DNA of 64,000 nt from Auricularia sp. M13 (lineage: Eukaryota; Basidiomycota; Agaricomycetes; Auriculariales; Auriculariaceae): positions 2,914,001 to 2,978,000 of the forward strand of contig CM073202.1 of assembly GCA_037042915.1 (NCBI GenBank), written 5' to 3'. Below, one piece after another: positions 1-64,000 of the stretch. Under the pieces are notes generated by a model, which saw nothing but the letters and a program-made list of their open reading frames with translations, was not told the origin of the DNA and made no database searches. Position 1 is the stretch's first letter, and every line of letters begins with the position of its first letter. The position numbers were made by a program, and so were the translations under genes.

Positions 1-1045
1 ATCCTGCTGGGAAGCCCAGTCCCGTTGTCCGTGTCATTGTCTCCGTCGTCGACAAGTTCCTCAAACGCCACAGTTAGAGAGCGCAGACGCGGGCACATGC
101 GACAAATCCGCTGAATGGAGCGCACGCTGCACTTGTCCAGGGTTAAGAAGAGAGATGTTAACGTAGAGATGAAGGACGGCGACCTCGCGGATAACGGCAC
201 AATAAACTGGAATCCTAGGCGCGCGTCGACCAGCAAAGGGGAATGTTCAGCGAATAACAACGGTTGCCATAACCAGGGGTAGCATTGAAGTGCCGTACCA
301 TCGTGGGCATGGAACGCGAAGCGACGAAGGAGTGGTGCAGGACGGAGCAGTCCAGCCGCAATCAGGACATTTTGTGGGTGTTGAACGGTGCGGATGAAAA
401 GCGTGTCGATGACGTGCAGAAAGGACCGAAGACAGACGGCCACCTCTTTCAGGCGTAATTTGATTGGCATGGGCTTCCTACCCATAAGGTGACTCCGAAT
501 ATGCCCTTCCCCGAAAAGGAGCGATTCCCAGTCAGTGTGTGTGAGGTGAGGATAATGAATAACGACCTGTTCGATCTGGAAGTCGCCATCGACAAATGTC
601 GCCGAGCACTGGGTACGAGGGGGCTCGATGCCGGACGCGTCGACGGACTGGGGATCAGAAATCGTGATCATGACGCGGAGACGCAGAGGGACGTAGGGTA
701 AGTACGACTGCGACGCCTCCCAGTCCCCGCGGTGCTTGGACATCAGCTTTTCGCCATATTCAAGCATCTGCCTCAGAGCTTTAGGGACGTATCCCTTAGA
801 ATGAATCGTCGTCCAGGGACAGAGCGGTAGATATCGCAGAAAGAGGGCGTGAAGATACCGGTTCGTATGAGAGAGCGCGAGACGGTCGCGCCACTCAAGA
901 CGACGCACAATATCTAGAACCAGTTCCTCAGGGATCGCGAGAGAATTACTAGTTGGTGATGTTTGAGGCGTTAAAGGCGGAAAAGACCATCAGTTGGTGG
1001 AGACGTTTGAGGGTGGGCGACTCACGATTCGCGCCGACGCCACAT
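1..1045 (-). CDS. F-box protein, C-terminus beyond left edge
   Basis: The reverse strand is open from 948 to the window edge, about 315 codons. It begins with an F-box-like stretch (NSLAIPEELVLDIVRRL), a basic/tryptophan segment, then a leucine-rich scaffold as in basidiomycete F-box/LRR proteins. No ATG lies between the last upstream stop and the F-box. A 20-nt first exon at 1026-1045 (Met-Trp-Arg-Arg-Arg-Glu-Ser) followed by a GTGAGT...CTAG intron (949-1025) joins it in perfect frame, which I take as the start. F-box proteins recruit substrates to SCF ubiquitin ligases; the substrate cannot be predicted. The C-terminus lies to the left of the window. Confidence 0.75.
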
Positions 1046-2544
1046 GCGATAGATAACAGGGCAAGACCAGCGAATGACGCGCAAGCCAGGGATACCAGAA
1101 AGTGCGGGATGCTTTATATGATTTGGATGTGAAGCGGAAGACCGGTGGCTCAAAGCGACAACCACCGAAGTATGAGCGCTTTCAGACCAGGAAACGCCAC
1201 CGCACATGCCCAGAAGGCCACAGTCAAACTGAGCGCAAACAGGAAGCCGCATGCGATATTCGCGCTGGAGATGTCATCGAATGAGTCGTCAAAGGAGTTC
1301 ATGATCTGTGGACGAAAAGCAGTGGCACGCCACCGCCGCGGTGAGCTCGTTGATGCCGATGGGGTTCAGGGCCGAGCATAGGACGAGCGCGACTTCGTTT
1401 TTAACCGCGAGGTAAACGTAAATCTCGTGCGGAACTCGCTGCGCCGCTAGCTGCCGATGTCGATGAAGGTGCTGCACTTGGACGGCGCGAACTGCCGTGG
1501 CGCGCACGCCGCGCGGCACAGCGTGCTCGTAAGCTCGAGCGTCGGGCTCCCCTTCACGTCAAAGACAGTGCCCAGTGTCTAAGTTGCGTGCCATAGCAGT
1601 GCAGGTTGATACGGTCGTAAGAACCAAGGAGCGGGATACAGTATCGGACACGTCGACGGCGGCGGCGCGGCGGCGCGGATTGCGAGTTAATCTCTCGATG
1701 TACGCAGAAGCGATTTGGAGCGTTCATGGGCTCTGGTATATCGCGAACGCGTTTTGGCTGCATTAGCAATGGGCACGGAAGAGCAGGAAGGGAAAGCGCT
1801 TGGCGCAAACGCAGCCAAACATTCAGAACAAACAGAATGCCATCAAGGAGGCAATTTCAACGGTCTCACTGAAGCAGATCATTCAACAGTTATTATGGAC
1901 CATAATAAAGTGGAACAACGAAAGACATCTCTGGGAGGATTGGCAGGCAGCAGAAGCAGCAGAGCTAGACACCTGTCTCTTGTCCGCCTTCCGGGGTCAT
2001 TCTATGCAAAGTATGTCGCACGATCTTCAGCGGCATGGAGGATATTGCACGTCATTTCCCAGGATGTCTTGCGGCGTCATTTTCGAACTACCAGACTCGC
2101 AGGATGACCATATAGATGTCGCTGTTCAAGATGCCTTGGCCCATGCGCCAGCTCCGATTCTCACGCCCTTCGGATGCCGCTATTTCTGCGTGAATTTCGA
2201 ATATGAGGAGGGCTTGAGCACCCACAGGAGCGGATGTGTAGTGCGTTCCACGTCGAGCATGCGGCCGACAATATGGCGGTCCTGGGCAGTGGCTACACAA
2301 GCTGTGGAAGCCATAGCTGCGACCTCAGACTCGTTGACGTCTTAATCTACTTGTACTGTCCTCATTGTAACCAATCTGAAACCCTCACATGCAACAGATA
2401 CTGTAGATCGAGGGTAAAATCCAGCGCGCGGTGAGGCAGCGACTGAGATTATCATTATAGAGCGTTACTAATACTGTCGGTGTTCGTTACGATGTGTGAG
2501 TGTGCGAGAAGTCCATGAGCCAAAAGATAAAGTCCATTTTGCGC
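1046..2544. other. Intergenic region, no supported gene
   Basis: About 1.5 kb with only short or compositionally poor ORFs. A reverse-strand cysteine-containing stretch at roughly 1450-1560 (ending CSTFIDIGS and a stop) looks coding-like but has no convincing start or partner exon. The 181-codon plus-strand ORF at 1800-2345 resembles no family I know and has poor codon bias. Confidence 0.4.
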
Positions 2545-3463
2545 TTAGCGACGCTCGGGGTTCTCAACGGGCGCCGGGCTGACGGTGTAGTCACCGAACC
2601 ACGTCCTAAAGAGAAACAGTGAGTTCGAGCAGAACCAGCAATGGGGAAGAGAAGACGTACTTGAGCTCCTGCTGGCCGGCGGACACCTTGCGGTCAGCAC
2701 CGAAGATAAGACGGTGGGGAGCATGGTTGATGATGCCCTTGGGGTACTGAGTCTTCGTGATCTGGTAGTTGAACAGCTGCGCGCCGCCGTCGACGAACTT
2801 GGCCGTGACCTCGCCGACGAAGACACCAGCGGCGTCGATGGTCGCGCCGCTGACGCCGATGCGGTAGGTCACCTCGATCGTCTTGCCGACGGCGTCCGCG
2901 AGCGTGTACTCGAGCGGGAAGTCCTCCGTGTCGTTCTGCGAGATGGAGGCGACGTAGAGGACGGTGCCGGAGGTCTCCTCGCCGGTGAACGTGCGCGCGC
3001 GGATGTCGAGCGCCTTCGGGCCCCACGGCTCGAAGTTGCGCAGACCGACAAACGTCACGGAGGTGTCGCGGCCAACGGGCACCTTGGTGTAGGTGGTGCT
3101 GATGTGGAAGCGGACCTTGTGCGTGACGATGTCGGCGGTCGTGTTCGCGTGGATCGGACCCAGGAGGAGCGCGCGCTGGTTGGTGCCGACGCCGCCAGTG
3201 ATGTACGGCTGGTAGTCGGCGGTCTCGAGCTGCTTGGTCGGGTCGGCCGCGAGGTCGGCAGTGTAGCAGGCCGAGATCTTTGCGGTCGAGCTGCAGCCCC
3301 CACGGGAGAGGAAAGAGGATGCGTGGTAAGTCGCGCCGAAGTCGTCGGCCTGGTTGGTCACGGAGCCGCGGGTGCCGTCATTATAGAGGTTGTACTGCTG
3401 GCGAGACTGAAGGGGAGTGGCCACAGCGGCGGCAGCGAGAGCGAGGGTAGTGAAAGCGCGCAT
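2545..3463 (-). CDS. Secreted protein of unknown function (287 aa)
   Basis: Two exons (3463-2661 and 2605-2545) joined over a 55-nt GTACGT...TTTAG intron give 287 residues. The N-terminus is a classical signal peptide (MRAFTTLALAAAAVATP) with cleavage probably near the Gln-Ser-Arg-Gln. The mature chain is rich in beta-prone segments (VRFHISTTY, TFVGLRNF, TIEVTYRIGV), has three N-glycosylation sequons and only two cysteines, and would suit a beta-sandwich fold such as a carbohydrate-active jelly roll. I do not recognise the family. A TATA box lies 106 nt upstream. Reading in the unspliced frame adds a hydrophobic tail and a different stop; the spliced tail (TWFGDYTVSPAPVENPERR) is more natural. 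Confidence 0.75.
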
Positions 3464-3568
3464 GGCAGGAGATGTAAGTAGGTGTATGTAGGTGGGGATG
3501 GTGAACGTGAATGAGAAAAGCTTGACGAGGACGCCTTGCGATGATGTTCAGAAAGCGCGGATCCCCTG

Positions 3569-3578
3569 CTTTTATACC
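3569..3578 (-). promoter_or_regulatory. TATA box of the secreted-protein gene
   Basis: GGTATAAAAG on the reverse strand, about 106 nt upstream of the ATG at 3463. Sequence and spacing match TATA boxes seen upstream of other secreted-protein genes in this window. Confidence 0.6.
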
Positions 3579-3579
3579 T

Positions 3580-4548
3580 GGGATTATGCTGCGCAGCTAC
3601 ATCCATCGCATGCGAAGCAGCGCGTGCCGAAGTCATTAGACGTGCGCCGGGGACCGGAGCAGTCATCAATGCATGCCGTCTTCGAACCTCCGATCCACAC
3701 ATGCACATCCACGAGCGTTGAGCGTCTGAACACATACGTACTTACAGGCTGTGAGTCGAGGTGCAGTGTTTCATTGCATTGCGATACAGCACACCGAGCT
3801 GGAGCCAGCCCTGAGCGCTTGAGCTGAGTGCCCACGGCATGGCAGTGGATTGAATGCAATTTTTCAACGATCCGAAACTGGGCGGAACCCCGGTAACCAT
3901 TGCCGTAACACACAGAGAATCCGGTGCAACTACAAGTTGGCTCGAGGACCGCGAATCCATGCCTACATAAGCTGAGCGTGAATCGCGCTTTCCAGCCAGC
4001 TGGGTGCCTGGTGGAGATGCTCCTGGACCAAGTTCCAGAGGCTAGGGACATTTTTCGACAGAAATAGAGCGTTGCGATTGTTGACGCGTCAGCTTTTTGA
4101 CAGATTTGTGGAGCACGAGACGAAGCCCAGGCGAGCGGAGGCTGAACGGAAACAAACCTCAACTGCGCAGCGCAGTTCCCATGCGGTCCGGACCGGCGGA
4201 CGAGGATCGACAGTTCGGCGTCTGAGTCTGCCGCATGGAAGGCGTGCCCTGGCGTCAGTACAATTTGCAACGCAGTGAACCGTTCAGCAGAGCATATGCA
4301 TCACAAATGCAGTCTCACACACGGAAGATTCTTTTCAAGCCCCCGGTACGATTTCTCAGCGGGCATACATTGTACATTCGTGCAACACTGTAGCCGCAGA
4401 GACAGCGAGCGAAATAAATGCAACTGCCCATTCAGGCAGAGCTATGATACATGGGAAGAAGACTGAGAAAGGTTTCGCATTTAGTCCTATGCTCACTCCT
4501 GGGTTGTTGTTTCCGACCGGCACAATCAGTTCCACTTGCCAAAACTTC
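3580..4548. other. Intergenic region, nothing convincing
   Basis: A 228-codon reverse ORF (3584-4270) is present but its protein is cysteine/serine-scrambled, has no domain pattern and overlaps the promoter of the downstream gene. I see no gene here. Confidence 0.4.
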
Positions 4549-6914
4549 TCACTTCCGGCTCCTGGCTCTCCAAGCGGCAACGATACCCACAACGACCGCC
4601 AGACCTGCGACGAGCTTGCCCCACGACTTCTGCTTCGTTCCAGGGCGCGCGTAGGGAATCTTGCGGACGAGCATCGCCTGCATGCGCTTCAACTTGGCGG
4701 GCGTGTGCGGTGGATACCGCACGGCCATCATCTTCTCCAGCCAGCTCGGGTGCTGCATTGACGCGCGCGTGTGCGTGAACTCGTTGAACGTGTATTTTCC
4801 GCCGCTGTAGCCATCTGGGAGAAACCTCGGTCAGGGGGGCGCAGAGAGCTAGAGTAGTGAGTACTGACGACCGGAGGACCCGATGCCGCCGAAGGGCAGG
4901 CCGTAGACTGTGAGGAATATGTCAAATCACGACGGAGAAGTATTTGGAGATGGACTCACTGCCAGGCTGGATGACGGATTCATTGGCGAGCACGGTACCG
5001 CTGATGGTGTGCGAGAAGACTGCAGGTGCCGTGAGACAAAGTCAGACGTTCTCTGCGCACGGACCGTAGTCGATGACCTTCTGGTTCTGCGAAAAGATGT
5101 ACAACCCGAGCGGGTGCGGTCTTCATCCCGTCAGCCTTAATACAAACGAAGAAGCGAGAAGCAGGACTTACTTCCCCTCGAAGGACTTGAGTGCTTCTTC
5201 GACGCTGTCCACGATTTGGATTGGCAATACAGGTCCGAAAAGCTCGCTGCGCCGACATTAAGCATCATTTCAAGGGCTGCGAAGACAGACGCTCACGAGT
5301 CCAGCAGGGCGTCTCCCGGGACACACCCATCCACGACGGCCGTCGCGATCCAATTGTGCTTCTCGTCGCTCTGGCCGCCCAAAATGATTTGTCCATGAGT
5401 TTTCTCAAGCAGCCCTTTGATGCGATTGAACGCGGCGCCGTTGACGAGATGCGACATCTGGTCGGGCACCGGCGCCTCGCCGAAGAACTCCTTGTGGCTA
5501 CGTCAACGAAAATGCGCACAGATGTCCTGATCAGAGACAAGTGCGTTTCATGTGGGACGGCAGGACTCACGCCTTCTTCAGCGCCTCAATGAACCGGGGG
5601 TGCGCCTCGCGCACGACGAGGGCATAGTCCGGTGCAGTGCACGACTGTCCGGCGTTCACCGTCTTGCCCCACAGTATTCGTCGCGCTGTGGCGTCGTAAT
5701 CACAGTCCTTGTCGATGATCGCTGGGTTCTTCCCGCCGAGCTAGGGAATCGCACGAGGTTTCAATAAATTGACTATATTGAAAATTTTCGACGGCTCGCA
5801 TACCTCGAGTGTGGTGGGTGTGAGGTGCTTTGCGGCGGCAGCTGCGACGATTTTACCAACGCGTTCGCTGCCGGTGAAGAAGACTGAGGAACGTGAGTTG
5901 CATGCCATACTTTGAGAGCGACAGTGGCATACTATGGTCCCACTGCAGGTCCAAAAGCTGGTGAATTTGCATTGTCAGCGATTGCAACGTCAGCATGATG
6001 GTCCTCGCTTACAGCTGCGGTCTCGGGGACCGCGCCATTGACGACCGCATAGAGTGTCGGGTCGAGGTACTTTGGGAACAACTCTGTGAAAAGAGCTGCC
6101 GTTGCAGGCGAGAGTTCTGACGGCTTCAGGACAGCAGCGCAGCCGGCAGCGATGGCTCCGACCTGAGAAATGTGAATTTGGAAAAACTACACGGGGAAAG
6201 ACGTACCAGCGGCCCAATGGTGCACCATACGGGATAGTTGAATGGTCCAATGATGAGGACGGTGCCCTATGGGGGATTCACAGAGTTAGCTTCAAAATCG
6301 AGCAATAAGACACTCTCGTAGCGCATTGCGATGCATCCACAATAATTGAAGACTCATGTCTCGTTGGAGTTGGAAAGGGTGCTGAGAAGCACAAACGATT
6401 GTGCGACTTTCATGCGTGCAATAGCCATGCTTCCCAGGAGAGCCACAGGAACGCGCAGCACGGGGTCGAATGCAACATACCTTGGGTTCCTTGAGTATCT
6501 TCGCTCTCATAGCAAATGTATTGACGCTGAACGGAATCCCCTCCGGCTTGGTCCATTTATCCACCAACTCGTACGCCTTCAGCGCCGTTTCGACGACCGG
6601 TACGTGCTCGACGAACACGGACTCATTGCCCCTGCATCATCTAAGCGTGTAATAACCATAATATGACCAGCTACGCACGGGCGGCCCAGGTCGGCAGCAA
6701 GCGCCTCACGAAAGCGCTCCTGGTGATCCTGAATCATGTATGCGAGCTGGAGCAACTGTTCCTTGCGGTATGCGACGCTTTTCGTCTTGCCGGACGCGAA
6801 TCCCGCGCGTAGGCTCTCGCGAATCTATTGTGATAACCTGTAAGTAAAGAGTCACAAAGCCATTATGGTCGTACGCACGCGCGGGATGTCTTCAAGTGGA
6901 GTAGCGAGTGCCAT
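4549..6914 (-). CDS. Fatty aldehyde dehydrogenase, ALDH class 3, membrane-anchored
   Basis: Fourteen exons (6914-6879, 6824-6679, 6631-6481, 6266-6207, 6162-6013, 5957-5933, 5883-5804, 5740-5571, 5497-5297, 5246-5172, 5120-5065, 5019-4960, 4907-4872, 4814-4549) join in frame to 503 residues. It oxidises long-chain aldehydes to fatty acids with NAD(P)+. Landmarks in order: GPFNYPVW, the nucleotide-fold segment [10 protein letters not shown], catalytic Glu in TLELGGKNPA, catalytic Cys in [21 protein letters not shown], and LPFGGIGSS. The C-terminal hydrophobic stretch [16 protein letters not shown] followed by Arg/Lys is a tail anchor like that of yeast Hfd1 and mammalian ALDH3A2, placing it on the ER, mitochondrial or peroxisomal membrane. 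Two donors (GTCCGT at 5064, GTCGTC at 4871) are unusual but required by frame. Confidence 0.9.
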
Positions 6915-7676
6915 TCTGATGGTCGTTCGTGCAAGAGAGAGACCTCCGGCAATGAGCGACTGTTGCCGGAAATGCTGTGCTGCTTGTCATGATGACGATC
7001 ATTTTTACCCCGGAGCGCCACAGTTCATTCACATGTACTTCCTGCCTTCCTTCCTTCATGCAAGTATGAAGATCAGCAACGAGCCTGGCTGGCAAAACCT
7101 CACCCATATCTCGTGCCTATCGGTTGCTAACGAGTGTCGAAAGCTCAGCAGCGTTTGAGACAGACTGTCACTGAGCACCAGCAGTGGCCTGCACCTCTCT
7201 TACGGCGGTGTCATGAAGCATCACTTGACCACCCCCGTGAACACGCTTACGCCGAGGTCCATGATCGAGAAATAAGCAAACATAACTGTCGACAAAGTTT
7301 GGTAGTCTGCCATTTGCAAGCGAGAGAATGGGACAGCGCCAGCTGCTTCAGCAATAGAACCACGAGGCTGAGACGCTGACAAATTGACTCTGCGTTTGGA
7401 TGTGAGTCGCGAGATCAAACTCCGACTGCACTTCTTGCCCTGCTTTCTTCTTCGTCACGGAATGCTCAGCGGGAGCCAGACTGTCACGCTTATGTGAGGC
7501 TCTCCAACAGGCTGAATGGCACGATGCCGTAGATCCTGAGCCAGAAGCTGTATTGGTTTATGGTAATATTACAGGAAACGATTGGGAAACGAACTTCGCA
7601 TCCGGTCGCGAGCTACTATCAGCTAGGGGTGCGCCTTGCACTGCACAAATACGAAAGTAGGATCAGTCTTTTCTGT
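6915..7676. other. Intergenic region, nothing convincing
   Basis: Only short unrelated ORFs. This stretch holds the promoter of the aldehyde dehydrogenase gene and the 3' flank of the neighbour on the same strand. Confidence 0.4.
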
Positions 7677-8807
7677 TTACAGGCCGAACTCGATCCAATC
7701 ATTCAAGTATCTCTCTGGCTCGCTGGCGCTATCGTCCTCGCGCATCGTGGATGGCGCATTCTCCGGGAGAAAGGTCCACTGCTCGTCCCCGTGGACCCTG
7801 ACCTCGACATAGTGTTGGTGCCCCTCTTCTGCGACATACTCTTCGAACTCCTCGCCAAGCTGGTCGCCCATGTTAGACAGCAGCTGCGATTCATGATGAC
7901 CTTCCTCGTGCCCAGCCGCAAAGTCTGGGTACGGAAGCCAAGTCTGCACCACCTGATAGTCGACATTATTGAATGTGTGCCACTGTCCCGTCGCGCCGTG
8001 GTTCCTGTCGACATTCGGCCAACCGAAAAGATAATCGTCGACGCCGTGGCGGCGTTCATACCCGAGGTGTTGGCTGTGCGACGCAAAGATCATCCCGTCC
8101 TCGTCCGCCCAGTCATGTTCCTCGTCTCTGACGGTGCTCAGGATGTGAGGCGCGGGTAGCTGCACCTGCGAGGGCAGCTCGTTAGGCGCAGACGGGCAGT
8201 CCAAGCGCCGTACAAGTACATGTGGACCGACATCGTCACGGGCCTCGCCTTCCTCCCACTCAGCGTAAGGTAAAACCTCTGGCTCGGGCGGCACCTCGGC
8301 CCTCCACGCACGGATGCGGGCTAGGTTCTCTGCGGAGGGCAAGTACGAGATGTCTCTGTCGACCAGAGACGTCTCGACGTCGCTCTGTGCCACCGCGAGG
8401 TCGACCCCCGCCCGGGCCTCTTGATGCTCGCAGTACGAGGCCGGAGTGGCGAATACGAAGCCAGCATGGTCGCAGGCCACGGAAATTTGCACCGCCGTCT
8501 GGCGGGCGCGTTGCAGATCAACGAGGGCATTCCTGCCGTCATCGTTCTCAGCTGCGCGGCCCAAGCGTAGGTGGAGCTGCTCGTCGCCGGCTGCGAGCTC
8601 CTGCCAGTGCACGGGTGCAGGCAAAGTCAGGTGCTGCGCGTGATCCCTATCGGGCAGTGGGATCCATCCCGCCTCCTCGACTCTGGCAGCAGGAGTTGTG
8701 GCGCGGTCTGTCGAAGTGCTGTCGTCGCCAATGTCCATCGACTGTGTTTGAGCATGGTCTATCACCTCGCCCCGCGGTGCCGTCTCGTCCATCGTCCAGC
8801 GGAACAT
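7677..8807 (-). CDS. Acidic protein of unknown function (376 aa)
   Basis: One uninterrupted 376-codon ORF starting MFRWTMDETAPRGEV. The protein is rich in Asp, Glu and His, with several aromatic/acidic motifs (DYLFGWPNVDRN, ERYLNDWIEFGL at the C-terminus). It has no signal peptide, no membrane segment and no domain I recognise, so it is probably soluble, cytoplasmic or nuclear. The long opposite-strand ORFs over it are shadows. The consistent codon bias across the frame and a clean stop support a real gene; function is unknown. Confidence 0.6.
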   Translation of the reverse strand: MFRWTMDETAPRGEVIDHAQTQSMDIGDDSTSTDRATTPAARVEEAGWIPLPDRDHAQHLTLPAPVHWQELAAGDEQLHLRLGRAAENDDGRNALVDLQRARQTAVQISVACDHAGFVFATPASYCEHQEARAGVDLAVAQSDVETSLVDRDISYLPSAENLARIRAWRAEVPPEPEVLPYAEWEEGEARDDVGPHVLVRRLDCPSAPNELPSQVQLPAPHILSTVRDEEHDWADEDGMIFASHSQHLGYERRHGVDDYLFGWPNVDRNHGATGQWHTFNNVDYQVVQTWLPYPDFAAGHEEGHHESQLLSNMGDQLGEEFEEYVAEEGHQHYVEVRVHGDEQWTFLPENAPSTMREDDSASEPERYLNDWIEFGL

Positions 8808-9751
8808 ATTCTTCTCAGTCCTGGAGGGTGCTGGGGAGGGAAGAAAGTGTTGGTCCCCCAGTCCTGTGCACCTTCCCTTAAATCCCCGGTCTCCTAACCT
8901 GTGATGACGATGCCTGGTCCATGCATCCTCTGCCTTCCTGCCTTACTCATCTCCAGTGAGAACAAAAGTAATTTATTCAATCTTGGCTGTGCGTGCCTTG
9001 TGGGCCAAAGCTCGGGCTATGCTTGCGAGCTTGGACCTTGGAGCTCCAGGAAATTACCGACAGCGTCACCGTTCGCAACTTCCAATACCATTTATACACC
9101 TGCTGTACCGTCCAGAACTCCCACCCCATTTATCTACCTATGCTGAAATTCGCTGCGAGGCCTCGAAAAGCACACTGTGACCAGTTCTAGCACACAACGG
9201 CGGACCTGAACACTTACTGCCCGGCTTCCCTCGGATAACCTATACGTGCTAATCCCAATTGGAAATGGGGTGGCTCCATCCGCACGTTCGATCGCATAAC
9301 GATGTTGTTCTCAAGTGGTCACAATGGGGCAGCCTAGGCTCAGGCTTTGACCACGACGTTGCAATGGCGAACATCAGCGAATGACCCACCCTTTTTGTGG
9401 TTGAGCACCTCCGGAAGATGGGATTTCAGGGATGGGCAACATATTCACAGGCAGTCATCGCGAAGAGCTCCCCGCGCTGCCCATAGCATCAGAAGAGATG
9501 GCTTTCTCGAGCTCGGTCACACCACCTTGCGTTAACACCTCTATCCACACTACGTGATAACAATATGGCAAAACTGGCCGTCCCAGGACGGGTGGAGTTG
9601 GATAAGTATTCTGGCAGGCCTGCGTATGAGAAACGATGATGCTGGGGATACCGAAATCGAGAGCGACAGTCTGTAAAGCATACGAGATCCGGGATGTGTG
9701 GATTGAGTCAGAGAGATGCGATGTGCAATATACAATATCAGTGTGCGGGGG
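8808..9751. other. Intergenic region, nothing convincing
   Basis: About 0.95 kb between two reverse-strand genes. Only short ORFs; no RNA gene or repeat recognised. Confidence 0.4.
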
Positions 9752-10966
9752 TCAGAGTGATGGTATGCTGTCGTACGGCATCGGCGTGTTCCAGTTCGTA
9801 GGTTCCCAAATGACAAGACTAGCAAATTCCAGGCGGAGGGCGTTCGCGCAGCAATATTTACGGATGGGCTCGACGACGGCGAGCGTATCGGGGTCCGTGC
9901 GCGCGCGCCAGGGCAGCATGAGCGTGCGCACGTTGGGGCGTTTGTGCATGTAGTTCAGGATGACGTTGGGGTCGCGCGTGTGCCTGGGGTTGAAGCCGAA
10001 CGTGTCGATGCTGCACGGCAGGACGTCGAGAAGTCCCGGGTCCGTGAGCTGGTCGATGACGAAGACGCGCAGACGCTCGAGCTTCGGCAGCTCCAGCTTG
10101 TCGAGATACGTCGCGCGCGCGGGCGAGTCCTCCTCGAACTCGCGGTGCCGGCGCACCATGAGCTCGCGCAGCGACGCGCGGAAGGTTAGGAAGCACTGCG
10201 TGTAGTCGTCCAGAAGCTCGAGCGTGATCGTCTTGATTATCGAGTGCGAGTAGAGAAGATAGGCGACGAAGGCGGGCGACGGCGCGCGCTCTAGATGCAG
10301 CGCCTCCAGCGCCATGTACACGGGGACTGCACGCGTCGAGAAGCGCAGCATTCGTACGCGCAGCGTTCGTAGTCTGCGCCAGGTACTGAGCAACTGCGCA
10401 GTTACGCCTGAGCCATTATGTCGGTCGTCTAGCGAAAGGTGCTCGAGCCGTATCGCTTTTCGAAGAAGGTAGAGACATTCCGAATCGAATCCGTCCGGCG
10501 ACGATATTTCGTTGTGCACGGTAACGTGTAGACGCAGCAGTCGTGGGCACATCGCTACTACGTGTGCGAAGGACAGCGGATCGACGTGCTTTACGACGGT
10601 GAACGTGCCCGAAAGGAGGCCAGCTTCGTTGCATTGCGAGATATACTGCGTGCCGATTTCCATGGAGAGTACGGTGACCAGATTACCCAGCGCCCGGTCG
10701 CAGCTTGCACTTGTCTGGAGGGACATGCCGAATCGCGGGAGTTTGTACTGACAGACGGCGTCCTCGCCGTCCTGCGTTATAGAAGAGCAGAGGAAGTTGG
10801 CGTTGCGCCAGAGATAAGACTCTGCGCAGTGGTGCCATTGTCTGCATACGAGCGAGCAGGCTAGCATGGGCTGGTAGTCGACCTTGTACGCGTCCGATGT
10901 GGGCTCGTCGGGCGCGAACGCCAGGTCAAATATCTGTAGCAAGATCTCGTCGGGCAGGCAGCCCAT
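9752..10966 (-). CDS. F-box protein (404 aa)
   Basis: Single-exon ORF of 404 codons. It opens directly with a fungal F-box (MGCLPDEILLQIFDLAF, then MLACSLVCRQWHHCAESYLW), the Skp1-binding module of SCF ubiquitin ligases. The rest is a leucine-rich scaffold with regularly spaced LxxLxL segments (RLEHLSLDDR, RLRTLRVRML, ALEALHLERA, SLRELMV) resembling degenerate leucine-rich repeats of the type expanded in Agaricomycetes. It is a different paralogue from the F-box gene at the left edge. Substrate unknown. Confidence 0.8.
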   Translation of the reverse strand: MGCLPDEILLQIFDLAFAPDEPTSDAYKVDYQPMLACSLVCRQWHHCAESYLWRNANFLCSSITQDGEDAVCQYKLPRFGMSLQTSASCDRALGNLVTVLSMEIGTQYISQCNEAGLLSGTFTVVKHVDPLSFAHVVAMCPRLLRLHVTVHNEISSPDGFDSECLYLLRKAIRLEHLSLDDRHNGSGVTAQLLSTWRRLRTLRVRMLRFSTRAVPVYMALEALHLERAPSPAFVAYLLYSHSIIKTITLELLDDYTQCFLTFRASLRELMVRRHREFEEDSPARATYLDKLELPKLERLRVFVIDQLTDPGLLDVLPCSIDTFGFNPRHTRDPNVILNYMHKRPNVRTLMLPWRARTDPDTLAVVEPIRKYCCANALRLEFASLVIWEPTNWNTPMPYDSIPSL

Positions 10967-11947
10967 GTCGAACGTCGTGGTAGGGGGCAGACAGCAGCCA
11001 TGCGGAGTCTAACACAGTGCCTTACCGTCTTGGCTTACGATGGCCTCGTCACGTAACAGGTTTTACAACGCAAATATGACAGCATCCGGCTCAGGGATCA
11101 GCAAGAGGAACCTGCGAATATCCGCGCGTAGGATACTTACTATTGAGATATGTAGTTGCTAACGATTTCGTGCCGGTTTCTCGCTCTCGCGCGAAATGGA
11201 TGATTCGGAATCCGCGCCATCGTCATGGTGCTTTCGCAACCACCAACACGCCCCTCAGCGGGAACCGCTTTGGGCTACAAACGTTGTCGGCTTGATTATG
11301 CTGAGCGTAAGAGATGATGACCGGTGTTCAGCGGGAATTATCGCGGCATCTGAATTTTGGCAATGTGCTCCTTGTACCAACCTCGTACTTCGGAGCCCTT
11401 TACAACCTGTCTCAACACACTCTCGGCATATAATGATTTCATTCCCTCCAGACCATATCACTCTCAATCAATCAGGTTGACGCGATATGTAGTTCTATCT
11501 GATTAGCTAATCTTGCTTTAATTGCTCAAGTTTGCAGGGAGGATTAACCTTAGTTCGCAGGCGTTGCATGGTTCCCGGACTGCGCGGACTGGAGCAATCT
11601 TTGGCGCCACCAGCAGCTACTACTGTGACATACCTCCGTTCTTCGAGGGACCTCATGGACAGGCAATTATCCTCGTTCTCCCTTGCCTGAGACCTTCTGA
11701 CATCATGAAATGGCTCTACAATGAAGCTTCGGAGCTTCTCGGTCAAGGAGACACGAGGAGCACTTCTCAGCGGAGCGCTCATGATCAGTGGATGAGTCGG
11801 AAGCATTCCTTCCTGACGCGCTCCGTCCCGCACACCTCATACAGACGTGCAGTTTTCGCATACCAACCTCACGCCGAGCGCACTGGCAACTTGCTTCCAG
11901 TGTGACTTCAAGAGATTGTGGATCATTCGCTTTCTCAGACCCTTGCC
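10967..11947. other. Intergenic region, nothing convincing
   Basis: Divergent promoter region between the F-box gene (reverse) and the secreted-protein gene (forward). The 127-codon forward ORF at 11522 and its reverse shadows have no recognisable features. Confidence 0.4.
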
Positions 11948-13525
11948 ATGTGGCGCCTCGCGATTGTTGCTTTATCTGGCCTGCAGCTATGGTGCAGCGA
12001 CGGCGGGCCCGTGTCGAGCGTGCGTGGTGGAAACACAACATCAACACGCCTGATCGTCGACCGCCTTGGATTCCTCGACGTGACCGAGCTCAATCTCGTC
12101 AACTCCACGTTCCTGGATCTCAACGGGCACACGCTTACCGGACTCGATCACCATGCGAGCTCACAGACGCCTCTAGACCTCTACCTTGCGGTTTCGCGCA
12201 ACGGGTCTTTCAACGTCGGACTGATTCCCGATGGCTTTTCCGCAAATAACTTCACCGTTGCCTCCAGTGAGCTGGCACGGCGTCCCAACTTGTTCCTCCC
12301 TCGATGACTGAACACTCACTCAGTCCTACCTACGCATCCATCTGGACTGCTGAAGCCGCTTCCGCGCGTCTCTGCGGCAGACGCCGCTTTCTTCGACGAG
12401 ATGGTCGCCAAGAAATTCGTACCATACCAGAACATCCCCGATGCGCCTGGCAAGTCGATGAGCGAAATCAGGGCCCTGGGAAAGCGTCTCTTCCCATTTA
12501 CGCCGTACAGCTTCGAAATGGCCATCAGCCTGTACGACTGGACCACGGCCTCCTTCACCCGTGTCGTGTTCATGAAGATCTTTGAGTTCACTGGGATACA
12601 CACGCACCCGTTCCCGTTGGACCTCCCGAGCATCGCGGAGATGATATGGGAATCCAACTTTGACACGTACACGCCGAGCAACCCCGACTATATGAACGTA
12701 TTCATGATGCGTCCCGCGGCGTCGCTATCAGATGTGCAGAGCCAGCTGGCATCCAAATACCGAAGACTGCACGAGTTCAGTGCCATACAAAACCGCTTGC
12801 TCGCAGCTACGATGCAGGCGATGCCGCGCACGTCAGTCCTGGCGAAACCTACGCTGTTCTCAGGCCAAGTCGATGTCTATCAGCTGGGGCTCGATCACTT
12901 CGGCATCGAGTTCCTCGAATGTCCCCTCAACAAGGGGCCTATCACCCAGGAGCTCAAGATTAACTTTGCCAGCACGCTCGTGAGCTACGTCGCCCCCGGT
13001 CGTGTGATCACGACGAAGATGGTCTGGAGCTTCACGGAGTTCCTCGACGACGCCATGCACTACCAGAACGGCATCCTGCTCGTCGCGAACCCACCGCGCG
13101 ATACGTGGGTGTGGGACACAGCGGCTTACACGACGCCGCTCTCCGACGACCTCGCGAAGAACGAGTACACGTTCAAGCCCGGCTCGCGGTTCGAAGTGCA
13201 GTCAATCGGGCAGGCGTCAGTCGGCGGGAAAGCAGTCGTGGTCATCATGCTCGAGCCGCTTCCAGACAGCCCCCCTGATGCCACACGTACCTCTCTCACG
13301 GGGTTCGTCGCGCCTTCGCTGTCGTTGGAGGACGCTATCGCTCGAGCTGAGGCCTACCGGCCTGTTCTTGAGTCCCAGGTACGCTTCCTGAACGCGACTG
13401 CTGCTGCCACAACTCCCGGAGCACGGACGATTCAGAGCAGCAATAACACTGGCCTTACGCACTATCAACTTGCCCACAAGGTCAGTGGCAGGCGATGTGC
13501 GTGTTTTGATGTCATCGAAAACTGA
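11948..13525 (+). CDS. Secreted protein with possible ADP-ribosyltransferase-like fold
   Basis: Exon 1 (11948-12266) begins with a signal peptide (MWRLAIVALSGLQLWCS). A 57-nt GTGAGC...CTCAG intron joins it in frame to exon 2 (12324-13525), about 506 residues with several N-glycosylation sequons. The C-terminal third carries, in order, a TLFSGQ segment, VWSFTEF, ILLVA and NEYTFKPGSRFEV, which resembles the order and spacing of mono-ADP-ribosyltransferase strands (R, S-T-S, E-x-E then F-x-P-G). The arginine is not evident and the first acidic residue of E-x-E is Lys, so activity is doubtful; the family call is inference. A donor at 13481 and an acceptor at 13526 allow an alternative 14-codon last exon ending at 13568. 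The ATG 30 nt upstream is less likely because it buries the signal peptide. Confidence 0.6.
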
Positions 13526-13568
13526 GGTCTTCACGTTGTGGATGGTTTGTAATCCCAAGGGGTGGTGA

Positions 13569-16175
13569 TCGGCAAAATCCGGTACATTACGTTAGCATGG
13601 ATGGGTCCTTCGCCTGAGGCTTGCAGAGGTTGCCGACCCCTGACTCCGGCGGAGCCGGAGGCATCTAGGGACCTCCGGCAGTCATATTCTCTGTCAGAGT
13701 GTGATCAGAGAGGTAAAAAGGCTTGGCTAGACATTAATTTGGAGCTTTCACAAGGCCGGACAGTTATTCAATACACACTGCATGCAGTGAACACGTGCTC
13801 GCTTCCGCGATGATCACGTGATCTCAGCTCGCGGACATCAGATCCGGACCAATTCGGAGTCAAATCCGCGGTTTCGGAGGCAAATCCGCGGAAATAGGAT
13901 GGATGGGTTGGAACCTCGGTGGCTTGCAGCGGTTACCGACCCGGTGCCGTTGGTTTTGCTTCCGGTCACCCCTTGTGTAATCCGCGTTGTTCCATGGAGG
14001 TGAGATTTTCGATGACTTGAAGAACACGGGTTTCAAAGTCGCAATGAAGAAATTGACTTGCTCGTGGATTAAATTCATCCACAAGACTGATTAGTTGGGC
14101 ATGCGTAAGCAATCTGTGCGGCAGGCACGCATGAGGGCCAGCGGTCACGCGAAGATGCGTGCTGTGAAGGGGGCAAATTGGTCATATCCTGGGGTTTCAG
14201 GGAGGCAAATGGAGCCAAAAGCCAACCTGGGGTTTCGTGAAGAGATCTCCTGTACACGGTGAAACCTGCCTTGCGGTCATCGGATTTTGGTACATTCAAC
14301 ATACACGGACCTCCTGGATCTGCTGGCCGAGAATAAGCGCAAAAAAAACCGTCAGGAAATGCCCCGGAACTGTGTGTGGTTGAGATCAAGGCAAAGTGAA
14401 GTACACTGATAGACTCGTATAGTTACCACATTCCCCTTTAGCTGTCAAACGCGGAGGCAATCTCCTTTTTTGGGTTTGTAGATTTCCTTTTCAGGAACGC
14501 TGAAGCTGACTCTTTATATAGTTCGGCAGTATACGGCCGGATCTTCCTCCAGGAGCCCATTCTCCGTCCAAGTAAGGTATCACAACAGTTCTGAGACGTT
14601 ACTGGCACACAAAAGTTGTGAGACATTACTGCTTGCACATGAAAGTTGTGAGACATTACTGATTGCACATGAAAGTTGTGAGACATTACGGGCTGTACAT
14701 AATAGTTGTGAGACATTACGGGTTACAGCTAGAAGTTCCAAGACAGTGCCGTTTCTTACTGTCTGTCATGTGGGTTTAAATGTAGCAGTTTTCCCAAAAG
14801 CCTTGCGTTCCAGCGCCCTCGCTGAGATGCGCGATAATTGAGGCTTTGACGCTGAGCATGTATACGGACGCCTCGATTATGTCGTGTCGGTGAGTTTTCA
14901 CGGTCTTCATGGAGTATCGCACATGTTTCGTCAAGATTGGCAGCCCATTGCCAGAAGGCGGCCTCTTTAGTAGACCGTCGTAGTAAATCTATCGATGCAC
15001 AGACCATATATTGGTTGATTCATGAAGTAGATAAGTTTGCCGGGTGGCATTGTGGATATTTGCTCAGCCATAAGTTTACTGAGACCGGAGCGTAGCGCAG
15101 GTTCGTCTTGTCAACACATAAGGTATCCCGCGGTATGTAGGGGCCATAGGCACCCCTATACACTGCTCCGAACGTCAGAGGCTCCGCTTATAGCAGATAG
15201 CACTGTCTGGAAGCGCAGCGGGCGCGTACAATGGTGTGCACCTATGGAAAACCGAGTCAGACGTGGGGACGACATGAGATCCCGACGACAACGTCGTCGG
15301 GAGGTCCGAGCAGCTGGGAGGACGTGGGTTCAAGCAGCCACGTCTGGGGATTGGCTAGTGTAGGGCGTATGAGTGAGGCAGCTTGCAACCGAGGGAACGC
15401 TTCGTACACAGAAAGAATGCTCTCGTGCTCGCGTCCGGACTGCATAACCACTTCATCGACAGTAGAATTGCACGATTCAATCGATATGGAACACGGTGAG
15501 GTCAGCATTTCACCGACTAAGGACACACGGTCAAGATGAGTGCAATCTGGATGAAACACAGGGTCAGTTGTGGTGAGAAATTAAAGAAGAGTATACCAAG
15601 AGCTCACCTAGACATCCCCGCGGTGAGCTTGTGAGAACCTGGACTCCAGGTGTCGCAACAAGTGGAGCGGCCGCTACAGTGTTGCACCTCTCAATCCGAG
15701 CTCTGTGCAAGTTTCAGACACAGAACTGGGTAATATTTAAGGCAAAACTGCATACCTGTGACTTTTAGCAGCAATTTTGCATGCCAATGATGACAGTGGA
15801 GGGCAAGAGAGCACGACGGACACGCTGATCATCTCGAACGATTTGCCTCCGATGCCGGGCTGCCGGAGTCACGTGACCAAAACGGTCAAAAGGTCGACGG
15901 AATCAAATTGGTCGATTGGTCAAATCGGGCATAGGCTGCAACTTGGTCTTTGGTCCGCGGAGTTCGAAAGTGAAACCCCGGGCTATGCCATAGTTCCCGT
16001 GAAGCCCGTGAAGGGCGTTCGACGCGGGAAACCGGATGACAAGTTGGTCTCTCTGAGTTTCAATTGCAACAACGCCCACGCATAAACGTTTTCTTTTGCC
16101 CCTCTCGGATACAAAAGTTCCCTTGTAATATAATTATCTGATCATATAGTATTCTTCAATCTGATTCCCAAGAAT
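13569..16175. other. Gene-poor 2.6 kb region with short repeats
   Basis: No supported gene. It contains a 30-bp tandem repeat (separate entry), two imperfect copies of a roughly 40-bp motif containing GGCTTGCAG.GGTT.CCGACCC at about 13599-13640 and 13901-13943, two copies of CAAATCCGCGG near 13861-13892, and GC-rich near-palindromes (for example CTCCGGCGGAGCCGGAG around 13645). Together these suggest remnants of repetitive DNA rather than unique sequence. Confidence 0.4.
14587..14750. repeat. 30-bp tandem repeat, about 5.5 copies
   Basis: Units begin at 14587 (27-nt variant), 14614, 14644, 14674 and 14704, with a partial unit at 14734. The core is AGTTGTGAGACATTAC. Because the period is a multiple of three, the reverse strand reads as a ten-residue peptide repeat (MSHNFHVQxV). 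Copies diverge outward from the centre. Confidence 0.9.
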
Positions 16176-17466
16176 CTAGAGTTTCGCGGCCTTCCCTCTC
16201 CTCGCGTTTGCCTCTCCACTCATCGTCAGCGCCATTTGCGTTGCGACGGCCAAACAGACCATTTTGTCCTCCCATCCCTCTTCCACAGGAGCTGACCTAT
16301 CACCAATTCTCCCTGGGGGTGCAGACCAAATTTCGACAGTGATGTCGTGCCGTCCCTCGGTGAGGAAGCGCCCGTACGAGTAGAGCGCGGCCGTATTCTG
16401 CGCATACGAATTGCCTCGCGGAATGCGATGTTTGAACTCGATGGAGAGGACCATCGTGGGATACCAGCTGAATTTTTACGTCAGTCACAGTGATCGCTGC
16501 TCCGCAAGTCACAGCTCGAACTCACTTGATGGTCCGCGGACCGTTCAGGTGCGCTCGTAGCAGTTCGGGGGTCTGCACGGCCGTCAGAGCTAGCCTCACA
16601 CAAACAGTCAGAAGTTCCACTGAGTACGCACATTACGAAACAAGTCCGCCACGATAGGAATCGTGACCTGCGAAACCTCGTCCTTCTCATGCGTGAACTG
16701 CAGCAAAGCGCCGTATTCCGTGATACCATTCACGTCGGGGTTCTTTCCATCGTTCGGGGTGGCCATCTTCAGCTTGTTCCTCTCAGCATAACGCACATCC
16801 TGGCAGCTGCGCACGGTGTCGCGCATCGTGATCGCCGGGCGAAATACGAACGGTTCCCCGCGCGCGGGGTGCACACGGACAGGCGTCCTCCGGTATAACG
16901 GCGACCGGGGCGTCAGCGTCAGCGGTGGGGGAGCAGCCGTCGGGTCGGTATATGCTGGTCCAAGGACGCCGAATATTAGGTGAGCTGTTATGCGGGTTTG
17001 GCCCTTCAACCCGTCAGCGTGAGACGCACTTCAGACTGGGTAGAGCGCACCTTCTGAATGAGCATGGCCTCTATATTGTGAAACGCCTTTCCGGAGCGCA
17101 TAAACTTGACGTAAACCTCGCAGTCGCCGACCTCACAGCTCTTGAGAAAGTATGCGGTGAGATGGATCGCGTCGCGCAGCGGCGTGTCCTTCACGGCCTC
17201 CTCGCATGCCGAGACGATGACGGACAGCAGGTAGCCTGCCATTCACAGCTCCGAGTAAGTCAAAATACAATTTGCGAGTCGGAGAGAATCACACCTCCAA
17301 AGGGAACGCTGGAAGCCACACGTTAGCCGTGCAATGTGCAAGATACATCGGGGAATGCGTACACGCCGATTGTTATATCTGAATGTAACGAGCCAGCGTA
17401 CACCCTAACGCCGTTGCTTTCCCTGACGAGTTTGACACGTGCAGCCTCGATGAAAGAAGGGGCCAT
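16176..17466 (-). CDS. Acyl-CoA thioesterase-like hotdog protein
   Basis: Six exons: 17466-17363, a 14-nt microexon 17308-17295, 17235-17051, 17003 to about 16628, 16589-16526 and 16467-16176, giving about 344 residues. The N-terminus (MAPSFIEAARVKLV, then SDITIGVVPFGGYLLSVI) matches the fungal TesB-like/thioesterase-superfamily pattern in which a G-x-VP-x-GGY motif opens the hotdog helix. A second hotdog half includes NWYPTMVLSIEFKHRIP. These enzymes hydrolyse acyl-CoA thioesters in peroxisomes or mitochondria; the substrate is unknown. The fourth intron is short (38 nt, donor GTACTC) and is the weakest junction, but it is the only combination I found that keeps both flanking segments in frame. 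Confidence 0.75.
17295..17308 (-). other. 14-nt microexon of the thioesterase gene
   Basis: Reverse-strand CGTTCCCTTTGGAG lies between acceptor TTCCAG and donor GTGTGA. It supplies the conserved Val-Pro-Phe-Gly-Gly residues and connects exon 1 (phase 2) to exon 3 (GC-TAC) without a frame break. Confidence 0.75.
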
Positions 17467-17877
17467 TCCTGCTGTGCGGCGCTGCGAAGAGTGCAAGCTG
17501 CGGAATGAGCCGTCCTGATCGTCGCACCGGCTTCCGGGCGTCGCGCAACTTGACCAGCGAATCACATGATGCTCAGGGATTACGTTGGATTGTGAGGGCA
17601 CCTGATACAATGGGAAGATTATGAGCCATCTACGGCTACAATCCATGCGGATTGTACGATGTAACCTGGATGTAACACGTTTGCTTTCCATGATAGTCGA
17701 TAACAATGCTCACTGCATGTGCCCCAATAAATTTTGACAGGCTCTAAGTCGGGGACAAGACCATACTGCACGTGAGGCACGAGAATGCACGCACGGCTAG
17801 GAAGAGACTGATCGTTTATTGTTTGCTGAGATAAGGCGGCCAGATCCTGGACAAGGCTCAGTGCGAGTAGCCGTCCC

Positions 17878-19302
17878 ATGATCCCGGACAAAAGGAAGGC
17901 GCGCGGCGCTTCAAGCACCAACTCGTCCTTGTCCTCTCCCCTCCTCTCGATCCTCTCGAGAATGCCCCACAATGCTTTTGGCATGATCGCGAGCACAACC
18001 ACCCCGGCTGCCGACACGGACGCGCCTGCACAAGCACCCATGCCACCTACCGATCGATGTGGCACCATGGCGAACGGTGCACCTGCAGGTCTTCCCACCG
18101 AATACAACGCACTGAAGCGATGCACCACGATGTTCCACGACGATGGCGTTGTAGAACGCCACGACGAGGCCGCGAGAAGGCCGGCAAAGCGGCGCCGAAT
18201 GGGACCAACGAAGAGCCACAGAGCGCGGAAGCGCGGCGTGAGTAACGCTGCGGCAGCGACCTGTGGGCCTTTCGTAGACCCCATTGCGGCAGCGCCCGCT
18301 GCCCTGGTCGGAGAAGCCTCGCATGCTGCCCTTCACCGCGGGACCCGAGCCACCGTCGACATCGGTATCACGCCGCTGGACTTGGACTTCGCCTGGTGCT
18401 GCGCTTCAGGAGCTGATGACGCAACATGCGTATCGATGAGCGTGCAGGACGTATTGATGAGCGTGCAGGACGTACGCGATAGTGTGGCTGGGCTTGTGGC
18501 TGGGCTGCCTGTCGCTGGCTACGACGCAGATGCGGATAATGGCGACAACTTCATGGCGACGCCTCTGAACCTGGACTTTGGGTACAACAGCCCGCCGGTC
18601 CCAGGCATCGCACACGACGACATCGACCCCGCCCTGCTGGGTATTAGCAGCGGCGAGCTTGACATCGACACGCTGCACGCACCCCGCTTCGACGGACCGC
18701 TCCGACAACTGATACCGGAGTCCGCGGCGTCGTACTCGCCACAATCCTCTGACGACGCCGGACGTGTTCATGGCTATTCTTACGCGCTGGAACCGACAAC
18801 CGTGAATCGGCGCTCTCGGGAGCTGGTGGACGACCAGAACCCGCTCCCGCCGCCGCTTGCCCTTCGCGACCATAATTCGGTAGTGCAGCCTAGCGCCCAA
18901 GGCCTGGAATTGTCGGGGTACATCGACCGTGATCACATCGCTGGGATGGATTTTGCAAGCTTCGTAGCGCTGTGGGAAGCCGGTGCTTGCGGGACTCGTC
19001 GGCGTCCGAGTCGGCGTGAATGTGCCCAAGTTGCGGACAAAACCGAGGAGCAAGCTGCTGAAAATCCGATCGTGCAGGTCTTGGGCACGTACACGGTCGC
19101 GTTTGATATGAAGCAGGAGGAGCAGGAGCACGATTTATCGGCCATCGCCCATGCGCTGCCCGAGACTGTTGGCGCTGTCGATCGGACCGTCGTGCGGCAT
19201 GCCGTCCTTGATAGCCTGGCAATGCTGACGCCGGCGCTGACACCCGAGCAAGCGCACGAGGCCGATCTCGAGAGGCTGGAGCTGGTGTCCTTCGAAGTGT
19301 AA
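17878..19302 (+). CDS. Hypothetical nuclear-type protein, intact tandem copy (474 aa)
   Basis: Uninterrupted ORF of 474 codons starting MIPDKRKARGASS. There is a strong basic cluster near residues 100-118 (RRPAKRRRMG, SHRARKR) typical of a nuclear localisation signal, then long Asp/Pro/Ala-rich low-complexity sequence with repeated TPLxLDF motifs. The C-terminus has MDFASFVALWEAG, a KQEE acidic segment and a leucine-rich end (LDSLAMLTPALTPE). No known domain; the composition suggests a regulatory or scaffold protein. A 21-bp direct repeat at about 18433-18474 duplicates MSVQDV. A broken paralogue at 20700-22097 keeps the same landmarks, and about 100 bp upstream of both start codons is also similar, so the promoter was duplicated too. 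Confidence 0.7.
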   Translation: MIPDKRKARGASSTNSSLSSPLLSILSRMPHNAFGMIASTTTPAADTDAPAQAPMPPTDRCGTMANGAPAGLPTEYNALKRCTTMFHDDGVVERHDEAARRPAKRRRMGPTKSHRARKRGVSNAAAATCGPFVDPIAAAPAALVGEASHAALHRGTRATVDIGITPLDLDFAWCCASGADDATCVSMSVQDVLMSVQDVRDSVAGLVAGLPVAGYDADADNGDNFMATPLNLDFGYNSPPVPGIAHDDIDPALLGISSGELDIDTLHAPRFDGPLRQLIPESAASYSPQSSDDAGRVHGYSYALEPTTVNRRSRELVDDQNPLPPPLALRDHNSVVQPSAQGLELSGYIDRDHIAGMDFASFVALWEAGACGTRRRPSRRECAQVADKTEEQAAENPIVQVLGTYTVAFDMKQEEQEHDLSAIAHALPETVGAVDRTVVRHAVLDSLAMLTPALTPEQAHEADLERLELVSFEV

Positions 19303-19364
19303 CTGGAGTCCAGCCGCACCGACCCTCCTCATTGACGACAAAGGGCTACAAGACCCGCAGATTA

Positions 19365-20135
19365 AGGTAGCAATCATGTACAGTCATCCGACGTGCGTGA
19401 CATGCCCAAAAAAGGCAATTGTGAAGGGTCCGGAGATACTCTTTGATTTCTATAAAATGGTACAATCTATTTAAGCAAAATCTGGCGTCAACATAAATTC
19501 GGGTCTTGGTATAGCTTTTGTTTTGTGCTGAGAATGTGAGCAACGGATGATTCCTGACAGAGGAGACCCCCTGAGACTGCCGGCTCTGCTGCTTCCTCTT
19601 CCTACGATGCCGCCCGCGAAGGCCTGGCGTGCAAAGAAGATCGCCAACATGGCGGGTGCGCAGGCCAGACTTACTACAGCCGTCCAGGGCATCAGCAATG
19701 GCCTCAAACGGCTTGCTTCCCCTCGGAAAACCCCCAGCAAAAAACCCCGGGTGCAGGCCGCAGAAAATGAGGCCCGTTGTCACTGATAATTGCCTTCATC
19801 ACTTCTAATACATGTATAGATGACGCCCAGCACTTGCTCTGGCAGGGCTGAGGCTCTACCAGCTCAGTCTGATGCTTCTGTAGCTGGTCTCTAATTGTAG
19901 CTCATTCTTCCAGTGTTTTGGGGTCTTGTCCCTGAGATTTTCCCCAATCACCCTGAATCCGGGTATACAGATAGCCAGTATACATTCAGAATTAATGTTG
20001 GCGACAGATTTTGTAGTAATGCTTTGGTTCAGATGCTCCCATATGAACAACAGTTTTCAATGACACATTACTTCCCAAAAAGGGCATGTCACGTCACATG
20101 TGACAGCGTCGGATGACTGTACATGATTGCTACCT
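19365..20135. mobile_element. 771-bp TIR element, copy 1
   Basis: Bounded by perfect inverted repeats of at least 29 bp starting AGGTAGCAATCATG, and flanked by the dinucleotide TA on both sides (19363-19364, 20136-20137). The body appears identical to 60789-61559 (constant offset 41,424). Subterminal GTGACATGCCC is also inverted. A 79-codon ORF (19547-19786) encodes a basic peptide (MPPAKAWRAKKIANMAG...SPRKTPSKKPRV), possibly the N-terminal relic of a transposase. TA duplication and TIRs point to a non-autonomous Tc1/mariner-superfamily-like DNA transposon. It sits just downstream of the intact 474-aa gene. Confidence 0.9.
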
Positions 20136-20699
20136 TAGAAGGATTGCGCGGACAGGCGAATAGATCGAACTTACGATTTCGTTTGTGTTCAGATAAATGG
20201 ACAGTACATGAAGGTTGCACGAAGCACTAACCAGCTCTCATCCCATACGATCAATAAGCTCTAGAATGAGGACGAGCCCCCAGGGAGGTGGAAGCTTAAG
20301 ACACGGCCTGTTTGAGAGCCGGGATCCCTGAGATCGTGACATTCGCATTGGTGTCGATGACAGAAGAGAGCAGGAACATGCTGCGGCTGAGTCCGAGCAC
20401 TCGCGGTCATCCTGGACTGTCAAGAACTATCGCAGCCTCAGGCTTCCCTCGTATCTCTTCAAGCTTACTATGCTCTAATGAGGACATGGTGATTCACAGA
20501 AGCTGAGACGTCTACGGGTAAATGTTGTGTTGGCAATTATATCAGCTCTGTTCCCCATCCTCCGCCGTGCACATTGCAGGGTCTGTTTCACATCAGACGA
20601 TTGCATCTGGAGAATGCACGATCGAGAGGACACGATGTGTCTATTGTCCGCTGAGATAAGACGGGATCCTGGACCACGCTTCGTCAGAGTCGCCATGCC
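20136..20699. other. Intergenic region, duplicated promoter at its right end
   Basis: No gene. Roughly 20570-20699 resembles 17750-17877 (shared GAGAATGCACG, CTGAGATAAG and CATGATCCCGGAC segments), so it is the copied 5' flank of the tandem duplication. Confidence 0.5.
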
Positions 20700-22097
20700 A
20701 TGATCCCGGACAAAAGGAAGGCTCGCGGCGCTTCAAAGCTCGAACCCATTCTTGTTTTCTCCCAGCATCAAGGCCCTCTCTAGAATGCCGCAGACTACGT
20801 TCGATATGCCCGTGAGCACGACTACTACCGCAGCCAACGCACATGCGCGGCCGACCGATCGATGTGGCACCATGGCGAACACAGGGCAAGCCGCTCAGCC
20901 CACCGGGCGGAAACGTTGCGACAGATTTGAGGACAACGACACTGACATTGAAGACGAAAAGGGACAGCCGAGGCTGGCGAAGCGGCGCCGAACGAACACG
21001 CCCGAAAACAAACGTCCCGACTCGCGGCGTGCGCGAGGCGGAGGCGTTCATGTCCTCAGCCAAGGTCGTCGCAGTCGCCGCAGCGTCTGCGGCCGTGGTT
21101 CACGGTGCGGGTGCGCGAGCGATATCGGCGGTCGACAATGTAGCGCCTTTGAACTTGGCCTGGGAGCACCAGGTTGAGCTCTCGAGGAAGCGCGATGTCG
21201 CCGCCGGCTTCGCTTTGGTTGACGACGACGGGCACAATGGCGACGTCGACCCCTTCACGACTCCGCTAAACCTGACACTGGGCAATCAGCCGGCACTGGA
21301 GGTCGGAGATGCATACCAAGACCGTGACGTTGACGAGCTTAAAGCCGGGAGGCTGTACGTGCGCTCGGTGGAGATGTTGCCCGATGCGTGCGAATGGAAT
21401 GTTGGAACAATGTCTGGCGCGTCGCCTGCGCCTCGCGACGTATGCCATACCGACGGCTGGCAGGTTACCGATGACGTGCGATGCCCGTCGCAGTGTTTGC
21501 ACGACACTCCGCCTGAGAGCCGGTTTCACGACTTGCCGGCACCGCTGGAACTCCCAGCGCCGTGGTCGCCGCAACCGATTGAAGACCTTGCGCGGAATGG
21601 CTGGCCTTGGCCTTCGGCGTGGCGCGGCAGACCCGGACCTATTGGAGGAGGCTGACCAGAGCTCGTTTGATGACGCTGAAGGCGACAGCGACTCGGTGTC
21701 GCAGCATGAACCTCCAAGACTCCGCGGCCGCTCGCTCGTCCCAAGCATCGACTTCGCGACCTTTGTAGCGCTCCTGGATGCCGGTGCTTATCCCTCGGTA
21801 CCACCTCCGCCTGCGCTGGGGGACGGATACGATGCGCAAGATGCCGGATATCGCGCGCTGGCGGCGGCGCACATCGGGTGCACGCACACGGCCTATTACG
21901 AGATCAAGCAGGAGGAGGCTGAGGTCGATATCGCGGCCTTGAGCCCAGCGAACGCGCCGTCTGCGCTGCGTGCTGTCGACCCATCGGTTCCGCGTGTCGT
22001 CCTCGAGATCCTATCGATGCTCACACCGGCGTTAACGCCAGAGCCGGTGCAGAGTGCTGACGAGGGTCAGATTGCACCCAGTTTAACTGATGAGTGA
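20700..22097 (+). pseudogene. Broken tandem copy of the 474-aa gene
   Basis: Starts with the same MIPDKRKARGAS codons as the intact copy, then needs at least three frame changes: near 20740 (before the LSRMPQTTFDM equivalent), near 21010-21040, and near 21640. The recognisable pieces appear in order: TDRCGTMAN, LAKRRR basic cluster, TPLNLTLG, SIDFATFVALLDAGA, EIKQEEAEVDI and LEILSMLTPALTPE. Introns do not explain the shifts because the intact copy has none at these positions. Sequencing error at all three sites is unlikely. Confidence 0.8.
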
Positions 22098-22800
22098 TAA
22101 CTGAGCTGTACATGAGCGAAGGTACTGAGCTACGAGAGCCAGAGAGAAATGAATAGACGGACTGGACTCAGTACGAACGACGCGGTTGTTACTTACTTTT
22201 GCTTGTATGGTTAGAGCAATGTGCGATTTAAGGTGCTTTCAGAATGCATAGATCTCCGGATGGGCTCTTATCGCCGTTTTCTGCAGGGTAACACTGCTGG
22301 CGCTTGGGAAAACTGCGCCGGGAAAGGCAAAATCATGAGTTAAGCTTGGTAGATGTGAGTCAATGGCCGCCAAGTCGGGTAGTCGACATCGATGAAGAAA
22401 GAAAGGAGAGCCGCGGCGTCGGAGCTCGAGCTCGCGCTCCCCCTCCGAAGGCATTTCGCCTGGTTTTCCCTCGCATCTCATCGACATGTACTATAATTAA
22501 CTAGCCCTAATCTTAATGCGAATCATTCTGTCTCTCGATCCGAGTGCAACGGGTAAGTATTCAGTTCACAACTCTCTTTGCAATGAAGTGTGCAAACACC
22601 TTCACTTCTATATGATAAACCTCATTTACCTCCTCATAAACCACGGGTGTTACATTGTGTATTGGACTCGGCTATGAATGTTTAACGTTGCCCAATGGCC
22701 GGAAAGGCCCTGCCATGCCAACAGGCAGTCTCAGCAATAAGGCTGGGAAGCGAGTGTATACGATTATATAAAGTAAGTTGAGAGGAAATTCATAGGAAGT
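22098..22800. other. Intergenic region, nothing convincing
   Basis: Separates convergent transcription units. It holds 3' flanks only; no ORF of quality or RNA gene recognised. Confidence 0.4.
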
Positions 22801-25074
22801 TCACGCAGTCCCCACGACGGGAGAAACTGTCGAAGCGCTGGCATCCAGGTTCTTCTCCGCAAAGCCCATCGTGGAGCCCACGCCCTTATTGCCAAAGTAC
22901 CAAGCGACGTAGTACTGGTCGAGGAACGGCGCCCTGCACATAATCGCCTCTGAATCAGCCAATCATTCTTACTCATACAGGACAATGCACACTGCACTCA
23001 CCCCGTAATCCAGTTCGTCGTATCCCCCGCATCGTTCGCCAGCGCATTGCAGAACCCGCTCCCATCGTCGCTCGCAGCATCGGCCAGCGCAAACGTATAG
23101 TTGCGCGCCTGGGTGCCGTGGAAGTTCCACGTCATGCTCGCCGCGCACGGGAAGCGGCCGTCATCGCGCGCGCCGGCGAGCTGCAGAAGCGTGTTCCAGT
23201 CGTTCGTGGGGAGGCCGAGCAGCCCGGGGTCGCCCGTGTCGAGCGCCATAGTCGTGTGCGTGAACTGCGGCGTGGCGTCGACGGTGTTGCCGGAGCCGTC
23301 GCTCACCCAGCGCTGCGCGTTGGGGATCTGCCATTGGGACGAGGTCGTCAGAGGCACCCTGCGCGTTGATGATGAGCGTTATGCAGGTTTACACTCGTTA
23401 AGTTTGTGGTCCTCACCAATCTACAGTGCCTTTGAACTTGTTGCGGTCGATGCCACCAATCTGAGTGACGGATTGGACGCCGTCTGCGGGCTTGTCGTTC
23501 GGTGCGAGCTGCAATGGCATTGTGTCAGTCGCGGACATGACGCTGAGATGCTGACGGACCTGGTAGAAGGCTAGAACAGGCGCAGAGATGATCCCCTGCT
23601 CGTACATGTTCTCGACGAAGCTCGGGTACGCTCCACAGAGATTACCGTTGCAATAGCTCTTGCCCATGCCTGAGCGCGAAGTCAGGATTGGACTGGCAAA
23701 GACAACATCGCGAAGCAACTAACCAAAGTTTCCATCGAGCCCCTCACCGCCTTCTGGGACCTAGCGAGAATGATTAAATGCAACTCTGAGCACGGAATGC
23801 GAGGCCAGTTTTCATACCTGGTAGCATGCACCAAAGGTCGAGGACGGGATCGTCGCGTTACCTGTCCGCCTGTCAGCACAGACCTCTGAGTCTGCTAGAA
23901 GATACACGATGCCTACCCAGAGTCACAGTATCGGAAATACGCCATGATCCAAGAGTGTTGGCCGGTCCGCCGTCGCCGTACACAGCGACGTCCGTCTTGG
24001 TGGTATTCGCAAAGTTGTTGGACGATTCCTTGTACGTGCTATGTCCCTCTGCCACGCAGACGTCAACTCAACATTACAGAATTCGCATCCCAACATGACT
24101 TACGGCACTGCTGCTGCGTGCAACCGTCCCAGATGACCCAGGTCCCTGTGGCACCTGTGTCGAACAGGACGTTGACGCTGTCGCCGTTGCCACCGTTCAG
24201 CGGCGAGTCGGCACCAAGCTGTCAGGGCCGTGCTCGCATCATCGCGCAGGGTCGTGCAGAGTGAAACCAGTACGCACCGAGATCCTGACGTGGTAGCTGA
24301 ACTCGAGCGGCGCTTCGGCGATCCACGAGCCTTCGGGGAATGTGGGCGCCTGCGGCGGTGCGGGCACGCCGTTCAGGATGAAATGGTCGACTAGACGAAC
24401 CCCCGATGCGTGAGCGCACAAGTTGCGCAGCTAAGTCCCAGTCCGCACGCACTGTTCATCTGCCCGAACCTGTCCACGCGCTCGTCGAGCACGTTCGTGA
24501 TGACCACGGTGTGGACTTCGTCGGTCAGATCATCCCGCGAGTACAGCTTCTTCGGCGGGTCGTCGCCGGTGCTGCTCGGGTTGTCGTAGTTGACCTCCAC
24601 GGCGTCCCCGCCGTCGATCGTGAGCGAATATTTGCCGCCGTCGGAGCGTTCATATCCTGCCGTCGAGTTAGACGCCATCCTGTCGAGACTCGAAACGAGG
24701 CAACGTACCCCAGAACTCGAAAACGGAGCTGAACAAGTCAATATGAATCAGAATGCTGATATCGAGCGTGCAGCAAGAAGGGTCTTACGAGGCAACTGAG
24801 CGGAGAGTCAGCTTCTCCTAATGTGGTTTTGACAATACATGCAAAACTTACAAGGAAAAGTGAATGTTACGACGCCCTGGTCGTCGTTGGATAACAAGAA
24901 CTGTGCAGTCCCGCCATAGGCACCCGGTGCGCCGATACCAGCCCAACCGTCTGAAGGTTGATATGCCACAGAGGCATCGTTGGAAGGAATGCCGATGTCC
25001 GAGGCTCCTCTGCAGGCGTTGATCGCAAAAAGCAGGAGCGGCACCAGGCGGGACAGCGCTGGAACGAAACCCAT
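22801..25074 (-). CDS. Secreted aspartic protease with N-terminal jelly-roll-like domain
   Basis: Signal peptide MGFVPALSRLVPLLLFA. The N-terminal region (VTFTFPFASSVFEFWG, YERSDGGKYSLTIDGG, HTVVITNVLDE) resembles the lectin-like jelly roll common in Agaricomycete secreted proteins. The C-terminal part is an A1-type aspartic protease: first active-site motif FDTGATGTWVIWDGC, flap-like region, second motif MALDTGDPG, and GAPFLDQYYVAWYF near the end. It would cleave proteins extracellularly at acid pH. At least eleven exons; the first are 25074-24852, 24795-24789 (7 nt), 24728-24709 (20 nt), 24656-24453, 24390-24278 and 24218-24104. Every junction preserves frame. The second motif has Asp after DTG where Thr or Ser is usual, so activity should not be assumed. 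Confidence 0.85.
24789..24795 (-). other. 7-nt microexon of the aspartic protease gene
   Basis: Reverse-strand TTGCCTC is bounded by CGCTCAG upstream and GTAAGA downstream. With the single T left by exon 1 and the first C of the 20-nt exon 3 it encodes Phe-Ala-Ser. Skipping it shifts the frame into exon 3 and breaks the FEFWG-YERSDGG connection. Confidence 0.75.
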
Positions 25075-27527
25075 AGTAGTTAAGCAAAAGTCGGGGGAAA
25101 GAAAGAAAAGATTTGATCGACCTGGACGGTGAATCGCGCCCTATAAGTAGCCAGATGTACGGGAGCACGCGCGGCCATGTGCATCGGGGACGGCTAATGC
25201 AGTGTGTGCTAAATCTGGAGGGGCGCGGATGAGGAAGGAATGCGGGATAGACCGACGAAGCCGGACTTCCTTGACCTTTTTGCCTCCTACGTTCTGCTAC
25301 AGAATGCCCGTCTTCAAGCTTTACAAGTGTTCAATCTTCAACACTTCGACGGCCTATCTTCATGAGAGTCCCCGGCCATCAGGCTGCCCTGAACTTGACG
25401 GCTCGCCAGCCAATGCAGTGCGTTGTTGACATTGGGCTCGCCGACAATTTGCAACTTGACTGGAAGTCGTCAGCGCAGTCTATCATCTTAGGATATTCCT
25501 GTAAGCCTGGACGATAGTGCGCAATGTGCGTTAGGTAACCAGCCTACAAGTTTAATTTGGTTGCGAAGCGCATCTCAGAACTCGTCGCAGTCATTATGAA
25601 GGATGTGCCTATTTGAATTGGTACGCATGACTGCTAGGGTAGCAAACGACTCCATACACCCCCAACCGAAATGCGGGCGACTGCGTCGGCGAGCCTGCTG
25701 GCAAGCCGTAAGCTTCCGGCTCGGGCGGCTGCGAGCTTGCGGTCAGGTCGCTGCCATGTGCTGCGGCAATCTTATTCCAGACCCGCCAGCGCCGACATGA
25801 TGACCTTGTAAATGTGAATTCAAAACCACTTGCCCGTTAACCTGGAATTATGCTAGTTCGCCGGGTTGCAGCGTTTATCACGAATAACAGGTAGTAGCAT
25901 CGTTCAGCAAGTTGTCACTACGATGTTTCACGGGATATAGTTGACAGGTATTCACGGTTGGCCAGCGGTAAGTGCACATGTCAGGCAGCAGCAGCCGAGC
26001 CAGGCCAACTACGAACCTTGAGTCCACAAAACGTTTAAGTTCGCGCAGTGCCAGGCGGAGTCGGACTTCGCTGCCTCTTGCCTACGACCGCCATCTTGTC
26101 CATGGCCAGCTGTCGACTGTAGCGCCTCTTGCCGCTGCTGGGCAAGACTTATCGTGCTCCTGCCATGAGGTAAGTGCGGCCTTGCTCTGGCGCCAGCCTC
26201 CGCTGATACAATATTGGGCGACAGTGCATTCATGCGCTGCCGGGCAGTATCTTGTAGTGGTATGTACAAGTATCGCTGGCTTCAAGTCGGCTTACAGCTC
26301 TGTCAGCTTCACACGTTTTAGCAGCTCGAGTGCCTCGCTGGTGCGTATATATTTCTACTTTTCCTGTGATGTCGCTCAACAGCTTTGCCGGTCTCCTCGT
26401 CACGACCAATGCACACATCGCCGCACCTTGCCCAGTCTAGGGCCAGTGCATACCTCGCGGGGGCGTGGGTCGGTACGTTAGGTTGTATTGTTGCTGTGGC
26501 TTAGACTCACGTTTGCAGCCAGGATTACCGTCAGAACGCGAGCAAGCACGCTGAGGTCGACAATTCGTAGATCGACTGGTCCTGACGCGCAAATTCTGGA
26601 CAACGTACGTTACCCCCGTCGTCATGCGGTCAGCTGCTGATTCAAGCCCAGATGCTGTTCGTGCCGTACCACCAGCGACACCACAGATGCCCGGCGACGA
26701 GCAGGTAGCACGAGCGCCATCATGGCGCATTTACCGTCACCTCAACATCCGCCGGTGCCGTCAATTAGGTTGTTATCCCGATACTCGCAGTAAATGGTAA
26801 GATTGACGCCGCTGCTTTCTGTAAAGTAGATTAGATAATGTAGTTGAATTTAATATAAATCAGTGTTCATTTCATTCTGCACATTTAACAAGCAGCATCG
26901 GGAAAATGAAGAGCAAAGCGTCCCCTCTATTGGCACGTTGATGGTGGACCCTGGATGGCATGCAGCCATAACGGACACAGTACAATTCCAGCATTGGGCT
27001 GTCTATACAGGTGCAAGCTGGCGAGCGACCTTGTCGCGAGGTTGGCTCTTCGTTCCGACCGGCAGATGACTCAACAGGTTGCAGCTTCCTTCGATGACGG
27101 AGATTGCTGCGGGGAAAGATGGGCAGGCCTCGGAAGTATTCAAGGAATTCAGGCTTGCGCGAGTCTTGCAACGACATGAAAACCGGCTTGCCGGGATAGG
27201 CACACCAGCCGGCCTTCAGCGACATCGAAGGCACGTCCAGTCTCGTTTGGGCGTGATAACGCTCATGTTCATGGCATTCAGGTCGATTGACTGCCGTGAC
27301 GCCTTGCCATTCGGATCGGACAGCGCTTGAGCGCTCTCTGGAATGTCGATCAGGGCTTACAAGACGCACCCACATTCGCCTTGTCGTTTTCCAGAACATG
27401 TACCGGAGGTCTACATTTTGGTCTCTACTTCATGCAGACGTAGACTCCTGGAAGCCGAACTGCCGATACTGCGCTATAAACATCGACTCCAAGGGTCACA
27501 GCCGTCGGCAAAAGCGGGTCCCAGCGG
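25075..27527. other. 2.4 kb region without supported gene
   Basis: Contains the 5' flank of the aspartic protease gene. ORFs of 169 codons (25972, plus) and 175 codons (26872-27399, minus) lack any domain or signal and have mixed frames; the second could be a decayed gene. No repeat boundaries seen. Confidence 0.4.
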
Positions 27528-27535
27528 TATAAAAG
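27528..27535 (+). promoter_or_regulatory. TATA box of NIS1-like gene A
   Basis: TATAAAAG 89 nt upstream of the ATG at 27617. Confidence 0.65.
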
Positions 27536-27616
27536 ACACACGACGGGCGCAGCAAACAGCTCAGGTCTTTGTTGACTCTGCAAGCTCATCATCTCCTCCA
27601 GTCCCGGCCCCGCACG

Positions 27617-28157
27617 ATGTTCAAAATCTTCATTCCCGTCGCCTGCGCCGCTGCGGCTGCTGCCCGCATCGTGTCCATTGCTCCACTCGAGGGCACGTTC
27701 CAGGCCAGCAACGCGTCGACCCTCACGCCTACGTTCATCACGGAGAACACACAAAGCCCTGTGTATGTCGCAAGCGCTCGCTGAGACTATTTCAGACATT
27801 GACACCATCGTTATAGCTTTGACTGGTTTGCAGCGGTTGGGGTCTCGCCCGCCGAGCCTCCCCGCGCGGACCCGACAGCATTGGGCCGATGGATTGCCAA
27901 TATCGACTTCTCAGCCATAGGACATGACCTCACAGTGCGCCTTGCGCTCCTCTTTGCAGGTGCTCACGCGTCTAACGACTGCATAGCCTACCGGCAACTT
28001 CACGGTGGACGTGCCCGTCAACACCAACAACGCCATCACGCGCGGCAGCGCGCAGTACATCATCACTGTGGCCGTTATGGAGAGCGTAGGAGTGGCGGAA
28101 TCGGCGTCGGCCAGGTACTTCAACATGACCTTCGAGGCGACGACGCTTGGCCAGTGA
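27617..28157 (+). CDS. NIS1-like small secreted protein A
   Basis: Three exons (27617-27762, 27817-27934, 27987-28157) give 144 residues. Signal peptide MFKIFIPVACAAAAA, then RIVSIAP, a central LGRWIANIDF-x-GHDL motif, GNFTVDVPV and a final beta segment (YIITVAVMESVGVAESA...FNMTFEA). This layout matches the NIS1 family of fungal secreted proteins, whose studied members dampen plant pattern-triggered immunity; basidiomycete members are mostly uncharacterised. It is a tandem paralogue of the next gene with the first two introns conserved in position and phase. It lacks cysteines in the mature chain. Family assignment rests on motif order, not alignment. Confidence 0.65.
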
Positions 28158-28598
28158 AGGCTTCCTGTGCCTCAAATGCCCATGGACACTTCTTGAACCT
28201 TGATAGCATACGTAATTCATAGGATACAGTACATTAGCCCGCAACAGAGTCTTTCTACGTTCGAATCTTCGTTGTGCGCGCGCAGAAAGGTGATCATGAC
28301 GTCACCAGGTGATTGACCAAGGATCCACAGTGGCGGTGCCCTACTCGCCAGCGCCGGCTTTCTGGCCCCATCAGGAGTCTGGCGTCCTTCGAACTACTCA
28401 TGTGCAAGCTGTACATGTTCCACCCATGCATATGTAGAGCATTTCAAGCTGAAACTTGGGCGAAATAAAGCAGCAAGCTGCTTGCCAAGCCAGTCCTGCC
28501 GTAAGCGAATGCGCTGCCGGTCACCGGATGCCCGAATGAGCGAAGGGCTGCGGGACACTCCACACCTTTCACGGCGAGGCGCTGAGAGACTCGCCCAG

Positions 28599-28607
28599 TA
28601 TTAAAAG
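28599..28607 (+). promoter_or_regulatory. TATA-like box of NIS1-like gene B
   Basis: TATTAAAAG about 100 nt upstream of the ATG at 28707. Confidence 0.5.
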
Positions 28608-28706
28608 GGCCTCACCTGAGTCTGCTGCTCTCCAAGTCTTTGCTGGCTTTCAGCGCCCCCACCACTCCTTCAAGCTCCATCCCTGCACCTCACCTCACAC
28701 CACAAC

Positions 28707-29326
28707 ATGCAACTCACTCGCCTCCTCACAATCTTTGGTGCCGCTTCGCTGGCGTCAGCGCGAATTGTTGGTTTGGCCCCCTTCGGCGACTTTGGCCAGT
28801 TCTTGGCGGCGAACGAATCGACGTTCGAGCTCACGTTCCTCACGCTGAACTCGCAGCAGCCTCAGTGCGCCCTTTCTACTTTCCACTTCATATAACACAC
28901 TCCTAACCTCCTTTATTTAGCTGGGACTGGAGCGCTGCCATTGGTATTCGCCCGGCTAACGAGTCCGCGGACGAGACGTCGCTTGGAACCTGGATAGCCA
29001 ACGTCGACTTTGCGGCTCTCGACCAAGATCTGACCGTACGTCCTGCGCTAGACGCGTCCGTTTTTCCGACTAGAAGACCGAGAACCTGTGTAGGGTAACG
29101 GAAACTTCACCGTGGAAATTCCCTTGCCGTCCAGTGCATTCAAGAGCGGGACGGGCACGTACGTCCTCAATGCTGCAGTCGTCTCCTCCTTCGATGTACG
29201 TCTCACGTCTCACCGGGATCTATTAGCGAAAACACAGGCTAACTCGCCAGGAAGAGAAACCAGGCTACTCAACTGCAGTTCTTCAACCTCATCTTCACCG
29301 CAGAAGTGTCCAGTGGCCCCGCTTGA
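28707..29326 (+). CDS. NIS1-like small secreted protein B
   Basis: Four exons (28707-28864, 28921-29035, 29094-29195, 29264-29326) give 145 residues. Signal peptide MQLTRLLTIFGAASLASA, then RIVGLAPFGDF, WDWSAAIGI, LGTWIANVDFAALDQDLT, GNGNFTVEIPLP, TYVLNAAVV and a short last exon (ATQLQFFNLIFTAEVSSGPA). It is the same architecture as gene A, 0.55 kb upstream, so a tandem duplication that has diverged strongly. The last acceptor could be 29251 or 29264; the latter gives the beta-strand end expected from gene A. Confidence 0.65.
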
Positions 29327-29661
29327 GCTGATAGGAAGCTGAGAACTGACACGGAGTGTGAAACGGACGCACCTACAATAGTTTAGTTCTAATGCTAATA
29401 ATGCACGAGTCGAGATGCTATTGATTCTTTAATTAACCTCTTCCATTTGTCACGATATGCACAAGAACAGTGAACAGACAATGTTCGCGAAGCGCGAGGT
29501 TGCGGGCAGCAATTTCGGACTGCACGTTCTCCGAGGCTTCCTACGCCAGTCTCATCCATTGCCCAGCGTTTTGCACCATCTTTCTGTTTCTAGGGCTGGC
29601 AACAAGATCCCTCCTGCGACGGTCCAAAGAACTTGGGCTTCGAAGTATTTCCAGGTCTGGG

Positions 29662-29669
29662 TATAAAAG
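29662..29669 (+). promoter_or_regulatory. TATA box of the lectin gene
   Basis: TATAAAAG 137 nt upstream of the ATG at 29799. Confidence 0.55.
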
Positions 29670-29798
29670 TCCACGTGAATCGCCTCTCTCTCTCTCAAAA
29701 TCCCCACCTCACAGCGTTACCAATCATCTCTCAGCTTTTTCATCGAGTTTGTAATCCCATCTATCGACCTCGCTGCTCTGACCCTTACTGCAGGGACC

Positions 29799-30239
29799 AT
29801 GGCCCACGTATTCACCGTGCGCATCCACCGCACGAAGAAGGACGCGCACAACTCCATCGTCGTCGAGCAGACGGTCTGGCACACCGGCAACGGCGGGATC
29901 TGGCACGCGGCCAATGGCGAGCACAGACTCACCATGAACGCCGGCGGCACCTCAGGCTGTCTGCGCTTCCAGCGCGGCGACGGCGCAGCGGAGGGCGACT
30001 ACTTCTGCTTCGTCATGGGCATCGACGACGGCAAGCCGTGGATCGACTGCCTCGTCGACCTAAAGCACAACGAGACCGCGTGCTTCCTCCACCCGACGTA
30101 CTACGACGAGAAGGCGCGCTGCAAGGTGCGCGAGAAGCACGAGAAGGAGGTGTGCAAGAAGGACTGCAAGGGCAGGGAGTACAAGATCTGCTGCCACCCC
30201 CAGGAGAAGCATTGCCTCGTCGAGTGCTACATCGAGTAG
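29799..30239 (+). CDS. Fungal fruit-body lectin family protein (ABL-like), Cys-rich
   Basis: Uninterrupted 146-codon ORF. The N-terminal two thirds (VEQTVWHTGNGGIW, LTMNAGGTSGCLRF, PWIDCLVDL) match the fungal fruit-body lectin family (PF07367) typified by the Agaricus bisporus lectin: a small actinoporin-like beta sandwich that binds Gal-GalNAc and GlcNAc ends of glycans. No signal peptide, as usual for these cytosolic lectins. The C-terminal third is unusual: about ten cysteines in the last 45 residues (CKVREKHEKEVCKKDC, KICCHPQEKHCLVECYIE), whereas family members generally have few. This suggests disulfide- or metal-stabilised structure or a divergent role. Confidence 0.85.
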   Translation: MAHVFTVRIHRTKKDAHNSIVVEQTVWHTGNGGIWHAANGEHRLTMNAGGTSGCLRFQRGDGAAEGDYFCFVMGIDDGKPWIDCLVDLKHNETACFLHPTYYDEKARCKVREKHEKEVCKKDCKGREYKICCHPQEKHCLVECYIE

Positions 30240-31344
30240 TGACCTCCCTCTGTTAGTCTGTTGTTCACAGGTAGCGCACTGGCTCGGAATGCCAGCGTCT
30301 GATATTGAGACAAGGATCGGTACTTTGTGCGCATGGTGAGCTCAGGCATTAAGCACGGTAAACCGAGTTAGTCGTCCTTTGACGAGCAAATGGTCCATGT
30401 CATGCAAAGGCTGGCAGCCAGACAGGGCTACCAGGGCTGAGGTGCCGCAATGAGGCCGCAATGAGGGTGAGCTTTGCATCGCCAAAAAGAAGCGACTGGC
30501 GACGGCATTCATATCAAACACCAGACAACGCCATAACAGACAGTAACCGTCGGGGAGCGGCACTGGCAGACGCGGCTGTCTCTACAGATAGCCCAAGTCG
30601 CCAGAATGAAGTTACGAGGACACAGCTCAGAGGGCCTAGGGGACAGTTGTCATTGGCCAAGATAAACGTCGACCTTTCCAGAAGCAGATCACGTTGGTTG
30701 ACTTTCAGTTCTGCTTCTGAGCTTTGGCTTTCGGTTCTGGAAGACTGGAATTGAGCAGCGCCAGCAAGCACAGATGCCGCGATGTGCAGTCGCGGTACAT
30801 AGTGCGAATGCGGAGACGGGGACGGGTTGCGCAGCTTGCCTTCTGGGTCTTAGTCCATGATGTCGGCGGCAGGAGGGACAGATGCGTCTCGTGTTCCAAA
30901 GTCCGCTCGTTGCTTTTTCCCTTCGGCCGTCATTCGCGGGTAGGAACTTTTGGACCATGTTCTCCTATCGCTGTGGAGACTCAACTGGATACACTGCTAC
31001 TCTCTCTCAATTCTTGTGCAGCGCATGATGCAGTCGAACGGAACCCGACCGTAACTCCGGATTTTAAAGCTGTTCGAAAGCCTTGAGCATGTTGGATATA
31101 CTACGACGATGCTCTACTTAGCCTCAAAGAAACGATTTGAGTGAGCCGGGAAGTTATTGGCCCCCGTCTTTACCAGGGCTTCTTGCTGTTTAGCCTTGAC
31201 GAGTTCATGCATCTAAAGTGTCGTGCTCGCGAGGCTACTGCATGGACTATTCATTGGACATCGGCGTTCTCGCCATCGCCACTGGGCTCTGTTACAACAA
31301 ACTCTTTCTATGCCTGGCGAGCGCAGATTCCTAAGCGGTCGAAC
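30240..31344. other. Intergenic region, nothing convincing
   Basis: Between convergent genes (lectin forward, GMC array reverse). Only short low-quality ORFs. Confidence 0.4.
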
Positions 31345-33226
31345 CTAAGGTGCGCCCGCCCAGTCCTTCGCAATCAGCACAGCAGCTCGCTCAGCAATAG
31401 CGTAGACGGAGGTTTGGATGTGTGCCGACACCTGCACAGGCATGATGCTGGCGTCAACAACGCGCAGGTTCTTCGTGCCGTGTACCCGCAACTGTGCGTC
31501 GACAACGCCGCCCTCCGCGTGCGCCATCATCGCGCACGTCCCCGTCGGGTGGTCGATGCTCGCCATCGCCTTGCGCGCGTACTCCTTCCACTCCGCATCC
31601 GTCTGCACCGCAGAACCCGGCTCGTACTCGGCCACCCAGACGTCCTTGAGCGGCGGCGTCTCTGCGACCTTCCGTATGTGCCTGGCGGCCGCAGCGACGG
31701 CTGCGAGGTCGTACGGGTTGCTGAGGAAGCGCGGGTCGAGAACGGGCAACGCGTGTGGCGCAGAGACGTTGATGTGGACGCTGCCCTGCGCGAACAGGTG
31801 CATGACGGCGCTGATGAGCGTGAAGAAGCCCTGCCCGAACAGGCTGCTGTTCTGCGTGGGGTAGCCCTTCGCGCCGGTGTATCCGTCCGAGAAGATGAGC
31901 TCAACGTCCGGCACGCGCGCGTCGGACAAGTACTCCATCTTCTTCCGGTCGATGGGCGAATCGTTTTGCGCTGAGGCACGCGCCAGAGAGGATAGCCTGG
32001 CGACGCTGACGTTGGCCTGCGCCCACGTGAAGTAGGCATACGCGCTGCCCGTGTAATCGTATGCACCACCGCGCAGGTCGGCGTTGTACAGTGCGAGCTG
32101 CTCGGCGGCGTATGTCGCGTTGTGCTTGACCTTGTCAAACGAGGTGAAGTTGGGCTTGAGCTGATATGAGTTCTGTATGCGCACATGCTCCTGCAAATGC
32201 TCCCCGACACCAGGCAGATCTATGAGAGTGGCGATACCAGCTTGGCGGAGAATTGAGCTGTTGCCAATTCCAGACCGCTCGAGCACACCAGGGGAAAGGT
32301 ACGTCCCCGCCGCCAGAATGACTTCCTTTCGAGCTCTGAGTATTGTCCCGTTATCCAGCGTTACGCCAGTAGCAATTAACATTCGGTCACGGTGAGGGCT
32401 GAAGTTGATTTTATCCACACTGGTGTTGGCTCTGATTACCAAGTTATGGCCTGCGTGCGGAAGATAAAAAATGCTGTAGCTTCTCGTGTAGTCGCGGGCA
32501 CGGAGATTACTAGGCTGACGCATCACGCCCAAAGGATCTCCATCCAGAGACTCCAGGTTGTTCCGCAAGCCAAGTCTTTCCATTGCAGGGATGAAGGCGA
32601 GCTGCTGCGCTGGAACGGCTTCATTGATCAGCGTTTGGATAGGACCACCAAATCCAACGCCCTGTCGACCGTAAACTCCAAACTCAGTGGGGCGCGAGAA
32701 GTTCTCCACGCGCAGCATGGCGTGGAACATCCCATCCCAGTCCCACCCGGAGCTGCGCCCGCCAAACGCGGCGTCGCTCCAGGCATCGTACTCGGCGCGT
32801 GACGTGCGGTCCCACGTCATGAAGTTCAGTGCGCTGCTCCCTCCAAGGACCTTTCCACGCGGCAGGGAGATACTGCGGGAACCAGCGTGTGGCTGTGGGA
32901 CCGTCGTCAGCTTCCAGTCGAATTGGGTGCCAAAGGTCGATCCTCGCAGGCCTGGGTTGTTAATGCCTGGCTCGGAGGGCGCTGAGACACCGGCCTCCAT
33001 TACGACGATGCTGGCAGAGGGCAACAGTTCTGAGAGCCGGGTCGACAATGCTAGCCCGGCCGTTCCTCCGCCCACGACAATCTGCAGTTCGAGTGTGTCA
33101 GTCTCACGAAGGTCGGTCGCGGTCATGGCAGTCCTTGCTCACGAAATCGTAGTAGGTGGTCGCCATTGCGCCAGCCAGAGAGGAGTAAAATAATAGCCAT
33201 AGTCTGGCGCTGCGAGGGGCGTGCAT
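31345..33226 (-). CDS. GMC oxidoreductase 1, aryl-alcohol-oxidase-like
   Basis: Exon 1 (33226-33143) encodes a 28-residue leader (MHAPRSARLWLLFYSSLAG...) ending Tyr-Asp-Phe. A 61-nt intron joins it to exon 2 (33081-31345) for 606 residues. FAD-binding motif IVVGGGTAGLALS, GMC signature 1 ([14 protein letters not shown]), signature 2 (GTYLSPGVLERSGIG), and the two active-site histidines in DHPTGT and SAHIQTSVY near the C-terminus. The family oxidises aromatic and aliphatic alcohols or sugars, passing electrons to O2 (giving H2O2) or quinones, and supports lignocellulose decay. The uninterrupted ORF from an internal ATG at 33126 is not the true start because it lacks the YDF residues that complete the FAD fold. 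First of four tandem paralogues. Confidence 0.9.
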
Positions 33227-33767
33227 GGAGAAGAGACTCGGGCGGGCAGAGATGCGCCTGTTAGAGACTACCCGATGCATGCTGACAGCGACGGACTGGC
33301 GTCTGACATCTAGCTATAACCATACAGACCCCGTAGCGCGCGCCTCATTTGCAATATAGTGACCTGCACCAGTCATTCTCGTGGCAGAGGGCTGCCTTTG
33401 CCAACAATACAGGATTGTTCATGAGATCACAGCAGATCATTGTGTTGAGAGCGCCAGAATTCGAGCTTGCGGCCGGAGGAGGGTGTCGCGAACGTTGAGG
33501 CAGCTGAGCTGGATCCTGGCGGCGTCCTCCGCAGGGATGAGACCCTGAGAGCGTGACCCGGGAAGCAATGCTCCACGTATTCGAAAGACGCACGTATTAG
33601 CGGATTCAATGCATGCAGACCCTTGAGATCTCGCGGCTCAGGTACAGTGACGATTATTACATTAATCCCACTAATATTCTGTAAAGCTGCGCCGACTTTA
33701 TGAGATCATTATTATACGAAGTGATGGGATTCTGCATTGGCACATACTGTAATTACCCGGACACGAA
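33227..33767. other. Spacer between GMC genes 1 and 2
   Basis: Promoter of GMC 1 and 3' flank of GMC 2. No gene seen. Confidence 0.5.
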
Positions 33768-35598
33768 TCAAGCGTAAGCTCGCGCAATGATGACGGCAGC
33801 ATTCTCGGCGATGCCATAGACAGCGGTCTGGGTGTGCGCAGCAATTTGAACAGGGATAATGCTGGCGTCCACGACGCGCAGATTCTTCGTACCGTGAACG
33901 ACGAGATTAGAGTCCACAACGCCGCCCTTCGCACGATCCATCATTGCACACGTGCTGGTGGGGTGCTGGACGCTGCCCACGACGGACTTCGCATACGCCG
34001 TCCACTGCTCCTGAGTCTGCACAGCGGCACCCGGCTCGAACTCGTCGGCCAAAAGCTCCTTCATCGGCGCCGTCTGGGCCATCTTGCGCAGATACTGCAC
34101 CGCAGCACTGATTGCTGCGAGGTCGTGCGCGTTACTGAGGTACTGGGGGTTGATCAACGGCGGGTCGAGCGGGCTGGACGAGTTGATGTGCACGCTCCCC
34201 AAGGCAAATGGGTGCATGAGTGCGGCGTTCAGCGTGACGAAGTTCTGGCCGAAGCGGGGACTGCCTGGTGGAGGGTAGGCGTTTCCGCCAGCGTAGCCGT
34301 CGCTGAAGAACAACTCGAGATCTGGGACACGAGAGTCCTGAAGATACGCAAGCTTCTTCTGGTCGATGGGCGACTCCGTCGCCGACGACGCAGGGGAGCC
34401 GAGGCTGATACCGGCCTGCGAAAATTTGAGGAACGCGTATCCGCCGCTGAGAGCGTCGTATGCCCCTCCTCGTACGCCAGCGTTATACAATGCGAGCTGC
34501 TGCGCAGCAAAGGTCGCATTGTAGATCAGCTCGTCGCTGGAGGTGAGGTTGGGCTTGAGCTGGTACACGTTCATGACGCGAACATGGTCCTGCAGGTTCT
34601 CCCCGACGCCGGGAAGGTCAAGGAGCGTCTTGATGCCGGCGGCACTGAGGATAGTGTTATTCCCGATGCCCGATGATTCTAGCACCTGCGGTGATTGAAA
34701 CGAGCCTGCACTGAGGATGACTTCCTTCTTCGCCGTGAGCACAGTGCCGTCCTCCAATGTGACTCCTGTGGCCACCAACGTGCTGGCCGAGTTGAAGTTG
34801 ATCTTCGCCACACGCGTGTTGGTCTGGATATGTAGGTTCGAGCCGGCGAGAGGGATATACGACGTGCTGTAGCTCCTCGTCCAATTGCCCGCCCGGACGT
34901 TGTTGGGCTGGCGGGCGGCGCCAATCGGGTTCCCGTTCAAAGAATTGATATTCTTGGGGAGCCCGAGCGCGACAAGCGTCGGGACAAATGCAGCCGCCTG
35001 AGGGGGGAAGACGTCGTTGAGGATAGTCTGGATTGGGCCGCCATGCCCGTCTCCTTCGCCACCATAGACGGTAGGGCTGACAGAGGAGAAGTTCTCCGAA
35101 CGTTGCATCGCAGCGTACATGTGCCGGAAGTCCCACGCAGAGCCGCGACCGCCAAATGGCGGATCGCTCCAGGCGTCGTACTCCGGGACTGACGCGCGGT
35201 TCCACGCCATGAAGTTAAGTGCGCTGCTGCCGCCGAGCACTTTGCCACGGAATTCTGGAATGATGCGGTTGTCAACGGCCGACTGGGCCACTGTGGTGAA
35301 GTTCCAGTCATACTGGGTGCCGAAAGTCGAGCCCTCCAAGCCAGGGACGTTGATCCTAGGCTCATCCGGCGCGGCAGACCCAGCTTCCAGAACGAGGAAG
35401 GTGCTCTTGGGAAGCAGTTTGGAGAGACGCACGGAGACAGCGATGCCTGCTGTTCCCCCTCCAACAATGATCTTCAGTGCTTCAGAGGACGCAATGTGTA
35501 CGAAGTGACTGGCCACGCACAAAATCATATGAGCTGGAAGCGGCAGCGGAGAGCACTGGTAGCACAGTGGATAAAGCGACTGTGGCGAATAAAAGCAT
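33768..35598 (-). CDS. GMC oxidoreductase 2, aryl-alcohol-oxidase-like
   Basis: Exon 1 (35598-35521) encodes a signal peptide ([20 protein letters not shown]) ending SSYDF; a 49-nt GTGCGT...GAAG intron leads to exon 2 (35471-33768), 593 residues in all. FAD motif [13 protein letters not shown], signature 1 [14 protein letters not shown], signature 2 [15 protein letters not shown], active-site histidines in QHPTST and AAHTQTAVY. Intact, secreted, and most similar to the fourth copy. Substrate preference within the GMC/AA3 family cannot be read from sequence alone. Confidence 0.9.
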
Positions 35599-36551
35599 GA
35601 GTAAGGTATTCTTCAGCACAGTGTGCCTTCAGTGTAGGCTTCGCACCTTATGTAGCTCTTTGGTCGTCAAAATTATCCGGCGGTGCTTGTTTTCAGATGG
35701 GCGCGATCCACCGGTGCTGCGGCAATGTGTAAGATAGTAACAGATCTAGACGCCCAAGGGAGTGTGTTAGATGTTTCTCATCGCCGAAATGCGCGCATTA
35801 AGCCTTGCCTAGATCGATGGGCTGAGAATTACCGAGTACCCAAGAGCTACCGGAGACTCGAGCGCGAAGATGGCAAATACTGGGATCTGTCCGAGAATCA
35901 GCACACATACAGTGGGTTCATGTGCACGAACTGTACGTTCAGCATAGTCCGAGAATCTTTTGTCATAATGATAGCACGCCGTGAGTTGAAGCAGTAGGTC
36001 CACGTCGGCACTGGCGACGGACATACATCGACGAGAGTATACAACTCGGTCGGGACTGGATAGCATCCACTTCATCGCCGCGTCAGTTAGCCAGGGTCAA
36101 TATGCAGGGCATTTCCAGGCGCCGCTGTGTATCCCGCGCGGTTTGGGAGTGGGTACGGGGTCATCGCTGGAGTAAGTAACACAAATTCTTGGATAAAATA
36201 GCGCTTGTTTGCAACACTGACCTACTGCGGCCAGCGGGTATGGCAGGGTGTGTCGTTATACGCGAAAGTGCGCGCCTGCTCGGAAACCTCTTGAAGTGCG
36301 TTCGTGGAGGAGAATGGAGAAAAGCATCACGTGCATTCCAACTCCGCGCCTTCCACGAGGTTTTATAGCTCAAATTGAAAATTTGGAGCTTGCACTAAGC
36401 GTCAGCTCTGTAGAAAAGTGTTGATCAATGTGCTCTAAGGTCTCCTAAGAGGCAGGCTGCAGGATAATGTGTAACCTTGATTCCGTCAGCGACTTGACCA
36501 ATAAAACCAGTGCATTAGCAACTAATATCAAGCCCGCAAGAGCCTGAGTTG
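35599..36551. other. Spacer between GMC genes 2 and 3
   Basis: About 0.95 kb; short ORFs only. No repeats recognised. Confidence 0.45.
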
Positions 36552-38531
36552 TCAGAATTTGTTGACTGTCAAATACTTCAACAACATGCTGAATACCTCC
36601 AGATCATAACGGTTGGGTAAGCAAAAATCCGAGTCATTCGGGCACCTGAGCTTACGAAACGATAAGGATAGCAAAGGTACATGACTCGAACTACGAGAAG
36701 AGACGCTCCTATAATCCTGTGAGATCAAGGTAGCGGCTTGCTCGGCTATCCCATACACAGCGGTCTGAATATGAGCCGAGACCTGCATCGTTAGGACACT
36801 CGCATCTACAACTCGAAGGTTCTTCGTGCCATGAACGACAAGACGGCGGTCCACAACACCTCCTTCTTCGAGTCGCAGCATCGCACATGATCCAGTCGGA
36901 TGATAGATCGTGTCCACTGCGTCGACGGCGTACTGATCCCAAACTACAGGGTCTGTGGCACCGGGCTCATACTCGGCATCCCACACGAATCGCAGTGGCG
37001 GCGTCTCGGCTATTTTGCGCAGGTAGCGCGCGATGGCGGACACGGCGGCAATATCGTACGAGTTGCTGAGATAGCGCGGGTCGACGACGAGCTGCCCTGG
37101 AGCTGAGATATTAAGGTGAACACTGCCCCGCGCTAGAGGGTGCATCACCCCGCCGATGAGCGTGAAGAAGTTCTGGCCATAAAGACTGCTTCCCACAGGA
37201 GGGTAGCCCTTCGTACCCAAGTATCCATCGGCGAAGATAACCTCGACGTCTGGCACGCGCGCGTCCCGAAGGAACGCAAGCTTCTGCCTGTCGGTGGCCG
37301 ACTGACGGTCGGCGGACGCCTCTCCCACCGCAAGCATCTTAGTGCCGAGGTTAGCTTCGAGCTGTTCCCACGTGAGGAATGCGAACGAGCTGATGGAATA
37401 GTCGTACGCCCCTCCTCGCACGCCGGCGTCATACAACACACGCTGCTCTGCCGCATACGACGCGTTGTGGATTAATGCGTCGCTGGAGACGTAACCTGGC
37501 TTAAGCTGATACGAGTTTTGCACGCGGATGTGGTCCTGCAGGTTCTCCCCGACGCCAGGAAGATCGACCAGCGGCGATATTCCAGCTGCGCGAAGAAGAC
37601 TGCTGTTGCCGACGCCAGAAACTTCAAGCAAATGCGGAGAATGATAGCTGCCCGCGCTGAGGATGACCTCCTTCGCCGCTCTCAGCACGATCCCATCTGC
37701 AAGCGTGACGCCAGTTGCGACTACTAGCTTTCCACGAGGACGCAAAGTTGACCTTCGCCACGGTCGTGTCTGTCATCACGAGCAGATTCCGGTTTGCGAG
37801 CTGGAGGTACGACGTGCTGTACGACCGGGTATAATCACGGGAGCGGATATTGCTTGGCTGACGCGCCACGCCGAGAGGGTCGCCATCCAGGGACTCGAAG
37901 TTGCGACGAAGCCCGAGCTTCTCCATCGTGGGAATGAAGGAGCGCTGCTGCTCAGGAACGACGTCGTTGACTACAGTCTGCACGGGCCCGCCGTAGGATA
38001 CGCCTCGCCGCCCGTATACGCCTTCCTGAGCCGGGCGAGTGAAGTTCTCCGCGCGCAGCATAGCAGTGGACATTTCCTCCCACGTCCACCCTTCGCCCCA
38101 TGCGTCAAACTCGCCGCGTGAGGCGCGATCCCAGCCCATGAAGTTGAGCGCACTGCTTCCTCCCAGGACCTTCCCGCGCGTCAAGGGGAAGATGCGTCCA
38201 CCGGCGCCTGGCTGCGGAACGGTGGTCAAATTCCAGTCGTATTTAGTGTTGAAGTTGGAGCCCTTAAGCCCGGGAATGTTGATGCTAGGATCATGAAGTG
38301 CATCCGATCCAGCCTCAATAACCAGGATTGTGCTGGCAGGCAGTAGCTGAGACAGACGCGCCGATACTGCCAGTCCCGCCGTCCCGCCGCCCACGATAAT
38401 CTAGATAGACGCCTATGTAAGAATAACTGAGAGCGTCGGCGCGGAGATATACCCACGAAGTCGTACGATGGTAGGAATAACTTCGAGAGTCCGAAGTAAG
38501 CATAGAGAAAGGTCCAGAAAGTGACCAGCAT
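36552..38531 (-). pseudogene. GMC oxidoreductase 3, frameshifted
   Basis: Exon 1 (38531-38457) encodes a leader ending PSYDF and splices in phase to exon 2 at 38400 (FAD motif [13 protein letters not shown]; signature 1 [14 protein letters not shown]). Near 37735-37745 the frame shifts by one base: VAKVNFA continues as nonsense, while KLVVATGVTLADG resumes in the next frame and runs through signature 2 (GSYHSPHLLEVSGVG) and histidines YHPTGS and SAHIQTAVY. The C-terminus also runs about 45 codons past the paralogues' stop. Either a recent pseudogene or an assembly error at 37.74 kb; the lost stop favours decay. No in-phase intron bridges the shift. Confidence 0.75.
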
Positions 38532-39349
38532 CGCCTTCGAGAAACTCGTTGGCCACGATCGACATTGACTGCACGTAGGTCATTTAAGATGTTCCTGTGT
38601 TGGTATGCGCCAAAGATTTGGGAAGAGAAGACTGGTCAGATGGTGGCCCGCCAAGATTCGGCGTTCGGCGAGTAGACGGACCCGAACATGTGCGAATCTG
38701 CTTTTGCGCCAACGGTGAGCCCATCGACTTGCAGGTGATATGTGATCTTAGGTGCATCATGCTATTTAGATGGTTAAGGCCTTCATAAACACGCACGTAG
38801 GTGGCAGCTCACAGACCACGTTGGCAGATATCAAGTTATCCTCGGGAGCACTACCTATGACGGTAGTATGCCTTATCAGTGTGGTGAGCGCTGCAAGATC
38901 GTGCGTCAATGTCACAGGGACTTTTACAACCCTGAAATAAAGGAGCCTTGATCACTAACCGGGCCCCGTGTGATTCAATCCGCAAGACGGAATACCACCG
39001 CCGTCCATGCATCCCAGCGACCGGGCGCGGTCATGAGCAAATTAACCATTAATCCGAATGGCCAGGTTTTGTGGAGTTGCTTATACCGAATGCGCATAAG
39101 CACGTAGTGGAAGATGAGGAGTACATGTTCCAACTCCGCTGCTGCACAGGAATCCGGACATCTTTGTGAAACATTACTGAGCTCAGTTTTACAGACTATT
39201 CGCTTGTTATCCGATGTGGCATCGATAAGCATCTTCATATATTATATGACACATTCACGGTAGGGCCAGGGGGGGAGGGGGGTGCATTATGCGTCATTAA
39301 AGTTACGACTAGGTAGTGATTGTATCCAATGAACTCTGTCGTCTCACAC
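38532..39349. other. Spacer between GMC genes 3 and 4
   Basis: No gene. Contains a guanine-rich run at about 39262-39282. Confidence 0.45.
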
Positions 39350-41186
39350 TTACGCTTTCCAAGCGTCAGCAATAAATTGGGCAGCACGCTCAGCGATACC
39401 GTAGACACCGCTCTGGATATGCGCAGTGATCTGGACGGGAATGATACTAGCGTCGACGACGCGAAGGTTCTTCGTGCCGTGAACGACTAGCTTGGGACCG
39501 ACGACTCCGCCCTCCTCCTGCGTCATCATCGTACACGTGCTCATCGGGTGCCAAATGCTGAACAGCGCCTCCTTCGCGTACTCGGTCCACTGCGCGGGCG
39601 TCTGCACGGACGGGCCGGGCTCGAACTCGAGCTCCCAGACGTCCTTCAGCGGCGAGGTCTCCGCGATCTTGCGGATGTACTGCACGAGCGCGCCGACGGC
39701 CGCGAGGTCGTAGGCCTTCGTCAGGTACTTGGGGTCGATGACTGGCAGGCCGTACACATCAGCTGGGTTGACGTGTACCGTGCCGAGCGCGAAGGGATGC
39801 ATGACGCCGGCGGTGAGGGTGAAGAAATTCTTGCCGAAGCCGGGCGTACCGGGCGCGGGGTAGCTCGCCCTGCCTGCGTAGCCGTCGCCGAGGATGAGCT
39901 CGATGTCGGGCACAGTCGGGTCCTGCAGGTACTCGATCTTCTTCTGGTCGATGGGCGAGGAAGACGCAGAGCCTGCGATGGTGGAGTTTAGGTCGAAGCC
40001 CGTGTGCGCCCACTTGAGGAAGCCGTACGAGCTCCCGGTGTAGTCGTACTCGCCGCCGCACGCCAGCGTCGTACAGAGCACGCTGCTCCGCCGCGAACGT
40101 CGCGTTGTAGGTGAGCTCGTCCTTGCCCGGGAAGCCGGGCTTGAGCTGGTAGACGTTCTGCACGCGGATGTGGTCCTGCAGGTTCTCGCCGACACCGGGC
40201 AGGTCGAGGAGCGTCTTGATGCCAGCGGCGCTGAGGATAGTCTTGTTGCCAATGCCCGACCACTCCAAGATCTGCGGCGACTGGAACGCGCCGGCGCTCA
40301 GGATCACCTCCTTCTTCGCAGTAATCACAGTGCCGTCGGCAAGAGTCACGCCAGTCGCGACGAGCGTGCTACCAGACTGGAAGTTGATCTTCACGACGCG
40401 GGTTTCAGTCTGCACCTTAAGGTTCGAGCCGGCGAGCGGGAGGTAGGACGTGCTGTAGCTGCGGGTCCAGTCGCTCGGGCGAATGCTGCTGGGCTGGCGG
40501 TCTGCGCCAATGGGGTTGCCGTCGTTGGACAGAGTGTTGTTCGGAATGCCGAGGTTAATGAGGGTGGGGATCAACGCCGCCTGCTGGCGTGGGATGATCG
40601 GGTTGACGATGGTTTCGATTGGGCCGCCGTGGCCTACGCCCGTGTCGCCGTACACGCCGGGGATGCTCGGCTGGGTGAAGTTCTCGACGGCCAACATGAC
40701 CGGGAAGAACGAATCGAAGTCCCAGCCCGAACCGGTGCCGCCGAAAGGCGCGTCGGTCCAAGCGTCGTACTCGTGCGCGGCGGCGCGGTCCCAGGTCATG
40801 AAGTTGAGCGCGCTGGAGCCGCCGAGCACATGCCCACGCGGATGGGCGAGCTGGCGGTTGTCCACTGCCGGCTGCGGGATCGTGGTCATGTTCCAGTCGT
40901 AGCGGCCGTTGAATGTCGACCCGTCCAACCCAGGGATGTTGATGCCAGGCTCGTTCGGGGCAGCGGGGCCGGCCTCGATGACAAGGATGGTGCTCTGGGG
41001 AAGTAACTTCGAAAGGCGCGTCGAGACCGCGAGACCAGCAGTACCGCCACCAACGACAATCTAATCATGTCAGAACGCAGAGTTGCAGAGTCGGTGAATA
41101 TCACGCACAAAGTCGTATGAGCTGGGCGTCGTGGCAGCCAGCCCCGGGAGCGCAGAAAGCAAGGCAAAGGAAGTCAGCATCAGCAT
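39350..41186 (-). pseudogene. GMC oxidoreductase 4, frameshifted
   Basis: Exon 1 (41186-41109) encodes a signal peptide (MLMLTSFALLSALPGLAA) ending SSYDF and joins exon 2 at 41060 (IVVGGGTAGLAVS, signature 1 [14 protein letters not shown], signature 2 GAFQSPQILEWSGIG). At about 40051-40063 the expected AGVRGGEYDY is broken: only one base sits between the Val codon and GGC-GGC-GAG, so two bases are missing or one is extra. The rest is intact in the new frame (histidines WHPMST and TAHIQSGVY, stop at 39350). Because this is the only lesion and lies in a CGGCGG run, a sequencing or assembly error is quite possible and the gene may be functional. Confidence 0.7.
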
Positions 41187-41248
41187 CGCAGCGTCGAGTG
41201 AAGACTGTGACGGTAGGCCGATGAGCTCAAGACGAGCAGCCTGGAGCC

Positions 41249-41259
41249 CTTTATATACC
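41249..41259 (-). promoter_or_regulatory. TATA box of GMC gene 4
   Basis: Reverse-strand GGTATATAAAG about 65-70 nt upstream of the ATG at 41186. Confidence 0.6.
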
Positions 41260-41946
41260 TTGTTTTCACCATCTGAGCTTGCGCTATCTGAGCTTGCGCC
41301 ATCCGGAGCTCGATGCGATGAGGACGGGCAGTATCCCCAGACGCCATTGCATTGCGCGAGATACTGCAGACGCTGGATTAGCGCTTCGATACTCTAAGCA
41401 GCGTTCACCCACAGTAACACATTTAGCTGTACTGCTCAGCCATGATTCGCGGCGGATGAATATTATCCGCGGGCCTGAAACTTGGGAGAATTGAGCTTAG
41501 GTGATCAGTAACGGCAATGACTGGGTGTTTGCCCGAGAAGACAAGAGTGTCGCCGAGTGTGCAATCCAAACGATAAAAAGCGCCGTTTGACTTCGAATAT
41601 TAGGAACAGATTGCGAGTCTGTTGAGCGCTGTTAGGCCCAGCCGGAACCGTTCATGGTGCATCGGTCATTGCTGTCCCAATAGGTAGTTGCTGCTATTCG
41701 TAGTGACCATGAAAGCGCGACGCTGTTACTGTAACCCGCATTTCTCGGGGGAGAGATAGGAGTATGGTGTAGTATCAATCGTTTGAATCGCCCAAGGCAG
41801 TAGCGCCTACGAGGCAGGTCAATATAGCAAGCAGTCGACAAAGCACGCGTAGATTACGGCCAGGGTAGCCGAGCGATCCGTTGCGGCGGGGATGGGTCAG
41901 GACGAACAACTGAACTCCGCACCGAACTCTGTTGATCCCGAGGTGT
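41260..41946. other. Intergenic region, nothing convincing
   Basis: No ORF of quality. A short near-duplicate (ATCTGAGCTTGCGC) occurs at 41272-41300. Confidence 0.4.
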
Positions 41947-42482
41947 CTACCCTGAACATTCCTCAGAGTTTGCCACAACCAATCTATGGCGCCAATCACG
42001 GGCAATGGTGCCATTGATTCCCTTTATAACGATGGGTGCTGCTATAGGATTTTCTCGATAATGAACCTCTCCCGAAGGTCTCTCCGACTTTTCCCCATCA
42101 AATTCCTTCAGATATACAATGCAGCTCATGTGCTCAGTTGCTATAGTCCGGGATACTCTTATATTGGCGTTCTCAGCCGGAAGCATATGGTTGTCATGCT
42201 GCATCGTCGCTTTCTCGTTGCATGCATATCCTTTCACTGCAGCCTTTATCAAGATGTTTCCAACGACTGCTACAGAAGACTACGCTTTCCCGGCTAGCAC
42301 AGTCACACGGGAAAAAGTACAAGCGCTGTTCAATGTCAAACAACTGCTTTGTCGGCATTCGGTGACTCACGTTCTGCCGCCAGGCACTCATTCCTCGCAT
42401 CAAGGGCCAGTTTCGTGAGACTACCGGCCATGATTCGGGATTTGCGCAGTTCCCGGTAAGCCGCTTGCTTTGAAGTATACAT
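41947..42482 (-). CDS. Small hypothetical protein (144 aa)
   Basis: Two exons, 42482-42371 and 42269-41947, join over a 101-nt GTGAGT...CTGTAG intron; the spliced length is an exact multiple of three and both frames stay open. Exon 1 is helical and basic (MYTSKQAAYRELRKSRIMAG...LDARNECLAAE); exon 2 begins PVVGNILIKAAVKG. No signal peptide and no known domain. Support is phase consistency only, so the gene may be longer at its 5' end or not exist. Confidence 0.4.
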
Positions 42483-43131
42483 TCGCTCCGGAGCATTGGC
42501 CACGTGGGTGAGTAGAGGATTGTGATGACTTTATTCCAGGGCAGGGCCCGCCCAATCAAAGCCGACCAAAACGGCGCGTCACCAGCGCCTGGTAGAAGTA
42601 CCACATTCGCACAGGTATCAATTTCTAGACCTTGGCGCCGACTGATCCAGCATACGACGATGGTTTTGTTAGGCTATTTCCGGGCCATCGGCTCTGACAT
42701 AGCCCATTTCATTAGAGTGGCCTTATTCTTCCATCGCTAAGCATTTGACCGATAAGAATGGCAAACAGCGGTGCCCAAGTGCGTTGCAGAGGTTTGGAAT
42801 TATTAAGTAAGTCGAACACGACCAAATCAAACTCCGCTGACCCGATGTTGCACCCTCAACTCCCTGGCGCCGGACGGGCTTTGCAGTGCTCGATATATTC
42901 TACACTGATTGATACACGTCCAGCTTTGCGCCTTCTGATTGGATTAGCCCTCGAAAATGACACTGCGGCACTTCATTTCTGCCAAGTTCCCCCAAAGTTC
43001 AGATCCTTCTTAAACCCCTCCTTCCGCAGACGCAGATCTTTAAAGACGACGTTGTCCTCTCCGAGTCTGCCGACGCGCTGTTCTTCTTCGTGCTCGAGGT
43101 CTACGATCTGCACTCGCGTCAGCCTTCAGCT
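42483..43131. other. Intergenic region, nothing convincing
   Basis: Upstream flank of the small hypothetical gene and 3' flank of the next. No gene seen. Confidence 0.4.
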
Positions 43132-44304
43132 CTAGATCGCTGTGAGGACAAGGACTTTGCGCACTTCCTTCACGGGGGCCTCTTCTTCTTTGCCGTTGCG
43201 GGTGACATCCGTATGAGCACCAATGAGCAGGACTTCGGCATGCTTGAACTTCAAATGCTCCGGCCTCAGCGCCATCCATCGCTTGCCCTCGAATGCCGCC
43301 TTGATCCTGCAGTCGTTAATATTCACAACCAAGTACGCGGCGAGACGCATACTCTTCTGGATATTCGGGAGGCTCCGGGATGCCTGCCTGCGGCGGCGCC
43401 GGGAATGCTGGGTTGCGGACCTGCGCGACAAAGCTACCTTCCTTGCGAATGCCCAACTCTGTCTGGACGGTGTCCAGCGTATCCGGCACGATCAGCATGT
43501 ACGCGAGATGCGTCGCCCCGCCGTCAGCGCTTGCGATGAGCGCGTACACCGCTTCCGCGATAGGCACGGCCGCCGGTTGAGTGCGCTCGCCCTTCGTCTT
43601 GGTCATGTACGTCTCCGACTTGAACTGCTCTGCGACATCTGACAGGCTGACTGCAGGCTCTTTCACAAACGTCCTACTGCAGCGTCAGACTTACACGGAC
43701 TCGTGCTTGGGTGACGCAGAGAATGTGACGACGTACAGGAATCGGTCGTGCTTGTTCGGGCTCGGCAATTTCTTCTTGGGGACAACAAGAATGCGGCATA
43801 CAGCATCCTTCGGGGCAGGGCCGGTGTCGTCCTGGCCTTCGATAGGGCGGAGGACAAGGAACGAGCGCTGGATATCGTCGGCGCCGTGCGGGTCATCGCC
43901 AGCGTCTATCTTGGGCCGTGCGAAGAAGTACAATATTCCTGAAATCCGTATTCAATCTCACGGTGGATCGCTCTGATGCTGCACAATCAGTTCATACCTT
44001 TCTCAAGCACACTACCCTCGGCTTCGTCAGAAGTCTTACTGACCGTATGGCCAGTGGCGATAGACTTCTTTTTCGAAGTTGGTACTTTGGTCTCGGACTT
44101 CGGTGGGCGCTGGCTCTTAACACCCGAGGCAGCTGTCTTCGCCTTTGCTTTGCTCTTTGGCGTCGGTTTAGGAGCTGGTTTGGCTTTGGAGGTCGGTTTT
44201 GCAGAGCGCTTGGGGCGCTTATCAGCTTCGGTCTGCGAGCGAGCTGCCAGTACCAGTGAGTCTTCAGTCCGTCGATGGCCGGTCGATTGACAAGAATTGC
44301 GCAC
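43132..44304 (-). CDS. Fungal protein annotated elsewhere as BTB-domain transcription factor
   Basis: Four exons. Exon 1 (to 43998) is a Lys/Pro/Ala-rich basic tail (KRPKRSAKPTSKAKPAPKP). Exon 2 starts at 43938 (GILYFFARPKIDAGDDP, DDIQRSFLVLRP, VVPKKKLPSPNKHDRF). Exon 3 holds ERTQPAAVPIAEAVYALI, THLAYMLIVP, LGIRKEGSFVAQVRNP and PEYPEE. The last exon (IKAAFEGKRWMALRPEHL, LLLIGA) ends at 43132. This motif series matches a conserved ascomycete/basidiomycete family often labelled BTB domain transcription factor, though no BTB fold is obvious; function unknown, probably nuclear. The exon 2/3 junction is uncertain: a GTAAGT donor would leave a 21-nt intron, so I prefer a donor at GC|GTCACC giving 42 nt. 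The start is also uncertain; 44304 is the first in-frame ATG of exon 1. Confidence 0.65.
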
Positions 44305-45555
44305 TAGTCACCATTGCCGTTGTCGTTTGAAGTTGAAGGACAAGGAGTACAGCGGAGGTTGAATTGGTGAGTTCTCGTTCAGTGTCGCGTGACGTCATCG
44401 CATATTTGCTAATTTCTTGACGTCCCTGTTGTGTTAGCAGTGGCCTCGGCATGGGGTGCCCCAGCCTCCCACGACGACCGCCATCTCTACAGTATGTGCT
44501 AAATGTTTGCAATGCCGCAGTACAGGTTTCAGGTGCTGACATCGTCGTTGCCACTGCCAGACACGAAGGCCAGCCACAACAATGATTTGGCATCACTCAT
44601 GTCTTTGGGCTGGGTTGCAATCGATGTCCAGTCAAATGCTCTCTGATCGACGTCTTTCCAGCTGTGAGATAACAGGAACGGCGTCGAACGGAGGTCCCAA
44701 GCTGTTGCTTACAACCTCTACGGCATGATGTTGGGTGCACCGTGGCACGGCACGGCCTCGGCATCATTCACCGACATGAATCCCGGCTCGACTGAGCGCC
44801 AGATCAGCCGAAACTCCTCCAGAACTGAGAATGCCCTCATTCCCCTCTTTCTTCCTTTCATCGACCTTCCTCTTCTCGATGCGCAACGTCGTGTGCCTTG
44901 ACGCCTTGAGTCCGCTCATCCGCTATTAGCCAGACGCATGGCACACGAGATCTTCGTCTGACGACCACTGCGGGATACGCGGCGGGCGCGACGTGCAGCA
45001 ATAACTCCGTCCGTTCCCGAGCCAAATGCAGTCTCAGGTGCCTGCGTGCATTGAGGGCAGGCGAAACAAATGTATACCGCGCCTAGATCCTCGGGAGACA
45101 CTTTACACGCTGTGGATAGGCACAAACGACGTCTGAGTCGTTTGTCGATATTGATTAACTGGCTCGTTTGCGCATCAGTGCGCTAATAATGCGTCTCACG
45201 CTTCGAATGAAACCTTCCGTCTCACGTGCTTGCCAGATGATTCCCCTGGAACTCACCCCACTCTACTCGCCAAATGCCTATCCAGACCACTATTGGGCGC
45301 TGGAGCGGAACACGACAAAATGGAGCGTCTGCATGTCCGAACTGACGCGCGCGGGAAACGCCCTTTCGCGCCTTATGCTGCAAAGCCTAGTATCCCGACT
45401 CTCTGTCGTGAATGCTCCGTTGAATGACGAGGAAAATTCCTGTGCCTTGGGCTTCGCATTCGTAAGTCAAGCAAATCGAGAAGACGCAAGAGCCGATCGC
45501 CGCGCCGGATATTGCCGAGCAATTTTTGCACGCTTCGCGCTTCAGACTTGTGGCC
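44305..45555. other. Intergenic region, nothing convincing
   Basis: About 1.25 kb between divergent genes, containing both promoters. Short ORFs only; a reverse 69-codon ORF with CFACPQC (44916-45125) is not supported by any second exon. Confidence 0.4.
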
Positions 45556-46860
45556 ATGGTGTCCGTCGAGGTCTCTGCCAAGGACGGCAAAAAGCTTCGC
45601 ATAGCCCCTGGCCTGCCGGTCACGCTTTCATTCCCCGACAAGAACGCGTCTTCCCTGACTGTGCGCGACGTGAAGCGCGAGCTTGCTAAACGCTTTCCAA
45701 AGGTACGGCAGCAGTATAACCTTTGAATACTGCATAGATATTGACTGTCTTAGTTCTATACCGAGCGCCAGCGTCTGACAGTCAACGACAAGCCTGTGGA
45801 GGATGGTGCCACGATCGCGTCGTTAGAATTGGGCAGTGAGCCAAAGCTCATAGTCAAGGACCTCGGCCCGCAAATCTCGTGGCGGACAGTATATCTTGTG
45901 GAATATGTGCGCCTTCAAGTCTGTTCAGCGTTCAGCGTGCGGAGAACTGATCAACCTACGCCAGCTCGGACCGCTTCTCATTCATCCTTTACTGTACCAC
46001 TTCCCTCAATACTTTTACCGCAGAACCCTGCCTCACAGTCAGCTGCAAACGTACGCAGTCGTTTTTTCAGCCGCGCGGGGCCCTCACGATTTCCCCATGT
46101 ACCGGTCCACAGAATTGCTTATGCCTTGGTCATGATCCACTTCGTCAAACGCGAGCTCGAGACGCTCTTGTGCGGATATTACATTGCATATTGCCGCGTT
46201 GCATCCTGAACGTTCTTCAGCATTCATCGCTTCAGCAAAGCTACCATGCCTCGAAACTTCATTTTCCGCAAGTCAGTAAGAATTACTGGAGAGACATCGA
46301 CGCTCACGCTTGACATCAGCTCGGCGCACTACTGGCTGCTCTCTGGCGTCGGAATTGCAGTAGCTATGTACTCTCCGTACTACTCCGCGCCGTTCGTGCG
46401 CAACACAATCCGCGACGACCCGCGTTTCCTCTGGGCCTGCGTCGCATTCTGGACGGTACGTCCCTTATCACCTCGTCTTCCTTGGTGCTAACAATCTCTT
46501 TACAGTGGGCCGAGATTTCCAACCTCCACACCCATCTCGCCCTCCGCGCCCTTCGCCCCGAAGGCTCGGGCAAGCGCGGGATCCCGCGCGGCTACGGCTT
46601 CAACCTCGTTTCATACCCCAACTACCTGTTCGACCTGCTTGCATGGCTCGCGCTGTACATCATGACGGGAAACAAGCTGGGTGCGTGCCTCAGATGTGCC
46701 TAAGCCCCACGTGGCTAACGCAGTTCTAGCGGGCGTGTTCCTCGTCGTCGCGAGCGGCACGTGCATTACATGGGCCACGAAGAAGCACAAGGCATATAAG
46801 AAGGAGTTCGGCGACAAGTATCCCCGCGCTCGCAAGGCCATCATTCCTTTCCTCATCTAG
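45556..46860 (+). CDS. TSC13: Very-long-chain enoyl-CoA reductase
   Basis: Eight exons (45556-45702, 45754-45906, 45965-46050, 46113-46169, 46221-46271, 46320-46455, 46506-46680, 46730-46860) give 311 residues. It catalyses the last step of very-long-chain fatty acid elongation, NADPH reduction of trans-2-enoyl-CoA in the ER membrane, feeding sphingolipid synthesis. The N-terminal ubiquitin-like part (VTLSFPDKNASSLTVRDVK) is followed by EYLGPLLIHPLLY, KRELETLFIHRFS, NSAHYWLLSG and the steroid-5-alpha-reductase signature region (RGYGFNLVSYPNYLFDLLAW), ending with a lysine-rich C-terminus (KKHKAYKKEFGDKYPRARK). All introns are 50-62 nt with consensus ends. Start chosen at MVSVEVS, since an ATG 30 nt earlier adds residues not typical of the family. 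Confidence 0.93.
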
Positions 46861-47556
46861 ACTGTCGCGGTCGAAAATGCTGCAGTGTTTTCTTTCGGTC
46901 GGTGGCTCCCTCGCAACTCGGATTCCTGCTCGACGGCGTGCAGGCAAAACCATCCTAGAATTCTAGAACAAGCATTGTTCCTAACCAGGAAACTGACCTC
47001 TCGGTCCCGCGTTCGGCGGCGCAGTACCCATCCTTCGTTTATCCCTGGTTTATCCAGCCGTTGTTTCTCAAATATCTGTTACGGGCGCGAATACGTCTGG
47101 CCTCTGTTATGCGATGGTTCTGCTGCTCCACCTTTCTTGCTACACGGGGTGACCTGTGGCATTTCGTAGCGCCGCCACTCATTCGGATATAATAGGCAAT
47201 TCACGCCACGCTCATGGGAAAATGCACACAAGCGCTGGCTGGGATGGGCGCGGGCTTGCCACCAGGTCGTTTCCGCGCAATGACACTGATTCAGAACTTG
47301 GTGCCCTCACTCGTGACGATGAACAATGCAGCATCTTGTTCTTCGCTCGCGAATGGTAGATCACCCTTTGTCGACGGAGAGCCGCTCTAGAATGTGCAGT
47401 CTCAACTGAGTCAAGACCTCCCCGCCGTGTACGGTCGATGTCCGCCGAGATGATTCTGCCAATATCAAATACAAATACACTACATCTCCTGAGCGGTCAC
47501 ATGGGTGTTTAGCCGCCCAATTTTGTGGGGTGTCACCTGGGTTGACGGGGTCGCGC
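46861..47556. other. Intergenic region, nothing convincing
   Basis: Convergent 3' flanks of TSC13 and the zinc-finger gene. No ORF of quality. Confidence 0.45.
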
Positions 47557-47784
47557 CTAAGTATCATATCGATCGGGCCTGTTGAAGGAATGCACTTCTC
47601 CCAGTGCCAACTTTAGGCTCCCGTCCTCCTCAATCTTAACCGGAGATCGCAACATCTCCATCTCCGCAACGTCTTCGGCCGCATGCAAAGCGTCTCCCTT
47701 CTCAACGCACTTGATGCCGCTTCCATTGCGCCCTTCCGTGGCGAAGAATCCAGATGTCAGCCCACTGAATACCTCTTTTATGAT
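47557..47784 (-). other. In-frame open extension after the zinc-finger stop
   Basis: Directly after the TAG at 47785-47787 the same frame stays open for 75 codons to a second stop at 47557. The peptide looks coding (for example EMEMLRSPVKIEEDGSLKL). I found no donor/acceptor pair that skips the first stop with a plausible intron length. Confidence 0.5.
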
Positions 47785-48489
47785 CTAGCACGTACAGTGG
47801 CGACGGAGACTGTCGGACCGAGAGAACATCTTGCAGCACCCGTGGCACACGAGGTACGGCGCCTTGGAGCAGCGCATTTTTTGGTGGCGCTTGCAGTCCA
47901 GCTCGCGAGCGAAGGCCTTGCCGCAGCCGGTCCAGCAGCAGACGTAGGGCCGCTTTTCAGCATGTTTAGTGAGATGTGCTGAAGGTATAGATCAATTTCA
48001 GAATGGGCACTCAGGTCTTTGATCGATACGCACCACGAAGATTAAACCGACGTGAATATGCTGCGTCTGATCGGGGGGGTCAATGAGGTCTAAGTTTGTT
48101 GTTCGACACGGTCAAAACGTACTGCAGTCCGCAACAGGACACGGGAAACGTGCGGGATGCATATGACGCTTTTTTGTTGATGTGTCTATACGCTGAGGCT
48201 CGTCGCGTCCGTCTCCATACTCCGTGTGTTGCAGCGAAGACGTCGAAGTGATCACAAACTGTGAGTCGTCGAATGAGAGCTGGTCAACAGGAGGCACGGC
48301 GATGGGCTGCGTCCACGCGTCAGCAACTTCTCCTGTGGCCTCATATTCTGGCATAAAGTATGGGCCCGCGGGCGGATAGTACTGCGGGACGCGTGCCGAG
48401 GAGGACCCGGGAGCAAGAGCAAGGCAATATTCCGCCGGCTCGGCGGCCTCGTAATTGGGGGCCGAATATTGCAGGTGCTGCCAGTGCAT
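47785..48489 (-). CDS. C2H2 zinc-finger protein, probably prematurely stopped
   Basis: Three exons (48489-48123, 48066-48034, 47978-47785) give 197 residues. A Tyr/Pro/Glu-rich N-terminal region is followed by three tandem zinc fingers: CPVADCNAAYSRRFNLRAHLTKH, YVCCWTGCGKAFARELDCKRH and YLVCHGCCKMFSRSDSLRRHC. The first finger is split by two introns, one exon being only 33 nt. The third finger ends in His-Cys-Thr-Cys and the stop TAG. This is a likely DNA-binding regulator. The frame stays open beyond the stop (separate entry), so the original protein was probably longer. A TATA box lies about 85 nt upstream. Confidence 0.75.
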
Positions 48490-48569
48490 GTTAGCGCCTG
48501 CTCAGCCCGCGGGGTCCAAAAGTTGCAGTGGCTAGGCGGAGGGCTGATCAAGCCCATTTTCTCCGTTCC

Positions 48570-48579
48570 CTTTATACTG
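48570..48579 (-). promoter_or_regulatory. TATA box of the zinc-finger gene
   Basis: Reverse-strand AGTATAAAGG about 85 nt upstream of the ATG at 48489. Confidence 0.55.
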
Positions 48580-50331
48580 CCTCATATTTCGAGCCTCGAG
48601 GCATCACAAACACGGAGCCTGGAATGAATGTGTCATCCTGCAGATGCCAACAAGAGACTTGACAGCGTAGGACCCTGATACCTGAAGCGCCTACCCCGAG
48701 CCAGTTCGTCGAATCATGCGTTCCCGAGGTCCCAAGTCAAGATCGATGTCGCGAGAACCCTGATCGGAGGAGATCTGAGCATTTTTTCGAGCGTGCAGCG
48801 CAATGTCGTCGCCCAAGATGACCTTTGATTATCCCCCTGCACTAGGTGGTCGGAAAAGTCAAACGGGACCAATTTGCCGGTGAACTTCTAAGAAGCGAAT
48901 TCCACCACGTTTCAGTCAGGTGGTCTACTCGTGGAAGGCCAGCCGAAGCTGTCCGTGCCTAGTCGTGCACGCGGGAAAGGGAGAGGCCGGATGTTAGACG
49001 ACTGAAATGCGCGTCTGACTGGGGAGGAAGCGTAAAGAAGCATGAGGCTACATGAGGTCGAGGAATGCGGAATTCCCCTGTAATCCCGCGAGATTGTCAG
49101 AAGCAGTCGGTCGATATGGAGAGGAGGCGGCACTCGTCCTGATTGCACGGCGATGACGAGATCATGAAGACAGCGCACGCCGCACGGACAGAGGTTCATT
49201 CGACATTCACCACTCCTGGAGCCACGGCTGCCGGAGATAGATATGGCTTTGCGTGCGATCCTGCATCTATTGCGGAACGTGCATTCACATAGACCAGCCG
49301 CCTTGCGGTGCAACTTGACCTGGCGCCCAACGCCGGCGGTCGGGCTATCATCTGAGCGTAAGCCTTGACGCCAAGCATGTTATGACGGCTGCAGTTCACG
49401 GGGCTCTTCCGAATGGGGTGCAATGGGATGGTGCGGCGACCAGTTTGGTTGGGGCGAATGTCCGCTCACAGGACGCGCATTGTGAAGAACAGACAGTGTA
49501 GAATTTGGCGCCGCGCTGTCGAACACAATCTGTTTGAACTGTACGTCCAGAGTCCCATAGAACCGATGGGACAATTGCAAGAGTAATCGTGCCCGAGAAC
49601 CGTGCCTTGATCCGTTGACCATCTCCGGAGTTGAAGTCGCCGCAGCTGTATCCTGAGGGCCAGAGCGGTGCGACAGAACGGCGTCAAATGACTCGGAGAT
49701 CAATCAGGGCCACAGCGGCACAAGAGGCCTCGGACGGTGGTCGGCGGACACAGGAAAGAGAACACCGCCCAGAGTCGCCGATGTGTACCTTTGCTAGGAC
49801 GGTTATTTAGCAATGTCCGCCACGGCCCGGCATTGTTTCAGTCTTTACAAGCATCGACGCCGACAGGGCGCTCCGATTTCCACTCCACAAGTGGCGCTGG
49901 CGCAATGCGCTCTGGCAGAAACGAAGAGACGCATGGAACGGGCGGCTGCTAGCGGACATCTTGGATGCTGATGATGAATCAATTTGATATTCTGCAACAG
50001 GCTACAGATAGTTGAGCCAAGACGCAGTGCCGCATTATCCTAGTAGATTATGGGGCGGGAATAACCAAAACCGAGAGACCAAGAGAAATGCTGAGACCAA
50101 AAAAGAAAGAAACCGAGACAATTCGCAAACTAGGTGTGTCAGGGAGCCGAAGCGTGTAGGGCTGCACATGTGAGTTGGAAGGGGGGTGGTCGTTGCACAG
50201 ACTCGCAGACTGGGCAATCTATAGACAGTGGGGTGTGTCTCTGGGGAGGGTATATCTAATGGACCATTTTTGGGGGAGGGGGGCGTTGGCGGGACGGGCA
50301 GTCTGGGGGAGGGGAAGAGGAGGGTTGGCGG
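48580..50331. other. 1.75 kb region without supported gene
   Basis: Only short ORFs in mixed frames. The right end (about 50170-50331) is probably the 3' untranslated tail of the adjacent retrotransposon, being G/C-run-rich and preceding its stop codon. Confidence 0.4.
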
Positions 50332-50351
50332 GGCGCGCCTTCGGCGCGCCC

Positions 50352-50880
50352 TCAGTCATCTGCAGGCAGCGTGTCCTCGCCAGCGGGCTTCAAGAATGCA
50401 CCGCTTGCATGGATAAACTTGGCCGTCGCAGTCAGCCCCTCCCTTGTTCCGAGCAGATCCGCCACAATCAGCATCGGGGAAACTTTACGGAGGGGCGAGC
50501 GATACTGCTCCAGGTCCGGGCACCCGACCAGCAAATGGTCACGCGTCTGCAGTGGCACCCCGCACGTGCATGCAAGTCCGCGCTCAGGTTTATCAATAGC
50601 CCGGTAGTACTCGCCTGTAAACGCATGTCCAGTCCGGCACTGCAGTAGCCGTGCGAACGTAGATTTGTCAAGCGTTCTGAGGTGTGGTGTGGGGCGAGTA
50701 CTTGGAGGGAAGCGATTGGCCGGTGCGAACGCGTCACGCCGAACCTTCGCCAGCCAAGCTGCGCGCCATGTGTTGAGCAGACGGACCGAGGAATCGCGAC
50801 GTGCGCGTGTCCTGGTCAACGAGACCGGGAGGGAGGGTGGCCGCCTCACCCCGCCCTTCGCGATCTTGTCTGATGCCTCG
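50352..50880 (-). pseudogene. 3' part of LINE ORF2 (C-terminal Cys/His region)
   Basis: Continues the frame of the RT-RNase H ORF after the LTR insertion: Ala-Ser-Asp-Lys-Ile-Ala-Lys, then the C-terminal domain ending GEDTLPADD. The codon split across the 5-bp target duplication (GAG-G/CA) is restored when the insert and one duplicate are discounted. Confidence 0.8.
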
Positions 50881-51066
50881 TGTCAGAATATCTTCTGGTT
50901 GCGTGCTTGTAGTGCCCTCGGCAACCTCCGTTCACTGTATAGTACACCGGGATGTGCCGTAGGTAGTCTTTGCCGCGAACAGGAAGTACCCCTCGCCGGC
51001 TTGCTCACAGCGTCCAACGACCCGAGCCCCAGGCGACGTGTCACTGTCCAACGACAGTTCTTGACA
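50881..51066 (+). repeat. Left LTR, 186 bp
   Basis: TG...CA ends with inverted TGTC/GACA tips. Differs from the right LTR at about two bases (GAACAGG versus GAACACG; GACGTGTC versus GACGCGTC). Confidence 0.9.
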
Positions 51067-52146
51067 TTCGCGGCCGGTGACCAGCCACCCAGCGCGGTGC
51101 AGTGAGGCCTGCACACCAACCTCCTCGGCTTGACCGCCGTGACTGCCGTTGCTTGACCGCTCGGCCGCAGGATGGGCAACTGCGTCATCAAGCCAGGCAG
51201 CACGTGGTTGCTGCCGCCCTGTGATGCGTGGCTGGCATGCAGGGTTTGCCCGGTGTTCGGGCTTGTGGAATCGTGAGCCGCTCCTGCCCTGCAGTTGAGC
51301 TTCTGCGCATCCTTTGGCGCATCTGTGCTTCCATGCACGTCCTCCGCACACTTTGCTGTGCATCTTGGTGCCGGTCCCGCACCTTCGTTCATCCTCGGCG
51401 ACTTGTCCCTTACTCGCCACCTCGTCCACCCTCGTCGTTCTCTGCAATCGGCACCCCGCTTATGGACCTGCCGACTCACGACATTCTCTGGGCCGCCACT
51501 TGCCCACTACTTGCCCTCATTCCTCTTCACTCGTTTGGGCTCCACTTCGACTCGCTGCGCCTTTGCCCACGTCATCCTCCTCGCATCCCGTTGCCAACCC
51601 TGCTCGGCGTCAGCATCCACCAACACCGGCAACCTTGGGCTGTTATGCCCCACCTCGACTTCCTTTGGCCTGGACTCCCTGGTGGCCCCCTGGACTTGCA
51701 GTCCCTCATGATCAGTCTGTGGCAGTGCCATTCGTGCCAGTTTTTGTGTGTTTCACCGGATTTCTGGCATGGTTGACACTGCCACCTGATTAGTCATCCT
51801 AATGCCAGCCAGTCCAGCCCGATGGCATTTCCTGCACCACCACCACCAGCGCACTGCCGCCATTGCCACCACTGCCAATGCCTTCACCACCGTTGTTGCC
51901 ATCGCTGCTGCCATCGCTGTTGTCGCCGCCGCCCGCTGTGTCTGCTACCGGTGCCGACACTGCCGCCATGCCATTGTGACCATGACCACTTCTGGTCACT
52001 CCATGCACCTTCAGGGAGGGTTGCTGGATTCAGGGAGGGTTTTGTTGTTCTGTTTGCCATGTTCTTTTCTTTTGTGTTCATGTTGCTTCGCTCGTTTGTT
52101 TTCTTTTGCCGTTCTTGCCTCGGCACTCTCTTCGCTCGAGGGAGGG

Positions 52147-52332
52147 TGTCAGAATATCTTCTGGTTGCGTGCTTGTAGTGCCCTCGGCAACCTCCGTTCA
52201 CTGTATAGTACACCGGGATGTGCCGTAGGTAGTCTTTGCCGCGAACACGAAGTACCCCTCGCCGGCTTGCTCACAGCGTCCAACGACCCGAGCCCCAGGC
52301 GACGCGTCACTGTCCAACGACAGTTCTTGACA
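52147..52332 (+). repeat. Right LTR, 186 bp
   Basis: Matches the left LTR over its full length; preceded by the purine tract and followed by the CCTCG duplicate. Confidence 0.9.
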
Positions 52333-52337
52333 CCTCG

Positions 52338-53842
52338 TTCCCCCGCACACCCTCGTGCCCAGGGACCCAAGCTAGTGTTACACACGTAGCATCGTCCTGC
52401 GCCAAGAAGGGGGAGATAACATCAGCGAAAGCGATAGCAAATATCTGACCGGGCGCAGGGGACAAAGAAGCGATGCGCCCAATAGCAGCATCATTGTCTG
52501 CAAAGAAATATATGTGAGTAGCTTGAATGTTTGGTCTGCGCGCAATTTGCACCGCAGCACGTGCACCCTCGACCAGTGCATGTAGCTCGCCATCATACAC
52601 ATCACCTGCCTCACCCAGACCGCGAGCCAATGCGTGCACATTTCTGCCGCGGTGTACAAGAACTGCACCCGAACCTGCTGAGTCTCCAAGCAGAGACCCG
52701 TCAGTATAGACGAGAAGAGCCTCTGGAGTCATGTGCAGCTGTGATGCAAGGCGAGTGTGCTCAAGCGCCGCCTGCCGCTTGTCAGTATGGGGTGGTTTCT
52801 GCAACACAGCGAGACGACCACCCCATCTGTTGACAGGCTCATCCCATGGGGCGAGTAAGCGGGGGTTAATCCGCTCCCCACCCGCAGGGTACAGACGTGC
52901 CAGCCGTTGTAGGTGAGTCATCTCGCGAGGGTTGGCAGCAGAGCGAGCACGTAGTGGAGGTGGGTATTTACCCAACGCTCCATTCGACCAGTCTCCGCCT
53001 AGTCGCTGCCGAATGGGGTGCTCGCACGGAAACGATGCAAACCTGATGGCCGCACGTTCATTCCGCATACTGAGAGTCAATGCAAGCGGCGGGATGGACG
53101 CCTCAAGGTTGAGGATGTCCGTTGGTGTCGTTTTAAATGCTCCCAGGATGTGACGCAGAGCGCGACGGAGCACGACCTCCAACTTCCCAACCCGCGTTGA
53201 GTGGCGTTCATCCGCGGCGTACCACACCGTAGATGCAAATGTGAGGATTGACTGTGTGCAGGCTATGTGTACCGTCCGAAGATGATACGGAGTCAAGCCC
53301 GTGCGGGTCGAGCCAAGCATAGAAAGTGCAGTGACCACACTAGCTGCTCGCTCTGCCATCCGCGCAACGTGTGCAGTGAACAAGAGCTTGGGGTCCCAGA
53401 TTATGCCGAGCCACCTGTATAACAGCTTGGGCTCTAGGACATCGTCGCCATTGCCATCGTCACGGGGGAGCCGTAGCGCAGGGCGTGGGAGGTTTGCAAC
53501 GAGGTGCCCCCCGACATATAAGAGACCTGCTGAGTAATGTGCAAAGTCGCGCTTATCCTCGTCAAGCTGCACTCCGAATTCTCGTGCCCAAATCCGCACG
53601 ACGTTGTAGAGACGTTGGATGTGACGGGTATTGGTCGTGAACGACTTTGAGGAGGCATATATCTTGCCGTCATCAACGAACATGATAAGCCGGCCCTCAG
53701 TTGAGCACGTCCCCACACCCATGGATCGTCTGATGTCAGCTGCTGCTGCCTGCAGACGGTCCGCGAGGGACTTAGAGAATATCGCAGCAAGGATGGGCGA
53801 TACCGAGGAACCCTGCGGGATGCCGCTTAGTACCTGTGCCAT
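52338..53842 (-). pseudogene. 5' part of LINE ORF2 (RT and RNase H)
   Basis: About 500 codons open without a stop, carrying the RT and RNase H motifs listed for the element. It runs into the inserted LTR, where it picks up a few foreign residues before a stop. The long undamaged frame argues for a fairly recent LINE insertion. Confidence 0.85.
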
Positions 53843-54030
53843 TGCGTCGCGCTCGCCGTCTAAACCATCTTGGATGCTACGGCAAGATGCATTGCGCTCG
53901 CCGCCGGGGTAGGTCGTTAAAACAGGGAGGCATTGAGAGCAGTTCTAATGGCACAAATATGGATCAGCAAGTCAACAGAGCAAGCGACATAAACGCAGAG
54001 GATCACAGCTTCGAGTGACGAGTACAAGCC

Positions 54031-54761
54031 TTAACCCTCGTCTCCGAACGAGAGCAACTTCTTCTCTGGTTTCTTGGGTTTTGCCTTGACTTTCTTCTTC
54101 ATGGGCAGGTCGTCGCCGTCTTCATCATCGCCTCCGATGTTGGCGGCGCGACGTTTCGCAGCTGAACGTTTCTCGTTCGTCGCAGAGTCCTTCCTGGAGG
54201 AGGAAGAGAATGCCATAGTAGCAGCAATCTGCTTTCGTTCCTTCTGAGGCTGAGAGTCCGTGTTATGATGTCCGGTCTTCGGATCGTGGTCGTTATCGTC
54301 CGCTGGCGGATTAATGGGTAATGGTGGCAAGCCCTGCGCTACAGCCAACATTTGAGTACGGATAAATATCGCGTCCCAATAGTGCACATACCTTTCCGTT
54401 TCTCGTTCTCGACTTCAGCTTTGCTGAGATGTTTCCCCTCCTTGAGTACCACGACCTGCGGCCGCTCATCCTCAGGCTCATCGTCGTCCTTCTCTTCGTC
54501 CTCGCCAGAATCACGTCGCCCTCGCGGTGGTTTAGGCGACCGCGGCCGGACAGGGATAGCGGGGCGGTCGGCGTCGAGCGACTCGAACTCGACCTGCGGC
54601 GCGCCCTCGTCCTCATCTTCGTCGTCGCCGTTGCCGTACCGGCGCCCAGTCTGGCGCGACACCTGCGCTTGCATGCGCTGCAGAAACGCCGGCGTGGACG
54701 CATTGGATGCCAGCCGCGAGGATACTTGGTTGCGCGTGAGTTCCCGTTGCTTCGGCGGCAT
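54031..54761 (-). CDS. DUF4604 (KIAA1143-like) protein
   Basis: Two exons (54761-54392, 54338-54031) spliced in phase give 225 residues. The N-terminus (RNQVSSRLASNASTPAFLQRMQAQV) has the conserved RNQVS...PAFL...F/M-x-x-Q core of the DUF4604 family, followed by acidic, Pro/Arg-rich low complexity (GDDEDEDEGAP, EDEEKDDDEPEDERP) and VVVLKEGKHLSKAEVE. The C-terminus is Lys-rich (PMKKKVKAKPKKPEKKLLSFGDEG). Probably nuclear and largely disordered; function of the family is not established. Confidence 0.85.
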
Positions 54762-55076
54762 GTTGTGGATCGCGGGAAGTCAAGAGGCGGAAGTATTGTC
54801 GGAGTTTGGAGCGCGCTCTTCCCTTCCCCCGCTCTCTGTTTCTGCCGGGTTATAGCATAGAGAAAAGAAGCCTTTGGGACTCATTGTTTTTTTGGAGATT
54901 CAAGGGGCTCTTCATACCGGTGATAAGTTTACAAAATCAGTTTCCCATTCATATCGAACCCAGTGACCCACTACGAAGCCCTCAGTCTCATGGTACACTT
55001 CAACATCCAAAAAAACGGACTCCGGGACGCACATTGAAGATACTGGCACTAAACCGCATATCTTCAGTGTCTTCGT

Positions 55077-56240
55077 TCATACCTCCACACCCAGCGCCTT
55101 GTAGACTGCCGCCACGAGCACCTTGCTGCGGTCGTTCCCAAACAGGCCGGCGCCCATCTTGTTCATGACATAGCCAATTGTCATATGCCTACCGACATCC
55201 ATGATGCCCAGGCTGCCTCCCCAGCCGCCCCAGAAGCAGATGCGGTCGTCGTCGGGGAGCCAGTCGGCCGCGCTGTCCTTCGAGGCCAGCCCATAGCCGA
55301 TCCCGATGCGCATGCGCCCGCCGGTGGCGAGGTCTGTGCCGTGCGCCTGCTGCTCGAAGATGCGCGCAATCGTCTTTGCGGAGAGCAGCGTCACGCCGTC
55401 GACGGGCGCGCCGCCCAACGACACGACCGACAGCACGCGCGCGACGCCGCGCGCGTTGGAGTGGCCGTTCACCGCGCCGAGGTCCGCGCGGCGCCACATG
55501 TCGGTGTTGGCCACCGCGGCGTCCGGCGGCGGGCTGCGGAACGTCTTGACGGTGATGCTGTCTGGCGCGGGCGCCGCGTCGACGGGCAGCCCGGGCGGCG
55601 GGATGATCTCCGCAATGCGTCCCCAGTCCTTCTCCTCCGCGCCGAGCTGGAAGTCGGCCTCCGGCCCCAGCGGCGCTGCGATCTCCTCCGCAATGAAGCG
55701 ACGCAGCGGCTTGCCCGTCACGCGGCGCACGAGCTCGCCGAGCAGGTGGCCGTGGTTGAACGCCTGGTAGCAGATGTGCGCGCCGGGCGGCGTCGCCCAC
55801 GCCGGCTGCGCGGCGAGCAGCGCCGTCGAGTACGGCAGGTCGGCGAACTGCTCGTGCGAGAGAATCGCGTCCCAGCCCGAGACGCCCGAGGTATGCGAGA
55901 GCACGTGGCGCACGAGGATGTCTTGCTTGCCCGCCGCGCCGAATTCGGGCCAGTAAGTGGCGACGGGCTCGTCCAGGCTCAGCAGGCCGCGCTCGGCGCA
56001 GATGAGCGTGGCGAGCGCGGTGACGGTCTTGCTCGTCGACCACACGTTGACGATCGTATCGCGCTCCCATGCGCGCGTTTTGGCGGCGTCGGCATAGCCG
56101 CCCCAGAGGTCGATGACGTTGACCCCGTCGATGTTGACAACGATGGAGGCACCGAGCTCCTCGCCAGAGTCAAAGAAGGACTGGAAGAGCCGCTCGACCT
56201 CTGCGAAGCGCGTTTCACAGGTCCCTTGGACCTTTGCCAT
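55077..56240 (-). CDS. Beta-lactamase-fold serine hydrolase (class C-like esterase)
   Basis: Single-exon ORF of 387 codons. The catalytic S-x-x-K is in VWSTSKTVTAL at about residue 68, with HVLSHTSGVSGWD and the Tyr-containing second motif CYQAFNHGHLLGELV, then a C-terminal glycine-rich segment (FWGGWGGSLGIMDVG). This is the layout of class C beta-lactamase-like esterases and transesterases (EstB, LovD families), cytosolic as there is no signal peptide. Substrate unknown; in fungi such enzymes act on esters, lactones or secondary metabolites. A 353-codon ORF on the opposite strand is a shadow of its high G/C third positions. Confidence 0.9.
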   Translation of the reverse strand: MAKVQGTCETRFAEVERLFQSFFDSGEELGASIVVNIDGVNVIDLWGGYADAAKTRAWERDTIVNVWSTSKTVTALATLICAERGLLSLDEPVATYWPEFGAAGKQDILVRHVLSHTSGVSGWDAILSHEQFADLPYSTALLAAQPAWATPPGAHICYQAFNHGHLLGELVRRVTGKPLRRFIAEEIAAPLGPEADFQLGAEEKDWGRIAEIIPPPGLPVDAAPAPDSITVKTFRSPPPDAAVANTDMWRRADLGAVNGHSNARGVARVLSVVSLGGAPVDGVTLLSAKTIARIFEQQAHGTDLATGGRMRIGIGYGLASKDSAADWLPDDDRICFWGGWGGSLGIMDVGRHMTIGYVMNKMGAGLFGNDRSKVLVAAVYKALGVEV

Positions 56241-57531
56241 CGTTGAACGTGGGTGGAAGACAGTGCACTAATCAGCTGAAGGTTGCCGGTGTTCTTAAGA
56301 CAAGCCAGTTGGGCTCGCACTTATCTAGTCCAGGTACAAGAGTCAGTCAGGTGACTTGTCATCTGAGCATCCAAATCGGACCTGGCCCCCAACGCGCAGA
56401 GTGAGACTCAGACACAATGACTGATAATACGACTATCGCCTCATTTGTCTGACACAACATCCTAAACCTTCCTCAACGGTCGTACATTTTGCCAAGGTGC
56501 CCAACTGGGAGGTATGTAGTGTATGTCTGAGTATGAAATACCGCATTCTCCTGTGACTGCTACAGGAACGCGTTCAACAGTACGAAAAGCCCAATATCTT
56601 GATGGAAGTTCTGACTAAATTATTGCGCCCAGTCTTCTGTATTGACTTATTGGGTGTCCAAATTGGTGATTCTCGGGCCTGCAACTTGAACCATAGTTCT
56701 CAGTGCCACGTCCGCTCTCATGCAGCCTACACGCCGCGCAAACGGATTGCGCGACCGCACCGCAGTACTGTCGATTAGGCACGTTGGTCTTGGGTCTCAC
56801 AGTGACACTCATACAGCAGCAACTCGGGCTATAAGCGGACTCAAAGAAGACAGAGTGCGGACTGGCAAAGCGACGGCTCCTCAGCTTGTGGAAAGGTCTG
56901 CAGATGCCTGCGGTGAGATCTCAAATGCGTCTGAGGCGACTGAGCCCAAGAGCTTTCATGTGAGCAGGGCCTGCGTGAAAAACTTCAAAATCTCATCGTT
57001 TACCGAGATGAGGAACACGAGGAATGTATGGAAATCATGACGGAACATTGACCAGCGTTGCCTCTACTAATAGGCAAGTACCAGGGAGCAGGGCAGAGAG
57101 CAGGATTGCACTGTTGCCACGTGACTTTTCCATGCATGCTGAGTCAGCGCGTCGCCGGTCCGGAAGTCGAGGTGCCAGAACGCTCGCTAAAGCGCTGAAG
57201 AGCCTGCTGCGATGATCCTCGTCATGCATGTCGTAACCTCATAACAGCAAGAGTGACGCGTCACGCCCATGGAGTCGACCGCGCCGCGCTGTACCGTACA
57301 AAGCGGTATGAAAAAGAGGTGGGGTTGGGGGGATGACTGCGGTCTGCCCAATGTGGTGCCCTAATAGTGGTACATGACGCAGACAATGAGAGCAGGGCAG
57401 TGTGAATCAGCAGCGCAACGGCAACGTAAGTGTTCATTGCGAATGCGGGCGGGGGGAGGTTAAGCTATAGAGGGTATGTGCAGGAATCCAAAGGACAGTT
57501 GAGTGTGTGAGTGTGAGGGCGTGTAGTACAA
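56241..57531. other. Intergenic region, nothing convincing
   Basis: About 1.3 kb with only short ORFs. The left end is the promoter of the hydrolase gene. Confidence 0.4.
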
Positions 57532-57533
57532 TA

Positions 57534-57976
57534 CAGTCGAACCTGTCCTAACCCATACTTGTCGTAACCCATAACCTGCTCTACCCCATAACTTTTGGCT
57601 CGGACCAAGTCGGTCAGTATGTAAAACCCATGATCCAGTTATAACCCATAACCCATGGTCTCCCGGACAAAATTTGATATGGACATATGGGTTTTGAAGA
57701 GGTTATAGCCCAGCTCCTCAGCTTCCGAAGAGGATCTGCCACACTCCCACAGCCTCTGAACAACATTCCATAATACTAGAAAGCATTCCAGCTATATATC
57801 AGTAGTGGTATGGGGTATTCATCATGCCTTGCCCGTCTCCACTGGTACAGTGCCCATATCGGTCCCTGGATAAGCGCCGGCCACGGGATAAGCGCCCACT
57901 CTCGTAGGCCATAACCTGTAGTGACCCATACTTGGGGGGCTGAACCGACCTGTATGGATTATGACAGGTTTGACTG
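57534..57976. mobile_element. 443-bp pogo/Tigger-like MITE
   Basis: Ends CAGTCGAACCTGTCCTAACC and, inverted, CAGTCAAACCTGTCATAATC match at about 23 of 26 positions. TA occurs on both sides (57532-57533, 57977-57978). CAGT termini with TA duplication are typical of pogo/Tigger elements of the Tc1/mariner superfamily. The interior has several TAACCCATA-type repeats and no intact transposase; a short stretch (about 57700-57770, reverse) could be transposase debris. Confidence 0.8.
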
Positions 57977-58098
57977 TAACCGTATACCATTTGTAAGTAA
58001 GCAAAAAAGTAAATGTCCAACCCGTGTCGAGAAGCATCGAGGTTTGAAAAACGAACGAGCGGATCAACCTCGCAGCAGAGAGCGGCAGAACAGCGTGC

Positions 58099-59280
58099 CT
58101 ATCGTTTGACGTCCAGCGACCGGCGGACGGCCGTCGCAAAATGGTCGTACGGCGGCGGGACGGAGGCGAGCGAGAACGCGCGGTCGGACGACGAGACGAC
58201 GGAGAAGGCGCGGTCGCTCGAGGCGTCGCTGGTGCTCGCGACGTCGCTCATGCCGGTGCCCGTCTGGCTGTCGAGCGAGGTGGTGAGCAGCATGAGCAGC
58301 TGGTGCGGCTGGATGCCCATCTTGCGCGCGCGCGCCGCGAGGCTCGCCTGGAACTGGCGCTCCACCGCCGCCGAGCCGGAGTCGGCGGGCGCTGCGGTGG
58401 AGCTCAGCACGGAGGTCGGCTGCGTCGGCGTGAGCTCCGCCGAGCTCGTGCTGCCAACGCTGTCGCGGTTCGCGCTGCGCGAGTGCGAGAGAAGGCCGTC
58501 GGAGCTCCCGAGGTCGTGCGTCCGTATGTGCAGCATCTGCAGCTTCTCGCCCCGGGGAAGCGCGCCGGGGCTCGTGGCTGAGTCTGACTTGAAGTGCACG
58601 GGGAAAAGGTCATCGTCCGGCGACGACGAGCGGAATTCTGTGCCCCAGAGCGGCTCAGTACTGAGTCTACGGCTAGCTAAGCCGCTGTGCGCACCTTTAT
58701 TGATGCCATGGTCGATTCTTCGTCTCCGTCTCCGGCGGGTGAGAATGGCCAGTACCGTCGCGAGCAGGCAGAGCACCGCGAGCACTGTGACGACGGCAAT
58801 AACCACGGTATTGCGCGAGCCGGAGCTAGAAGTGGGGATGGCGGCGGAGATACTGTTGGAGGTGTCGGTGGACTGGAGCGAGGTCGTCGTCGTATTAGGC
58901 AGTGGGAGCGTCGTAGAATTGGACTGGTTCGTAATATCTCCGGACCCAAGGCTCGTCGACCCCGGCGACGCGGCACGTGTCGTTGTCCCTGCCGGGCTCC
59001 TAGCGATCGACGGCGTCGTGGACGTCAGGGGCAGCAGCAGGGGCGTTGAGGTCGAGACATCAGTTGGGCCAGCAGGCGCCCCTCCGGCGGGTGCGGGAGC
59101 GACAGTGGGCGTGGACGAGGCGGCACCGCCGTTAGAGGCCGTAGGCGGGTCCGTCTGGCGTGCAAAAACCGCCCTGGGGATCGACATCGCAGAAAAGGGG
59201 AGAAAGGCTGGGCAGCGCTGCCTCGTCGGAGTCGCGATGGAAATCGGACTTAGACACCCGTCTGATCCGGCACCTCCCAA
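58099..59280 (-). CDS. Mucin-like single-pass membrane protein
   Basis: Single-exon ORF of 393 codons; the start may instead be the ATG at 59187 (MSIPRAVFARQ). A Ser/Thr/Pro-rich ectodomain with N-glycosylation sequons is followed by one membrane helix (VVIAVVTVLAVLCLLATVLAI) and an arginine stop-transfer run (RRRRRRR). The cytoplasmic tail of about 190 residues is Ser-rich and ends with a conserved block: MGIQPHQLLMLL, two DRAFS motifs and PPPYDHF. The organisation resembles fungal cell-surface sensors of the Mid2/Wsc type without the cysteine-rich head. Decayed sequence with the same tail motifs lies at 62191-62790. Confidence 0.75.
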   Translation of the reverse strand: MGGAGSDGCLSPISIATPTRQRCPAFLPFSAMSIPRAVFARQTDPPTASNGGAASSTPTVAPAPAGGAPAGPTDVSTSTPLLLPLTSTTPSIARSPAGTTTRAASPGSTSLGSGDITNQSNSTTLPLPNTTTTSLQSTDTSNSISAAIPTSSSGSRNTVVIAVVTVLAVLCLLATVLAILTRRRRRRRIDHGINKGAHSGLASRRLSTEPLWGTEFRSSSPDDDLFPVHFKSDSATSPGALPRGEKLQMLHIRTHDLGSSDGLLSHSRSANRDSVGSTSSAELTPTQPTSVLSSTAAPADSGSAAVERQFQASLAARARKMGIQPHQLLMLLTTSLDSQTGTGMSDVASTSDASSDRAFSVVSSSDRAFSLASVPPPYDHFATAVRRSLDVKR

Positions 59281-60339
59281 ACGAGAAGCGCTTTATTACA
59301 TCAATCTCCCGCCACTTGACACAGCATCGGGATCCCGAGATCTTGTGGGATTGTGATACAAACGGAGAGTCGCAGCGAATCTTGAGGGACCTGATTGAAA
59401 AATAATCAGTTTCTGAGGCCGACAGTGAGTTCTTTCTCAGAATCAGGACATCAACAAAACGTTCTCCGTCAGCGCGTCAGCCGTCGAAGTGGAGCCGACT
59501 TTCCGCTGACTGATCACGTGTGTTTCGGCGGTGGCTAAGTTAGCAACATGCAACACGCTTGCCCTTGCGCTTGCCTTATACCTACTATATTGACTGCTCT
59601 TGCTGCCTACAGTATCCGCATTCCAGTAGGGAGGCAATGGAAACTTGGTGCTTAAGCTCAGTCACGTTGTTTTTGGCCTTAATCAAGCCAAGACCTGGGC
59701 CCGAACTCTGACAATACCCCCGCAAAACGCTTCGTGATTCTTCTTGACCTTTCGTTCCACAGCATCCTGATGCCGGCCAAGCAGCGGGAACCATTGCACC
59801 ACTAACTGAATTTCTGACTGGGGGGGGATGGTCTACGCCGGTGTTTTGCAGCGCATGCAGGCTCTATAGTACGCAAGTATAACTTTACCAGTAACTACCG
59901 TGGTGCTTTGAATCAGGTCCTCTCATTGCTTTACGACCCTATCCTCCACGCCCGATCTGTGCAGAAGCTCCCTGCCCACGTTTTTGAGATGTCTTGCACT
60001 ATTTGAGCACGCAGCGATACTAAATGCAGAGGGTCTTTGCGCCCGGTATGCCTGAGGTGACTTCTGGCCATTTTCTACTATGCATAGTACTTATGGCACA
60101 TTTTTCACATTCCGTGGCAGGACGCACCATTTCTATCGCATCTGCGTCATTTGGTACAGTATCCATATACACAGTACATTCTTCCATTGATTCCCACAAT
60201 TATCATACACCGCGACTGCAAGATGCCCTAGTCTACCTGAGAGCGACGCTTGTACAGCGACCCCTCTTCCGGCGGTGCGGGCGGGGTCGCTGTATAAAGA
60301 TGCCCGGTGAACACTGCAGCCGTTTGGCAGTGGTCTTGT
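59281..60339. other. Intergenic region, nothing convincing
   Basis: No ORF of quality. An imperfect GC-rich hairpin (GCGACCCC...GGGGTCGC) sits at about 60257-60293. Confidence 0.4.
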
Positions 60340-61841
60340 TCACTGCATGTGCTTTGGGTCTGGGGCCTGACGCAATTCCTCGTAGAGCGTGGACGACGCG
60401 TCTGACTCGGCGATCCCGCTCGGACTTGACAGGGCCTGCTGCCGGAAGCGAGCCTCGCTGACGCTCGGAGCCATCGATTTCAGTTTGTCGAGCCGCATCT
60501 GCAGCACGGCCGACAGCACCGCCGTCTTGTCGCTCTGCTCGTCCCCCTTCCGGAAGCGGATAGGCCAGATGCGCGCCTCGATTTCCCGCTGGCGCCGCCG
60601 CCGTAGGTAGACGATGATTCCTGCTGAATAATCAGAGGAATTGCTCAGCGCTCAGCTTCTCAGTCTGGGAAGGCTCGCGGGCAGAGGCAGAGGACTGAGT
60701 GCTGACGTACCGACTGCAGCGAGAACTGAAACGAGTATCACGGGCGCGACGATGACGGCCAGTGGCGGCGCCTGGCGCGATGGTGCTAAGGTAGCAATCA
60801 TGTACAGTCATCCGACGTGCGTGACATGCCCAAAAAAGGCAATTGTGAAGGGTCCGGAGATACTCTTTGATTTCTATAAAATGGTACAATCTATTTAAGC
60901 AAAATCTGGCGTCAACATAAATTCGGGTCTTGGTATAGCTTTTGTTTTGTGCTGAGAATGTGAGCAACGGATGATTCCTGACAGAGGAGACCCCCTGAGA
61001 CTGCCGGCTCTGCTGCTTCCTCTTCCTACGATGCCGCCCGCGAAGGCCTGGCGTGCAAAGAAGATCGCCAACATGGCGGGTGCGCAGGCCAGACTTACTA
61101 CAGCCGTCCAGGGCATCAGCAATGGCCTCAAACGGCTTGCTTCCCCTCGGAAAACCCCCAGCAAAAAACCCCGGGTGCAGGCCGCAGAAAATGAGGCCCG
61201 TTGTCACTGATAATTGCCTTCATCACTTCTAATACATGTATAGATGACGCCCAGCACTTGCTCTGGCAGGGCTGAGGCTCTACCAGCTCAGTCTGATGCT
61301 TCTGTAGCTGGTCTCTAATTGTAGCTCATTCTTCCAGTGTTTTGGGGTCTTGTCCCTGAGATTTTCCCCAATCACCCTGAATCCGGGTATACAGATAGCC
61401 AGTATACATTCAGAATTAATGTTGGCGACAGATTTTGTAGTAATGCTTTGGTTCAGATGCTCCCATATGAACAACAGTTTTCAATGACACATTACTTCCC
61501 AAAAAGGGCATGTCACGTCACATGTGACAGCGTCGGATGACTGTACATGATTGCTACCTTACCTCTGGTGTGCACTCTGCTATCGGGCACTCCCAGCACG
61601 AGCTTCACAGTGTCGATTTGCGAAAGTCGGCATGCGTGAGATGACATAGCCACAGTAGCCACGAGCATAGTACTGACCCTTCGGTAAAAGCGCAGGCCTC
61701 GTCCGGCATGCAATCGCACTGCGGCTTCACGCACGCGTCCAAGGACAGGCAGTTCCCCGTGTACTGGTTAGAGGTAGACGGCGTTACTTCGGAGCTGGTG
61801 AGTGCTGAGACGGCGCGGCCTTGGCGCGAGCTGCGAGGCAT
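60340..61841 (-). pseudogene. Opy2-like membrane anchor protein, disrupted by a transposon
   Basis: Exons, apart from the insert: upstream exon ending at 61678 (candidate ATG 61841, unproven), 61602 to 60711 interrupted by the 771-bp element, and 60620-60340. The ectodomain has the Opy2-type cysteine spacing (CDCMPDEACAF, CWECPIAEC), then one helix (AVIVAPVILVSVLAAVGIIVYL), an arginine stop-transfer run and a tail of about 90 residues ending DPKHMQ. In yeast Opy2 anchors Ste50 at the plasma membrane in the HOG/filamentation MAPK pathways. With the insert, reading hits TAG inside the TIR, before the membrane helix. Discounting the insert and one TA leaves the frame unbroken. Confidence 0.75.
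60789..61559. mobile_element. 771-bp TIR element, copy 2 (in Opy2-like gene)
   Basis: Same element as 19365-20135, same length, apparently base-for-base identical, with TA on both sides (60787-60788, 61560-61561). It lies within the exon encoding the juxtamembrane segment of the Opy2-like protein. Confidence 0.92.
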
Positions 61842-62190
61842 CTCGGATAGTGACTGGGGTGGGACGACAATGCCATACGGCTTATAGCTGTTCCCAAGCA
61901 CAGATTGAGACAGAGACAGGCTTACCAATTAGGTAAGGACGAGTATTTGTGAAGCAAGTCCTTCGGTGCCGTGGCTCAGCCTCGATCTGCGACGGCCGCC
62001 CAACTTGAAACAGAGTCAAGAGCGAATGAAGACTCAACTTCCCGCGGGACCGTGGTGCAAAGAATGTCACTGCCAACACCCGTTGTCTGCGTGTACTGGC
62101 AGACGTTGGACACAGGGAACAAGGGGAGAACTGTCCATCTACGGCTCCCGGGCGCGGAACAAAAGGGGTCTATCGCCCGACTCACTACGT

Positions 62191-62790
62191 TCACGAGACG
62201 AGGGAGTGATCGTACGGCGGCGGCACGGCGGATGCGAGGGAGAACGTGCGGTCGGACGACCAGACGATGCAGAAAGCGCGGGCTCCGGAGCTCACGGTGT
62301 AGTTCATGCCGCCTTCGTGGTCGAGTAAGGCAGTAAGAAGCATGAGCAGCTGGTGCGGCTGGATGCCCATCGTCGTTGTACACGCTGCATAAGTGTGGGA
62401 AGGACACGAGGATTTGAAAAGTCGGAGTGGCGTCGCGAACGAGCGGGGTGGCAGGGGCGGCGCAGAGTGAGGCGCTGGCTCGGGGCCGACCTTAACGGTG
62501 TTTGTCAGTGATGCACCCATCGCCGGCGACGATGTAAACAGATGGCAGTGGCTAGTCGGCGCGTATGGTTCTCAGCGCAAGATTTTCTGCTGTGAATGCA
62601 CTACTGTAGACGCGCCTACTAGCACTGCTACGAAAAGGAGCGGATGGACAATCATAACCGTGAGAGCAGGCCGGTTGCCCCCACCAGGAGCTAACGTGGG
62701 CGGTGCTGTGGTCACCGCGGAGAAGGTGGGAAGTTGACTCTGGGGCGGCGTTGGCGTCGCAGCAACTGTAGGGCTAGAAGACGACGAAGA
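62191..62790 (-). pseudogene. Decayed copy of the mucin-like membrane protein
   Basis: The left part (62191-62370) encodes MGIQPHQLLMLLTALLDHEGG, a DRTFSLAS motif and PPPYDHS, clearly matching the tail of the 58099-59280 protein. Further upstream a Pro/Thr-rich stretch (TVAATPTPPQSQL) and a hydrophobic segment (about 62600-62660) survive in other frames. No continuous frame or splice pattern joins them. A partial, broken duplicate. Confidence 0.65.
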
Positions 62791-63273
62791 CGGGAAATGA
62801 CAATGACGATGCGAATGCCTGCGCTGAACAACCAGTTAATAACGTGCATTGCACAAGAACATCGATGCGTCTGAGGCGAAAGATCGACGCCGATAATGAC
62901 AATGATGCACGTGCGTTGAGGGTAAAAACGAGTGAGGGCGGCGAAGCCACAGCAGAGGGCCGATCGCGAGGCGAATTTGTCAGGAAAGTTTCGTTCACGG
63001 ATACAATTACAACCAATACTCTACAGTAAAATAACTGCGAGAGCATGAGAGATGGTGAGCTTCAGCTGATTTCATCCACGTGCGCGGAACGACCAACCCG
63101 TTGCAAGCGCTCACGGCTCCGCATTCCGACGCGCGCTCTGCATCGGCGTCCCGACTCCCCTGAACACCGTTGACCACCAATGACCGAATCCCCGCAGAAT
63201 TGTTGCCTTATCGCGGTTCCAGATCGGCAGTGGCGCTCAGGAACTGTTTGAGGCACGAGAAGCTTATCACCGG
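62791..63273. other. Intergenic region, nothing convincing
   Basis: 3' flank of the mannosyltransferase gene. Short ORFs only. Confidence 0.4.
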
Positions 63274-64000
63274 TTAGCATTTCAGGCGGGTTGAGCGGGC
63301 GGGGAGCGAGCGAGCGTACCGGCTGTTATCTGAAAGCACGCGGCAGCGACAGCGATAGCAAAACAAACCCAGCAATCAACAACACACTCCGCGGGGACAG
63401 AGGGAAAGAAAGAAGAGCGTACCGAAGGTATCCTTCTCTATGCAGATACATTTCCCGCGGGCATGCGCCTCGCCCTGCGGACAATGCTGATACGGCTCGT
63501 GGCGGTAACCTATATCGCTGAAGAAGTGCAGCTGGCTCCGGTTGGCGAGGAGCGACGCGGCGATGGTGTGCACCGGCGCGTCCGACCAGCGCTTCAGGGG
63601 TTCGCCGCGCAGTAACAGTCAGCAACACTGAGAAGATCTCGGCAGCAGCTATTGCAGCTGACCTCGTAATAAAAGCCGCCCGCCTCTTCGAGACGTTCGA
63701 AGTATTTGGTGTACGCTTCCGAGCGGAGGAACTCCATGTCGACGATGGCGAAGTTGTTCCAGACTGCAGGAAAGCGGTGAATCTCCCTGTGCGAACGGGA
63801 GGGGGCGAATGAGAAAAACAAAAGACTTACAGTGGCAGAGGTTGTAAGTATTCCCATCATCGCGCGAGATGAAGCGCATCGCGTTATCTTTGGCGACGTA
63901 TTGCGGGTACTCCTTCGTGAAGTCTGCAGGCGAGGGTCTTTAGGGTAACATCCAGGAAGAGTGGGTAGGTACCCACTTTTCACTGTATCCCAGAGTGTTG
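63274..64000 (-). CDS. GT15 alpha-1,2-mannosyltransferase (KRE2/KTR/MNT1 family), partial
   Basis: Exons read from the right edge leftward: TLWDTVKSG, then FTKEYPQYVAKDNAMRFIS, NLCHFWNNFAIVDMEFLRSE, AYTKYFERLEEAGGFYYE, RWSDAPVHTIAASLL, HFFSDIGYRHEPYQHCPQG and KCICIEKDTF. These are hallmark segments of GT15 Golgi mannosyltransferases, which extend O- and N-linked mannose chains of cell-wall glycoproteins using GDP-mannose; the E-containing FAIVDMEF region is the conserved catalytic block. The N-terminus with its signal anchor lies beyond the window. The last exon is uncertain: I used the acceptor before ATAACAGCC and the stop at 63274. The rightmost intron would be only about 35 nt, so that junction is also provisional. 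Confidence 0.8.

Follow-up and report, generated by a model that had tools for sequence, protein, structure and literature searches.

A recently copied inverted-repeat transposon in a putative Opy2 paralogue of Auricularia

Among classical IS630-Tc1-mariner members the second D and the E of the transposase are separated by about 34-41 residues. The element described here resembles this group in having a TA on both sides and terminal inverted repeats (TIRs), and in the DDE_3-like ELNPIE block with which the transposase encoded by a longer relative finishes, but the D, D and E motifs of that transposase, picked by eye, stand 113 and 165 residues apart, so that the short classical spacing is not found. 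Another comparison is with introners, whose inverted ends and target duplication can furnish splice sites on insertion, as described in the excerpted text of PMC9860276, in which no word starting with "basidiomycet" occurs. Where introners come in many copies, the family described here has few (10 TIR ends and three complete short copies), and one of the other complete short copies sits after an open reading frame (ORF).

The gene that the element interrupts is to be compared with Opy2. In Saccharomyces cerevisiae, according to the excerpted part of PMC13233613, Opy2 is a single-pass protein with an extracellular eight-cysteine motif, its cysteine-rich domain associates with Msb2 and Hkr1, and the protein connects to Ste11 through Ste50. 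The tail of yeast Opy2 binds Ste50, going by the title of a reference quoted in PMC9530204, and a passage of PMC6347418 states that the helix contacts Sho1. The interrupted gene would likewise combine an eight-cysteine motif with a single pass, but its tail shows no similarity to those of a second Auricularia gene and the relatives of that gene. Closer is the likeness to P0003 of Auricularia subglabra (AURDEDRAFT_179971), which we read as Opy2 and which has the identical eight-cysteine spacing, 5-4-1-5-6-2-4, and after it one membrane helix and a basic stretch. The cytoplasmic tail of P0003 is however about 480 residues long, and that of the interrupted gene is short and without detected similarity.

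The transposon, its copies and its longer relatives

The stretch of DNA that we studied, called the window below, comprises 64,000 nucleotides (C10:2914001-2978000) with a GC content of 56%, and the genome searched amounts to 52.1 Mb in 14 contigs. On its minus strand the window also holds three GMC oxidoreductase ORFs (31345-40889), and an ORF at 52310-53842 that matches reverse transcriptase and RNase H and is the remnant or a copy of a retroelement.

The non-autonomous TIR element lies at 60787-61561 and measures 775 nt with the flanking TA on each side, the core being 771 bp. Its 31-nt inverted ends, each including the TA, are perfect, with the left arm at 60787-60817 and the right arm at 61531-61561 being 100% complementary. 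When the genome was searched with the element, a second copy appeared in the same window at 19363-20137, about 60 bp past the stop of the ORF at 17878-19302, and the two copies do not differ at any of the 775 nt, from which we conclude, with no rate applied, that the event was recent. The flanks of these two copies, taken as 500 nt, show no mutual similarity at E 0.01, and the copies are therefore separate insertions and not parts of a duplicated segment. Elsewhere in the genome, contig C11 has a copy at 92% identity, C12 has two fragments at 98-99%, and C4 has two relatives that are longer. The complete short copies number three in this search, and all three have TA at both ends, presumably by duplication of the target. 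In a search allowing up to 3 mismatches, the 31-nt TIR end occurs 10 times in the 52.1 Mb, every time exactly, and the same search with the reversed 31-nt pattern as a control gave no occurrence. Around the copy on C11, one 128-bp stretch is common to both flanks at 96% identity (L011, around 1064-1563 and 2332-2831). No empty site was seen in the assembly; the upstream flank of the insertion (61562-61900) is single-copy, and the piece of the gene that encodes the transmembrane (TM) helix and the tail has no other copy. The earlier note had described a recently mobile TIR element of 771 bp, and its perfect ends and an identical copy in unrelated flanks confirm this; the element is real, repeated and recently copied.

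The complete relative on C4 is 3091 nt long and has the same ends as the short element, of which it would be the long form; between positions 520 and 521 it has 2316 additional nucleotides, which hold most of a transposase. The second C4 copy is without the outer 16 nt of one end. The two stand head to head (L010 956-7133; C4:1060455-1066632), and a 16-nt piece of the TIR (L010 956-971) is found outside one end, and the outer 16 nt that one copy misses are those of its own other end, where the next copy starts. The pair is likely a nested or rearranged insertion. Over their common length these two copies are set apart by ten single-base indels alone, without any substitution, and since nine of the ten sit in runs of one base they look like assembly noise, which warns against a fine reading of frames near such runs. 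A 444-aa piece of the second C4 copy matches DDE_3 near its end only, at 27.6 bits against a cut-off of 28.6, and a relative on C5 with 52% identity scores 38.0 bits, above the cut-off. That the short element arose from the extant C4 copy simply by deletion is ruled out by 23 mismatches in the 520 nt of the left arm (95.6% identity) and 1 in the 255 nt of the right arm (99.6%), and because of these unequal arms the C4 copy is a relative but hardly the direct parent. We infer that the transposase was supplied by a full-length copy.

There is also a related family of 735 bp, with the ends TAAGGTAGGAACCGTG, which was seen twice on C2 (L027 1213-1946 and L028 802-1536) and once on C1 (L029 709-1443). 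A G precedes the TA on the left side in 3/3 copies, and these insertions likewise form GTAAGG.

The interrupted gene and its counterpart on contig C1

The gene, which we call the window gene, is on the minus strand, and all its exon borders are predicted. Exon 1 (61678-61841) is modelled from an ATG at 61841, which is an uncertain start, and would encode most of the eight-cysteine motif. Intron 1 (61603-61677; GTCAGT...AAG) has the position and the phase of the predicted intron of a second gene, on contig C1, and in both genes it follows FTEG/FTTG and splits the motif. The predicted exon 2 is itself divided by the element, with the end of the eight-cysteine motif before it (61562-61602) and the membrane helix after it (60711-60786); the best 19-residue hydropathy, 3.03, is found across the junction of exons 2 and 3. 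Intron 2 (60624-60710; GTACGT...CAG) has an acceptor that is possibly 3 nt further, and exon 3 (60340-60623) would give the end of the helix and a short cytoplasmic tail of about 94 aa before the stop TGA at 60340-60342. The single helix after the motif, also a feature of Opy2-like proteins, is thus present, and in this allele the element separates the two. The interval 60711-61602 is exon 2 including the element, just as the earlier note had placed the insertion, in an exon, after the cysteine-rich ectodomain and before the helix.

Coming from upstream, the frame enters the inverted end as GTA AGG TAG, and unless the element is spliced out it reaches this in-frame TAG at 61554-61556, which leaves a predicted truncated product of 70 aa with eight cysteines and no helix. 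The frame on the other side, GCA CCA TCG from 60786, runs into the helix, and with one TA counted both flanks of the element share one frame. That reading through the insert ends at a TAG within the TIR, before the membrane anchor, and that the frame is continuous once the insert and one TA are discounted, had both been read from the sequence before, and both hold. As the exon ends are predicted and not observed, one could imagine that the insertion site was already intronic in the true gene, which would then be undisturbed. The C1 paralogue however reads intron-free through the matching stretch, the shared frame of the flanks would otherwise be a 1-in-3 coincidence, and the expected sequence is present on both sides, with the last cysteine of the motif before the element and the helix after it; we find a site that was intronic from the start very unlikely.

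In exons 1 and 3 the GC content at third codon positions is 0.78 and 0.83, respectively, as compared with 0.73-0.79 in three reference ORFs, and is lower in the two pieces of exon 2 (0.69 and 0.64). By codon statistics the expected frame comes out best in the helix piece and in exon 3; in exon 1 this frame is level with one other, and from the ATG at 61841 the codon score is slightly negative (-1.2). Upstream of the modelled start, at 62370-61907 on the minus strand, there are coding-like stretches beginning MGIQPHQLLMLLTALL, which may be 5' exons of the window gene with a possible signal peptide. Thirty alternative models of the 5' end fit this region with none preferred, three pieces of it had no Pfam match, and the piece at 61979-62152 has no second copy in the genome. 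A short hairpin repeat, TACAGCGACCCC ... GGGGTCGCTGTA, follows directly on the stop codon (60220-60315, in the presumed 3' UTR); its translation has 17 further matches in the genome (E 8.6e-8 to 0.01), which makes it another small repeat family.

As judged from its sequence, the ectodomain of the window gene is Opy2-like. An HMM check against the Opy2 family had been proposed, and against PF09463 the ectodomain gives E 0.0025 and 18.5 bits, which is below the cut-off of 22.1; this Pfam model fits weakly here, and the spliced C1 gene itself scores 9.3 bits (E 1.9). Three of the 120 listed relatives of the C1 gene, P0003 being one, have exactly the cysteine spacing of the window gene, and the spacing seen most often in the 120 starts 2-5. 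From 75 of these relatives we built an N-terminal HMM, the other 45 being dropped with fewer than six cysteines in their first 70 residues, and the window gene scores 18.0 bits with it. No shuffle of the same letters among 2000 reached this score, although the margin is narrow (the best were 15.3 and 14.5), and the best of 1633 ORF pieces of the window had 14.1 bits. The exon-1 peptide has only one other match in the genome, at C1:4042554-4042631 (E 0.0025, 56%), and the reverse search from the C1 gene returns the window locus (E 3.9e-4, 58%). A six-frame search of the whole genome with the Opy2 Pfam model listed neither gene, likely because the intron splits the motif, and for the C1 gene also because the model fits weakly. 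The one match of that search lies on C6 (18.4 bits, E 0.205), and we reject it as chance, as it has an internal stop and its surroundings, viewed by eye, are without an Opy2-like gene.

The C1 gene (C1:4042536-4044263) is open and encodes 557 aa, as 34 residues, an intron and an open exon of 523 residues. The best match of this exon, at 86% identity, is A. subglabra AURDEDRAFT_179971, of which the C1 gene is the full-length counterpart; that protein is named hypothetical and has no precomputed Pfam domain. Of the 7995 candidates scored, 497 are relatives of the exon at E <= 0.01, and the Opy2 Pfam domain is present in 19 of the 120 listed relatives, some of which are named Opy2. The C1 gene is best read, from these homologies, as the canonical Opy2 of the fungus. 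Opy2 was not found in the basidiomycete Wallemia ichthyophaga, according to the excerpts of a paper from 2016 (PMC4904012), in contrast to which the named matches of the C1 exon place Opy2 relatives in many mushrooms. A match to Ras_bdg_2, the family of the Ste50 partner, was seen on C4 just under the cut-off (26.3 vs 27), and a literature search for Auricularia with Opy2 gave one paper, a melanin review with a single mention of Opy2.

The tail is where the two genes part. The 94-aa tail of the window gene has no similarity to the C1 tail (BLASTP, E 0.40), and a full-length profile of the C1 protein and its listed relatives over 500 aa, those of 500 aa or less being dropped, had no match at the window locus at E <= 10, a silence that is not strong evidence about the tail because the profile also missed exon 1. 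The conserved cytoplasmic tail, which binds Ste50 in yeast, is thus not found in the window gene. A protein search with the TM-plus-tail piece, in a query that included 28 intron residues, had no relative at E <= 0.1 among 739 candidates, all proteins of about 138-441 aa, and for this reason the intact window gene is seen in no other genome. The tail exon weakly matches Pfam Trimer_CC (E 0.002, 18.2 bits, cut-off 27). We therefore read the window gene as best described as a diverged, short-tailed paralogue of Opy2.

These results bear on the idea that the insertion breaks the main Opy2 of the fungus and alters osmostress and filamentation signalling, which the earlier note had raised. The ectodomain of the window gene is indeed Opy2-like, but the intact C1 gene with its Opy2 relatives largely refutes this, the canonical tail is not detected in the window gene, and such a loss is highly improbable. 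An intact second Opy2 that made this copy redundant had been named as the finding that would count against a meaningful loss; the intact gene is there, and the redundancy does not follow, because the window and C1 proteins differ in their tails. The earlier observation was right and carefully read, and the consequence drawn from it was too strong.

Consequence of the insertion

We think it quite probable that a recent insertion of a non-autonomous element truncates a diverged Opy2 paralogue while the canonical Opy2 on C1 is intact. An IS630-Tc1-mariner type transposon, mobilised by the transposase that a longer relative encodes, would have inserted at a TA in exon 2 of the short-tailed paralogue. 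Without splicing, translation would stop at the TAG in the inverted end, and the product would keep the eight-cysteine motif and have neither membrane helix nor tail. With the first cysteine as early as residue 9, the proteins of A. subglabra and C1 have little room for a signal peptide, and the helix is therefore probably the export signal too. Its loss should therefore leave a non-functional peptide, although the 5' end of the gene could change this; the truncated product is most likely without function. Ste50-linked signalling probably continues, because the canonical C1 gene is intact, and the loss of the window gene need not disturb it. The claim that the loss alters Ste50-linked stress responses accordingly finds no support, with an intact Opy2 on C1 and a tail in the window gene that is unlike the canonical one.

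A gene with the eight-cysteine motif kept and the canonical tail not detected might also be thought of as a natural decoy, whose loss would raise and not lower signalling. This is argued purely by analogy with yeast, it presupposes an intact allele, and the tail could have another role; we hold a decoy to be improbable.

Of the claim that an Opy2-like gene has been broken, the Opy2-like ectodomain stands, but that the gene is the Opy2 of the fungus finds no support, and it is broken at the level of DNA, where a splice that keeps the frame is possible. The element could be tolerated as a new intron, from the donor GAG/GTAAGG, which arose because the element landed after a G, to an exonic CAG at 60772, with a few codons lost and the frame, helix and tail kept. 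This hypothetical intron, made by the insertion, would span 60772-61562 (791 nt; GAG/GTAAGG ... GCGCCAG/), and among the 1397 GT-AG pairs read no other keeps the frame through the helix without a stop (1702 pairs were enumerated, and the 305 with the donor inside intron 1 were left out). The consensus of splice donors is GTRNGY, and the donor made by the insertion fits five of its six positions. TIR elements that act as introns, borrowing or carrying their splice sites, are described in the excerpts of PMC9860276, and the average intron of A. heimuer is given as 291 bp in those of PMC6786273, which we count on the side of a new intron. The length of 791 nt speaks against it, as does the acceptor context GCGCCAG, and at both ends of the two remaining complete short copies the base outside the TA is something other than G. 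As a control, with neither donors nor stops scored, we took 110 TA sites from four coding ORFs in the same genome; 18 of them would have a comparable acceptor, in frame and no more than 60 nt away, following a donor made with a G, and the frame-keeping splice is therefore no strong coincidence. On balance a new intron is unlikely. Put as an intron at birth, the TIR end and the duplicated TA would give a good donor, G/TAAGG, and the exon the acceptor, and the mRNA would encode a tail-swapped Opy2 paralogue complete with its motif, helix and tail, and this too we regard as having a small chance.

Truncation of the paralogue is thus the reading that we prefer, and there is little unusual in a recent insertion that hits a diverged paralogue and spares the main gene. 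What the locus shows is that a family of short DNA transposons has recently moved in a cultivated mushroom genus, and that the genome still contains a longer relative. The functional reading is corrected as well, as this Auricularia would have an intact Opy2 and beside it a diverged paralogue that shares the eight-cysteine motif but has a different tail. The remaining interest lies in this tail-swapped paralogue and in the question of splicing, and if the element is spliced, the locus would add a new case of an intron gained from a TIR element.
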